Part shown: positions 1 through 64,000 of the stretch, in pieces | How the letters are laid out: each line of letters starts with the position of its first letter | Numbering within the stretch: position 1 is the first letter of the stretch | Source of the DNA: Gautieria morchelliformis | Taxonomy: Eukaryota > Basidiomycota > Agaricomycetes > Gomphales > Gomphaceae | Direction of reading: 5' to 3' | DNA length: 64,000 nucleotides | Assembly (NCBI GenBank): GCA_015179125.1 | Contig: WHVA01000280.1 | Coordinates: 82,601 to 146,600, forward strand | Program-made: the position numbers and the translations under genes | The notes under the pieces: model-generated | Database searches by the model: none | What the model was told of the DNA's origin: nothing | The model's input: the letters and a program-made list of their open reading frames with translations, nothing else

Positions 1-1502
1 TCACTCGTGTCGCTCTCGTAGTAGCACGACAGGCAGTCCGCTACCTTGTTCTCTACACCGTCAACATGAACGGTGTTGAAATTGAACCGGGAGAGAAACT
101 CCCACCATCTGACCTGTCGGTCAGATAGGCTCTTTTGGGTCTCTAAGTACTCGAGTCCCTTGTGGTCTGTGACGAGGGTAAACCTTCGCCCCAGCAGTTT
201 GTCCTCCCATTTCATGAGAGCCTCGAGCACCGCGATAGTCTCGTGCTCGTGAGTCCGGTAGTGTTGCTGAGCAACGCTGAACTTCTTTGACAAGAAGCCG
301 GCTGGTCGACAAGTTTTCCAGTCAGGGCCTTGGCCATAGACCGCACCGACGCCGGCTTTTGATCCGTCGGTGATCACCCAGATCGGCTCTGGGCACCTTG
401 CATCTACTGGACGCAGGATCGGGGCCTTACAGGCCAACGCCTTAATGCTTTGCCAGCATTTGTCAAGCAGTGGCATCCATTCGAATGGACGGTTATTACG
501 CGCACAGCCCGATAGCGGGGTGGTATATGCGCTAACATCCGGTATGTAGTGTGCCAGATACTGTACGAGCCTGAGGAAACACTGGACGTCGTTGAACGTC
601 CGTGGCCTGTGCCACTCGCGGATGCATTGCATCTTGTCCTCATCGGCCTGTACCCCTCGGCCATCGATTATATGGCCGAGGCACTCCATTCGGATGGAGT
701 AGAGGTCCACCTTTTTCTTGCGCAGAAAGAGGTGGTTCTTCCTTAGTCTGTCAAAGACGATGTAGAGGTGTTCTTCATGCTCTTTTATTGAGAGCGAGAA
801 TATGAAGATGTCGTCCATGTATACATGGACGAAGCGACCTATGCAGTCGCGGAAAATGGCTGTAATCAGCCGTTGGAATGTTGATGGGGTGTTACAGTCC
901 CCCATCTGTATCACCTGGCTCCTGAAGGTGCCGAGGATCGTGGCAAAGGCTGTCTTTGCTACGTGATCCGGATGAATCCGGATCTGCTCGTATGCTTCTG
1001 ACATATCGAGTTTAGTTCGATATCGGCAGCGAGCCATGTCGCTGCGTATGATATCCTGATCCGGGAAGGGCGTGACGTCCTTCACCGTGTTTTCGTTCTG
1101 CTGGCGCAGATCGAAGACGGTTCTCAATGTACCGTTCTTCTTCGGCACACATAGCATGGGCACTGCCTGCTGTGCTACTGCCGGGATCCACCACTTTGCA
1201 GTGGTGTATCGTTCTATTTTTGCCGACAGTTCCTCTCGGAAGTGTTTGGGGCATTTCGGTAGTCGATACCGTGTGTGCTTGTTGGGATCGATGAGGTTGA
1301 TCTCATGGTTGATCTCCCGCAGTGGCGGGAGTTCTAATGGAATTCCACTGACTAGGTCAGTGATTCTCTCCATCCATTCCTCGCCTCCGCGAGGAAGGTC
1401 ATCATCCGTGAGGATGATGGTAGTGGTTGGCTTAGAAGCCAGTAGGCGCTGTTGGCGTCTATTAGGTCCCGCGGCACACAGGCCCGCTTTCTTCTTTCCC
1501 AT
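1..1502 (-). CDS. Ty3/gypsy pol (RT-RNase H), 5' part, runs off left edge
   Basis: Reverse transcriptase and RNase H of a Ty3/gypsy retrotransposon. Read on the minus strand from an ATG at 1500-1502, the frame stays open to the window edge (about 500 codons). Visible in order are the RT entry region (WWIPAVAQQAVPMLCVPKKN), the motif A region (RTKLDMSEAYEQI), the catalytic YMDD box at about 810-821 followed by IFIFS, a connection segment (HIIDGRGVQ), and the RNase H-like start (VITDGSKAGVGAVYG, then TDHKGLEYLE). Integrase would lie beyond position 1. The frame is the same as the upstream gag, separated by in-frame TGA-AGC-TAG at 1584-1592. The pol protein is therefore made either by initiation at 1502 or by readthrough. 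No internal stop was found in a codon-by-codon read of most of the segment. Confidence 0.93.
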   Translation of the reverse strand, partial: MGKKKAGLCAAGPNRRQQRLLASKPTTTIILTDDDLPRGGEEWMERITDLVSGIPLELPPLREINHEINLIDPNKHTRYRLPKCPKHFREELSAKIERYTTAKWWIPAVAQQAVPMLCVPKKNGTLRTVFDLRQQNENTVKDVTPFPDQDIIRSDMARCRYRTKLDMSEAYEQIRIHPDHVAKTAFATILGTFRSQVIQMGDCNTPSTFQRLITAIFRDCIGRFVHVYMDDIFIFSLSIKEHEEHLYIVFDRLRKNHLFLRKKKVDLYSIRMECLGHIIDGRGVQADEDKMQCIREWHRPRTFNDVQCFLRLVQYLAHYIPDVSAYTTPLSGCARNNRPFEWMPLLDKCWQSIKALACKAPILRPVDARCPEPIWVITDGSKAGVGAVYGQGPDWKTCRPAGFLSKKFSVAQQHYRTHEHETIAVLEALMKWEDKLLGRRFTLVTDHKGLEYLETQKSLSDRQVRWWEFLSRFNFNTVHVDGVENKVADCLSCYYESDTS

Positions 1503-1589
1503 TGCTTTCACCGTTAGGTGAGAGCGTCTCACCCTACGACTGTAGGGTGAGTTCGAGGACGAGTCGTCCCGCGACTCGTCCTCCTAGCT

Positions 1590-4500
1590 TCAATGAGCCA
1601 GGTTCGGCGTCAGCGCTTGGGTGATCCTGCTCACCCGTGGCCCTTTGTGCTCGTTCTTCGATTCGTCGTCGTCGAATGAGACCTTGCCCGTGGGGATCAC
1701 TTCGTTTCCCTTGCGGATCGTCCCTGTGCTCGCGAAGTCCAGGGTTATGCCGAATCTCCTTAGGAACGGTGTCCCTAAGATTGTGTCGTAGTATTCGACG
1801 TTTGCTACGTCGAAGTATTCGTTGTATGTCCCACAACCAAACTTGATGGTCGTGTTCGTTCCATAGTTGATCGTGGAACGGCTGCCTATGCAGGCTAGCT
1901 GCAACACGATTGGTTGCTCCAGGGAGAATGTCTTCATTCCTGTAGCTCGCGTGAATTCCGGGGACAACAGTACCCCTTCGCTGCCGCTATCTAGCAGGCA
2001 GTGGGCTTTTACGCTGTTTATTTCCCAGTACCCCAATAGGGTACGGTTCTCACTACGCGGACGCGTTGGCCGCGTTCTGTGTTTGCTTCGGTGGTGATAC
2101 ACCGGTTCGGCCACCTTGTCTGGCGTGACCGATGTGCGTGCCGCCATGACTTTCGTGGCAGTTTCTTCTTCCAGCACGAATCTGATCGCGCTGGACGTGT
2201 AGGTGGTGTCCTCCACCTCTTCGTCCCATTCATAGTATTGGGATGGCTCAGGGTCCCACTCTTCAGCGGGCGTGTCTCCATTATCCGGAGTGTCGTTGGG
2301 TTGGGGATCACCGTCCCACTCTTCATCAATCTGTTGAAGAGAGGTTTGATCGGGATCCGTCTCCGGAACCTCGGCTTCACCGTCGTGCCTCACGGCCGCT
2401 GTCCCTATACCAGACCTAAGTCGGGGGCATTCTGCCTTCTTGTGGCCAGGTTGGCCGCATTCAAAGCATGTGGTGTTGCTTTGGCTGCCGCTGGGCCTGT
2501 CATTGGGCCGGCCCGACGTTTTCGTCGGTGGGGCAGGTCGCGGGGACGATCCTGACGCTTGAGGCTGTTTAGCTTCAGGCGGGTGTCCAGCTTGTGCTGG
2601 GCATGAGGGCGGTAGCCGTTGACCTGTTCCGCTTCTTGCGAACAGGCTGGGCCTGGTCAGGCCCGTTTGTGTCAACGGCTTGTTCCCTGTGAGCCGGGCG
2701 GCGCTTGCCGTTGCTGCTGCGCTTTCTGCGCGGCGCATCCCCATGTTGTATCGGGATGCCTCCTCGATCATTCGGGCCATCTCGAAGAGTTTCTCTATTG
2801 AGCTGCTCTCGGCATTATAGCCCTTTTTGAGGACTTCGTTGCACAGCATTTCGCGTAGCGCCAATACGAACCGTCTCCGGAACGTGTACTCGTCTGGCGG
2901 CTGTATCATACGTGCCACGTATTTCGTGAGCTCGTTCAGCATCTCCTGAACGGTTTTCATGCCTTGCATGACCGCGTCGAATTTATTCGATGCGTGATGG
3001 TATGTCAGTGTGTGCAGGAACCTCTTTTGAAGGCCTTGCATCACTGACTCCAGGGTCCAGTTGCGGACCTGGCGATCGAAGCGTTCAACGTTTCGAAGGA
3101 ACCACTCCTGGGCTTCTCCGGTGAGGCAAGTGCCCACATAGCCGACCTGCGTGTCAATGCTGGTTGGCCCTAGGAGGCAATTCATTTTTAGCCATCGTAG
3201 GATGGCTGCCACGAAGACTTCAAACTCTTCGAGGTCCGATCCCCCTGCATATGGCTCGGGGTGGGCCAATTTTACGCCGGCCTTTGCTAGCACAGACTTC
3301 TCCAGGTCTGTGTCCGCGGTGTCTGCCAACGCCACACGGATCATCCGTGTGATCCCGCTGTACGGCTCCATTGGTACGACGTCGGCCTGGTCGGGGATTC
3401 CCTGGCCTTCCGTTGGGGCCATGGATCGCTTGCGCGGTTGTGACGCCGCGCGGGGCAGGCTGTTATATGCCCTGACGGGCCCCGGGCCCGGGTCGGGCTT
3501 GGGATCGGGAGCATTTTGTGCTCTCGGTTCCGGGGGCGTTTTGTGCCTGGTGTCCCCGGTCAGTCCCGCGTTGCAGATCCGTAGACTGCTGTTGTAGGCT
3601 GCACGCGCTTGCCGTGCGTCTTGTACGGCTTGCGTGAGCTGCTCGTCGGGTAGCTGAGCGGTGTGGCTGTGGGCCACCGTTTCTTCAGCGTTCTTCGCTA
3701 GTAGCTCGAGTGCCCGTGTGTGGCGGCACGCGGCTGCGGCTTCTTTACGCTGCCAGTGTGCGACTTTGAGCTCTAAGCTCTCGGTCGTTGTTTCAGAGTC
3801 AGGCTCTGAGGCGACTTGATCCCTAACGATCTGTTGGATCGTTTTACGGCTGTCCATTGGGGCAGACGGTTGTTCCTGAGGCTCGTTCCCGAACCTTACG
3901 TCCTGTTCGACCGGGACGGCTGGCAGCGGCATTCGCTGCTTGTCTCGCTCCTTTCGGCGTGCGTCACGACTGCGTTCGTTATCTGCGGACTGTTGCGAGC
4001 TCGGACGCATTGCGTTGCGTTCCCCGCGTGGGCGGAGTGCTTTCTGGACGTCCTCCAGCGTGGCTGCGTCTTGCAGCCTGACCTCCTCTGCCTGGTGGAG
4101 TTCCTTGCCAATTGCCATTAGGGCGGCGGCGGCGTTGTCAAGCTGCGATGCCAGCTGATCCCGCTTGTGGCGCATCAGTGTACTTCGGTCCAGTGCAGCC
4201 TGCACCTGTTTGTTCAGGGCTTCTGCCGTCTCGTGGTCAATGGCGTGAGCCCTCGAGCTCTTGCGACTAGAGCTTGAGTATTCCAAGTCCTGACCATCGT
4301 CTGGGCCTCGTCTCTTTTGCCGTCGTCCTCCTTCAGGGACGATCGTCGTCGCTCTACTTCGTGAGCGTCGGTTTGAGTCGTGGCTTTGTGCCCGTCTCGA
4401 CGTTGTTGCTCTACCGTCTGACGACGGCGAGGCTTCTCTGCTCTTTCCTTTGTCTTTGGGCAGAGAGAGATGGGGGGGCGGCGCCGGCTCGTTTCCCGGC

Positions 4501-4718
4501 ATCGTCTCTTCTTCGGCCACACTCGACGAGACGTGGTCGGGATTTTCCTCATCCTCTACTGAGGGGACGAGGGTGGTGAGATCTATGATCTCTCCATCTT
4601 CTATCGTCCTGGTCTCTTGGTCCAGGATAGCGTCAGCTGTCGTGTCGCTGGGCTGCGCCTGGGGCGTGGACCTCGAGCTCGTCGCTCGTGTCCGTCTTCG
4701 ACTGCGTGGGATCATCAT
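1590..4718 (-). CDS. Ty3/gypsy gag-protease polyprotein
   Basis: Capsid-like Gag with nucleocapsid and protease, 1,042 codons and intact. The first 300 or so residues are charged, Ser/Arg-rich and probably disordered. A retrotransposon Gag capsid domain follows at about residues 480-620 (GEAQEWFLRNVERF, MQGLQKRFLHTLTYHHASNK). One CCHC zinc knuckle lies near residue 750 (CFECGQPGHKKAEC). A retropepsin-like aspartic protease lies near residue 915 (LLDSGSEGVLL, with ILGTPFLRRFG downstream). The ORF ends with TGA, and RT follows in the same frame. The length and the order Gag-CCHC-protease are usual for fungal gypsy elements that put protease on the gag side. ATG 4718 is the first methionine after stops; an internal start cannot be excluded. 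Confidence 0.93.
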   Translation of the reverse strand: MMIPRSRRRTRATSSRSTPQAQPSDTTADAILDQETRTIEDGEIIDLTTLVPSVEDEENPDHVSSSVAEEETMPGNEPAPPPHLSLPKDKGKSREASPSSDGRATTSRRAQSHDSNRRSRSRATTIVPEGGRRQKRRGPDDGQDLEYSSSSRKSSRAHAIDHETAEALNKQVQAALDRSTLMRHKRDQLASQLDNAAAALMAIGKELHQAEEVRLQDAATLEDVQKALRPRGERNAMRPSSQQSADNERSRDARRKERDKQRMPLPAVPVEQDVRFGNEPQEQPSAPMDSRKTIQQIVRDQVASEPDSETTTESLELKVAHWQRKEAAAACRHTRALELLAKNAEETVAHSHTAQLPDEQLTQAVQDARQARAAYNSSLRICNAGLTGDTRHKTPPEPRAQNAPDPKPDPGPGPVRAYNSLPRAASQPRKRSMAPTEGQGIPDQADVVPMEPYSGITRMIRVALADTADTDLEKSVLAKAGVKLAHPEPYAGGSDLEEFEVFVAAILRWLKMNCLLGPTSIDTQVGYVGTCLTGEAQEWFLRNVERFDRQVRNWTLESVMQGLQKRFLHTLTYHHASNKFDAVMQGMKTVQEMLNELTKYVARMIQPPDEYTFRRRFVLALREMLCNEVLKKGYNAESSSIEKLFEMARMIEEASRYNMGMRRAESAAATASAARLTGNKPLTQTGLTRPSLFARSGTGQRLPPSCPAQAGHPPEAKQPQASGSSPRPAPPTKTSGRPNDRPSGSQSNTTCFECGQPGHKKAECPRLRSGIGTAAVRHDGEAEVPETDPDQTSLQQIDEEWDGDPQPNDTPDNGDTPAEEWDPEPSQYYEWDEEVEDTTYTSSAIRFVLEEETATKVMAARTSVTPDKVAEPVYHHRSKHRTRPTRPRSENRTLLGYWEINSVKAHCLLDSGSEGVLLSPEFTRATGMKTFSLEQPIVLQLACIGSRSTINYGTNTTIKFGCGTYNEYFDVANVEYYDTILGTPFLRRFGITLDFASTGTIRKGNEVIPTGKVSFDDDESKNEHKGPRVSRITQALTPNLAH

Positions 4719-4912
4719 GCTCGCAGCCGACAGTAGAAGGTCTACTGGAGGGTCTCAACGATTGTTAGTCGTCGACGTAGCGATCTTTTTCAAGATTGCT
4801 TCGAATCCACTATTGGTTGGTCGCATGGCGATCAACCGCAGGATAGTTCAAAAAGGTGTAAAGATATCTATCTTAAGCCTCAGGTCACAAGAGCACGACA
4901 GAACTTGACCAA

Positions 4913-5071
4913 TGTGTGGTATTCTGATGGTACGTAGTGACAGTGTAAGGGTAAGATGCGATGGGGACCGCTGGCCGGTTCCCACACATAAACTATACAG
5001 TGGGTCCCTAAGGGGCCCACTGGGATTATGTAATAACTAATGTACATGTAGATACACGGGTTATTTACACA
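4913..5071 (-). repeat. Putative gypsy LTR (about 159 bp)
   Basis: On the minus strand a segment begins TGTGTAAATAACC and ends CCACACA, giving TGTGT/ACACA termini, and lies about 195 bp upstream of the gag start. It is preceded on that strand by a purine-rich tract ending TTGAGGGGGCA, which resembles a polypurine tract. A polypurine tract outside a 5' LTR would be odd and may mean two elements in tandem sharing this LTR. The matching LTR is off the window, so the boundaries cannot be confirmed. Confidence 0.3.
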
Positions 5072-5607
5072 TGCCCCCTCAATCTCACCGTTAGCTACCG
5101 TAGATACACTTGTATAAAAGATCGAACGCTGTTCCAATTAAAACCACCACTTCTGCTTGTCATATTCCCCCGGAGCTCGAGTTCTAAGCGCATCAAGTCC
5201 TTGCTGAAACATCCCGGGTCACACCAGACCCTAATTCCTTAGCTACACTTAGTAGCACACTCCGTAGTTACCTAGTATTCTTCAGAGTCATAGGGTGAAA
5301 CTGCAGCAGTGAGATATACGAAGTAGAAGTGGTCCTTGTAAAGAACATGCCACAGAGTGGAGATTAGGTGATAATAGAGGCGGCATTGTGAAGACCGAAG
5401 AATCCACCACGTTCGATGCGGGGCACACCATTATGTGGGGTACATAGCTGTCCTGTGTCAAGAGTGGGGTCCCATTCTTGTCTACCTACCCGACATCATT
5501 AGCTACTCATATAGTATAACTAGAACAATGACAAGAGAACAATGGCCGAAGAAGTTTGCACTTGTGAGTGCTTGTGTGAGCGTACGATCTCTCCTTATCC
5601 ACAACTA
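5072..5607. other. Intergenic, no gene recognised
   Basis: About 540 bp between the putative LTR and the MITE. I see no convincing ORF, RNA gene or repeat. It may include the decayed end of a tandem gypsy copy. Confidence 0.4.
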
Positions 5608-5971
5608 GCACTGGAGGCATATAAAAAATTTCTGGTCTGAAAAACTGTTCAAAAGACTGTAAAGATATTCCAACTTTTTTCTGTGTTTTTGTTAGAATTT
5701 GTTGAGCAAGAAAATTGTAAAAAGTTTAAAGTTTTTTGCAGGGTTTTTAATGTCTTTTTATAAGTTTCTTTGTGTAAACACAAAGAAACCCATAAAAAAC
5801 CCTGAAAAAAACTTTGAATTTCTTTACAATTTTCTTGCTCAACAAATTCTAATAAAAACACAAAATTTTATTATAGTTTTTTTACATAAAAAACGCTAAA
5901 AATATTTGGAAAATCTTTACAGATTTTTCAACAGTTTTTTGGACAAGAAAACTTTTATATGCCTGCAGTGT
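5608..5971. mobile_element. Palindromic MITE / fold-back element (about 364 bp)
   Basis: A near-complete inverted repeat centred at about 5776. The arms read outward from GTTTCTTTGTGT/ACACAAAGAAAC at the centre and end in CACTGGAGGCATATAAAA on the left, with the complement of CACTGCAGGCATATAAAA on the right. Each arm is about 165-180 bp, AT-rich, with small indels between arms. There is no coding capacity; any ORFs here are low complexity. The termini begin CACTG and are flanked by TAG on the left and TA on the right, so a TA target is possible but not proven. It lies about 20 bp before the 3' splice site of a DUF6532 exon. Confidence 0.8.
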
Positions 5972-5993
5972 AAACAGCGTAGCTGTCTTACAG

Positions 5994-6696
5994 CGAGGTC
6001 AAGTGCCATGCTCGCCCAGTGACTATGGGCCACTACAAATTTGATGACAGGGATGACCATGTCTACCAGGGCCAGCTTGCCGCACTTGTCAGGGAATTGA
6101 CAATGAACCATGGGATCCTGTTTAAGGTACGTCACATGCTGTCCCTAATACCGCCTCAATCTCACTCTCATGCAGGATCATGAGGCCCGTACGGGCCTAT
6201 TTGATAACCTGTGGACTGCCCGTATCCTGCGAGCCCAGTGGTTTGTGGATGCGCATGCGGAGGGGATCTCATTCCATGCCTATTTCAATCCAATACTGCT
6301 CCCCACACTTGCTCTCCTTTTCACTGCTGTGAGCTAACTCACTGGTCCATCACTTGCGCTGACCAATGCTCCCCAGATCGAGAACTGTGTTGATGAGTGG
6401 AAGGATGGGAGGTTCCGTTCTATTGATTTTACAGAGAAGTTATACAGAGAGAAATATCAAAGTTACCTGACGAATTTGGAGACGTGGGGCGACCATGCGC
6501 AAGGCAGGCATATACTCGCCTGGCTGCAGAAGTGTCTGCATGATAAAGCCAGGTATGCATACCATGCAGTCTCAGGTCAAACATCTAACAGCACTCTGTT
6601 ATTGTTTGTAGGACACTCTCTGGGGTGGGAGACTTGCAGACAACTCTCCCTGGCGTCCGGAAGCTCCTGCATGACATTTTTGATGCCACCATGTGA
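5994..6696 (+). pseudogene. DUF6532-domain gene, 5'-truncated
   Basis: The C-terminal part of a gene with the fungal DUF6532 domain, of unknown function, a family expanded in Agaricomycetes. The exons that join in frame are 5994-6126, 6176-6328, 6377-6552 and 6612-6696 (TGA); all introns are GT-AG and 48-59 nt. The translation shows the family's features: DDHVYQGQLAALVRELTMNH, then FFNP-type HAYFNPILLPTLALLFTA, then ENCVDEWKDGRF and YREKYQSYLTNLETW. The first exon follows a TTACAG acceptor just right of the MITE. No upstream exon was recognised beyond the MITE, so the gene is truncated or broken there. Confidence 0.65.
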
Positions 6697-6836
6697 GAGG
6701 CCACAGCCGGAGGGGAGGAAGAGATGTTGGAATAATAGTTTATACAAGTTTACAAGTTTACTACCAAAAACCTTTTATTTCATTTTCAAGATAATCATAC
6801 TGTGACATGATCTCCTGCCCGTTCTTCAGTGACATG

Positions 6837-7059
6837 TGTTAGTAATCGGGACGATGACACCGCCGAGGCAGAGCCGGCACGCACTTAGCCGGAGGTTCGA
6901 GATCGCTCTCGACCCCGGGTTGCTGGTGCACCGGCATCGCATCGGCACAGCAGCTCGAAGAGATTGGTAATATAATGGACACCATATTTTGTATATAAAG
7001 GAACGATCTACTTGAGATCAAGATAGAACAACAGATCATTATATCTCCTTCGTCCCACA
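6837..7059 (+). repeat. 5' LTR of copia copy A
   Basis: Begins TGTTAGTAATCGGGACGATG and ends CCCACA, 223 bp. It includes a TATA-like TATATAAAGG near its 3' third. It differs from the 3' LTR at more than ten positions, including small indels, so the insertion is not recent. Confidence 0.93.
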
Positions 7060-7074
7060 GGTTATGGGCCCCGC
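7060..7074 (+). promoter_or_regulatory. Primer binding site, initiator tRNA-Met anticodon type
   Basis: GGTTATGGGCCCCG directly follows the LTR. It is complementary to the anticodon stem-loop of initiator tRNA-Met rather than to the 3' CCA end. Drosophila copia and some relatives are known to prime from such a half-tRNA. Confidence 0.75.
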
Positions 7075-7138
7075 GCATAACTAAACTACTACAAATCTAA
7101 CTACGCTCTATACTCCAATAACTCAATACTGATCAACG

Positions 7139-10100
7139 ATGTCGAGTAGCAACAACACGTACAAGATCGACCCCTTGAACGGGGATAATTACGCGGCGTG
7201 GCGCCGGCGGCTCGAGTGGATACTCGATGACTTAGATCTGTGGGACGTGGCTATCGGCAGGGAGACGGAACCGAGACCGGCAGATGCCGACAACGTCACT
7301 GCAACCGAGCAGCAGGAAATCGACGATTGGAGAAGGAAGGACAAGAAAGCTAGAAAAGAGATTTGCCTCAGAGTTGCCGATGAACAACTAGTTTACATCA
7401 ATCAGACGATGTCTGCGTTTGCTGTATGGACTAGTCTACAAGCAATATTCGAATCTAAGGGAGCAGTGGGGATTGTAAATCTCCGAAGAGATTTCTTCCG
7501 GACGCTTGCCGAGGACGGCGCGAACATGGAGGAGCACGTACGCAAGCTCCGCGGCATTCAACAGGAACTGAATGCGCGGGGGCATTACATCAGTGACACC
7601 GAGTTCTCGAACACGTTGCTGACGTCATTACCAGATTCTTGGTCGGCGTTTATTACGGCAGTAAACGCCAGTGGAGCCGGGACAACAGCTGATATATTAA
7701 TAGCTCGGGTCCTCGATGAGGATCGAGCACGGAAAGCTGGATCGGCACGGCAGACGGCGCTTAAGGCGCAACAACGTCACAGGCCCAAGAAAGATGACTC
7801 AGGAGCAACAAAGGGAAAGTGCCGAAATTGCGGCAAGAAGGGTCATTACGTGAAGGACTGTTGGGCGAAAGGTGGCGGCAAAGAAGGCCAAGCGCCAAAA
7901 TGGTTCAAATCAGGGAACAAAGAAACAGTCAAACAAGCAGAAGAAAAGGACTTCGCATTTGTATCTAAGGAGGTAGCATACAGTGCTATATCCGCATCCG
8001 ACTGGTTAGCCGATTCAGCGGCAACAACACATATAGCTCGAAGCCGAAACGATTTCGCTAGCTATGCCGAGGAACCATCTGAAATCGAAGGAATTTCACC
8101 TGATGCGGTACTACATACACAAGGCCGAGGCACTATATACATGGAATTCAAGATCGGCGCCAAGACGAACACGATCGAGCTACGTGACGTCAAGCATGCA
8201 CCGGATGCGCCGAACAACCTTATCAGCGTAGGGCGTTTAACTGATAAGGGCAACACGGCCACATTTTCAGGCACCGGCGTCGAATTCAAATCACGCGCCG
8301 GAGTTACCTTCGCACAGGGACAGAAGCGTGGGCGGCTGTTCTGTATGAAGGCACGGGTCACTCGATCAGTCGAGGCACGGGACTTTGCCGCAGCGGCAAA
8401 AGGACGGTCATGGGACAAATGGCACAGGATACTCGGGCACGTCAACATAAATTCTATAAAGATGTTGAAATCTAACGATCTAGTCACCGGACTTGAGATC
8501 GACGAGTCAAACGAGCCGAGCCAGTGCAAGGCATGCATACAAGGCAAGCGGCATGTGGAGCCGTTCCCCAAAAGAGCCGAGGACACTGTAGAACAGGTCG
8601 GTGACCTGACAGTATCCGATGTATGGGGACCTGCCCAGACCGAGGGACCATCGCGTGAGAAATACTTTTATTCTTTCACGGACATCAAATCGAGGTACAC
8701 CGTAATCTATTTTGGGAGCACCAAAGATGAAGCGCTCAAACACTTCGAGACGTACAAGGCATTCCTCGAGACCCAAACAGGTCAGAAACTGAAGAGGTTT
8801 CGCTCGGATAATGGAGGGGAATATGTCAATAAAAATTTCAAGGAATTTTGTGCAAAATATGGCATTATCATGGAGACCACAGCTCCATACTCCCCAGCCC
8901 AGAATGGAATTGCCGAACGACTCAACCGAACCTTACTCGAGCACGCACGGGCAATGATATTTGCCAAGAACCTACCAAAAATACTCTGGCCCGAGGCCGT
9001 GGCTTACGCGTGTTATATCAAAAATCGATCACCCACGCGAGCGCTTGGAGATGACGCAACGCCGTTCCAAGCACTATTCGGCAAGAAGCCGAACATAGCA
9101 CGTCTAGAGGAATTCGGGACAAATTGTTGGGTTATGGTGCCGGATCAACGTCGAGCCAAACTTGATCCAAAGGCAGAAGAACATATATTCGTCGGAGTAG
9201 CTGAACATGCAAAGGCCTGGAGGTACTACAATAAAGCCTCAAAGCACGTTCAAGTATCTAGGAACATTACATTTGACGAAAATGACAACCGACTCTACCC
9301 CATCCCAGATAACGACGATGACGACACGGCACCGCTTGAGGGGGAGCACTCACCGCGCGAGCATGTGCCGGACCCGATCACATCTACCCCACAGACGTCA
9401 TCACCCCAGACAACACCCGTTCCTGATCCACCTGAACAAGCGCCAGCTCCACAGATCCGACGGAGCGCGCGTATCACTCAAAGACCGGATTACCGGAAAC
9501 TGAATAATTCAGGACGCACCGAGCAGGTTTACATAACGAGAGAAATCGTCACTGAACCTGAGAATTACAGAGCGGCGGTATCACATGATGATGCGCCGAT
9601 CTGGGAGAAAGCGATGGAAATTGAGATGGACCAACACAAGACGTTAGGAACATGGGAGCTAACAGAACTACCACCCGGACGAGTAGCTATCGGTTGCCGA
9701 TGGGTATACGCTGTCAAAACACAACCGGACGGACAATTCGATAAGGCTAAAGCAAGGGTTGTGGCTCAAGGATTCACACAGAGGCCAGGATGGATTACTA
9801 CGAGATAACCTCACCCGTGGTCAAATTCGATTCACTACGTGTTCTATTAGCGATCGCAAACACACTCGATTGGGAAATCGAAATGATGGATGTCAAAGGC
9901 GCCTACCTCAATTCAACCATAGATGAGGAGATCTACATGCGCCAGCCCGACGGATTTGATGATGGATCTGGACGCGTTCTAAGAATATACAGAGCGCTCT
10001 ACGGACTCAAGCAATCGGGCGAGCTTGGCATCAGCGCTTACGCAAATTACTACTCGATCTCGGCTTCCATCAAAGTACAGCCGATGAATGCGTCTACATC

Positions 10101-11151
10101 AGACAAGATAAGGATCAATCGAAGTCATATCAGTATATGTGGACGACTTGGACTATTTGCTGACTCCAAAGGAGGGATGATTAGCTCAAGGGGGAGCTTC
10201 ATGGAAATTCCCTTTAACAGATTTAGGAGAAATGAAGAAAATCTTGGGAATTAGAGTTGAGAGGAATAGGGATGAGGGAACACTGATCATGTCACAAGGC
10301 ATTACATCGACATCATACTCGATCGATTCAACATGACACAGCACATTCCGTATCTACACCTCTGCATAAAATGATCAAACTCACGACACCCATGGACTCA
10401 ACAGGTCCAACCGCCGAAGTACCCTATGCCAAGCGAATCGGATCACTCATGTATGCAGCACTCAGCACGCGACCTGATTTGGCTTTTACCGTACAACACT
10501 TGAGCCAATTCACTACTACTTACGGAACCGAGCACTGGACGGCGATCAAGCACGCGCTCAGGTACCTCAAGGGTCACGTGACGACGGCATAATCTTCCGA
10601 CGAGACGCTGGTCTCGACCTCGAAATATTTGTTGACTCGGACTATGCTAATAGAAACGACGCACTGTCTATTAGTGGGTATGTAGCTATACTAGGAGGGG
10701 AACCATTGCATGGAGCTCGAAGAAGCAGCGAACGATCGCGCTATCTACCACGGAGGCCGAATACATGGCACTTACCGAGGGCGCCAAGCAATTAATCTGG
10801 CTGAGGCGTTTTATCGAGGAACTAGGAATCAATCAAACCCAGCCCACGTCACTTCGATCAGACAACCTAGGCGCCATTACACTATCGCATGACGCAACGT
10901 ATCATGCGCGTACCAAACACATCAATGTCGCATATCATTTCATCTGTGAGAAAGTGGCCTCTCACGAGGCATCACTTATGTACGTACCGACGAAGGAGAA
11001 CGTAGCGGACATATTTACAAAGGGACTAGACATGCATCAACATAGGTATCTATTAGGGAAATTAGGATTTTACCAAAGGGACTTCTCGCTGAGGGGGAGT
11101 GTTAGTAATCGGGACGATGACACCGCCAAGGCAGAGCCGGCACGCACTTAG
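7139..11151 (+). pseudogene. Copia gag-pol polyprotein (copy A), frameshifted
   Basis: An intact 889-codon frame at 7139-9808 carries the Gag N-terminus (YKIDPLNGDNYAAWRRRLEW), a CCHC knuckle (CRNCGKKGHYVKDC), protease (WLADSAATTHIARS, with DSA where many have DTG or DSG), GAG-pre-integrase (CKACIQGKRHVEPFP) and integrase (SDVWGP, RSDNGGEYVN, SPAQNGIAERLNRTL), then the start of RVT_2. At about 9789 one G is missing compared with copy B (CCAGGATGG versus CCAGGGATGG), shifting the frame. RT continues in other frames: DVKGAYLNSTIDEEIYM, LYGLKQSG, and YVDD around 10135-10150. RNase H follows at about 10765-11090 (WLRRFIEELG, RTKHINVAYHF). The reading frame crosses the polypurine tract and stops 52 nt inside the 3' LTR. 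Confidence 0.9.
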
Positions 11152-11323
11152 CCGGAGGTTTGAGATCGCTCTCGATCCCCGGGTTGCTGGTACACCGGCA
11201 CCGCATCGGCACAGCAGCTCGAAGAGATTGGTAATACAATGGACATCATATTTTGTATATAAGGCAGAACGATCTACTTGAGATCGTAGTATAACAAGTC
11301 TATTATATCTCCTTCGTTCCACA
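11100..11323 (+). repeat. 3' LTR of copia copy A
   Basis: TGTTAGTAATCGGG to CGTTCCACA, 224 bp, preceded by the polypurine tract GAGGGGGAG at 11091-11099. The end of the pol frame overlaps its first 52 nt. It carries a TATA-like TATATAAGG. Confidence 0.93.
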
Positions 11324-12163
11324 GGTGACCCCGACGTGAACGGGGTCACGTGCAACTAGTGCCTTGGGTCGGGCTCGGCTGGAGGGGCTTGGGCTCGTCG
11401 AATTGTCGACCCGCCCTGGATGTCGGCTCGGGCCACGTTATTAAACATACGACGATCGGGTTGAGCATAAAGCGTGACACGTGATATATTCAGGCGCGCT
11501 GCGAGTCGACGCAAGTCAGGCGAAGTGACTTTGAGGTCAGCTGATTAGGGGCTTTCAGTCCCGAGCTGAGAAGCAGCTTCTGGCTGCTAGAAGCTGCTTG
11601 TTGGAAAAGCTGCCCCAGGGGTAGCTTCTAGCAGCGAGAAGCTGTTGGTCGCAAGCGCCCAAAGCTGCTTGTTCGGCATTCGGCAGCCAGCACATCTGTC
11701 ACGCCGCCTGCACCCACCCACAATGTGACTCAAGGTGACAAGCGCGTCGTGTCATCACACTAACATTCACTGCGTTTAGAGCGGTAATATTTGAAAATGG
11801 AACGTTGCCAGATGTCCCTGGGCAGTACACCTATTCGGGCAACAACAGATAGACTGTATATTGCGACCTTAGAATACTCTGAGTAGATAATATATACCGC
11901 CCTTTTCAACTGTACGAACAGCCCCGGAATCTGGATTCCCGGGCAGACCCGTAAGTGTGCCCATGCGGGTCTAACCTCGCATCTGAATAGTCAACCTCGC
12001 GAGGGTATCGGGATTCCCGATGTTGGCGCAGTAGTCTAGATAGATACTAGGACGAGTTCAGTGTAAGCTAATAGTGTGCCTCGATGTCAGTCGATTGATC
12101 ACTGTAAGACAGCGTGCTCTTTCTTATAAGTCTGCGCAACCCCAACTCGACCAGTACTGTAAC
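11324..12163. other. Intergenic, short inverted motifs only
   Basis: No gene recognised. A perfect 8-bp hairpin (GTGACCCC/GGGGTCAC) lies at 11325-11349. A cluster of alternating AGCAGCTTCT and AGAAGCTGCT motifs lies at about 11565-11675. The stretch before 12164 may hold the promoter of the GST gene. Confidence 0.4.
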
Positions 12164-13093
12164 ATGTCTTCCGACAGTATCATCACACTATATGATGTAC
12201 CTTCAGACTTTAGTGGCAAAGCATGGAGTTCCAACGGTAGCGAGCAGTCCGAGTCAAGGGTCAGTGCAACTTATGAAATTAAACCAGATATGCGCTCAAC
12301 TACAAAGGAGCACCCTACAAGACCGTCTGGATCGAATATCCTGAAATAGAGCCCACCATGCGCAGTATAGGTGCTGCGCCGACCAAGAAAAAACCTGATG
12401 GGAGCCCTTGGTATACCATCCCGGTGATTGTAGATCCATCCCGCACTGCAACTTCCGGCGGCCCTACAGTCGTCTCAGACTCCTTCCACATCGCTGAATA
12501 TCTCGACGAGACCTACTCGACCCCATCCACGGGCCCCCTGTTTCCCCCGGGGACGAAGGCATTGCAACAGCTGTTCTATGACCACTTCTTTACAAATGTC
12601 TTGTTGCAAAGCGTCCCCATGGCGCTGCCGGAGGTGATCAAGCACTTGAACTAGTCGTCTGTGAGTGGTATTATTATCGCAGCAATATTGGGATAGGCTT
12701 CCTTGACTGTCATTAAAGGTATTGGAGACTCACCTGCGAACCTATTGTCGGCGGGAAACTTGAAGACGTCTGCTCTAAAGGCTCTGAGAAGTGGAATGGG
12801 GTGCGGGATGATTTAGAAACAGGCTTGTGGATTGTTTGCGATTCGTAGCCTGTGATCTTACCTTTCAGCGTCTAGCGTTCGGTGTTCTCGCAGCATTGCT
12901 GGATAAGAATGGAAAGGATGGGAACACGCTCGCTACGGGAACGCATCCGACATTCTCGGACTTTGTCATTGCCGCGTTCCTGGAAGCGTACTTCCTCCTT
13001 TTTCCCGAGAAATGGCAGAGAATACGCACTTGGAATGATGGAAGATGGGAGCGACTGAGGGATGTGTGTGCGAAGTGGAGGAGCGTACACTAA
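12164..13093 (+). pseudogene. Fungal glutathione S-transferase, decayed
   Basis: A cytosolic GST-like gene of the fungal type. The N-terminal thioredoxin-fold part reads MSSDSIITLYDVPSDFSGKA from 12164. After a disrupted stretch at 12230-12310 (likely intron plus a one-base shift), LNYKGAPYKTVWIEYPEI continues, then GSPWYTIPVIVD and DSFHIAEYLDET, all typical of the GST N-domain. The helical C-domain is at 12720-13093 (VLAALLDKNGKDGN, HPTFSDFVIAAFLEAYFLLF, WNDGRWERLRDVCAKWRSVH, TAA). An in-frame TAG at 12652-12654 interrupts the middle, and no clean splicing pattern removes both defects. The enzyme would conjugate glutathione to electrophiles, but this copy is probably dead. Confidence 0.72.
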
Positions 13094-13480
13094 GAAGATG
13101 AAATTAGGCTCGCTAGTCACAACTAGTACGAAGGATCTATTGTGCTGGATTACACAACTGAAGTTGTCGTTCGACATTTCCCATTCCAATCTTCTCCATT
13201 GCTGGCAGATCCGGGGTTCAGGTTGTATCTCCGTAAACTTCGGTTAACTCTTCCGTGGAAGAGGTTCGGAGCAAAGGAGTACCTTGGATCCGGTGGAATT
13301 AGGTCTGGCGCGTATAGTCCTGCTGTACAAAGTATTCGAAACTAATGCCAAAACGTACCTACCCCGCTTCATTCGGGGTGCGCAGCCGCCGGCCCTTGTG
13401 AGTTCTAAAAGCGGCAGTGGCCCGTAAGCTCAACGAGCGTTTCACAAGAATACGAGGTACCGACATAAGAAATGTAATCT

Positions 13481-13783
13481 TTACTCTCTCACGCTTTGTA
13501 CTCTTTCTACTGTTGCTCTAGGAAATCCAACAATAGAATGTGTCAATCCCAGCAACCGAGAGGAGAAGACACACCGCAGTGAATCATCAAAATCCTCCAG
13601 CGCGTTTTCAAATATCTTCTCCTTCTCAGACAGCTCCAGGAAAGCATTCAGCTTCCGTAGCCGGTCGTACTGGTCTAGCATGCCAGTGTGAAGAGCTGCT
13701 TCGGCGTTAGCAGGGTCGGTGGATTGATTAACCATACAAGATATATTCATAAGGCAGTAAGGGATAGATTCATACCGAAGCAA
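13481..13783 (-). CDS. Hypothetical protein, possible 3' exon
   Basis: A 100-codon minus-strand frame with no family I recognise. The part downstream of a possible 3' splice site (GCCGAAG near 13705, with a TGCTAAC branch-like motif before it) reads as a plausible helical segment (DQYDRLRKLNAFLELSEKEK). The first 30 codons may be intron. It ends before the TIR element at 13832. Confidence 0.25.
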   Translation of the reverse strand: MLRYESIPYCLMNISCMVNQSTDPANAEAALHTGMLDQYDRLRKLNAFLELSEKEKIFENALEDFDDSLRCVFSSRLLGLTHSIVGFPRATVERVQSVRE

Positions 13784-13831
13784 TACTGGTATAGTTAGCC
13801 AACATCAGTCCGGGGAGCCAGGGAATGAAGG

Positions 13832-15222
13832 CATCGGCGAAACCGGAAAAAACTTATAAGCACCTTATAACGGTTTATAAGCTATGTAATATATGTCAGG
13901 TATATAATTATTATATATGACCTTACGAGGCCTCGTAGACCACTCTTGTTTCACACAAGGTTATATAATCCCTCGGGAAGCACGGATAAGGCTTTACAGG
14001 TCCTGTAAGGCTTACCGCCGCTGAGATATACTTATAAGCTTGGCTATCCACTACTTTCTCTGGGAGGCATTGCGGATCAAAATAGGCCTTACACTCGGTT
14101 GTAAGTATGGTGTAAGTTGTTTGCAAGACATACGGTATTTGTATAATCAACATGGCTATTAATAAAATACACGGATGTGCGGTATGGGAGAGCGTGATGT
14201 AAGGCAACCAAAGGCAAGTGATACAAAGACCAATGGCGGCAGCCATGTGGCGGGTTGAAGAGAGCCATCATAGCCAGAGAAAGTGGACAGAGCAGAGCAT
14301 ATGAGAGTGATGGGATGAAGAGTGTAGTGACAATGAGCATCAGATGGATGAAGGGAGAAATTTGGATGCATACTGCGAGAACGGCGAGGTCGTTGAGAGA
14401 CGCACCTAATTCAACTATGCACGTGCACTCCGATCCCACCAGTAACAAACGTGATGTTTGGCATTGGTGGGGTCGGAGTGCTCGACGCTAGGCAATGAAG
14501 ACGAGGAAGGGAGGGGCAGAGGTGGGGCAGACAATGTGGTGGCCGAGCAGGCATATGTGGGTAGTGTAGTGGTGGCTAGGAGGCAACGGCAGGTGGGCTA
14601 AACTCATCAACAAGTGTATATATACGGTGTGTCTCACGTGACTCTTGAACATCGCCGACAACAATATCGGGGGACCAAAAATAGCTGTAAGTCAGGATAT
14701 TCAGTCGGATTTATACCAGTATCAATGCTTACTAAGACCATATTGTGGATGTGTCGCGCCGATCGCACCTGACTGCGATGAAAAGGCCGAAAAAGGTGAG
14801 GAAGAGTCTGAAGCCGAATCAAGCAGCAAGGCCGAAGTTGGAGAAGAAGATGGGGGAGACGAGGAGGAAGACGAGGATGGTGATGGTGATGAGGGAGGTG
14901 AGGGAGAAGGCCATGACTCTGCAGCATGAGCCTCTTCAAGTTGCCACTGGGAATAAGCGGCGAGGGTACTTCATCATTGTAAGTGGGATAAAGGCTAAAC
15001 ACGTACTTAAAAGGGGTCCACAATGCTTAATGTTGATTTGTGGGCCTGTGGAATGATTATGATATACTACAAGGAGCCTCAAGTATTACCTGAGGATTGT
15101 AGGGGTATGTAACGCCTGCAACACCTTGTACGGCCCTTACAAGCGTGTATGAGGCGCTGGCATGATTACAAAATCGGCAAGCGCTTATACGGTGGTATTA
15201 TCGAATTCCGGTTTCGCCGATG
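13832..15222. mobile_element. Non-autonomous TIR element, 1,391 bp
   Basis: A perfect 17-bp terminal inverted repeat, CATCGGCGAAACCGGAA, lies at 13832-13848 with its exact complement at 15206-15222. Subterminal regions on both sides hold repeated TATAAGC and GTAAGG/CTTAC motifs, several of them small palindromes (CTTATAAG, TACGAGGCCTCGTA, ACAGGTCCTGT). No transposase is visible. The only notable frame (14645-14929) is a Glu/Asp/Gly-rich low-complexity ORF. No exact target duplication is visible next to the ends. The family is unassigned. Confidence 0.75.
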
Positions 15223-15640
15223 GGAGGCGAGCTGGCGTTCGCGGATGCGAAGGAGGGATTGGTAGACCTTGGGGTAGAATTAAGGGCAGGTGAGGGCTGA
15301 AAGGAGAGACAGACAAGAGGAGAGCGTTCTAAGTAGTAAGCGGAATGATGACAAGTCGAAAGCTGGCCGAAACTATCCGAAGCAGTTCATAGACAATCTC
15401 GGCCCGCAACAACGCTACTAGTGCACCAGCCCGCAACTCCGGTTTGACGAACAAGTTCATTAGAGTGTTTCATGCTTGTACTTTCATGGCAGTTCCTGAA
15501 GAAGCACCAGAAACATGAATTGCAAGCGCCGTCGGTCTTTACAACATTTTGGCAATGAGCAGTGTTTGCTGATGTGGGTCCATGTGGATATAATGGCTTC
15601 TCTGCAATGCAGGCGGCAACGCTGCGCTCTCTACGACACT

Positions 15641-16478
15641 ATGGCTGCAGCTCTGGGATTATCAGGTAAGTCGCCTATCAGAGCCTTTGGTAGGATGCTA
15701 ACCACTCAATCAGCGAGTGTCATTGCAGTTCTCGAGCTCACTGCAGCGACTATCAGTGCATGCCTCAGGCCCTCAGCTATGGAAGTGGCGTCAAGAATGC
15801 ATCGAAGGACAAGAGAATCATTATTGATCAGCTGTTTGGACTCCAAAAAGTACTTGAGAGTATTCGTCGACTAGTAGAAGACGACGAGACAGCAGCATCC
15901 TCCCGATTACCGGCTTTGAATGAGCTACTTCTTCGTTGCGGTAGCGAACTGGAGAGTCTCAATACGACCCTGGAAAGGGACCTTTGACGCAAAGGCCAAA
16001 TGCACCCATTGATCTGGCCCCTAAAGGAGAGCGAGGTGCACAAGACTCTTGACAAGCTAAGCAAGCTCCAAGACTTGTTGACTACGAGCATGGACGTAGA
16101 TCAGACGTACGTTCCGCCCGCTACCTTCAAGCCGCTGATCATCATTTAGACAGTCGCTTGACCCTGAAGATAGATAGTGGTGTTGAATCCTTGCAGGAAC
16201 AGACTGCTGAGATAAGCCAGTGGAACAGGCCAAATTGCGTAAGCCGCATGTCGCCAGTGCCTCCTACGGCGGGATGTCGTTTCTGACGGCCTCGTTATGT
16301 AGAAGAACATCGTCAGAAGATCCAGAAGATCTATGAATGGCTGGCGGCTCCTGATCAGGCATCAAAACATAGAAATGCCCGTAACATGCGCCAAGCGATG
16401 ACCGGTTCATGGTTCATAGAGGGAGAACAATTCCGAGAATGGCGAGAGACCCCTCATTGGTTCCTTTGGCTCCACGGT
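15641..16478 (+). pseudogene. STAND/NLR receptor N-terminal region, truncated
   Basis: This matches the N-terminal helical domain that precedes NACHT domains in Agaricomycete STAND proteins. The start MAAALGLS (15641) splices across 15665-15710 to ASVIAVLELTAATISACL. Then come YGSGVKNASKDKRIIIDQLF, LQKVLESIRRLVEDDE and, after an in-frame TGA at about 15986, WPLKESEVHKTLDKLSKLQD. From 16300 the frame reads QKIYEWLAAPDQASKHRN and TGSWFIEGEQFREW, ending FLWLHGI at about 16476. In relatives this leads straight into the NACHT P-loop (GxPGxGKT). Here the sequence switches to GT17 coding DNA at that point. It is non-functional as a receptor. Confidence 0.7.
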
Positions 16479-16479
16479 A

Positions 16480-17382
16480 TACGTGCGTCAGCTAATCTGG
16501 GGGTCGCAGGCGCAGACGCGCCCGCTCGTCGTCCTCTCGGAAGTGAACGAGATCCCGGCCGCGCATACCCTGCGGCTGATTAAGGCGTGCGCGGCGCCGT
16601 CGCCGCTGCACCTCCAGATGCGCAACTACATCTACTCGTTCGAGTGGCCGTACGGCTGGGGGAGCTGGCGCGCGCAGATACACGAGTGGGGCGCCCGCGA
16701 GTTTTACATGCACTCGAAGGCGACGGACGTCGTGTTGGCGGATACGGGGTGGCATTGCAGGTGCCGCATCTCTCATGGATGGCTGCGACTGCGACTGCGT
16801 GCGCCGCCGGTGGCTGACGTTGACGTTGACGGGCGCTGCAGTTATTGTTTCAGGTATATCCACGAGTTCGTGACGAAAATTCAAGGTGCGGGTTTTCAAT
16901 TCCCGGTGGTGACTTTGGCTGGCATTCAATCAATGTACTTATGTGTGGTTTGCGCGTAGGTTTCTCACACGCCGATCGTATCGGGGGAGATCGGTCCCTT
17001 CTCTCTCCAGCGAGGATTCAGAAGGTGATATGTGAGGGTACGGATATATTTAACATGTTGCCTGAGGTTCGTCATTACTCCCATTCTACGCACTCAATAC
17101 TCATTCATCATCTCGACCTTCAGGCATATTCCGTACGTCCCGCCAAATATTCACTTAACGTCCTCGACCCAACTGACCCCGCCAACCGATTATCCAGTAC
17201 AAAGACATGTTCTCTCTGATGCCGATGCGTAAGCCCCAGCGCCACACGTTCCGAGATCCGTCTATATAACCAGTCTAGCAGGTCGCAGAGTGCCGTCGGC
17301 TTACAGCAGCACCTCGTACGGAACGTGGACAGGTTCAAGTTCTTCCTGCCCCGGGGGTGCCAGCGCGCGCCCGAGGACTGAA
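16480..17382 (+). pseudogene. GT17 family glycosyltransferase, 5'-truncated
   Basis: The C-terminal half of a GT17-type protein (relatives of beta-1,4-mannosyl-glycoprotein N-acetylglucosaminyltransferase; Golgi, N-glycan branching). The exons that join in frame are 16480-16760, 16842-16885, 16960-17066, 17124-17132 and 17198 onward. Motifs are LVVLSEVNEIPAAHTLRLIK (DxDE-like), YIYSFEWPYGWGSWRAQIHE, WHCSYCFRYIHEFVTKIQGF, then GGDRSLLSPARIQKVICEGT. The last part, SAVGLQQHLVRNVDRFKFLL to TGA 17380-17382, needs one more intron (about 17230-17270) whose phase does not fit, so a small indel is likely. The 5' half is missing and replaced by the receptor fragment. Typical genes are about twice this length. 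Confidence 0.72.
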
Positions 17383-18200
17383 TCGCTTTACCGTGCGTAA
17401 AGGGTTCGGGTCCGGGTTCGTTGTTCGTCGTCGCACATTTTTATGCCCGCAACGACTCGCCTTTGGTCACGTGCGAGTCAGGTGTAGTGCGTTATTCGCT
17501 AGGGCCTCTTTCGCGCACCTCTGTTCCAGCGCAGTAAATACCAGCTTTGCGCCCCTCGTCCTCTGTGACGGCAGCTGCGGCACAGTCCACCCGTATATAT
17601 GTCCCCGCGGGACGTACGGCGCACTCGCACGGGCCAGACAAACCCCGACAGAGGTTGGACTTACGCCAGCTGCCGTCAAAGGTGTAGAACTTTACCTCTG
17701 TATTTATGTAACTCAAGCACAGTAGGATGGATGCACGCCAGTCCTAGCCATTACTGTAACAAGATGCGGCGTAAATTCACGGAAATGGTAACTCTGAACC
17801 GAATTATGCTCACTTATGAAGCATTAGCATTTTGGATAATGCATGTAGCAGTAGCAGTGGAATTGGCAGCCGTCATCTCCTGCCAGTGCACCTGGATTAC
17901 GCCATGAGCCTCACACGTGCAGTATCAGTACGCGTCGAAAGCCCCTCTAGATAACGGGCATCAAATATATATGACAAGCATAGCCCATGGCGAGACCGTA
18001 AACAGGTGATTGTCTTGCAGATCGTCGTCGCGCTACTCGGGGCGCCGTACGGTGGAGGTGCACCGTAGTGAGAGGCGGGATATGGCGCACGTGCATCGTA
18101 CTGGGAGGCGGCGTATGGTGCCGGTTCACCGTACGTGTGAAGGCGCCATACGGTGCACCTGCGTAAGGAGTCGGTCACCGCATGTGGATATATACCGAAA
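17383..18200. other. Intergenic with short degenerate repeat
   Basis: No gene recognised. At 18030-18170 a degenerate repeat of GTACGGTG/GCGTATGGTG units would encode a Tyr/Ala/Pro-rich peptide on the minus strand (YGEPAPYAASQY, YGAPPPYGAP). It is probably a local minisatellite rather than a gene. Confidence 0.35.
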
Positions 18201-18204
18201 GCGC

Positions 18205-20290
18205 TCAGCACTCTACTTCCGACACGCCGCTCAGGGCAGAGATTGATGGGTGTGGCGTGATCGTGATCGCGTGGCGTAATGAACTCCTCGTGGCGTGATC
18301 GTGATCACGTGGCGCGTGCCTGAGCGCGGTAATGCGGCACCGCGCGCTGCCGGGAGCCAAGAATAGAAACAGGGCTGGATTCGAAGATCGGAGGAAGCGC
18401 GCGGTTCTCGGCTTGCATGCTTCGGGGCTTCTGCTTCCTAAGCTGATGCGTGCCTTGTGGCGTGGTGTGTTGACGTTCTTGGATTTGCGAGCGGTGTCGA
18501 GCCATCGGCATATAACCCGCCACAACACCCAGTCGGTGCTGTCCCCTTGCCTTGCGTCCTCTCTCCTCGAAAATCCCAACATGGCGTGGCAGCGAAATGG
18601 TCTGCGTGCTTCTGGAGACGGGCTGATCGGCAGGTTTGCCTTGCAATGCTTGCCTTCTGCTTCATAAGCGTGCCTTGTGGACTGGCCTGCGCGCTTGGCG
18701 TGAATCGAGCCTATAAGCATCAATCTGGTGCCCGATCGATCACAGAGCGATCACTTCGATCGCATGGCGGCCACGCGTCCCGAACCTGATCTGTTCCTTC
18801 GGCTTCGGGTTCCTGGCTACATCTTAAGTCAATTCCTCGCTTCTTCCCTTCTCTTGCTAACTTGGCGCTGCGGCGCTTCTGTTGTTGTCAATCGCAATTT
18901 GGCGCTGGGTGTTTCCCATAAGCGCTGGTACATCCGGAAAACCTGAAATTCTGGTTGCGGCGCCTACCAGCACGTTGCATCACGACATGTAGCCCACGTA
19001 GTTGCGCGCGTGGCTGCATTAGTGCTCAGCACTCAAACGTCCCTATGTATCATATGTTAGATACATATCTGACGCCTTTCTATCATGATGACGATGAATA
19101 CCAAACACCTGAACGACGAAATGTGGGATGGACCATAGCCCGCACTACGTCCATCTCCCCACTTGGAATGCATTCCATTTTCGAGGCCTGTGCAGGGCGC
19201 CGAGGAGTGCATGCCTGTAGTTGGGGATGTGCTTCGCGAGGCCATCCGCTGGCAGGCGTCTGCGTGCGTCTGTAGCCCTACTCCCGCCCCGCCATCCATC
19301 AGGCCCTCACCCGCCTTCTCCTTTATCTCCCCTACCTCATACATGCCTGATATAGCACTGGCATCCGTCCCTGTGCTGCTCGTACAGCCTCCTGACACCG
19401 CATATGTTGCGATGCGGCCGTGCTCTTGGCTGCTCTTGGCCAAACTCCACTTCTCAACGGGGTCGGCGCGAGGCGTGAAAGACAATTTGTAGACTCGAAC
19501 GTGAGGCGCTTCCTCATCTCCACTGTGAGTAGGTGTCAGTAACTATCTAGTGTGCATGGAGAGGAGCAAGAAGTAAAACTAAATATAAAAAAGGATGGCA
19601 GACGGCGAGAAAAATCTAGAACAGAAAGTCTGAACGTGCCTCCACAGAGCGCGCACACGAAAGGGGTTGCGCCGTAAAGCATGTCAGGAGTGGAGCTATT
19701 ACCGGCACATAGCGACAGAAAAGGCAATTAATGGAAGCACCCAGCGCCAAGTTACCAAGAGAATGAGGAAGTGACGTAAGATGTAGCCAGGAACCCGAAG
19801 CCGAAGGAGGCTCGAGACACGTGGCCGCCATGCAAGGCAGAATTCACCGAGAAATTCTAGGCGCCTTAGCTAATTATCAATGCCGCCTGACTGCCAGATA
19901 TATGGAGCATCGCATCAGTGACGTATGTGTACCGCCATTAGCTCGCAATCGTGATCGATCGGCAATCAAATGGATTGATATGCTATACCTATTTAGGCTC
20001 GATTCACGTCAAGCGCGCAGACCACTTCGCTGCCAACGCCACAAGGCACGCATCAGCTTAGGAAGCAGAAGCCCCGAAGCATGCAAGCCGAGAACCGCGC
20101 GCTTGCTCTGATCTTCGAATCCAGTCCCCTGTTTCTATTTCTCGGTCCCGGCAGCGCGCGGTGCCGCATTACCCTCAATTCGGTTGCGACTCATCACACG
20201 TGGTGATGTAACCGTTAGTACACACCGGCGAATTATGTAAGGGTCGGTATACTGATGATGGTTTACGAAGAACATTGATGGTGCTAACCT
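18205..20290 (-). mobile_element. Unnamed element bounded by inverted arms, copy 1
   Basis: Arms sharing GCGGTAATGCGGCACCGCGCG and GCTTCGGGGCTTCTGCTTCC lie at about 18326-18460 (plus) and as the complement at 19985-20265. The interior 18930-19866 is the reverse complement of 60530-61560 in copy 2. Shared blocks include the stretch around ACATATGATACATAGGGAC and one that could encode VEKWSLAKSSQEHGRIATYA on the minus strand. The two copies therefore lie in opposite orientation with the same arm layout, as expected for a TIR-type element. The left arm of this copy is truncated, and no transposase is visible. Extra inverted blocks (18767-18880 against 19735-19830) show internal rearrangement. 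Confidence 0.6.
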
Positions 20291-21017
20291 TCTGTGACAG
20301 ACATGACAGACATGCACTATACGGGCAGGCAGGACATCGACAGTGCATCGGACGTGCAACCCTCTCCTGGCTGACCGTCCATTGTGCAGAACGGTCTGCG
20401 GAGTCCTGAACCGAAGCCATCACACGCTCGCGTCCTAGTTGAACCAATGCAACGGATTCTGCATCGCCTATTGATAAGGAGTCGTAAGCGGTGGAGGGAC
20501 ATTCAAGCCATGAGAAAGCCGTAGGATGATACTGATGGAACAAAGCAAACATTGGGCTCAATTGTCGTCCGTGTGCGCTATGGTGGTGGGTGTGTGTTGA
20601 ATAGAGAAGACAATGTAAGTAATAATGATGCTCAGGGCTGTGGGCGTCGCCAGATAAGGAACCAGGATGCACTCGAGGTACGATGGTGCTATAATATGCG
20701 TGCGTTCACCCTGCATTACTTGAAGCATTCAGCACGTTGACCATGCCGACTCGCATCCAGAGCAGAACAACGCTGCTTACCACTTAGCTTGGTGGCATAC
20801 CATTCGTGCCGAAGACGGCCCCCAACGCTCGTCTCCAATTACAGCCGCATCGCATCGATGGTCAGTCTGTCATACACGCCCGCAGTGTGACCCAAGTGTC
20901 GCTGATCTCTGGTGTTAGACATGATTATCACGCTGAGCAGCACACACGTTCGCAGCACAATTTCCCATCGCGCAACGCATAGGTGGCGCTGGACAATAAC
21001 AGAACTTGGAGACGTGC
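20291..21017. other. Intergenic, nothing recognised
   Basis: About 730 bp before copia copy B. A minus-strand frame of 165 codons (20175-20672) overlaps the repeat arm on one side and has no recognisable domain, so I do not call it. Confidence 0.35.
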
Positions 21018-21240
21018 TGTAGAACGAAGGAGTTATAATAGACTGATTATTCTATGATCTACTTGAGATCATCTGCCTTTATATACAAAATACGATGTCC
21101 ATTGTATTATTAATATCTTAGAGCAGCTTTGCCGATGCGATGCCGGTGCACCGGCAACCCGGAGTTGAGAGCGTTCTCGAACTTCCGGCTAAGTGCGTGC
21201 CTGCTCTGCCTCAGCCGTATCATCGTCCCGATTACTAACA
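21018..21240 (-). repeat. 3' LTR of copia copy B
   Basis: On the minus strand it runs TGTTAGTAATCGGGACGATG to CGTTCTACA, 223 bp. The polypurine tract CTGAGGGGGAG precedes it. The pol frame stops 52 nt inside this LTR, as in copy A. Confidence 0.92.
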
Positions 21241-24200
21241 CTCCCCCTCAGCAAGAAGTCCCTTCTGGAAAATCCTAATTTCCCTAATAAATACCTATGT
21301 TGGTGTAAATACAGTCCCTTCGTAAATATGTCCGCTAGGTTCTCCTTCGTCGGTACGTACATAAGTGTTGCCTCATGAGAGGCCACTTTCTCACGGATGA
21401 AGTGATATGCGACGTTGATATGTTTGGTACGCGCATGGTACATTGCGTCATGTGATAGTGTGATGGCGCCTAGATTGTCTGATCGAAGTGATGTGGGCTG
21501 GGTTTGATCTATTCCTAGCTCCTCGATGAAGCGCCTCAGCCAGATCAATTGCTTGGCGCCCTCGGTGAGTGCCATGTATTCGGCCTCCGTAGTAGATAAC
21601 GCGATCGTTCGCTGCTTCTTCGAGCTCCATGCAATGGCTCCCCCTCCTAGTATAGCTACATAGCCACTAATAGACAGTGCGTCGTTTCTATTAGCATAAT
21701 CCGAATCAATGAATATTTTGAGGTTGAGACCAGTGTCTTGTTGGATGGTTATGCCGTCGTCACGTGACCCCTTGAGGTACCTGAGCGCGTGCTTGAGCGC
21801 CATCCAGTGCTCGGCTCCATAAGTAGTAGTGAATTGCCTTAAGTGTTGTACGGTAAAAGCCAAATCAGGTCGCGTGCTGTGAGCTTGATCATTTTGTGTA
21901 GAGGTGTAGATATGGAATGAGCCGTCGCCATGTTGAAGCGATCAAGTATGATGTCGATGTAATGTCCTTGGGACATAGTCAGCGTTCCCTCATCCCTATT
22001 CCTTTCAACCCTAATTCCCAAGATTTTCTTCATTTTTCCTAAATCTGTCAAAGGGAATTTTCCATGAAGCTCCCCCTTGAGCTTAACCATCCCTCCTTTG
22101 GAATCAGCAAATAGTCCGAAGTCGTCCACGTATACTGATATGACTTTGATTGAGTCCTTATCTTGTCTGATATAGACGCATTCATCGGCTGTGCTTTGGT
22201 GGAAGCCGAGATCAAGTAGTAATTTGCATAAGTGCTGATGCCAAGCTCATCCCAATTGCTTGAGTCCGTAGAGCGCTCTGTATATTCTTAGAACACGTCC
22301 AGATCCATCATCAAAACCGTCAGGCTGGCGCATGTAGATTTCCTCATCTATGGTTGAATTGAGATAGGTGCCTTTGACATCCATCATTTCGATTTCCCAA
22401 TCGAGTGTGTTTGTGATGGCTAATAGAACACGTAGTGAATCGAACTTGACCACAGGTGAAGTTATTTCATAATAATCCATCCCTGGCCTCTGTGTGAATC
22501 CCTGAGCCACAACCCTCGCTTTGGCTTTATCAAATTGTCCATCCGGTTGCGTTTTGACAGTGCATACCCATCGGCAACCGATAGCTACTCATCCAGGTGG
22601 TAGTCTGTTAATTCCCATGTTCCTAACGTCTTATGTTGGTCCATTTCAATTTCCATCGCTTTCTCCCAGATCGGTGCATCATCACGTGATACCGCTGCTC
22701 TGTAATTCTCAGGTTCAGTAACAATTTCTCTTGTTATGTAAATCTGCAAGGTGCGTCCTGAATCATTCAGCTTCCGGTAATCTGACCTTTGAGTGATATG
22801 CACGCTCCGTCGAATCTGTGGAGCTGGCGCTTGTTCAGGTGGATCAGGGGTGGGCGTCATCTGGGGTGATGACGTCTGCGGGGTAGATGGGATCGGGTCC
22901 GGCACATGCTCACGCTGTGAGTGCTCCCCCTCGAGTGGTGCCGTGTCATCATCGTCTTTATCTAGGATAGGATAGAGTCTATTGTTGTTTTCGTCAAATG
23001 TAATGTTTCTAGAAATTTGAACATGTTTTGAGGCTTTATTGTAATACCTCCAGGCTTTTGCATGTTCAGCTACTCCGACGAATATGTGTTCTTCTGCCTT
23101 TGGAGCAATTTTAGCTCAACGTTGATCTGGCACCATAACCCAGCAGTTTGTCCCGAATTCCTCTAGACGTGCTATGTTCGGCTTCTTGCTGAATAGTGCC
23201 TGGAATGGCGTTGCGTCATCTCCAAGCGCTCGCGTGGGTGACCAATTTTTGATATAACACGCGTAAGCCACGGCCTTGGGCCAGAGTATTTTTGGCAGGT
23301 TCTTGGCGAATATCATCGCCCGTGCGTGCTCGAGTAAGGTCCGGTTGAGTCGTTCTGCGATTCCATTCTGGGCTGGGGAGTATGGAGCTGTTGTCTCCAT
23401 GATAATGCCATGTCTTGCACAAAATTCTTTGAAATTTTATTGACATATTCCCCGCCATTGCCTGAGCAAAGCCTCTTCAGCTTCTGACCTGTTTGGGTCT
23501 CGAGAAATGCTTTGTATGTTTTGAAGTGCCTGAGCGCTTCATCTTTGGTGCTCCTGAAATAGATTACAGTGTACCTCGATTTGATGTCCGTGAAAGAATA
23601 AAAGTATTTTTCACGCAACGGTCCCTCAGTCTGGGCAGGCCCCCATACATCGGATACTGTTAGGTCACCGACCTGATCAACAGTGTCCTCGGCTCTTTTG
23701 GGGAACGGCTCCACATGCTGTTTGCCTTGTATGCAAGCTTTGCACTGACTCAGCTCCTTTGACTCGTCAATCTCGAGTCCAGTAACTAGGTTGTTAGATT
23801 TCAACATTTTTATAGAATTTATGTTAACATGCCTGAGTATCCTGTGCCATTTGTCCCATGACCGTCCCTTTGCCACTGCAGCAAAAAGCCGTGCCTCGAC
23901 TGATCGGGTGACCCGTGCCTTCATACAGAATAGCCTCCTGTGCTTCTGTCCCTGTGCAAAAATAACTCTGGCACGTGATTTGAATTCGACGCTGGTGCCT
24001 GTAAATGTGGCCGTGTTGCCCTTATCAGTTAGACGCCCTACACTGATAAGTGTCATGACGCGTTTATTTCCCATACTTGCATACTCTATCCTCGCATTTC
24101 TCACTCCATTTCCATGTTCACTCCGATTGCCCTTGCCCTGTTCGGCAACCGATCTTCGCTTTTCGTACCACTCACCATAGCCACGCCATCAACGCACGAT

Positions 24201-26369
24201 CGACGCCTTTGGACCGACCTGGTGGTTCATCACTGGTCCTATCACCTCCTCTGCTCAACCCTCTTTTGATGGTGTTCCTATGATCAGATTGTCATGACTT
24301 GTGTATTTCCTGCACCTTGGTATCCCCATCTCCCCTTTCGCCATACCTCCTCCACCTTCGCTCGGCTTCGCCCCTCACTTCGACCACTCCTCCCCTATGT
24401 CCTCTCCGTTCGCCCTTCGTTGCATTCGCCGAACAGCCATTCGCTGCTCACATCATTCACCAGCAGGAACACCATCAAATACGAATCAATACCATTTACC
24501 CGGCGTGATGGTTCATCACTAACCCCATCATCTTCTCAATCCAACCCCTTTGGGTGTTCATATGGCCAAAGTGTGTTCACGGGACGTCCCTTCCATAGGT
24601 CATGTGGGATCAACCCAGTAGACGAAGAGTCCGTGCAGGGTGGCATGTATGCGGGTCCCAAGACATGGTTTCATACATAAGTGCCTTCGCCACCTTTACT
24701 CTCCGTCGTTTCATGTTCGCACTCTTCCCTCACTCTATTGTATGTTTATTCCATCTACTTAGTATCATGACTGCGCACCCCTATCCAACCCTGACTCATG
24801 ACGGCCTCTTTCCTATTCGCTGATACCTTACAAGCATTCGATATAAGTAGTTTGCATTCGCATGTACATTCCTCAGTTCAATTATCATACGTCGTCCACC
24901 TTGTGCAAACTTGACCTCACTGTGATCATTGTTTTTGAGCCTTCTCCTGGAGATTTCTATCTTCGACCAGAAGAGGACTTAGGCATTACTGGTGAGTTCT
25001 CATACATCATCTTTGTTACCTTAGCCTTCGAACTATTTTCTGTGCTGACGGCGAAGGGATTGTTGCTACTTAGACAACCCTTCCGTGACACCTTGCACAT
25101 TAAGTGCCACGGGCTATTTTGCTACGACTGTAGATAGGGCGAGCTCCGCTCGGGAAGCCCTCTTATCTTGTGAACATTTATTGGTTCACCTATTCGCCGA
25201 ACGGCATACTTATTTGCACAAGTCATTCAGGCATTCGCTGTGTTCACTAATACACGATATTAACGCCTAAAAACCAATCTTGACAATAAGGTTGTTCAGC
25301 ACATCTGGTGCATGCTTGACGTCACATAGCTTGATTGTGTTTGTCTTGGTGCCAACTTTAATTCCATGTATATAGTGCCTTGGCCTTGTGTATGTAGTAC
25401 TGCTCCAGGTGAAATTCCTTCAATTTCCGATGGCTCCTCGGCATAGCTAGCGAAATCATTTCGGCTTCGAGCTATGTGTGTTGTTGCCGCTAAATCGGCT
25501 AGCCTGTCGGACGCAGATATAGCGCTGTATGCTACCTCCTTAGATACAAACGCGAAGTCCTTTTCTTCCGCTTGTTTAACTGTCTCTTTGTTCCCTGACT
25601 TGAACCACTTTGGCGCTTGGCCTTCCTTGCTGCCACCTTTCGCCCAGCAGTCCTTCACGTAATGACCCTGTTTGCCACAATTTCGGCACTTTCCCTTCGT
25701 TGCTCCTGGGTCATCTTTCCTGGGCCTGTGATGTTGCTGCGCCTTAAGCGCTGTCTGTCATGCTGATCCGGCTTTCCATGCTCGATCCTCATCGAGCACT
25801 CGAGCTATTAATATATCAGCTGTCGTTCCGGCTCCACTGGCGTTTACTGCCATAATAAATGCTGACCAAGAATCTGGTAATGACATCAGCAACGTGTTCG
25901 AGAACTCGGTGTCACTGATGTAATGTCCCCGTGCATTGAGTTCCTGTTGAATGCCGCAGAGCTTGCGTACGTACTCCTCCATGTTCGTGCCGTCCTCGGC
26001 AAGTGTCCGGAAGAAATCTCTTCGGAGATTTACAATCCCCATGGCTCCCTTAGATTCGAATATTGCTTGTAAAATAGTCCATACAGCAAATGCAGACATT
26101 GTCTGATTGATGTAAACTAGTTGTTCATCGGCGACTCTGAGGCAAATTTTTTTTCTAGCTTTTTTGTCCTTCCTTCTCCAATCGTCGATTTCCTGCTGTT
26201 CGGTCACAGTGATGTTGCCAGCATCTGCCAGTCTCGGTTCCATCTCCCTGTTGATAGCCACATCCCACAGATCCAAAGAATCGAGTATCCACTCGAGCCG
26301 CCGGTGCCACGCCGCGTAATTATCCCCGTTCAAGGGGTCAATCTTGTACGTGTTATTGCTACTCGACAT
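21189..26369 (-). pseudogene. Copia gag-pol polyprotein (copy B), disrupted
   Basis: Gag starts at 26369 (MSSSNNTYKIDPLNGDNYAA). An in-frame TGA at about 25760 replaces an Arg codon of copy A. The CCHC knuckle and the protease remnant (SDRLADLAATTHIARSRND) follow at 25296-25700. The solo LTR then splits the frame. Pre-integrase and integrase are at 23116-24045 (SDVWGPAQTEGP, SPAQNGIAERLNRTL), with frame breaks near 23420 and 23115. RVT_2 lies at 21840-22905 (MDYYEITSPVVKFDS, LYGLKQLG, VYVDDFGLFADSKGG across a frame change). RNase H at 21189-21863 is open (WSSKKQRTIALSTTEAEYMA, RTKHINVAYHFIREKVASHE). It is useful as the reference for the frameshift in copy A. Confidence 0.9.
24051..25285 (+). 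repeat. Solo LTR (1,235 bp) inside copia copy B
   Basis: Begins TGTCATGACG and ends AATCTTGACA, with TGTCA/TGACA inverted termini and a 5-bp target duplication ATAAG on both sides (24046-24050 and 25286-25290). Removing it restores the copia sequence that in copy A reads AACCTTATCAGCG. The length suggests a gypsy-class LTR. Its last 325 bp recur as the complement at 26841-27166. Orientation is arbitrary because no internal region remains. Confidence 0.85.
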
Positions 26370-26459
26370 TGTCGATTGGTATTGAGTTGGTGGAGTATAG
26401 AGTGTATTTGGGATAAGCTAGGTCTTGTACTAATTTAGTTATGGCCGGGGCCCATAACC

Positions 26460-26682
26460 TGTGGAACAAAGGAGTTATAATAAGTTGTTGTTCTACGATC
26501 TACACAAGATCGTCTGTCCTTATATACTAAATATGATGTTCCTATATTACTAACCCTTCGAGCTGATGCTGTGCCGATGCCATGCTGGTGCACCAGTATC
26601 CCGGAGTCGAGAGTGTTCTCGAACTCCTGGCTAAATGCGTGCCGGCTCTACCTCGGCCGTATCATTGTCCCGATTACTAACA
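26460..26682 (-). repeat. 5' LTR of copia copy B, with primer site beside it
   Basis: 223 bp, TGTTAGTAATCGGGACAATG to TTGTTCCACA on the minus strand. It is followed by AGGTTATGGGCCCC (26446-26459), the same initiator-tRNA-Met anticodon-type primer site as in copies A, C and D. Confidence 0.92.
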
Positions 26683-26840
26683 TGAACACCAGGATCCACA
26701 CCCATACAAGACAGTTCCCACGGGATGGTAACAGGAAAAGGACCTGCAGGGAATGGGAGTGCACTCAAGATCGTCAAAATTTCCTCACCGTAAACAGCGA
26801 GAACACATCGTAAAATTACCCGAAAAGGAGACGAGGTATG
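26683..26840. repeat. Diverged 150-bp repeat (second copy at about 28165-28318)
   Basis: The stretch GGATCC..C..CAA..TTCCCACGGG, a GGTAACAGGAA-like block, a CTCACCGTAAACAGCGAG-type block and a terminal AC..CATAGTAAAA-like block occur in the same order at 28165-28318. The two copies are clearly related but diverged. No coding function is visible. Confidence 0.5.
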
Positions 26841-29192
26841 TGTCAAGATTGGTTTTTAGGCGTTAATATCGTGTATTAGTGAACAGAGCGAATGCCCGAA
26901 TGACTTGTGCGAATAAGTATGCCGTTCGGCGAATAGGTGAACCAATAAATGTTCACAAGATAAGAGGGCTGCCTGAGCAGAGCTCGCCCTATCTACAGTC
27001 GTAGTGAAGTAGCCCGTGACACTTGACGATGTAACGTGCAAGGTGCCATGGAAGGGTTGTCTAAGTAGCGACAATCCCTTCGCCGTCAGCACAGAAAATA
27101 GTTTGAAGGCTAAGGTAACGACGATGAAGTATGAGAACTCACCAGTGATGCCTAAGTCCAACAAAAACAACACTAAGCATCCTGTTCAAATCCACAGGAG
27201 AACGTGGAAGTGAGTCCGCAACGGATATGACATTCATGTCATGAGCACAAGTATTCCTGTGGAAAACGCGAGGTTGTGCAGGATCACCTGAATCATACAG
27301 TCGTGTAACATGTGCGGTGATACGATAAAGGGAACAAACCATCTCTTCAACCCAAGTCAAGTCGATAAACCCGTCAGGTAATTGACCCCAATACAGCTGA
27401 TTCTTAAAAGTGAAACACGGAACTTTGCCAACCTTCAACAAAAAGTGGCAATCGGGGCACAGGGATATGTTCGTGGATCTGTCTGGAAGACGTTGAGTAC
27501 CATCACGGTGGAGCATAAGGCCATTGATCACCTCGTCATCGAACATGAACTCATTAGAACACGTTTGAACAATGCAACGTGTAATAATGAACGGATCAGT
27601 CATCCATAGGAGCTCTAAATTGCATGGGGCAAGTAATCCATGTGCAGTGATGAAATCAAAGGTGCGCGAAGAAGACCTTCATTCACAAGAAGCGCACATG
27701 GGAGGTGGGGACCAGGTTGTGGCGTTGTAATAATCATGACAGCAGGAAAGGATGGTATCGTTAGGAATAACCTTAGGCCAACCAGCCAGGTCAGCAGCAG
27801 AGCGAACAGCGGAGTCATCCAGTTTTCGAAGTTTGCATTCGGTTCAGAGAACTTTAGTTCTTGCATGGTCACATAGTGCTGAAGGTCTGAACATCTCCGT
27901 GATGAAATCAGTAGAATAGACAGAGTTCAGCAAGAAGACGAGCTTATCATGACGAGAAACAGGCACTGACTGATCAGGAAATGACAGGTGCACGTCAGCA
28001 AGAATGTCCTCAGTGACAACCAACTCAAGCTTACAGCAACGAGCACGGAAGTGAGGTTGCGCAGGAAGCACGACTGGGAACCTTAGCACTGACAGAAACC
28101 TCTAATCACGAACACAAGGCTGTCAAACCAGGCAGCGGCAACATCTGAACGTTGGTCATCTGAACGATGGGATCCACGAGCATGCAACCCAATTCCCACG
28201 GGTCAGTAACAGGAAGCGGACGCACAGAGAAAGGGAGGGAACACAACAACAACAAAAAATCGTCTCCGTATTTAGTGAGGACGCATAGTAAAACTAAGTG
28301 AAAATGCGAGGAGGAATGATCAGCAGATGGGGAAAGGTGAGAGGGCAATATGTAGTTAGCGCAACGTTGCTGAAGAGAGGTAAGCGACAAGCATTCAAAA
28401 AAGTTACAGTCCTCACGAAAACACGATACAATACAGTGAACAATATTTATCTTGGCACGATGGTCACTAGAAGACAAGGAAAGTTCGAGACTTGATGACA
28501 ATGACATCAAATCTAAACAGGTACGATCCAACAGATGGGATGTGAGGATTTCATAAGGAGGGCTGCACCAATAGGGTAATACAGGAGATGCAACGACAGC
28601 AGGACATTGAGACGAGGGTTGGGAGGAATCGGAGAGTAAAAGGAACATGGAGATGGAGAGCAGTCACTGAGGACGAGTAAGATGGACACAGCACGACACA
28701 AAATCAAGGTACAATCGAAGATGTCAGTTACAGCACACAAGGAAATACAGAGGACGGAGAAAACTCACCTTAGACACACGCGGGACAAGTCAGGAAAGAC
28801 GAGGTGCACTGGACAATGTGAATGCACGTTTAAACGAGAACAGGTATAAAAGAAGTGGTAATTAGCAAGTGGCGAAAGGGGAAAACGGCATGATGACGCT
28901 GGGATAACGAGGGCAAGGGCACAACGGTACCATACGATTGGGGTGACCAATGATTAATAAGAACCTGGTGACCAAGGATTATGCAGGGACAAGAAAATTC
29001 AGGCAAATGGATTATAAACCAGCGGGAGATTATGATGGGGGAATACAAAAAGGCTGACACGTGCAAAAACTTAGGAGTATCACAACCGCAATAGGTAACA
29101 GATCACGCAGGGAAAAATAAAAAAGGACAAAGTTGATCATAAAACATGACCATTACAGGTACAGCAGGAATCCTTTATAGGTTGTGTCGACA
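26841..29192 (-). mobile_element. Composite: LTR 3' end joined to DUF6570 pseudogene segment
   Basis: The segment 26841-27166 is the complement of the last 325 bp of the solo LTR at 24051-25285 and ends in the same CCAATCTTGACA (minus). At the other end, minus-strand AAAGGAGGGGAGGGTTC (polypurine-like) is followed at 29192 by TGTCGACACAACC, which looks like an LTR start. If both belong to one LTR it would be about 2.35 kb and contain the DUF6570 coding fragment. A chimera of two elements is equally possible. Confidence 0.4.
27139..27603 (-). pseudogene. DUF6570 (Helitron helicase N-terminal type) fragment
   Basis: A minus-strand frame matching DUF6570, the segment that precedes the Helitron-like Rep/helicase domains in large fungal proteins. 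Visible are a CPDCHFLLKVGKVP zinc-like motif, LTWVEEMVCSLYRITAHVTR, and RVFHRNTCAHDMNVISVADS followed by LSVVFVG. Coding similarity ends at about 27166, exactly where the shared LTR sequence begins. Further fragments on the same strand at 27615-28648 (for example LQQRCANYILPSHL) look like more of the same protein in shifted frames. No Rep or helicase motifs follow. It is non-functional. Confidence 0.6.
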
Positions 29193-29210
29193 GAACCCTC
29201 CCCTCCTTTC

Positions 29211-29930
29211 AGTCGGAGTCGGGGAGGTACATGGATGACCAAATAGGTCTGACAAGTAAGAATATGGTTGCATTTTTTATGTGTGTCATTCATTGTGTGT
29301 CCAAATATACCACCTATTTGGACATTTAAAAACCTAAGTTCATTGTATTCTAAGTGACCCTAAGATAGAAGTCATTTAAATGTGGCACCTTTACATAAGC
29401 TCAGGACCATCTGACGGTGAGCTCAATAACACTAGAAGGCAGGATTCTTTTGCCAAAGTGCTTCCTAGAATCTCTTTGGGTTATGCATAGCTACAGCTTC
29501 TAGGAGAGACTTGGGAAATATCTATATTACCAGAGGAGTTATATGATGTTCAAAGTGAGACATAAGAAAATTCCAAATTATTTTTTCGATGTCCTAGAGT
29601 GATTCCATGCAATTTCAGTATTTGGACCAACAGAATGGGCGGTCACATGATGGATTTGTCAGCTTTGAAGGCTCGAAGTAAAAAACATTGCACTGCCACT
29701 CCAGGGCTCTTCCTATGTAAGAGAGTGGATCTTAATGTCACAATTCCACCACAAAAACACTATTCACTTCACAAAAACATTATTCACTTCACCTCATACA
29801 ACCCCCTCCACCCGCAATACGTCCACTCCCATCATCCCTCCGATTACCCCTTGATCCCACACACATAACGGTAAGGCCAACTTACGTGACAACACCCGCT
29901 ACTTTAAGTGCAGCTTAATGCTGAGACCTA
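29211..29930. other. AT-rich intergenic, nothing recognised
   Basis: No gene seen. Base composition becomes noticeably AT-richer from about here to 38 kb. Confidence 0.4.
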
Positions 29931-29934
29931 TGAT

Positions 29935-30788
29935 GGTCAAAATGCACAAATATTATTTTGCAGGTGCGCGATGAATTGAAGTGGGACTGCGCGCAACTGG
30001 GTATGTGCCAATATGGCTGGCTATGGGTGGTTATAGGCCACCGGTGACAAATACTTACACTAGGTGCAAGCCACTGTTTGTTTACCATCACCTATGGCAA
30101 CAAATAGTGTAAAAGGAGGAAATCTTGTAATAATTTGAAACTATGGCTAATGGTGAAGAAGCCTTTCTTTTTGTTTACAATTTAAAACATCAAGAAAATC
30201 TGAATAAACACAGATGAACACTTATAAGAAATAAATTGTGACAAAATAAATCATATTCACTGCATAAGATGCAAGAAATTATTATTTGCCTTTATTCAGA
30301 TTTCCTTGATGCCTTAAATTGTGAAAAAAAAGGAAGAATTCTTCATCATTTGCCATAGTTTCAAACCATTACCAGATTTCCTCTTTTGTCACTATTTGTT
30401 GCTGTGGGTTATGGTAAACAAACAGTGACTTGCACCTCATGTTAAGGGTTCAACTTGCGCCTTCAGCCTTTCAACATTCATCTTCAAAGCATGAGTGGCC
30501 AGCCTTCCTCTCCCCATTTCATATACGCTCCTCAGCCTCCTTGTGTGGATTACTGAGATCCACAACCTTGCAAGCCCTTATATCCTCCAGCACTGTACCT
30601 CTATAGATGACAAGATAGAATGGTAATGTGAGGCTCTGACTGGTGCTCGGCAGGTCGTGCGCCATGCCAACATGGCAAGCAAGGACCTGAAGTATTTGTC
30701 ACCCATGGCCTACAACCATCCATAGCCACCCATACCCAGGCATGTGGGGTTCCATTTTCGTCACATGTGCCCAATGTGCATTTTGACC
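29935..30788. mobile_element. Fold-back / inverted-repeat element
   Basis: Perfect 13-bp ends GGTCAAAATGCAC (29935-29947) and complement (30776-30788). The left arm 29935-30205 pairs with 30292-30450 and 30690-30788. Shared blocks include CACTGTTTGTTTACCAT, CAACAAATAGTG, GAAACTATGGC and CAATTTAA..CATCAAG. The right arm carries an extra segment of about 240 bp (30451-30689). No transposase is present, and no target duplication is evident. Confidence 0.65.
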
Positions 30789-31187
30789 GTCTGTATACCA
30801 GCCACGGCTGTTAATTTTCCAGGGCAAGTATGCTTGACGCCAGTTGATCTGCACTCTGATCCAGTGACTTCAAGTATTCTTTAAGTAAGTATAGGCAATA
30901 GCAACACATGGCATTAGGGTTTTTAATGCGACTTGGCATCTAATGAAGGGTAGCAGCTAGCATAGGGGTGAATCAAGATAAAGCAAGTATGCCAAAGCAC
31001 TAAGCAGCAATTGGGACGAGTGTAATACAAGAAAATGTAGCTAGACTGATGTTTTAAGGAATGGTTTCGAGTGCCATCACCAAGAGATGTGAAGGTTTAC
31101 ATTGAAGATGGTTCTAGGAATGTTTTCATAAATAATCACATATTACATGGTACGGCAAGGACTCACGACGTTGCATTTCTATGTCAG

Positions 31188-32499
31188 TCAAGCCAGCCCG
31201 ATCAAAGGGCTCGTTGACAATAGAGTCCTCTTCGATGGCCTTTTTCTTCTTCTTGTTGCTTCAAGGGGTGATTGGTTGAGCACCTTCTCTTCGACTGCCT
31301 TCCTTTTTTGAGGTGTGGTAGGTGTTGGTGGCAAGGAAACAGTATTTTCAACTGTAGACTTCATGGGTTCTGAGATGGCTTGTATCTTGTTGACCAAGAT
31401 TTGGTATGTGCGACTTGGCTTGCGATCAGTTTTTATAGCAGTCATGTCCCAGCTTGACCGTTGTCAGGACAAGAATCCAATAAGATAAATATAGTGCTTA
31501 CAACATCAATTTGCAGTCAGCAACAACCCATGTTCCAGGCATAAACACCGTTTTGTAGTCTTTAGGGTACACATACTCTCCATCAATGTCCATGGCATTG
31601 ATGTCAGTGTTGATGCACCATCTGAGAATATGTTTGAGTTGAGACCAGCGCTCGTGTGGATCATCCCATTCGTTCAGAGGCATTTTAGCTGTGAGAAACA
31701 CATTAGTACCAGCTCTGACGTGAGTTATTTGTGTACTTACCACCACCTGCTGCATTTTTCCCAGTAACTGGAGGATGCGGCACTGTAAGTCAGAGAGGAA
31801 ATGCAGACACTAGAAGTGCACTCACACAAATTTATAGCAGACTGCTTCGATGGTCTGTCCTCTATAAGCATACGATCTGTCGACATTATGATTTGTAGCC
31901 TGTTATCGATAGCACAAATGAAGGAGTGGATAGCATATGGCTTTGGCCCCATGGCCTCTGTCATTAGGTGAGTTGTTGTCCTTGATGCTTAGAACAAACA
32001 ACGCAGAACAGCTTACCGTAATCTGTAGATGTGTATTCAGGATCTCCTTTTTTCACTTTCTCGATGTTTGAGAGATTTAGGCACTGGTGGTTGAGGAGCT
32101 CTGTCTGCCACTTCATTAGGATAGTTGGATGTGTGAAACTCTAAGGTAAACTTGAAATGGGCTCCTTTGATCCTCTCAGAACCATCATAAAACTAGTATG
32201 ATGTTAGTATGTCAGTCATGGCCGGTGAATCAATAAACTGCTAAGCTTACCACACTTGCTGGTGCGTCATTGAGCGACCCGTAAGTGCCGATGGTACTGG
32301 TTGGACCAATTGGGCCAACAAGTTGGACTTGAAGTTCCCTTGACCCTGTTTTATCAGCCCAGCGGCCATTCACGTTATTGACTTTGAAGGGCTGAAAAAC
32401 AAAGTCAGTCGCTGGACGTTTTACGAGCAAGGCCTCGGGGTCATTTCGAAGTTCCTGTAGGAATGATAAAAGATCATCGTCGATAGTGATAGTGGTCAT
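31188..32499 (-). CDS. Six-exon gene, unrecognised (nuclear-type C-terminus)
   Basis: I do not recognise the family. Exons, 5' to 3' on the minus strand, are 32251-32499, 32017-32192, 31826-31957, 31741-31782, 31502-31688 and 31188-31452. All introns are GT-AG and about 43-60 nt, and all joins but one keep the frame. The product (about 350 residues) starts MTTITIDDDLLSFLQELRND. It contains GAHFKFTLEFHTSNYP, EAMGPKPYAIHSFICAIDNR, LPHPPVTGKNAAGG, and MDIDGEYVYPKDYKTVFMPG. It ends in a Lys/Arg-rich tail (TPQKRKAVEEK, RRRKRPSKR) that could be a nuclear localisation signal. An extra A in the run at about 32067-32069 breaks exon 2, so this copy may be a recent pseudogene. It is co-oriented with the helicase fragment 400 bp upstream. 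Confidence 0.55.
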
Positions 32500-32882
32500 T
32501 TAGTGAGTTGGTCTGGTTGAAAGTTGAAAGAGTGGGGTGCAATGATGTCGGTACAACTTCTTGCCAGGTCTTTTATATGTTTTCTGATGTAGCATCCAGG
32601 TCATTGCCTTAGGAGATCTGTGGCAGATACTCACATTCATTTAGTCGGTTGGCCGTCGGTGTTTGAGGTAAATTGCTGTCGTTTAAGCCGACATTTGTCA
32701 GCATCACAGGTTGAATTTCTTAGTGGCATTTCAGATTCTCTTTCATCACAAACATTGATATTGGTACCATGTTCATGTTCATCCAATATCTTGTCATTAC
32801 AACATGCACTGTATTCCACTCTTGCAGGAATAAAGTCTCTTGCGTGTTTGATATGTCCACTTTTACTGGTACCTTAAGGGGC

Positions 32883-33800
32883 TCAGGCTTTCTTTTCTAG
32901 GTAAGCAACATTCACCTGTAACGTCTGATGGACGAGTATCGATTGCCTTTCAGGGGCAGTAAATTTTAATGATGTGTGGATATGTAACCAGGTAAGCCGT
33001 TCAATTTCTAATTGCACTTGTTTGAATGATTCAGTTGTATTCCCTGTAATTTTTTTAGCTTGGAATGGGTGTAGGACAATTAGTCCATTAAGGCATGTAG
33101 AATGGGAGACCATGACATATGCTGACTGCAGTGTTTTACAATGTTCAATATCCAGAATAACCTTTGGCAGAGTTCTTCCCTGAGCCTTATAGTCGGTCAT
33201 AGCAAACACAGGTAAGATCGGGAGTTGTTTTCGATGAAATGACATCTTTTTCTTTGTATATGGATTGATGAACTCAATTTTCACAGAGTCTTCCATCACA
33301 ACGACTTCATTCTTTTCCAAGAACGGTAATGGTTCGCACGGGCAATGACTAACAATTACTACACAGGACTTGGCATACCCGCCAATGTTTCAAAAAGCCT
33401 GGTGCATTAGGCAAAGTCATCAAATGCATACAGTGTTTTGTTGGAATTCACGCTGCTTCGTTCCTTGCCATCCATCTTGATTATAAAGAAGTGCATTGAC
33501 CTTCTTTTCAGTGGTCTCTGGGGCTTTACCTAACACTTCGGTCATGGGTTCCAATGAGGCAGAAGTTTGGCTGTGCAATCTATGTCAGAATGAAATGACA
33601 TTAGAGGCTTTGCTGGTATGTATTGATCATTGTTGACTGCTAACACTGTTGCTAATGTGTTGTATGCAGGTATCAGATTGTATATTGTGTCCTCACAAAG
33701 GTAAAGAGGAATGGGAAAATCCAGGATGTACCTAAGGATGAGATGGATTTGGGTTTCCTTAGGGATCATAAACCTACAGAAGGGCAGGACTGGCTTCATA
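32883..33800 (-). pseudogene. PIF1-type helicase C-terminal fragment
   Basis: The frame 32883-33320 carries the C-terminal SF1B helicase signatures: FAMTDYKAQGRTLPKVILDI (motif V region) and LQSAYVMVSHSTCLNGL (motif VI region, with SH where SR is usual). Upstream, in shifted frames at 33380-33800, are segments common in related Agaricomycete proteins (LATVLAVNNDQYIPA, SFHSDIDCTAKLLPHWNP, KERSSVNSNKTLYAFDDF). There is no Walker A in this window, so the N-terminal half is missing. The domain unwinds DNA 5'-3' in intact PIF1 and Helitron helicases. The VSH change and frameshifts argue for a dead copy. Confidence 0.6.
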
Positions 33801-34010
33801 TTCTCTGTTCATTGGAGGTTCTTTGTATGGATACTGCCCACAATACAGGCCAACTGTGATGCTAAATCTGAATTCAACAGTCAAAATCGTGTGACTTCAT
33901 CGAGATCCTGCATCATTTCCTCTCCCAAGTCATTCCTCACACAGGTACTTACTGTCAGACATATCCATATTATCTCCACTCTGGGCCAGTGAACTCATGA
34001 CAAGGACGAC

Positions 34011-34658
34011 ATGGCCTGTAGTATCCCACAATGTTTTCCTCATGATAGTCATTCTACAGAAGGTGCCCCAGTCAGTGAAGGGGATGAAGAGGATGGACTG
34101 GCTTTGATTGATCATGACACTCATGTCATATTAGCCTATGGTGATCTCAGCCCACTTCACCAGTCCACAGATAAGGTGTCAGGTTCGAAATGGTCAGCGG
34201 GAGACAATAATGTCGTGAGTGGAAAGTCTCTTCAGTAGCTGTTGCCTAACATACTAGAGTAGCTCCCAACTTCAGTTCCCTTTCTTAGAAGGTGAGGGTC
34301 ATGGTACCTCACATCTTGTTGTCTCCAGATCCAACTGACTCATTTTACATGCAGTGGATCTATCATCCATTTGCCCTTATTGTGACGAACCATGGCTATC
34401 TGCCCCTTTCCCTACACTGTTATCTCTCCTTGAGCATACGAAGCACAAATCATATACTGATACTCGCCCTGCCAATGTGCTTGGTCTCAAAGCACTGCTG
34501 GCTGAAACATATCACCCATATGACAGCCAGTTCTGGAATGAAATCATGGAGGATGCAAAGGAGGTGGGAAGAATGAAAGTTGTCACCATCAGTGGTCAAT
34601 ATGCGGCTTTGGAAGGACATGGCCTAGATAGTAAGCCAGACTATCTTTGTTTATCTTA
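34011..34658 (+). pseudogene. RTC4-like gene, 5' part (interrupted by Helitron)
   Basis: Exons 34011-34214, 34258-34291 and 34355-34630 join in frame. The acidic N-terminal segment (STEGAPVSEGDEEDGLALID) is followed by DLSSICPYCDEPWLSAPFPT, LLSLLEHTKHKSYTDTRPAN and GQYAALEGHGLD. The CPYCDEP-(x)n-SLL pattern is typical of the RTC4-like domain family (yeast Rtc4, restriction of telomere capping), which is abundant in Agaricomycetes with unknown role. A GTAAGC donor at 34631 starts an intron. 28 nt into it the sequence switches to the Helitron end at 34659. The gene resumes at 50363. The start is uncertain: ATG 34011, or an upstream exon joined at a TTCTACAG acceptor at about 34058. Confidence 0.65.
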
Positions 34659-34691
34659 CTAGCCAATAGACCCGTGCTTCGCACCGGGTTA
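34659..34691 (-). terminator. Helitron 3' end: hairpin and CTAG
   Basis: Minus strand: a stem of ACCCG.TGC paired with GCA.CGGGT around a GAA loop, then CTATTGG, then CTAG. In Helitrons this structure serves as the transposition terminator for rolling-circle replication. Confidence 0.8.
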
Positions 34692-35350
34692 GTTAAGGTT
34701 AACACCACACAGGGGTAGTCCATAGTATTACAGAATTAATTGGTGAAATGAAACTACATATTTAATCAGGCTTTAGCAGCACCTCTATGTATACAATATT
34801 AGATGTTGGATTCCCCTTCCCTAAAGAACATGGACTCTGTTACAATTAGTGCAACATAAAACTGTCCATGTGAAAATACTGCATATCGCAAGTCTATTCC
34901 TACTGTGCCCCTGTGCTGCACACCAGGATGTGGCACAGCGCTGGGTAGGGACTGCCGGTGCAAGAGAGCTACACTCTCCAGTTGGAGATTATAGGTTTTT
35001 CTTGTCCTTTAGTATGATGTCATATTGTGCCACCCATTGCCCTCAGAGTATATAGTGGGTCCACTTAGATTAGTAATAGAGACTCCTCTTTCCTGCTCAC
35101 TATCAGCAGCGTTTGTAGTTCTGTACAGTTCGTCACCACAGGGAGGCATCCCTCCTTACACTGGGGACCCATGGGATGAGCCTGAATGTGCTTGGACCAT
35201 GGCTAGGGTGGATACCCATGGTTAGGTCAAACACATTGGGTAAATAAAACTTGGGATAAGTAAAATCATTTGGATAAGTAAAACACATCTTATCACAATT
35301 GAAAGTAGCTCTAAATATAGGTAATGTCTCCACCCATTTCTCCCATATCT
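34692..35350. other. Helitron interior, no gene recognised
   Basis: Non-coding as far as I can see; AT-rich with no repeats evident by eye. Confidence 0.4.
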
Positions 35351-35359
35351 GTGTGCCCC

Positions 35360-35542
35360 TCATGGGTAGCATGTCCCTATGTAGGGCATGTGTTCCCAGA
35401 GTGTAGTGTGTCCCGCAAGTATAGTGTGCATAGCATGTCCCCCGTGCATAGTGTGTTCCCCATGTATAAGGTGTCCCCCAAGTGTAGTGTGTCCCCCATG
35501 TGTAGTGTGTCTCCCAAGTATATCATGTGTATTATGTCCCTT
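35360..35542. repeat. Minisatellite, about 18-20 bp unit (left part)
   Basis: Tandem variants of GTAGTGTGTCCCCCATGT. The array continues at 36188-36355, so it was split by the solo LTR at 35543-36187. Read on the minus strand it yields His/Gly/Thr-rich frames (GGHTTLGGH) that are repeat translations, not genes. Confidence 0.75.
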
Positions 35543-36187
35543 TGTTATGAGCATGCATTTCTGACTTCTGACACTCAGTTCCGCCTCCTTTCTGACATCC
35601 CAATAATTCCAACAATCCCGCCCCTTGTTATATCCTTTCTTCTTTCAACTCTATTACTTGGACCTATCAGACTCAACTTGCAGCACAGCAAGACCATATG
35701 ACCGGCCCCTATTGTTCCGTTATGTCAGATATGCTTTCTGTCCCCTTGTTCTTTTGCCCATTGTTCTTGACTCTACCCTGCACCCCCTTGTAGTTCTTTG
35801 TTCTCAATTAGTTACTTACCCCATATATCTTATCTGACTTCCACTTTCTTCGGAATATGCTTAGTACTACCCCATTACCTGTTGTCTCAGCTCTTTGTAT
35901 AAAAGCCCTCACGTATGCTCGTTATTCTGCAATCAGATAATCACCTTCAATACATGATTTCATTTGCTCTATCTCCTGTTCTTAGCACAGCGAGTAGCGC
36001 AGCTCACCTCTGTCTCTTAGCCTTCCGCCTTCCGACTTAACTCTTGGCCTTTAACTTACTTCGATACTTTCCAACTTCTGACTTACAATCTGAAATCCTT
36101 AGGATGATAGTTCATTGGGGGCGCAACACATAAGTTGAAGCCACCATCCTTTCTAGTTCTGACTTCCAGAAATCGCAATACGTAACA
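35543..36187 (+). repeat. Solo LTR (645 bp) inside the Helitron
   Basis: Begins TGTTATGAGC and ends ATACGTAACA, with TGTTA/TAACA termini, flanked by the 5-bp duplication CCCTT (35538-35542 and 36188-36192). It carries a TATA box (TTTGTATAAAAGCC) at about 35895-35908. The size and pyrimidine-rich content suit a gypsy LTR. It interrupts the minisatellite. Confidence 0.8.
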
Positions 36188-36355
36188 CCCTTGTGCATAG
36201 CATGTCCCCCAAGTATATCACGTGTAGATGTCTCTTGTTTGTAGTGTGTCCCCCATGTGTAGTGTGTCCCTGGAGTGTAGCATGTCCTCCAAGTATAGTG
36301 TGCAGAGCATGTCCCTTGTTTGTAGTATATCCCCATATGTAGCATAACCCTAAGA
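36188..36355. repeat. Minisatellite, right part
   Basis: A continuation of the GTAGTGTGTCCCC-type tandem repeat after the solo LTR. Confidence 0.7.
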
Positions 36356-36639
36356 GCCTAAAAGTGAACTTATTGTAGGGGCAGAGAAAATAAATAAATG
36401 TCAGAGGGTTTACAATGGATAATAGAGAAATAGACTTACATTTTGCAAGCAGAGGCTGTTGTCATTAATTTTTAGCAAAGTCAAGGAAATTGTTTGATGT
36501 CTATTTTGACAAATATACAGTATATATATGCATAAAAAAATAAAAAGAAATTACAATTAAAAAAAAAGAGACACTGATCCTAATAAATATCAAAAAAGAA
36601 GGAGATATGAGAAGAAACATACCACTTGCAGTGATGACC

Positions 36640-38080
36640 CACAGGAATGGTGGGAGCCCTGAACCTGGGCTAGAAAAAAAATAAAAAAAAATAAAAAATA
36701 AAAAAAGAGGATAAAAAAGCGAAAACTTATTGCAAGAAATGTTAGAAAAAAATGCACCACAGGCTATGATGATGGTCAAGAAAGGTGGAGGCAATACGAG
36801 GAGCAGGCCAGGCTGAAAAGCAGTCAAAAAGTGGTTAAAAAAGCGAAAATGTTAGAAGAAATACCATGGAGAGAAGCTGATCCTAATAAATGTCAAAACA
36901 ACACAAATATGGTAGCATGACACACACCAGATGCAGCAATGGCAGACAGGAAAGGTGGGAAACACTTAGAGGAGGAACCTGGGCTGAAAAGATGGCAAAA
37001 AGAGGATAAAAAAGCGAAAATTAGGGGAAGAAATGACAGATATGATAAGGAAAGAGCATACAGGAGGCAGTAGTGATGACCAAGAAAGGTGGAGGCAATG
37101 AGAGGAGCAACCTAAGCTGAAAAGAAGTCAAACAGAGATTAAAAAAGCGAAAATTACAGAAAGAAATAGCAATATTTACCATGGAGAGAAGCTGATTCTA
37201 ATAAATATCAAAACACATGATAGCAAGACACACACCAGATGCAGCAATATCAGACAGGCAAGGTGGGAGGCATTGAGAGAGGGGCCTGAAAAGAAGACAA
37301 AAAGAGGATAAAAAAGCGAAAATTATTGGAAGAAATGATAGATATAATAGGAAAAAACACACCAGAGCCAGTAATGACCATCAAGAAAGGTGGGAGGCAA
37401 TGAGAGGAGCAACATAGGCTGAAAAGGAGTCAAACAGAGATTAAAAAAGCGAAAATTATAGCTAGAAATAGAAATATTTACCATGGAGAGATGCTGATTC
37501 TAATAAATGTCAAAACAAAACAAATATGATAGCAAGACACACATCAGATGCAGCAATGGCAGACAGGAAAGGTGGGAAGCATTGAGAGGAGGAACCTGGG
37601 CTGAAAAGATGGCAAAAAGAGGATAAAAAAGCGAAAATTAGTGGAAGAAATATGATGAGGAAAGAACACACAGGAGGCAGGAGTGATGACCAAGAAAGGT
37701 GGAGGCAATGAGAGGAGCAACCTAAGCTGAAAAGAAGTCAAAAAGAGATTAAAAAAGCGAAAATTATAGCAATAAATAGCAATATTTACCATGGAGAGAA
37801 GCTGATTCTAATAAATATCAAAACACATGATAGCAAGACACACACCAGATTCAGCAATATCAGACAGGCAAGGTGGGAGGCATTGAGAGAGGGGCCTGAA
37901 AAGAAGACAAAAAGAGGATAAAAAAGCGAAAATTATTGGAAGAAATGATAGATATGGTAGGAAAAAACACACCAGAGCCAGTAATTACCATCAAGAAAGG
38001 TGGGAGGCAATGAGAGGAGCAGCCTAGGCTGAAAAGAAGTCAAAAGAGGATAAAAAGCGAAAATATTAACAATATTTACC
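36640..38080 (-). repeat. Satellite-like tandem array, alternating about 132- and 170-bp units
   Basis: At least ten units, each carrying the core AAAAAAGCGAAAAT. Cores lie near 36717, 36838, 37010, 37142, 37312, 37444, 37622, 37754, 37921 and 38056, so spacing alternates at about 132 and 170. A higher-order repeat of about 610 bp is also visible: CAGATGCAGCAATGGCAG recurs at about 36931 and 37550, and the CAATATCAGACAGGCAAGG block at about 37244 and 37855. Read on the minus strand, each unit has a pyrimidine tract ending CTTTTCAG, then about 50 bp of C-rich sequence, then GTGTG or GTATG. That arrangement looks like an exon with splice sites. Not a CRISPR: no spacers, and the context is eukaryotic. 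Confidence 0.8.
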
Positions 38081-38280
38081 TGAGGGGGCTGTAGAGAGAC
38101 AGAGAGCCCCAGTAAGAGACACAGAGAGAGCCAGACACAGAGAGAGGGGACCTTTTGCACTCCGACCACCACCACCCACGGACCGCAACTTAGAGTTCCT
38201 ACTTTTCTGCCATAACTACCGCCTTAGCTACGCTCAAAAATCACTCTTTACATCCATAACACCCACCAACCCTCGCGCTG

Positions 38281-40174
38281 ATGTCGAACGACGCGTCGAC
38301 GAGCGGTGCGAGGGGCAGAAACACGCCCACGCGACGGGCACCAGCGCCTACGACCATGGCACAAGCGAAGCTAGACACCCAAGGCCGAATCCAGCCCAGA
38401 ACAACAATCAGCACAACGAAGGAGAAACAGCCAGAGCAGACGAAGCGAGTCGAGGTCCCGGGAGAAAAGAGGGTGCAGACGGGACGGCCAGCCACAAGAG
38501 GTGCAGCGCAGGACCCGGAGTGCCTCACCAGGGAGGAGATAAGAGACTTACCAGGACAGGAGATCAGGGATTCCGATGAAGGTAAGATTTACCTTGAACG
38601 TACCCTGCTGACAGTTCCGGGCGCATCTTGGACGACCGACACGCTGTCCACTGCCATACTGCAAGTGACACAATACAAAGGAGTGTCGCGGCAGGCTGTC
38701 AACGCACTGCGATCCATCGCATTCGTGATGGAAAGCATCGAGGACGACACAAGATACGAGAGAGTTATGTGCCAAGTAAAAGAGAGTCTTGCAGCCGAAG
38801 GAAACACTCTCTCAGTCAAAGTGGCGGAGGCCACAGAAATGCTCAACAAAGCCACGGCAGCTGCGGGTGCCACAGCCAAGCTATCCCGCCAGATAGCCGA
38901 GGACGCAGCAACGGTAGTGAAGGCGATGCAGACGGCGTCGAACACGGTCGCCTCCTCAGCAACTCAGATCAACGAAACCAGCACCTCATATCGAGACGCG
39001 ATGGTGAAGGTGGCGGATATCACGCAACGAGCACCAGCCAGCGCACCCACCCTCAATGCCAGGGTCCGGGCGAGGGAAGGAATAAAGCAGAGACAAGTCC
39101 TGGTGGATGCTGCGGCCCTGGGGGAGCGCATACTGGCAGAAATGGAAAACGCCGATCTGATGACCTGGGCGAACGAAATCATCAGCGCTATGGACACGGA
39201 AGGGGTCCACACTGTTGTTAGCACGAGGAGACTCACGAATGGAGGGGTACTATTCGAACTCAATGACGAAGCGGCGGCGAGGTGGCTCAATGGAGCTGAG
39301 CGCAGAGTGCGATTCACAGAGGCACTTGCGCCAGACGCGAGGATGAAGGCGCGGCTATTCTCGCTAGTACTACAATTCGTCCCACTCCACTTCATACCGG
39401 AGCGCGAGGAGGAGCTGAGGGAGATGGAGAAAGTCAACCGCCTGTCGCATGGCGCGATCGATAAGGCAAGATGGATCAAGCCCAGACAGCGCAGGGCAGC
39501 GAACCAGACCTGTGGCCACGCCCTCATCACCTTCACCACGCCCGAGGTAGCCAACAAGATACTGATGGATGGACTGATCGTGTGTCAGAAGCGCGTTTAT
39601 GCCGAGAAGTGCAAGAAGGAGCCCACCCGCTGTCTTAAATGTCAGGGATGGAACCACATGTCCTATGCCTGCCCACAAGGACAGGACACATGCGGCACCT
39701 GCGGAGGATGCCACAGGACGGCCGCTTGCGACCAAACGAGGCTGTACTGCGTCTCGTGCAAACCTGCGGAACATGCCAGCTGGGCCAGAACATGTCCGGT
39801 ATTTCAGAGTAAGTGCATCGAGCTAAACACTAGACTCCTCGAGAACCAGATGCCCTATTTCCCCACTGAGGAGGCATGGACCCATGTATCTCAACCGCCA
39901 AAGATTCCCCCCCCCGATCCCGATACCCACCTTCCCGACATTTGCACCACAGCAGGACACGGGATGGGAGGTAGTAGCACGACGGAGAGGCAAGTACAGG
40001 CAGACGACGCTCCCATATGGGCAGGGCTCGACGGGACGGCAGCTGCGGCCGGCGCCCCAGCAGGATCCCGTCAACGAGGGTGCTGCGCCCCCCGTTGGCC
40101 TTAACCAGGGCCCCACCCAGCGGTGGGGCAACACAGGCAGAGAAGGTGAGCCACCCCTACCAGATCAATACTGA
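38281..40174 (+). pseudogene. LINE ORF1 (Gag-like, zinc knuckles)
   Basis: An RNA-binding ORF1 protein. A disordered N-terminus is followed by a long Ala-rich helical stretch (about residues 160-270: KVAEATEMLNKATAAAGATA). The nucleic-acid-binding part contains the RRM-like HTVVSTRRLTNGGVLFELND and three clustered Cys/His knuckles near residues 440-510 (CLKCQGWNHMSYAC, CGTCGGCHRTAAC, CVSCKPAEHASWARTC). The frame from 38281 runs to a stop at 40104. A one-base slip in the C9 run at 39907-39915 moves into a second frame with TGWEVVARRRGKYR and a stop at 40174, which looks like the genuine C-terminus. Either the run lost or gained a base, or frameshifting occurs there. Confidence 0.82.
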
Positions 40175-42685
40175 TGTCCTACACAATAGGACCTACACAA
40201 CAGGACCTACACCAACGAGACTGAGAATATTTCAACAAAACCTCAATAAATCGGACAAGGCGCAATATGACCTCATCAACTCCGCGATACATAAAGAGTG
40301 GGACCTAGTACTACTACAAGAGCCGTACATTGATACGCTAGGGAACACGAAGGCCAACCACAACTGGCGCGTCCTATACCCCACTTCTCATTTGACTAAC
40401 ACCACCGTAAAGAGAACAGTTGTCCTGGTCAATGCCGCGCTGGATACCAACACATGGTCGCAGATGTCGCTCCAGGGGACGAACGACGTGGTGGTGGTGC
40501 AGCTCAAACATCCCCAGGGCAAGACTACGATCTTCAACATCTATAACGACTGCGAACACTCCGAGTCACTGCAGGCTATCGAGAACTTCATAAAACTAGA
40601 GCGAGGCAACATCATCCAGCAGGAAACAGACTCCATGGTCTGGTGCGGCGACTTTAATCGCCACCACCCTATGTGGGACGAGGAAAGGAATCATCATCTG
40701 TTCACCGCTGAGGCCACTAGAGACGCAGAGGAGTTGCTATTGCTGCTAGCAGAGTACAACATGGTGATGGCTCTCCCGAAGCGAACGCCCACTCTGCAAT
40801 TGATGTCGACCAAGAATTGGACCAGGGTCGACAACGTGGTCTGCACGGACAACGTTGCCGGCTCCATCATCACTTGCGACACCGACCCGAGAAGGCGTGG
40901 CCCAGGGACCGACCACGTCCCTATCCTCACAACACTGGATATTAGGGTGGAGGTTAAAGAGCCGGAGCCGTTCCGAAATTTCAGGTCGACTGGGACCACT
41001 TTCGGGAGCAGCTGGCAGAGCAGCTGGAGGTGGTTCCGGATGCGAGGGAACTCGGCACCGAGGCCAAGTTCGCCAGAGCAGTCAATGCGCTGACGAGCGC
41101 CATCCAAGACACCATCGACATCGTGGTGCGGATGTCAAAGCCGGTCCCACACTCGCGCAGATGGTGGACCAGGGAGTTGTCGGAGCTTAAGAAAACAAAG
41201 AATAGGCTGAACCACAAATCTTACCTCCACCGCGCGATAGCTGACCACCACACCCACGCAGAACTCAAGGACGTCAACGAAAAGTACAGCAAAGCGATCG
41301 GCAGGGCAAAGGTGCAGCACTGGGCCGATTACTTGGAAGATCTCAATGAAGGGCTCCTGTGGTCCGCAAACAAGTATCTGTCCAATCCGGCCTCGGACGG
41401 CGGCAAGTCTCGAATCCCGTCACTACAAGTAGCAGCGCCCAGCGGCGCCGTGCAAACGGCAGAAACCAACGAAGAGAAGAGCCTAGCCCTGGCAGCAGCA
41501 TTCGTCCCGCCCAAGCCCGCCGAATCACAGGTACCGACAGACTATCGTTACCCAAAGCACATCCGCCACAGCTTCCAGCTTCATGAGGACCAGATCAGGT
41601 GCCAAATCAATAAACTGAAGCCGCATAAGGCCCCAGGCGACGACGGGATCCCAAACATAGTACTGAAGGAGGCGGTAGATTTGATCGCTGAGCACCTCCT
41701 TTATATCTTTCGTGCTACCTTCACACTGAAAACCTACAGTGATAGCTGGAGATCCTGGATTACAGTGGTGCTACGGAAACCGGGCAAGGCCTGCTACGAC
41801 GCTCCGAAATCTTACCGCCCCATAGCCCTACTCAACACTATAGGAAAGCTGTTAACGGCGATAGTCGCAGAAGACCTGGTTTACCTTACCGAGACGCACA
41901 ATCTCTTGCCAGCCAATCACTTCGGCGGAAGGCCCGGCAGGACGACCACCGACTCCCTCCACCTCGTAGTCAACAGGATCAAAGGAGCATGGAGGAGAAA
42001 GAAGGTAGCAGTAATGCTTTTCCTCGACATTGAGGGAGCGTTCCCGAACGCGGTAACGGATCGGCTCCTGCACAACATGAGGAAGAGAAGGGTGCCAGAG
42101 GAGTTCGTGGGATGGATGCTGGCCAGCCGACGCACCAGGATCAAGTTCAACGATCACCTCTCGGACTGGGTACACATAGACAATGGGATCGGGCAGGGGA
42201 GCCCGCTCTCTATGATTCTTTACCTCTATTACAACGCTGACCTCATAGATATCGCTAATGGAAAGGGGCAGGCCGCGGTGGCGTACATCAACGACGCCAA
42301 CCTCTACTCAGAAGGTGACACCTACGAGGAAGCGTACGAGGGGCTGAGGGAGATGCTGCTCAAGGAGGGGGGGGGGGGGGCGAAAGAGTGGACACTGACC
42401 CACCACTCCAGATTTGAAAAATCCAAGTTCGCGATAGTGGGGTTCTCGAGACGCCGGATGGAAGACCCTGCGAGGCCGGGCAAAACCAAGCGAGACATAA
42501 GGCCCGACTTCACGTACGAGGACACCGTCGTCCAGCCAACATCGTCACACAAGTTCCTAGGGGTCTTCTTGGACGAGGAATTGCGATGGAAAGATCAGGC
42601 TGAGAAGGCAGTGGCGAAAGCGGCTAAGTGGATGTTACTGGCTCGCAGACTAACTAAACCCTCCACAGGGGTGCGTGCAACGTAC

Positions 42686-43182
42686 TGTTGGGTGCATTGA
42701 TGCTCCTGCACCAAAATCAAGCATAATATATCCAATTTGTTGTGTGCTTTCTCAATTTCTTCTCATGTTGTTCTTGTATCATGCATCCATTTCTCTGGTT
42801 ATTTTCGAACTTTTCCACTCACTCCCTATCTCTCCATTTCATCTTGTTATTCCTACTTTCACAAGCGGCTGCACCCAGCGGAGTCTGAAATGACTTCGAT
42901 GCGCGAGCTCTTGGGCGCTAAAGGGCCGGGTAGTAGTACATGCGCAGTGAAACAGTTTCCCCCTCTCTCAGTGACAACTAAATTCACTGAGAGAGGCAAG
43001 TAAATTAGTCTAGCATCCTTTCGATTTATTAACCTAGAAATCCTCTGTAGTGAATTGTTTTCTAGGTAGTGTATAATATATTTAAAGTGACAACTAAATT
43101 CACTGAGAGAGTGAATTGTTTTCTAGTCTATTCTTTTGAGCAAGAAGTCCATTCCTACTGCCTATAATTCCTGTCCTCTACA
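42686..43182 (+). repeat. 5' LTR of copia D
   Basis: TGTTGGGTGCATTGATGC to GTCCTCTACA, 497 bp. Contains direct repeats of GACAACTAAATTCACTGAGAGAG. Confidence 0.95.
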
Positions 43183-43197
43183 GGGTTATGGGCCCCG
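43183..43197 (+). promoter_or_regulatory. Primer binding site of copia D, overlapping first ATG
   Basis: GGGTTATGGGCCCCG directly after the LTR, complementary to the initiator tRNA-Met anticodon stem-loop. The ATG within it (43188) is the first codon of the long gag-pol frame. Confidence 0.75.
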
Positions 43198-46100
43198 GAG
43201 ACACTTCTGAGAAGCTATTGGGTGTTGAGAAGCTATTGGGTGTTGAGAAGCTTGCTACTGATGGAAGTAATTGGCCATTGTGGCGAGCCACTCTCATCAG
43301 CTATTTCGAGTCCAAAAATCTACTCAAGCATGTAGAAGGGAGTGTCACTCGACCTCCTGATCCTCCAGTTATGCCCCCAGGCCATATTCTTACAGAAGCT
43401 GAGGAAACTCAGATGGATAAGGCTGAGGAGAAGCTGGAGAGATACCTTGCTAGAGAAGGACAAGCCAAGACCCAAATCATCGTCTCAGTGTCAGAGTCAT
43501 TAGCCCTGATGCTACAGAAGCACAAGACAGCAAAAGAGACTTGGGATGCAATGGTCAATGAGATGACCAAAAAGCCCAAGATGGTCCTCACCAGCCTGCA
43601 GAGACAACTCCGCAGTATGAGATGTCCTGAGGATGGAGACTTGAGAGATCATTTGGACAAGGCCCAAGACCTATATGCTCGTCTTAATGAGATGGGAGCC
43701 AGAGTTTCCGAAGAAGAATTTATGGACATCATCCTTGCGTCACTTCCACCATCCTATGAGGCAGTCATGAATGCCCTTACCACTTCGCTTGAAGAATGCG
43801 GGATGCCATTGGTCCCTGATAATATTATTAGGGTACTAAAGGCTCAGTATGACAGGAAGAAAACACTCCCGCAAGAAGAGCAGGTGTTTATTGGTTCATC
43901 TACTAAGAAGGACCAGAAGGCGCAGAAGGCGCATATATGCACCAACTGCAAAAAGCCTGGACATTCTATCGAAAATTGCTGGGCTAAAGGAGGTGGTAAA
44001 GAAGGTCAAGGACCACGTCAGAAGAAAAAATCCAAAGCCAAGAAGAAGAAGAAGGGTAAAGCAAAAGCGAATGTTGCCGAAGAAGAGTCCTCTTCTGAGG
44101 AAAGTGGTGATGGGCATCTTGCCTTCACCAATTTTGACGAGTGCTCTAATTTCAATCTGAGCACATCCTCAGGAGTTATAGTTATACTCGACACCGGAAC
44201 GACATCGCATATGACTCCTCACAAAAATTTATTGAGGAACTACTGTCAATTCTCACAGCCGAGGACTATCCGAGCAGCCAACAAAGGCACTTTTGATGCC
44301 TTCGGTTCAGGACTGCTTGTATTATCCAACAAGGTTGGAGATAAAACAGTTGAAGTCACGTTGCAAGATACATATTATGCTCCAAAAATTGCTGCTACCC
44401 TCGTCTCGATCGGTCGGTGCGATGATGCTGGCTATGACATTCGACTCGGTGGCCAGAAATGCACAATATCTAACGCTACTGGAAAGGTATTGATGCAAGC
44501 ACCGAAGGTCAATGGTTTATATCGACTAGACCTCCAGTCACCAAGTGCTCAAGCCCATATGTGTTTGTCTGCCATGGAAATTCATCAAAAAATGGGGCAT
44601 ATCTCACAGAAGTCCCTACAACATCTATTAAATCATGGCATGGTATTGGGCATTGAACTGAGCTCCACAGGCGATAGAATTGTCTGTGATGCGTGTATTC
44701 AGGCCAAGATTGCACGCAAACCTCTTCCTCGAGAACCCAGAGACCGAACGTCAAAATTCGGTGACAGAATTTATTCTGATGTCTGGGGACCTGCAAGGCA
44801 CCTCACAATCGATAAGAAGTCATATTATGTCTCCTTTATCGATGATTACTCAAGAGAATCGGTGATCTATCTCATGGCGAACAAATCAGAAGCATTCTCA
44901 AAGTACAAGCTCTATGAGGCTTTAATGCTTCGACAGAGAAATGTGCACATTAAGGCACTTGTTTCTGATCGAGGGGGCGAGTATACGAGCTCTGAATTCG
45001 AACAGCATCTAGCCAAACAAGGCACGAAGCATCAGTTGACGGTACACGACACACCAGAGTCTAATGGTGTTGCCGAACGTCTGAACCGAACCCTCACTGA
45101 GAGAACTCGTGCCATGCTGTTAGAATCAGGCATTCCTAAGATATTATGGGGCTATGCAATACAGCATGCCAATTATCTTAGCAACAGGACGCACACAAGA
45201 GCTCTACCGGATAAAACGCCCTACGAGATGATCCACCATGAGAAACCGAATCTCAAAGACATTCACGCGTGGGGAATTGAAGTCTATGTTAAGGTCACTC
45301 AGGGAGATAAATTGGAAGCTCGTGCCAAGAGAGCTCGGTGGATAGGAATTTCTGCGCAGAGCCATGGTCATTATATTTATTGGCCTGACTCGCACAAAGT
45401 TTCTGTCGAGCGGAATGTTGTGTTTGATTCAGAGATGAAGAAGGGAAAGGTCCCAATCATTTCTATTGAGGAATCCAAGCTACCTACGTCTAGAGAGGAG
45501 AAGAAGGCCATTCCGGCATCAGTGCCTGTGCCCGGTCGCTTAGTCAGCGAAGAGGCAAAGATCGAAGAAATTGATGAAAATGCACCAGAGGAATATCTTG
45601 AAAAGCTGCAACCTATTCAGGGAGTTGATGACAGACCTAGAGAAGCTGAACCGATAAGGAGAAGCGAAAGGATCCGTCAACAACAAGTGCAGCCGGCCCC
45701 ATCAGGTCCCGTAACAAGATCTCAAACCCAGAGACAAGCTGGCGCACATATGACTACGCTAGCTTACGAGGACGTTGAGGACCATAAAGAAGTTTTATTC
45801 GACCAAGAATTATCCTCCGAGATTGATGGCATCAGTAGCTATGAGTGTGCCATCAGTGCGTTTCTAACCGACGGTCAAAACAATAACAAGGCGCCGGATT
45901 TGAGTCAAATTGAACCTAGCAATGCAGACGAAGCTCTGAATAATCCTATATGGAAGAAATCAATGGACAAAGAGTATGAGGCCCTAATCGACAAGGGAGT
46001 GTGGGAACGAGCCAAACCACCTCCTGGAGCCAATATTGTCGGTAATAAATGGGTCTACCTTTGGAAGCGTAATCCAGAAGGGAAACCAATAATGCCTAAA

Positions 46101-47450
46101 TCGAGAATGGTCGCCCAAGGCTTCACACAGAAGTTTGGAGTCGACTATGATGAGACATACTCACCTGTTGCTCGGTTATCCTCCCTACGGATCATATGTG
46201 CCATTGCTGCTAGGAATGACTGGCCTATCCATCAAATGGACGTGGACTATGCATACCTCAATGCTACACTACCTGAACCTATTTACATGAAGCAGCCGTA
46301 TGGATATGAGTCTAGAGACAAAGACGAAGTGCTACTTTTGAAGAAAGCACTCTATGGCCTCAAACAATCTGGAAGGGAATGGTACAAACGTCTAAGTGGT
46401 GAATTCCACAAATTAGGATTCACTACGTCAGCCACAGATGGGGCTGTATTTTATAGACGTGGCGGAAAGGGGCATGTGATCATTGCAACAGCTGTGGATG
46501 ATCTCACCATCACAGCTGAGAATCAGTCAGTCCTGGACGAAGTCAAACGAGATCTTGCTCAGGTCTTCAGTATGAAAGGTCTAGGCGAGATTCATTGGCT
46601 ATTGAATCTCAAAATCGAAAGAGACTGGCAGAAGAAAACTATTGCAATTTCACAACCTGCATACATCGAGAAGATCATCAAGAAATTCAATCTCAAAGAT
46701 GCAAAGACTTATGCTACGCCCCTTGATCCAGCTGTTAAATTATCAAAAGACCAGTGTCCTTCTACAGAGAGAGACAAGAAAGCCATGTCGAAGTTTCCAT
46801 ACAGGCAAGCCATAGGATCGCTGATGTGGGCAGCTGTAGCCACTCGACCTGACATTGCATTTGCGGTGTCATTGCTTTCGCAATTCCTCAAAAATCCAGG
46901 TGGCACACATTGGAATGCAGTCAAACGTGTCTTCAAATATTTGAAAGGCACGAAGCATTACAAGCTCACACTTGGGAGAAATTGAGACGGCTTGATGGGG
47001 TATTCAGATGCGGATTGGGGTTCACAGAGTCATAGGTGTTCGTATTCGGCATACTTATTTCAGATTGATGGAGGCACTGTTTCATGGAGTTGCCAGAAAC
47101 AGTCGATAGTAGCCCTCTCATCAACTGAAGCCGAATTCGTCGCCCTGACCCATGCGGGCAAAGAGGCTCTTTGGATGCGCCATTTTATTTCTGAAATATT
47201 CCAACCACTGAACAGACCCATCAAAATTTATTCAGACAATCAATCAGCCATTGCCATCACGTATGGCACTCAACAACACATGAGAACCAAACATTTCGAC
47301 ATCAGATTATATTTCCTTCGAGATATAATCAAAAATCAACAAGCCAAGCTCGTTTATTTGCCAACCGAACAAATGTTGGCAGATATCCTCACCAAAGGAC
47401 TTCCTAGTCCTAGAGTGAAGATCCTCAACGAACAAATCGGAATATATTAA
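43188..47450 (+). pseudogene. Copia D gag-pol polyprotein, one in-frame stop
   Basis: A 1,265-codon frame to TGA at 46983-46985, then the same frame resumes (DGLMGYSDADWG) to TAA 47448-47450. In order: Gag (ATDGSNWPLWRATLISYFES; residues 1-250), CCHC knuckle (CTNCKKPGHSIENC, about residue 250), protease (VILDTGTTSHMTPH, about 330), pre-integrase (HQKMGHISQKSLQHLL, CDACIQAKIARK), integrase (YSDVWGPARHL, SDRGGEYTSSEFEQHL, TPESNGVAERLNRTLTERTR), RT (GNKWVYLWKRNPEG, HQMDVDYAYLNATLPEPIYM, LYGLKQSGREWYKRL, TAVDDLTITAE) and RNase H (QKQSIVALSSTEAEFVALTH, RTKHFDIRLYFLRD). The stop fits a CGA-to-TGA change (GRN-R-DGL). An unusual in-tandem LLGVEK repeat sits at residues 11-23. The rest is intact. Confidence 0.95.
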
Positions 47451-47463
47451 GCTTGAAGGGGCG

Positions 47464-47960
47464 TGTTGGGTGCATTGATGCTCCTGCACCAAAATCAAGC
47501 ATAATATATCCAATTTGTTGTGTGCTTTCTCAATTTCTTCTCATGTTGTTCTTGTATCATGCATCCATTTCTCTGGTTATTTTCGAACTTTTCCACTCAC
47601 TCCCTATCTCTCCATTTCATCTTGTTATTCCTACTTTCACAAGCGGCTGCACCCAGCGGAGTCTGAAATGACTTCGACGCGCGAGCTCTTGGGCGCTAAA
47701 GGGCCGGGTAGTAGTACATGCGCAGTGAAACAGTTTCCCCCTCTCTCAGTGACAACTAAATTCACTGAGAGAGGCAAGTAAATTAGTCTAGCATTCTTTC
47801 GATTTATTAACCTAGAAATCCTCTGTAGTGAATTGTTTTCTAGGTAGTGTATAATATATTTAAAGTGACAACTAAATTCACTGAGAGAGTGAATTGTTTT
47901 CTAGTCTATTCTTTTGAGCAAGAAGTCCATTCCTACTGCCTATAATTCCTGTCCTCTACA
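47464..47960 (+). repeat. 3' LTR of copia D
   Basis: 497 bp, preceded by the purine tract AAGCTTGAAGGGGCG (47449-47463). Nearly identical to the 5' LTR. Confidence 0.95.
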
Positions 47961-49893
47961 CGTACATGAGGCAACTATACAGCGCAGTGGCTATACCCAA
48001 ATTCACATACGCTGCGGATGTCTGGTACATGCCGGTGAAAAAGAACCGAGGGGAGGGGAGAGCGACAGGGTCTGTGAGCGTGGTGCGTAAGCTAACATCT
48101 GTGCAGCGCATGGCTACCATCGCTATCACTGGAGCGATGCGCACGACCGCGAGCGACGTCCTGGAGATCCTCGCCAACATCCAGCTGATAGAGCTCCTTC
48201 TCCTAGGCATCTGCTACAAGGCAGCCAGCCGCATTGCAACCCTCCCCAAGTCCCACCCACTACACCGGCCAGCTCGCTCCTGTGCCCGCCGCCTAGTAAA
48301 AAAGCACCCAGCACCACTACACAGGATCCTCCACCGCTTCAGCCTCAACCTGGACTCCCTCGAAGTCATCCAGCCCTTCATCCATGCTCCTGACACTCCC
48401 AGGCTGTTCGTCACAGAGATAGCGGAGTCGAGGGAGGAATCTAGGGAAGCGGACGCTCAGAACATGGTGGATGCCAAGGTCTACGCTGACGGGTCAGGAC
48501 TAGAGGGCAATGCGGGGGCGGCGGCGATACTGTATAGGGCAGGGAGAAAGGCAGCCACGTTACAATACCACCTGGGCCCACTCGCGGACCACACCACGTA
48601 TGAGGCGGAGGTGGTGGGCGTCATCCTGGCGCTGGAGCTGTTAAGTCGAGAAAAGGGCGTCAGAACGGCGTGCATACTCCTTGATAACCAGGGAGTGATA
48701 CTGGCAGTAGGTAACGTCAAGCCCAAGCCGGCGCAACACATTCTAGGACGCATCCACGACATGGCCAACAGGATGGCAACGCCCTCAAGGAGACGCAACG
48801 TGCGCATCAAGATCACGTGGATCTCAGGTCACGACGACGTGGAAGGCAATGAGGCTGCGGACGCGGCAGCAAAAGAGGCAGCAGCTGGAGAGAGCAGTCA
48901 GATAAGTACGCTCCCGCCCTTCTTAGTGGCTGACGCTCTCCCACGCAGTCTGGCTGCCGCGAGGCAGGAGTTCAAGACAGGCAACAGGCACAGTTGGAGA
49001 GAGCGATGGAAAGCGTCACCCCGGTATGGGAGGATGGCGAGAATCGACGACAGCCTTCCCTCACGCACCTACCTCCGAGACACGGCGGGCCTCACTCGAG
49101 CGCAGAACAGTCTGATCACGCAGTTACGCACAGGCCACGCCCCGCTCAACAAACACCTCCATCGGGTCAAGCAGGTGCCATCCCCGCTGTGCCCGGCGTG
49201 CCACAGGGCCGACGAGACGGTCCACCACTTCCTCTTCGAATGTAGAGCGCATGAGCACGCAAGACACAGGGTGAGACGGAAGCTGGGCAGAAAGTCAGGG
49301 TCCATCAAGGAGCTCCTGGGTGCAAAGAACTCGATGGAGACGCTACTGGGATATGTAGCGGCAACAGGCAGGCTGAAATCGGCGTTCGGTGATGTCTCCC
49401 CGTCACTCACTTAAAAAAGTATAAGATAACTAGCTCGACAGGGACGCTAGAATACAAGACGACGGACAACATCGTTGCGCCATCGCGTGACCAAAACCCT
49501 CAAAACACCCCACTCACACCGCTCGCGCAGCGACGCGTACCGACTCGTCACAGCAAGACCAAGAAGAAGTCCGTGGACCCCTTTTTACCTTCGACTGCAG
49601 CGCTCCCACACGTCGTGGCAGCCCGCCCCGGCGGCCGAGCACTTAGAAAGCCAGACCACCCACACACTAGAACAACCAACAGGGGAACGGGAGTACTTAC
49701 CTAAAAAGGGTGGGGCGAGAAATGGCTCAAGGAGTCGGGCTGGCGGGGGGCAGGGAGCTTGTCGTCAGTGCACTCGCCCGCTCGAGGATGCAGAGGGATG
49801 GGAGCCCTAGGGAGCGAGAGGGAAGGCCCACCCAATTATTAGTACAACGCGTGTAGCGACCAACATAGGCCTAGCCTGGGGTCGATTAAAATG

Positions 49894-49923
<30 letters not shown>

Positions 49924-49924
<1 letters not shown>

Positions 49925-50100
49925 CACAGAGAGAGCTAGTAGCAGACACAGAGAGAGCCAGCAGCAGACACAGAGATCCAGCAGCAGACACAGAGATCCA
50001 GTAGCAGACACAGAGATCCAGTAGCAGACACAGAGATCCAGCAGCAGAACAGATCCAGCAGCAGACAGACAGATCCAGCAGGCACAGAGACAGTGGGCAG
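49924..50100. repeat. Minisatellite, 20-bp unit (LINE target)
   Basis: About seven tandem units of AGATCCAGCAGCAGACACAG, degenerate at the edges. A matching CAGAGAGAGCCAGACACAGAG tract lies left of the LINE (38095-38146), so the LINE inserted into this array. A minus-strand Cys/Leu-rich ORF here is only the repeat translated. Confidence 0.8.
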
Positions 50101-50362
50101 GAGAGCCAGAGGTTGCCAGTTGGACCAGAGGAAATGGCAGCAGGAGGGTCGAGGGAAGGTGGGTGCGCGCGCGCAGCAACGTTGGACGCGAACCGGTCAC
50201 GTGACCAGGAACGCTGCTTGGCTGCGCTGCTCACATTCAAACTCTGCCATTGTAGAAAGTTGCGTGGTTTGTTTGCATCTTAGTCAGGATTATGTCAGCG
50301 GAGCGTGCTGTTTTCATATAGTGAGGCCCACAACCGCCCCCACTAGAACTTTATACTATTGA

Positions 50363-50716
50363 TTTTATTGTTCTAACCAGTACATGGGGGATCCATTATG
50401 GAGAACAGGGCTCTATTATTATTCATCAAACACTTTATTTATTATTCCCTCCAGATGATATGCCATTAACAGTTCATCCACTCACACTGGACCAATTTCT
50501 AACATGCATGCTCATGCCCAAACCCACTGTGCTCCTCATTCAGGAAAACATGTGTTGGATGATAGCAAAAAGTACAGTCTCACCGTGTTCCCTGAACAAG
50601 AGGATGATTCATTCTTGATAAGGTTTGGCAAGAAACTTGCTATGGAGAAGACAAAGGAAAGAAGAAAGTTATTAGAAGACAGGGAGGATGCAGAGGTCAA
50701 TGTGGAGTGCCATTAA
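50363..50716 (+). pseudogene. RTC4-like gene, 3' part (after Helitron)
   Basis: The last 18 nt of the split intron (with the TTCTAAC branch motif and CAG, 50363-50380) lead into an exon reading HYGEQGSIIIHQTLYLLFPP, then MPLTVHPLTLDQFLTCMLMP and LLIQEN. After a one-base frame change near 50545, it reads LDDSKKYSLTVFPEQEDD and ends ECH-TAA at 50716. The YGEQG-xxII-xxTLY-xLFPP pattern and the final DSxxY...FPE block are the C-terminal hallmarks of RTC4-like domains. The exon phase differs from the 5' part by one base, explained by loss of one G in the GGGGG run at 50385-50390 or one base at the donor. The copy is decayed. Confidence 0.65.
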
Positions 50717-52528
50717 CTGTCATATGCTAAGTTGACTGATGATTGCTCTCCTGGATGTATAGATCATTGTTACATGTCATAAGTCATTTAAATACAAAGT
50801 GGGACACACCTTTTTTGTGGAAATATCAGTATCCTTACAAGGTGTATAGAAGTATGTCAGTTTGCTGGATGCCTTTGCACCATATGGATGGAAACCTGCC
50901 CTATGCCTCTGGAGGAAGGACTGAGCTGTTACACTTGACATCCTTTGTATCAGCTTGACAGTCAGCTCAGGCTTTCCTATGAATTGGAGGTTGAAACCCT
51001 ATAGCGTCAATTCTACCTCTCACCGACCTGTGGCTGATGGCGGCACAATCATTCTGTTGGGTGATTCAGAGACACGGTACATACAGGTGAATGGTGACAA
51101 GAACAGCACTTATGATGCATGTCACACACTGGTGGCAAATGTTACCCTGTTACCACATGCTGTGAAATCTTAGCATAAGAATTGTGCCAGGTTTTTAAGA
51201 ATGTCCTACACTCAAGTCAGCAGGCAACCATGGCAGGAAAAATCATAATGATAATACTGGAAAATGGTTTTCCCTGCAATGAAGACTCACTGTTTGCTTT
51301 ACATTTCATCCCCAGGGAAAACCTGGGTAATACCATGTATTTATTTATAAATATTATCATTTTGCTAAGATCTTGCAGGTCAGCAAAATCCATGTTGAAC
51401 CTGATGTTTTTACCCAGTCTTGCCATGACAAACAACCTACTCATAAGGCTACTTTTTCTCAAGCTTTTATTTAGAGTTTTACCTGCCTGAATCTGATGAT
51501 TTGGCTTGGATTTTCATGGGAGGCCAAATCATGGGAGAATTCACAGGTTTGTTATGGTTTTCCCTGCCCAAAATATTATAATATAATCCAACCACTTTTT
51601 CCAGTTTTATTAAGGGTTTTTCCTGTGGGAAAACCTATGCCCCCAGTGTGGAACAAGAATCAGCCAGCGTGAAGTGCTGGCAGCTCTTGTATTATATACT
51701 CATATATGCTGTATCATGTGACCTTTTTGATTATCCTCCTTAGAAGAAGGGCAAAGGAGAGAAGGAGGACAGAGCTGGTGAACAGGGAGGGAGATAGAAG
51801 ATAAAAGAAACAGACAGGTTGTCCTGACAGTCTCAGCAAATATACAATGTGCAAGGAGATATAATGCAATCTGTTTTGTTAGGCCTTGAGATGAATCTAG
51901 TCTTGTCTCTGGCATTGGCCAGGGCTGATTGGTCAGCTGGCTGCCAACTGATGTAGCCTCGATTGTGCATTACTATATCTGGCCTAGCACTCCATGCCAG
52001 ATGCAGTGAAGTTGATCGATATGATGGATTAGCTAATCACTAATTAACATTGGGTGCTTCACATGGAATAAGTCCCCTAGGTCTACGGAAAACCCCCTGG
52101 GCAGGGTATCAGATGGTTATTACATGTACATGATTTATAATAGTGCATGCAAGTGGGTAATCAAATGCAGGAATATTCTCAAAACCATCTGGAAGTCCAA
52201 CCACTATGATAGTAGGAGATGCAACATACCTGTGTGTCAATGAGTGTTTCCCAGCGAAATTACCTGGCCTCTCTGCATTGCATCCACAATCTGCCATGCT
52301 CAAACTGGCTGAAGTCAAGCTTTGTGGACCCCTTTGCAATGACAGCGGTGTTCGCTGGCCGCCAGAGACCTATTTGTGACCAGGGTGGTATCCAGAACAA
52401 AAGTTCTGAGTGCGAGTTTAGCAACCAGCCACTTTCGAGGCATGAGTCATTTCGAAACCCAGGCCCCATAGCTGTGCAAATGATATTAGCAGATTTGGTC
52501 ATGTACCGACAAATCAAGATGACAGCTA
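50717..52528. other. AT-rich intergenic; one unassigned frame
   Basis: A 72-codon plus-strand frame at 50955-51173 (VADGGTIILLGDSETRYIQV) could be the last exon of a gene, but I recognise no family. At 51230-51650 variants of GTTTTCCCTGC and GGTTTTTCCTGTGGGAAAACC recur, a short-palindrome cluster. Nothing else is called. Confidence 0.35.
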
Positions 52529-53310
52529 CTAACTAGCCCCACCTTCGAATGGTGCTGGAATGAGCTCTCCTGTGTCTGCATTCCACACACGGATCGTCTT
52601 GTCATCAGACCCGGAGACGATGCGCTTGGCGTCTTGCGAGAACGCCACCGACGTGACCCAGCCGGTGTGGCCTTCAAATGGTGCTGAAATGGCCTCCCCG
52701 GTGTCTGCATTCCACACACGGATCGTCTTGTCATAAGACCCAGAGACGATGCGCTTGCCATCGTGCGAAAACGCCACCGACATGACCCAGCCGGTGTGGC
52801 CTTCGAATGGTGCCTCCCCGGTGTCTGCATTCCACACACGGATCGTCTTGTCATAAGACCCAGAGACGATGCGCTTGCCATCGTGCGAAAACGCCACCGA
52901 CATGACCCAGCCGGTGTGGCCTTCGAATGGTGCCTCCCCGGTGTCTGCATTCCACACACGGATTGTCTTGTCATCAGACCCGGAGACGATGCGCTTGGCG
53001 TCTTGCGAGAACGCCACCCACGTGGCCCAGCCGGCGTGGCCTTCGAATGGTGCTGAAATGGCTTCCCCGGTGTCTGCATCCCACACACGGATCGTCTTGT
53101 CACCAGACCCGGAGATGATGCGCTTGCCGTCGTGCGAGAACACCACTGACGTGACGATGTGGGTGTGGCCTTCGAATGGTGCTGAAATGGCCTCCCTGGT
53201 GTCTGCATTTCACACACGGATCGTCTTGTCATCAGACCCGGAGACGATGCGCTTGCCGTCATACGAGAACGCCACCGACATGACGGACGCGGGGTGGCCT
53301 ACTAGAACGT
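52529..53310 (-). repeat. WD40 repeat array, 120-126 bp units, two identical
   Basis: Six coding repeats (SVAFSHDGKRIVSGSxDKTI, RVWNADTGEA). Two adjacent 120-bp units (about 52681-52800 and 52801-52920, differing only at the unit edge) look identical along the readable length. The others differ by a few bases. Confidence 0.85.
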
Positions 53311-56300
53311 TTTGAATAGATGGCCACGTCGTCACTTTCCCGGTCTCGATGCAGAGTAGTCGTGGAAATCGTGGGAGGTAAGTCTCGCATAGTTTTGACC
53401 TTTCAGGTGCGAACGCGAGTGCCGACAAATAGAGATGGGGAGCACTCTGAGAGATTGCACTCCCAAATGCACCGACAAAATTGCGGGTATCCGCTACAAA
53501 TGCTGTAGTGTCATTATCCTGAGGTTCATCAGACTCAGGTCGGAGCTCATAACAACTCGGGCACTTACCTGACTCCAGTCCATTATTGACGAGAGCGCTG
53601 CTGAAGCATCGGGTACCTGCTTGGTCAGACTCAAAACTTCCAGCCAGTAGAGTAGCATAGTCTCGAAGAACTCCTTGACCTTTGCATTTATACCCGGCGT
53701 AAAGATGGTGGCGCGAACATGGTCCGCCCAAAAACGGCAAGAGTACGAAAGTTGTGGGGATATATACCTCTTGATCCGTGTCTCCAAGTCCAAAACATCG
53801 CCGTTGAGCAGATGTGAAGTTTCAAGCTGACAAATGTTGAAACAAAGTTCATCCTTCATCACACGCAAGCATGAGAGTGCAAGACTGTCATGGTGTGAAG
53901 ATGAATCGATGTAGTATGCTTTACTCCGATTGTGATCTGTCAAGAAGTCACGAAAAGACGTGTGCAGCAGGCTGATTGGGTCAGATTCTCGAATAGGAAC
54001 GCTCAACAGAGCGCCCATGGGCCCAACAATAGCATGAACCTCGGTACCGGACTCGACCCCATGGCACAGCTTCTGCAGGGCAGACATCGAGAGCGGTTCT
54101 CTGGCGGTCAGCAGGCAGCCCATCACCAAGCGAAAGCGACATTTGACATCGTCCGTCAAGTCATCGCCATCCCCGAACAGCTGCTTGAGTATACCGCCAT
54201 AAAGATTATCCATCCCATGGAGGTCCTTGACTAAAACTTCTTCCAGCTGCTTAACAGGAACGTGACCACGCGTACCACCTCCTTTAACAAACAGACAAGC
54301 CGTGGACGCCCATTGAAAGTGACCTTCAGACTTCTCGACTAATAACCGACACCAGCCCTTGTCGGGCCATTTGCGCTCGAGGTCCATAATGTTACCTAAT
54401 TGGTCTTTCACAAAACGGGTGACGGCATCGGCAGGGTTCGGGTCAATATCCTTTAAGGACCTGGAAAGGACATGCTTCTGCCCAAGAAGGGCGTCCAGGA
54501 TGTCTTCTTCGGCGCGGGCAGTGATAAGAAGATGGAAATTAGACGGCAGCTGTGCTGCTTCATTGCGCAGGACAGACAAGAGAGCCTGGCGAGATTCCTG
54601 GTCTCCGCTCTCATCCAGTGCATCAATAACGATCACGCTCGGTCCAATGGACGTTAGGTCCTTGGAGGGGTCCAGAATGAATTTTTGGAACTGCTCACGA
54701 GGTACGCGTGTGGTCCGAAGTGCTTTCTGTTCCCCGACCACTTTCAGCAACGATGCCCTTCGTGCTGGATCCCGCTCAGCCAGATCATAAGCAATCGTGC
54801 TAAAGACATTGCCAGGGGAGCGGTGTGTCTGATCACCGTGTTCAAAAAAGTACGACGACCCGAGACGTTTCATCCGGTCAAACCTTTTAGCGACCTCGTG
54901 GGCGATGGCAGACTTGCCGGCACCCGCAACATCGTTCAAGAAAAATATGCGTGGGGTGTCCTCGCTCTCCTGGTTGGCCCACTCCCAGATCTCCGCAAGA
55001 ACTGTCTCCCTAGTATCCTGAAGACATCCTTTCTCAGGATTGAACTTCGCACCGTCTGCGTAGGGCATGTCATCCAGCAGAATTTTCCCAGCTGGTTACA
55101 ATGCGTATTAGCCTGGGAAATGCCTCAAGCCAGAAACTCACAGATGTCTCTGACGACATCTAGAACACGTAGTACAGTGATCTCAGTATGAATCACGGCA
55201 TGTTGTTGTAGCTCCGACTTGAGTTTGTCGAAAGATTCCTCGTACTGTTTGACCATGCTGTCGACATCCGACACTGCATTTTTCGCGGTTCCTTTCCCTG
55301 AACAAAGATCGTCAGCTATGGCCACCTGACAGTGGGTTCAACATACAGGATCCCTTGTTTTTTGTGTATGCGCGGATAAAGTAGCTGCACTCTAACGTCT
55401 GCTGCTCCAAGGCTAAGATAATCGGCTTCCGCGATTCAATTTTCCTCAACGGCTCTGCCAGATGGACGAATGCATAGGTGTCTGCAATAATTTTCGCCAG
55501 ACCATGGATCCTATCGTCCCGGTCCATCTGAGCAATGATTGTCTTATAGAGTCAACCCCAGATGTCAGCTATGCCTATCCGGTTAAAGTATGTCATAGAT
55601 GTACCGTGTGAGCAAGAGACAGGATGGACCATGCCATTTTCGCGTAAGGATGAACCTAGAATTAAAGCACACCGCGTCAATGAGATGAGCTGGGAGACCC
55701 CAGGTGTTTGAACTATACCTCGGAGGCCTTATCCACGATCTCGGTAAACAGCCTGATATTGTTCAGGAGGGGATCCCAAGCCGCCAGTATTGGATCGATA
55801 GTATTGGTGGTCGAAGTGACTCGGTTGATTATATTCCGTACACAAGGGATTAGAGACGGCGGCGGGTTCATATTATTGACCACTCTCGTTTCGCTGATGG
55901 CTTCGTTCAACTGGGCCTCCCGCGCCTCGTCGGACGTCGCGAAAGACGTGAGGGTGAACTCTAGGACAGTCTGAACCTCGCGCATGTTCCCTGCGTCGTG
56001 GTATTTACGCAGTGTGCGAACAACGGCTGCTGTGTTCGATGATTACACGTGCATTCCGTCGACGAGCGAAAAGGACTGACCTGCAGTTGCTCCTTCTGCA
56101 AGCAGCGACTCAATGCTCTCCCTCGCACTGCCTATGTAGTAATCACCTGTAAAGATACGGTGCCCGTAGACGTCGATTCCTAATACGGAACCCCCATTCA
56201 AGTCGTTGCTGGGCATGGATTTAAGATTTACGTGAAGATAACACTGGGATTAAACGCACAAATAGAATGACTCATCCCACGACGCAGTACTTCCGCTCGC

Positions 56301-56631
56301 AGGTAACGCAGTCTTCTTCACATCCTTATCGACATAGAGTTTTACGTAGTAGTCACCAGGACATATGCAGAGCAGTTCGACGGTGGGAAGGTGCTCGCAT
56401 TTCAGGCCTGTTGTCGATGGCCAAGAGTCAGTATGCAATAAGCAGCGCAAACGAAAGAGTCTTTCCGGCGGCTTTGATTCCTGCAGGGATACTTCGGGGT
56501 GGAGTGAACAGTTGGCTCACTAGAGAAGCGATCGTGGACTTACGTGCTATCACAGTGCCCTCAACGTTGTTCATCGTGCGCAGTGTTCGAGGTGGGCGGT
56601 AGATGGAAAAAGACGATAAGAGGCTTCCCAC
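52529..56631 (-). pseudogene. C2-NACHT-WD40 STAND receptor (NLR-like), premature stop
   Basis: A fungal NLR-type receptor: NACHT NTPase with a WD40 sensor, the architecture of fungal incompatibility/innate-recognition proteins. The C2-like N-terminus (CEHLPTVELLCICPGDYYVK, LYVDKDVKKTALPASGSTAS) is at 56250-56440. Helical exons follow at 55713-56150, with HPYAKMAWSILSLAHT at about 55608-55655, then 55347-55527 and 55142-55297. The NACHT exon 53569-55091 has Walker A-like FFLNDVAGAGKSAIAHEVAK, Walker B VIVIDALDESGD and SNFHLLITARAEEDI. A 50-nt intron leads to the last exon 52529-53518 with about six WD40 units. An in-frame TGA at 53210-53212 replaces the Trp codon of the first WD unit, removing five repeats. 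Downstream WD units are still open. The start (56450 or 56631) is uncertain. Confidence 0.85.
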
Positions 56632-59340
56632 GGCACTGCGGACTTCGGATCTGTCATCGAAGACATGGCACTAAGGAGCTCCCACGTGTTCCCGGCGCCA
56701 ATGTGAAGCGCCCGTCGGTGTGACTCCGTAAGTACTCGGCCGTCTTCGTAAGTATAGCTGGTCCGTGTCTCAGAGGCAACCTCGTCGTGTCTTGCAGTGA
56801 GCGATCTCTGTGCACCGCCTGGGCCAAGATTCGTGGATCCGTTGTCGCGTCCACAACATCACCGCAAGTAAGTTGTCTATCCCGCACTTATAGATAAGGT
56901 CACACGTGGTTAACATCCAGTGCCCGGGTACCGCAAGCAGTCGCTACCAGACCTCCACATGCGGCACTGGTCCTTCCGGTCGATCTCCCCTCCCAGACCC
57001 TCCAATGCCCCCACGTCGCGCTTCATCACTAATCCCTTCACGGACAGCAACCGTATTGCCCTTCTCCCAATCGTATCAAGCCCCGAGCGGGTCCACGACC
57101 ATCCTCTTCCGAACCGTCCAGTACCAATCCGCCCGCACGTGGCTCACCCTCCGTTCCCTGCCAGCGTGTCCCTCTATGACCCCGCAAGCCCGCTGTCTTC
57201 ACAGGCGTTTCCCCAGCCCCGTCAGCCAAAGTCAAATCCAACCACTTCCAAACCCCATACCCAGCACAGCCTGCCCCAACCCTGCAAAAACTACGACAAA
57301 TCCGCCTGGTGGCAGCCTCACAAAACATAGTGCCTCCCTCCTACTGGTAGCTCCAAAAGCCATCGCCCGATCATCCGTGGCGGATTAAGCATCGATTTGA
57401 TTCATCACACCCGTCGCCTGTCCGTCTGGCAGTTCCGCACTACCCCGCACCTTCCAGCGCCGTATCCTCCGTCCGCTTCTAAACCGACGGGTCCCAACGA
57501 GGCTCTGCGCAGATACTACGACACGGTCACCGGGGAAAGCCCTGTACACGCGCGGCAGCAAACCGCGCGAGAGGTGGAACACTACGCCACGTCCAATCCG
57601 AAACTGTCCAGTACAAAAAACAAACACAAAAAACAACATCACGACGAAACGCGACCCACAAGCGCCCGGGCCCATCACACCCGCGGCGGCCAACATCCAC
57701 GCGCGCGGTCTTGAATTCGCCGCAGAGGATGAGGCCAAGGATGTATGCAGGTTGTGGCACCTGGGGATGAGAAACATCGAGTAAGGTGCACGAGACATCG
57801 TCTAAGGGTAAGCCGTCAAATCCGTATATGCGTCGACCATGCCTATCCGCGCCACCGTCCAATTCATATCGACACTCCCGTCAGAAACGGAACTACCCCG
57901 CACGACAAGACGCGGACCGTACGGGGCGGGGCATGAGTAGGCGAGTCTGGATCTACAAAGCTACCCTACGAAAACGACAAGGGTCAACACATTTGAGATT
58001 GGAATCTATGCTCCTGCCATTCTCCCCAGTCAATGGTACGCTATTTTTGCTGACATCTTATTTACTCTCACGTTTCTGCTGGACAGTGCTTGCTGTGTAC
58101 TGTAAGTAAACTTGCAGCGTTAACGCTGGTGCACCACGGTAAACAGAAACGCCCAGAGACACTGCCCAACTTTTTCTGCCCCGGGCCCCGGAGGGAGGAG
58201 GTGAGGGAGCGGAGAGGCTGCGGTACCAGCCTGCCGCGGTAGAAGCTTACAGGTACAACTGCGCCATTGGTCTGTCCCTGTCTGAGCATGCAGTTGCCCG
58301 CAGAAGCACGAGTAGGCTGCGCGTAACCCAAGGCCTTCAGGCTCACTCTTGGAAATCGTACGTTTGCAGTATAAGTTCCTACGTTCCCGGTGACGGGTGG
58401 TGCCTTGGTGCACCGCGCTCAGAACGATCGGCCACCCCGACGGACAAGAAGTGCAAGCAAATCTTAGTATAGAAAGCTCGTAAGCGCCGTCTAGTCGCAA
58501 GGACGCTGGACGGGACGAAAGTCCGAGCCTCCAGGTTTCCTTCCAGACAGCGACGCTTAGTAGATGCCCATCATATACCTCACTCGAAGGGGTAGACGGC
58601 GCCCGTTACGATATGGTATGAGCCATGGTCATCGAACGCCCACTCGACGGGGTAGACGGATATGGTTGTACCATGACAGCAAGGCATACTGGTGAGGCAC
58701 TTGTCCCGCAGGATTGAGTCGAGTTCAACACTCTACACGAGTAGCGATAGACATGGACATGGACCACGTGGGCCCAACAGAGAGGCGGACGCATGGGTAT
58801 GGCAGCCGAGAGGGAGGGGATGAGAGGGGAGTGCGCAATTGTCGTCTGGGAAACTACAGAGGCCGCCAGGCTAAGACAGGTAGTAGAGACCGTCCACAAA
58901 GTTACATCGCGCCCACAGCAGGCCCGATGATATCAGAGCGTGGGCAGACGAGTACGCGGCGAGGGGCGACCATCCTCGTCACCCAGGCCATTGCCAGTGC
59001 TGGGGACTGATACGGAGGTGCCCCTCCAAGCGACTGTGTACCGGGTTCAGCTGGGGCGTTCAGAGAGAGGAAGTAGCAGGTCCGACCAGGATGAGGTGAG
59101 GCAGTGGGAGAGAACCTCAGATTCTAGGGGGATCGATAAGTTGGAGCCAGAGTGGCGAGCTTTGAAGACAAAGGAAGGGGAACAGGAAGGGGGCAGGTGC
59201 ATCCCTTGGGGTGCGTTCTCATTTCATGCTACTCTTCGCGTTCCTTTCCTGTCCCTCTTTCTCCCCATGGTCCTTTTGCGTTTCCTTTGTATCCCTCTTT
59301 GGGTTCTCTTTGCGATGCGTATCTTATTCGGATGTTCCTT
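56632..59340. other. Intergenic, no gene confidently recognised
   Basis: Several frames of 100-160 codons (for example 56906-57388 plus, Pro/Ser-rich, and 58714-59010 plus) have no recognisable domain and look like composition artefacts. A short duplication of CACTCGACGGGGTAGACGG lies at about 58583-58660. Confidence 0.35.
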
Positions 59341-59344
59341 TGTC

Positions 59345-61921
59345 ACGTCGTAAACCATCGTCAGTACAGGATTCCTCACAGATCAAGGCTCCTCAGTATA
59401 CCGATCCTTACATAATTCACCGGTGCGTACAGACGGTTACACCGCCACGTGTGATGAGTCGCAACCGGGAATGCGGCACTGCGCGCTGCCGGGAGCCGAG
59501 AATAGAGACAGGGTGCTGGATGATCGGAACAAGCGCGCGCTTCTCGGGATGTGTGGTTTGGCTTGCAAGCTTCGGGGCTTCTGCTTCCTAAGCCGATGCG
59601 TGCCTTGTGGGCGTGGCGTGGCGAAGCGGCCTGGGCGCTTGATGTGCATCGAACCTAAATGGGTATCCCATCAATTCACATGATCACCGATCGATGACTT
59701 CGATCACGATCACGATCAAAACTGCCATGTTAGGTGGCGTGTCGTAATGGCGGCACACATCACACCACTGGCATACATAAGGCAGTTGAGCGGTCTGCAT
59801 CATACCCTCATCCCCCACTACCTTAACTGACCCACCCCGTCACTCGACTAGTACTTACCATGCGCGTCAGCATCACCTCACTCGTTACTGTGTTACTCCT
59901 CACTACCCTGGCTGCCTCTGGCGAACCCCTCCCCTGCAGATGGTCAAGGTCTTTCTTCTTCCCCATAACCTCCGTGTGCAGCGTTCACTAAACTGCACGC
60001 GTACGATGTTGCAGGCAGCGAGTTCGTAGACCCGGACAGTACCCAGCTCGATGCCCCACCTGTTTCTAGGCAGAGAGTCGAGGGTCGATATTCCCGCGGT
60101 TGGAGGGCGGTGCTGTGAATGGTCTTTTTCATTCCCAGCCCGCTGCGCCCATTCCCCATCAACTAGCCGCCCTCCCCCCAGCAACCGCCCGTCCATCCCC
60201 TTCATGTACTATATATTTAGCCCCTCGAGGAAAACGTGTCGTGCTCAGCGTCGTCATATCCTCTCTTCCTCTCCCACCGCTGTGTTAGTATTGGTAACTG
60301 TATTTGTCCACGTATTTCATGTCGTAATGAAACTCCGCACACACCTCTCCTGTCCCAGTGTCCCCTGGGAGCATACGCACAATGAGCATTATATAATGAA
60401 CCCGCGCGCTTGCGATCGTTATATTCGACACAGCGATCAGGGCAGCCACCGACAGAGGCCACAACCAGAGTGGATAGCGCAAGTGTGGGAGCAAGAACTT
60501 CGAGCGAAACGCAGGGTAATTAGCTAAGGCGCCTAAATTTTCGTCCCGGTGAATTCTGCCCTGCGCATGGCGGCCACGTGTCCCGAGCTCATTCGGCTTC
60601 GGGTTCCTGGCTACATCTTATGTCACTTCCTCGCTTCTTCTTCTCTTGGTAACTTGCCGCGGCGGCGCTTCTGTCCCTTTTCTGTTGCTTCTGTCGTTTT
60701 TATGTGCCGGTAATAGCTCCGCTCCTGACATGCTTTACGGCGCAATCCCTTTCATGTGCGCACTCTGTGGAGGAGTGTTCATACTTTCTCATCCAGATTT
60801 TTCTCGCCGTCTGCCATCCTTTGTTATTTTTAGTTTTAATTTTTGCTCCTCTCCATGCACAAGGTAGTTGCTGGCACCTACTCACGGTGGAGACGAGGAT
60901 GCCTTGAAGTTCAAGTCCACAAATTGTCTTTCACGCTTCGCGCCGACTCCGTTGAGAAGTGGAGTTTGGCCAAGAGCAGCCAAGAGCACGGCCGTATCGC
61001 AACATATGCACCGTCAGGAGGCTGTACCACCAGCACAGGGATGGGTGACAGTGCTACATCAGGCGTGTATGAGGTAAGTGAGATAAAGGAGAAGGCGGGT
61101 GAGCCATGAGGACTGGATGGATGGAGGGGCGGGAGTGGGGGCTGCACGCGCACGCAGACGCCTGCCAGTGGATGGCTGCACAAACCACGTCCTCAACTAC
61201 GAGCATGCACTCCTCGGCCCCCTGCACCGTCCTCGAAAATTGAATGCATTCCAAGAGGGGAGATGGACCGTGGGCTATGAGCCATTCCACATTTCATCCC
61301 CTCAAGCGCTGGCTGCTTGGACGCAGTCACGCAGTCGGTCGGGTGTTCGGTATTCGTCGTCATCGTGATAGAAAGAGGCCGGATATGTATCTAACATATG
61401 ATACATAGGGACATTTAAGCACGGAGCACTATGTGGACTTACGCTGGCACGCGCGCAGCGGCACAACTACGTGCGGCCACAGTAGACCACGTGACGCGAT
61501 GTGTTGGTAGGTGCTGCTACCAGAATTGCGGGTTTTTGAGGATGTACCGGCGCTCAGAACCGACAGAAGCAGCAACAATTAATGGAAGCACCCAGCGCCA
61601 AATTCAAAGTGACAACAGAAGCATGACAGGCACAGAAGTGCGCCAGCAGGTTTCTTATGAAGCAGAAGCCCAGAAGCATTGCAAGGCAAACCTGTCGATC
61701 AACCCATCTCCATAAGCGCGCAGACCACCTGGCACGCCACGCCACAAGGTACGCATCAGCTTAGGAAGCAGAAGCCCCGAAGCATGGAACCCGAGAAGCG
61801 CGCGCTTGCTCCGATCTTCGAATCCAGCCCCCTGTTTCTATTCTCGGCTCCCAGCAGCGCGTGGCGTCAGATGACCCTTGATTCGGTTGCGACTCATCAC
61901 ACGTGGCGGTGTAACTGTTAG
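59345..61921 (+). mobile_element. Unnamed element bounded by inverted arms, copy 2
   Basis: The left arm at about 59345-59700 (CGTAAACCATCGTCAGTA, CACGTGTGATGAGTCGCAAC, GGGGCTTCTGCTTCCTAAGC) and the right arm at 61690-61921 are complements. The interior 60530-61560 is shared with copy 1 (18930-19866, reversed). The insert 59790-60515 is absent from copy 1. Copia C was inserted into the right arm at 61921/61922, after CTGTTAG. No transposase is seen. Confidence 0.6.
59860..59991 (+). CDS. Possible small secreted protein fragment
   Basis: A 43-residue frame that opens with a convincing signal peptide (MRVSITSLVTVLLLTTLAAS, then GEPLPCR). A TATA-like CATACATAAGG lies about 80 bp upstream of the ATG. 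The remainder is short and ends in TAA, so it may be the first exon of a longer gene. It sits in the segment that copy 2 of the inverted-arm element has and copy 1 lacks, so it may be captured host sequence. No family recognised. Confidence 0.3.
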   Translation: MRVSITSLVTVLLLTTLAASGEPLPCRWSRSFFFPITSVCSVH

Positions 61922-62142
61922 TGTTAGTAATCGGGACGATGACACCGCCGAGGCAGAGCCGGCACGCATTTAGCCGGAGGTTCGAGATCGCTCTCGACCC
62001 CGGGTTGCTGGTGCACCGGCATCGCATCGGCACAGCAGCTCGAAGAGATTGGTAATATAGGAACATCATAATTAGTATATAAGGACAGATGATCTTGTAC
62101 AGATCGTAGAATATCAGATTATTATATCTCCTTCGTTCCACA
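61922..62142 (+). repeat. 5' LTR of copia copy C
   Basis: TGTTAGTAATCGGG to CGTTCCACA, 221 bp, with TATATAAGG. It is followed by the primer site GGTTATGGGCCCCG at 62143-62156. Confidence 0.93.
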
Positions 62143-62221
62143 GGTTATGGGCCCCGCGCATAACTAAACTACTACAAATCTAACTACGCTCTATACCCCA
62201 ATAACTCAATACCGATCGACG

Positions 62222-64000
62222 ATGTCGAGTAGCAACAACACATACAAGATCGACCCCTTGAACGGGGATAATTACGCGGCGTGGCGCCGGCGGCTCGAGT
62301 GGATACTCGATGACTTAGATCTGTGGGACGTGGCTATCGGCAGGGAGACGGAACTGAGACCGGCAGATGCCGACAACGTCACTGCGACCGAGCAGCAGGA
62401 GATCGACGATTGGAGAAGGAAGGACAAGAAAGCTAGAAAAGAGATTTGCCTCAGAGTTGCCGATGAACAACTAGTTTACATCAATCAGACGATGTCTGCG
62501 TTTGCTGTATGGACTAGTCTACAAGCTATATTCGAATCTAAGGGAGCAGTGGGAATTGTAAATCTCCGAAGAGATTTCTTCCGGACGCTTGCCGAGGACG
62601 GCGCGAGCATGGAGGAGCATGTACGCAAGCTCCGCGGCATTCAACAGGAACTGAATGCGCGGGGGCATTACATCAGTGACACCGAGTTCTCGAACACGTT
62701 GCTGATGTCATTACCAGATTCTTGGTTGGTGTTTATTACGGCAGTAAACGCCAGTGGAGCCGGGACAACAGCTGATATATTAATAGCTCGGGTCCTCGAT
62801 GAGGATCGAGCACGGAAAGCTGGATCGGCACGGCAGACGGCGCTTAAGGCGCAACAACGTCACAGGACCAAGAAAGATGACTCAGGAGCAACAAAGGGAA
62901 AGTGCCGAAATTGCGGCAAGAAGGGTCATTACGTGAAGGACTGTTGGGCGAAAGGTGGCGGCAAGGGAGGGCCAAGCACCGAAATGGTTCAAATCAGGGG
63001 AACAAAGAAACAGTCAAACAAGCAGAAGAAAAGGATTTCGCATTTGTATCTAAGGAGGTAGCATACAGTGCTATATCTGCATCCGACTGGCTAGCCGATT
63101 CAGCGGCAACAACACATATAGCTCGAAGCCGAAACGATTTCGCTAGCTATGCCGAGGAACCATCTGAAATCGAAGGAATTTCACCCGGTGCGGTACTACA
63201 TACACAAGGCCGAGGCACTATATACATGGAATTCAAGATCGGTGCCAAGATGAACACGATCGAACTATGTGACGTCAAGCATGCACCGGATGCGCGAACA
63301 ACCTTATCAGCGTAAGCTTAGGGCGTTTAACTGATAAGGGCAACACGGCCACATTTTCAGGCACCGGCGTCGAATTCAAATCACGCGCCGGAGTTACCTT
63401 CGCACAGGGACAGAAGCGCGGGCGGCTGTTCTGTATGAAGGCACGAGTCACTCGATCAGTCGAGCACGGGACTTTGCCGCAGCGGCAAAAGGATGGTCAT
63501 GGGACAATGGCACAGGATACTAGGGCACGTCATATAAACTCCTAAAATTGTGGAAGTCTAACGATCTAGTCACCGGACTTGAGATCGACGAGTCAAACGA
63601 GCCGAGCCAGTGCAAGGCATGCATACAAGGCAAGCGGCATGTGGAGCCGTCCCCCAAAAGAGCCGAGGACACTGTAGAACAGGTCGGTGACCTGACAGTA
63701 TCCGATGTATGGGGACCTGCCCAGACCGAGGGACCATCGCGTGAGAAATACTTTTATTCTTTCACGGACATCAAATGAGGTACACCGTAATCTATTTGGG
63801 GAGCACCAAAGATGAAGCGCTCAGACACTTCAAGACGTACAAGGCATTCCTCGAGACCCAAACAGGTCAGCAACTGAAGAGGTTTCGCTCAGATAATGGA
63901 GGGGAATATGTCAATAAAAATTTCAAGGAATTTTGTGCAAAATATGGCATTATCATGGAGACCACAGCTCCATACTCCCCAGCCCAGAATGGAAATTGCC
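62222..64000 (+). pseudogene. Copia gag-pol (copy C), many one-base indels
   Basis: Gag and the CCHC knuckle are intact to about 62960 (CRNCGKKGHYVKDC). Compared with copy A there are then repeated single-base changes of frame: extra G at about 62968, extra G at about 63000, missing C at about 63296, a 6-base insertion at about 63315, missing bases at about 63463, 63507 and 63777, and an extra A at 63995. Protease (WLADSAATTHIARS), pre-integrase (CKACIQGKRHVEP) and integrase (SDVWGPAQTEGP) are still recognisable in three frames. Inactive as written. Confidence 0.9.

Follow-up and report, generated by a model that had tools for sequence, protein, structure and literature searches.

Helitrons close to the one described here are known from a fungus and from maize. 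In Pleurotus ostreatus, HELPO1 and HELPO2 insert at AT, have TC-type and CTAG-type ends with a sub-terminal hairpin and make no target duplication, all of which recur at the present locus, and their autonomous members carry RepHel (available part of PMC4289320). The maize mutations sh2-7527 and ba1-Ref (available part of PMC1657028) and a vacant site (available part of PMC2267711) document A/T-flanked Helitron insertion with a readable vacant site, as found here. Helitrons joined CTAG to TC have been described in maize and, as cited in the same excerpt of PMC2267711, in a bat. CpG-directed mutation of transposable elements has been described in three basidiomycetes, being weak in two of them (available part of PMC4352252).

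We analyzed a stretch of 64 kb (C316:82601-146600, hereafter the window) against the assembly it belongs to (122 Mb, 1113 contigs), whose gene types suggest a fungus, probably an agaricomycete. According to our in silico analysis, a Helitron entered an intron of a duplicated copy of an RTC4-like gene and later received a non-LTR retrotransposon (LINE), itself split by a Copia element. We give this account as a whole a probability of about 0.92. Our literature search found no paper on RTC4-like genes in basidiomycetes, and a search on Helitrons with intron, empty site, pseudogene or nesting, judged by the titles and abstract openings of the papers listed, did not find this case. The features are listed in Table 1.

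Table 1. Features of the composite insertion and of the interrupted gene copy (window positions)
Feature	Position	Strand	Basis and remarks
Whole insert: non-autonomous Helitron with all nested elements	34659..50362	-	15,704 nt; ends and relatives
Helitron 3′ portion: CTAG end, sub-terminal hairpin, internal repeats, left LINE-duplication copy	34659..38146	-	Related copies, fold
Helitron 5′ portion with TC end at 50362	49936..50362	-	Terminus matches, relatives
LINE target-site duplication ACACAGAGAGAG, left copy	38135..38146	+	Empty site in C183 (L068)
Non-LTR retrotransposon: endonuclease, RT, RNase H, poly(A); broken by Copia	38147..49923	+	Domain searches
LINE target-site duplication, right copy	49924..49935	+	Sequence comparison
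Copia target-site duplication CGTAC, left copy	42681..42685	+	Right copy 47961-47965
Copia-type LTR retrotransposon	42686..47960	+	LTRs 42686-43182 and 47464-47960
RTC4-like exon remnant 5′ of insertion	34345..34630	+	C582 comparison; 138 nt missing, 1-nt deletion near donor
Intron 5′ part, donor GTAAGC	34631..34658	+	28 nt; C582 alignment
Intron 3′ part, ends ATCCA against TTCAG in C582 (acceptor lost)	50363..50395	+	33 nt; C582 alignment
RTC4-like second exon remnant, indels against C582	50396..50707	+	C582 comparison; similarity ends at 50707

Results

The Helitron ends belong to a high-copy family

On the plus strand, position 34658 is an A and 34659-34662 read CTAG, followed by the hairpin; at the other end, 50361-50362 read GA, the complement of the minus-strand TC, and a T follows at 50363. 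The insert therefore reads A/TC...CTAG/T on the minus strand. Each terminus occurs only once in the window when up to 5 substitutions are allowed. In the genome, scoring the best 40 of 277 candidates for the left end gave at least 39 other matches (self excluded), 28 of which begin at 34656-34660 and 11 further out, at 34643-34654. For the right end, the best 40 of 120 candidates likewise gave at least 39 others, with 31 stopping at 50362-50364 and 8 elsewhere; all these counts are lower bounds. The 5′ TC and 3′ CTRR termini are common to this family, which is high-copy, and its best other copies are 93% identical over 474 bases and 95% over 789 bases. The minus-strand Helitron proposed from the sequence alone thus has the ends of a high-copy family, and the search for same-ended copies placed those ends at 34659 and 50362.

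The flanks in the family were examined in the fetched loci. CTAG is followed by T in 16 of 17 distinct termini, a count that includes the window copy and in which L005 and L073 share a flank and are not independent; the exception ends in CTAT. TC is preceded by A in 16 of 21 distinct termini, by G in 4 and by C in 1, and each of the four G cases adjoins the CTAG end of a neighboring Helitron. Head-to-tail pairs in which CTAG runs directly into TC were seen at L026 (C810:36781), L010, L015 and L019, once within the same family and three times after the end of what appears to be another family. The hairpin that the sequence-only reading had noted at the CTAG end is visible, with 8 pairs lying 11 nt before the end, but its fold is not outstanding: the free energy is modest (−7 kcal/mol as DNA, z −1.78), and 12 of 200 shuffles are as good.

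Both termini are present in 6 of the 10 fetched loci (L067-L071 and L075), and L072, L073, L074 and L076 show no complete two-ended copy. The two window arms are joined as one element in C183 (3833 nt), C810 (3288 nt) and C782 (3189 nt); the C810 and C782 elements have no host T after their 5′ end because another CTAG directly adjoins. These relatives bear on whether 34659 and 50362 belong to two separate Helitrons flanking one site. Since the family is abundant in the genome and head-to-tail pairs occur, such an arrangement is conceivable, but these three relatives carry the left arm (34659-38146) and the right arm (49924-50362) as one uninterrupted stretch, and the single occurrence of each terminus in the window also speaks against it. 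We rejected this explanation as highly improbable on the strength of the relatives with both arms in one element.

No Helitron protein was seen among the searched ORFs of the window copy. RepHel domains are abundant elsewhere, with at least 150 matches in the genome (best 150 of 865 candidates). One of them lies within C810:36781-44018, in an element whose two ends are those of the window Helitron family. Among the matches listed, 7 of the 39 other 5′ ends have RepHel 3.6-4.0 kb inside and in fitting orientation (C810, C526, C930, C572, C1081, C959 and C1; the two listings were paired by eye). Judged from sequence, the longer, same-ended, RepHel-carrying element is likely the helper of the window Helitron.

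A paralog on C582 preserves the empty site

On C582, positions 154644-154792 match the left flank up to 34658 and positions 154793-155168 match the right flank from 50363. The two halves are adjacent and the alignment is gap-free at the junction, so that the counterpart of 34658 is directly followed by that of 50363. The earlier claim that the empty site can be read from the sequence therefore holds to the base, as does that of insertion between A and T without duplication: the flanks are A and T, and the C582 site is continuous with no base lost or doubled. This empty site is paralogous and not allelic, with 95 of 646 aligned bases differing. C330 and C415 were considered as a second empty site and set aside: they are broken from just past 34654 as far as 50488, and since this deletion spans the site, they are silent on it.

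The RTC4 name rests on C582, because the coding pieces of the window score weakly. The joined C582 exons match RTC4 (PF14474) with 83.6 bits over profile positions 4-120, while in the window exon 2 reaches 14.6 bits and exon 1 has no score, below the curated cut-off of 23.7. By this homology, the window copy is a remnant and not a recognisable RTC4 gene.

The insertion lies inside an intron, as had been proposed, and the intron position is conserved in the paralogs. In C582, splicing to the TTCAG that precedes TTATGG preserves the RTC4 frame and gives a 58-nt intron. The intron at this codon is 50 nt long in C309, C226 and C270 and about 60 nt in C113 (looser match, length counted by hand), so that it could be placed at the conserved codon in five of nine RTC4 matches. 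An uninterrupted RTC4-like gene thus does exist in the same genome, although as a paralog rather than an allele and with an intron of 58 nt, not the predicted 46. The window counterpart of the C582 intron measures 28 + 33 = 61 nt and ends in CCA instead of CAG. The CAG at 50378-50380, formerly taken as the acceptor, directly follows CTAAC, and the use of the upstream AG in C582 would put exon 2 out of frame. A CAG without spacing after CTAAC is too close for normal splicing. Given this spacing, the frame-keeping acceptor of C582 and the mutated acceptor of the window, the length of 46 nt comes from reading the raw sequence and is not that of the ancestral intron.

A LINE and a Copia element are nested in the Helitron

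The LINE, about 6.5 kb long, has endonuclease and RT, poly(A) and a 12-bp target duplication on both sides in the window. The sister Helitron on C183 preserves the LINE-free site, GAGCCAGACACAGAGAGAGCTAGTAGCAGA. Over the 1491 bases searched, three further copies of the LINE show 98% identity. The Copia element (about 5.3 kb) has paired LTRs of 497 bp each with 2 mismatches, a 5-bp duplication and RVT_2 after integrase. Together, the LINE and Copia account for 11,777 nt, which leaves 3,915 nt for the Helitron alone. Nesting also means that these 11.8 kb came after the Helitron. The suggestion that a 15.7-kb composite had been tolerated in an intron consequently finds no support: what landed was only about 3.9 kb, and the gene is present here as a duplicate that has decayed and been truncated.

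The gene copy is decayed and depleted in CpG

Compared with C582, the window lacks 138 nt of exon in two gaps that are jointly in frame, has a 1-nt deletion before the donor and further gaps in the second exon, and shows no similarity after 50707, though the C582 frame continues. Substitutions by codon position (26/192, 21/192 and 36/194, both exons summed) show a weak third-position excess.

Only 4 of 30 aligned C582 CpGs are kept in the window; 24 read TG, CA or TA and 2 are otherwise changed. Outside CpG, 24 of 254 C or G sites changed from C to T or from G to A. The observed/expected CpG ratio is 0.27 and 0.08 in the exon remnants against 0.97 and 0.91 in the C582 exons; the Helitron arms stand at 0.26 and 0.51, the LINE parts at 0.86 and 0.84, and Copia at 0.63. 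The loss in the gene copy is consistent with its methylation as repeat DNA. The contrast between the old layer (0.08 to 0.51) and the young LINE and Copia (0.63 to 0.86) suggests a simple but imperfect sorting of repeat layers by age, since one kilobase of the youngest element, Copia (43001-44000), stands at 0.32. More broadly, 29001-52000 is largely made of CpG-poor old repeats between mostly CpG-normal flanks, a stretch broken by the CpG-normal LINE and by Copia, one kilobase of which is poor. Dating the Helitron against the gene decay by CpG was dropped: both are depleted, so CpG gives no order.

Such decay has to be weighed against the idea that the Helitron landed in a gene copy still being expressed, the insertion being tolerated through splicing and the decay coming later. 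The position 28 nt into the intron, the retained donor and branch-like motif, the small size of the Helitron alone (about 3.9 kb) and an exon loss of 138 nt that keeps the reading frame would all agree with it. The exon deletion, the other indels, the lost acceptor, the 3′ truncation and the disappearance of 26 of 30 C582 CpGs do not, and the fragments on C330 and C415 share the exon-deletion junction (by eye) and the downstream repeat, so that some of the damage predates their split from the window. In addition, a 3.9-kb insert in a 58-nt fungal intron probably disturbs splicing. We therefore regard an expressed copy at the time of landing as unlikely, and it is a shade less likely again that the intron of about 58 nt of a spliced, expressed RTC4-like copy temporarily carried the 3.9-kb Helitron, the locus then serving as a safe landing place for more elements. 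The gene copy was probably a disabled duplicate already at insertion, or was disabled soon after, and tolerance through splicing need not be invoked.

The surrounding segment is rearranged and partly multi-copy

Around the insertion, 33376-33838 recurs at C217 and partly at C515, 33736-33916 recurs at C417 and C866, and 34497-34654, 50488-50533 and 51239-51691 recur at C330 and C415. A rearranged, partly multi-copy segment of this kind would fit a decayed duplicate. Alternatively, an older Helitron or another mobile element may have captured the RTC4-like piece as a gene fragment, with a second Helitron inserting into it later. In favor of capture, C417 and C866 also contain the junction between 33736-33837 and the RTC4-related part (from 33841), C330/C415 and C217/C515 hold further pieces of this segment, and a short inverted repeat, pairable though its letters differ (by eye), precedes the end at 51691 that C330 and C415 share. 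A search for an outer element with two defined ends nevertheless found none. Outside the window, 51636-51700 has matches at C330 and C415 alone, and with 5,885 aligned bases at 90% this pair resembles a single region that was duplicated more than it does two insertions. We consider capture possible but the less probable origin, and retain a decayed duplicate of the gene as the target.

The long regions at C330 and C415 (L052 and L053 among the fetched loci), about 90% alike, hold the same RTC4 fragment chimera; they are perhaps a duplicated segment or a second haplotype. A MITE-like repeat of about 420 bp at 51229-51648 has imperfect inverted ends by eye and 52 other matching pieces, 5 with both endpoints the same and 23 with the right end within 4 bases. 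Position 33376 is a sharp repeat boundary, where the C204 and C781 matches end and those of C217 and C515 begin. The helicase-like minus-strand ORF at 32883-33389 gave no Pfam match; it matches PIF1 helicase sequences of solved structures (6.4e-05) and is probably a RepHel remnant. Also on the minus strand, at 52486-55095, a NACHT-type ATPase ORF is followed by repetitive ORFs, which we take to resemble WD40 repeats.

Discussion

Our analysis confirms that the insertion is genuine and that both ends are correct to the base. In a first step, a non-autonomous minus-strand Helitron of about 3.9 kb entered the conserved intron of a duplicated RTC4-like copy, where it inserted between the A and the T of TTATCTTA/TTTTATTG; the exact boundaries, the paralogous empty site, the same-ended family and the longer same-ended element over a RepHel domain are shown directly. 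A non-LTR retrotransposon then entered the Helitron, duplicating 12 bp of target, and a Copia element in turn entered the LINE, duplicating 5 bp. These two steps are shown by the nesting, the duplications and the LINE-empty site in the sister Helitron. The nesting order is gene copy, Helitron, LINE, Copia. The RTC4-like copy in the window is now a pseudogene, and the C582 copy probably keeps the function of the gene.

Because each insertion has its own signature and two empty sites are readable in the same genome, the succession of events can be established without recourse to an outgroup species. Three nested insertions, each signed in this way, make a clean worked example. Knowledge of Helitrons is unchanged by it: every component belongs to a known kind, and the locus is an ordinary, very readable case of known processes.

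The same holds when the locus is set beside the described systems. The Copia element has the gag, integrase and RVT_2 order of Ty1/Copia, with TG...CA LTRs and its 5-bp duplication, and shows no notable difference. With its endonuclease, RT and RNase H, its poly(A) and its target duplication, the LINE is built like fungal non-LTR retrotransposons, among which the Tad1-like elements are presumably the appropriate comparison. Compared with HELPO1 and HELPO2, the window Helitron is non-autonomous and interrupted by two retrotransposons, and the likeness noted here is one of shared features. In maize, sh2-7527 is reportedly also an intron insertion, and the targets of the maize Helitron mutants are said to be working genes, whereas the target in the window is a decayed duplicate.
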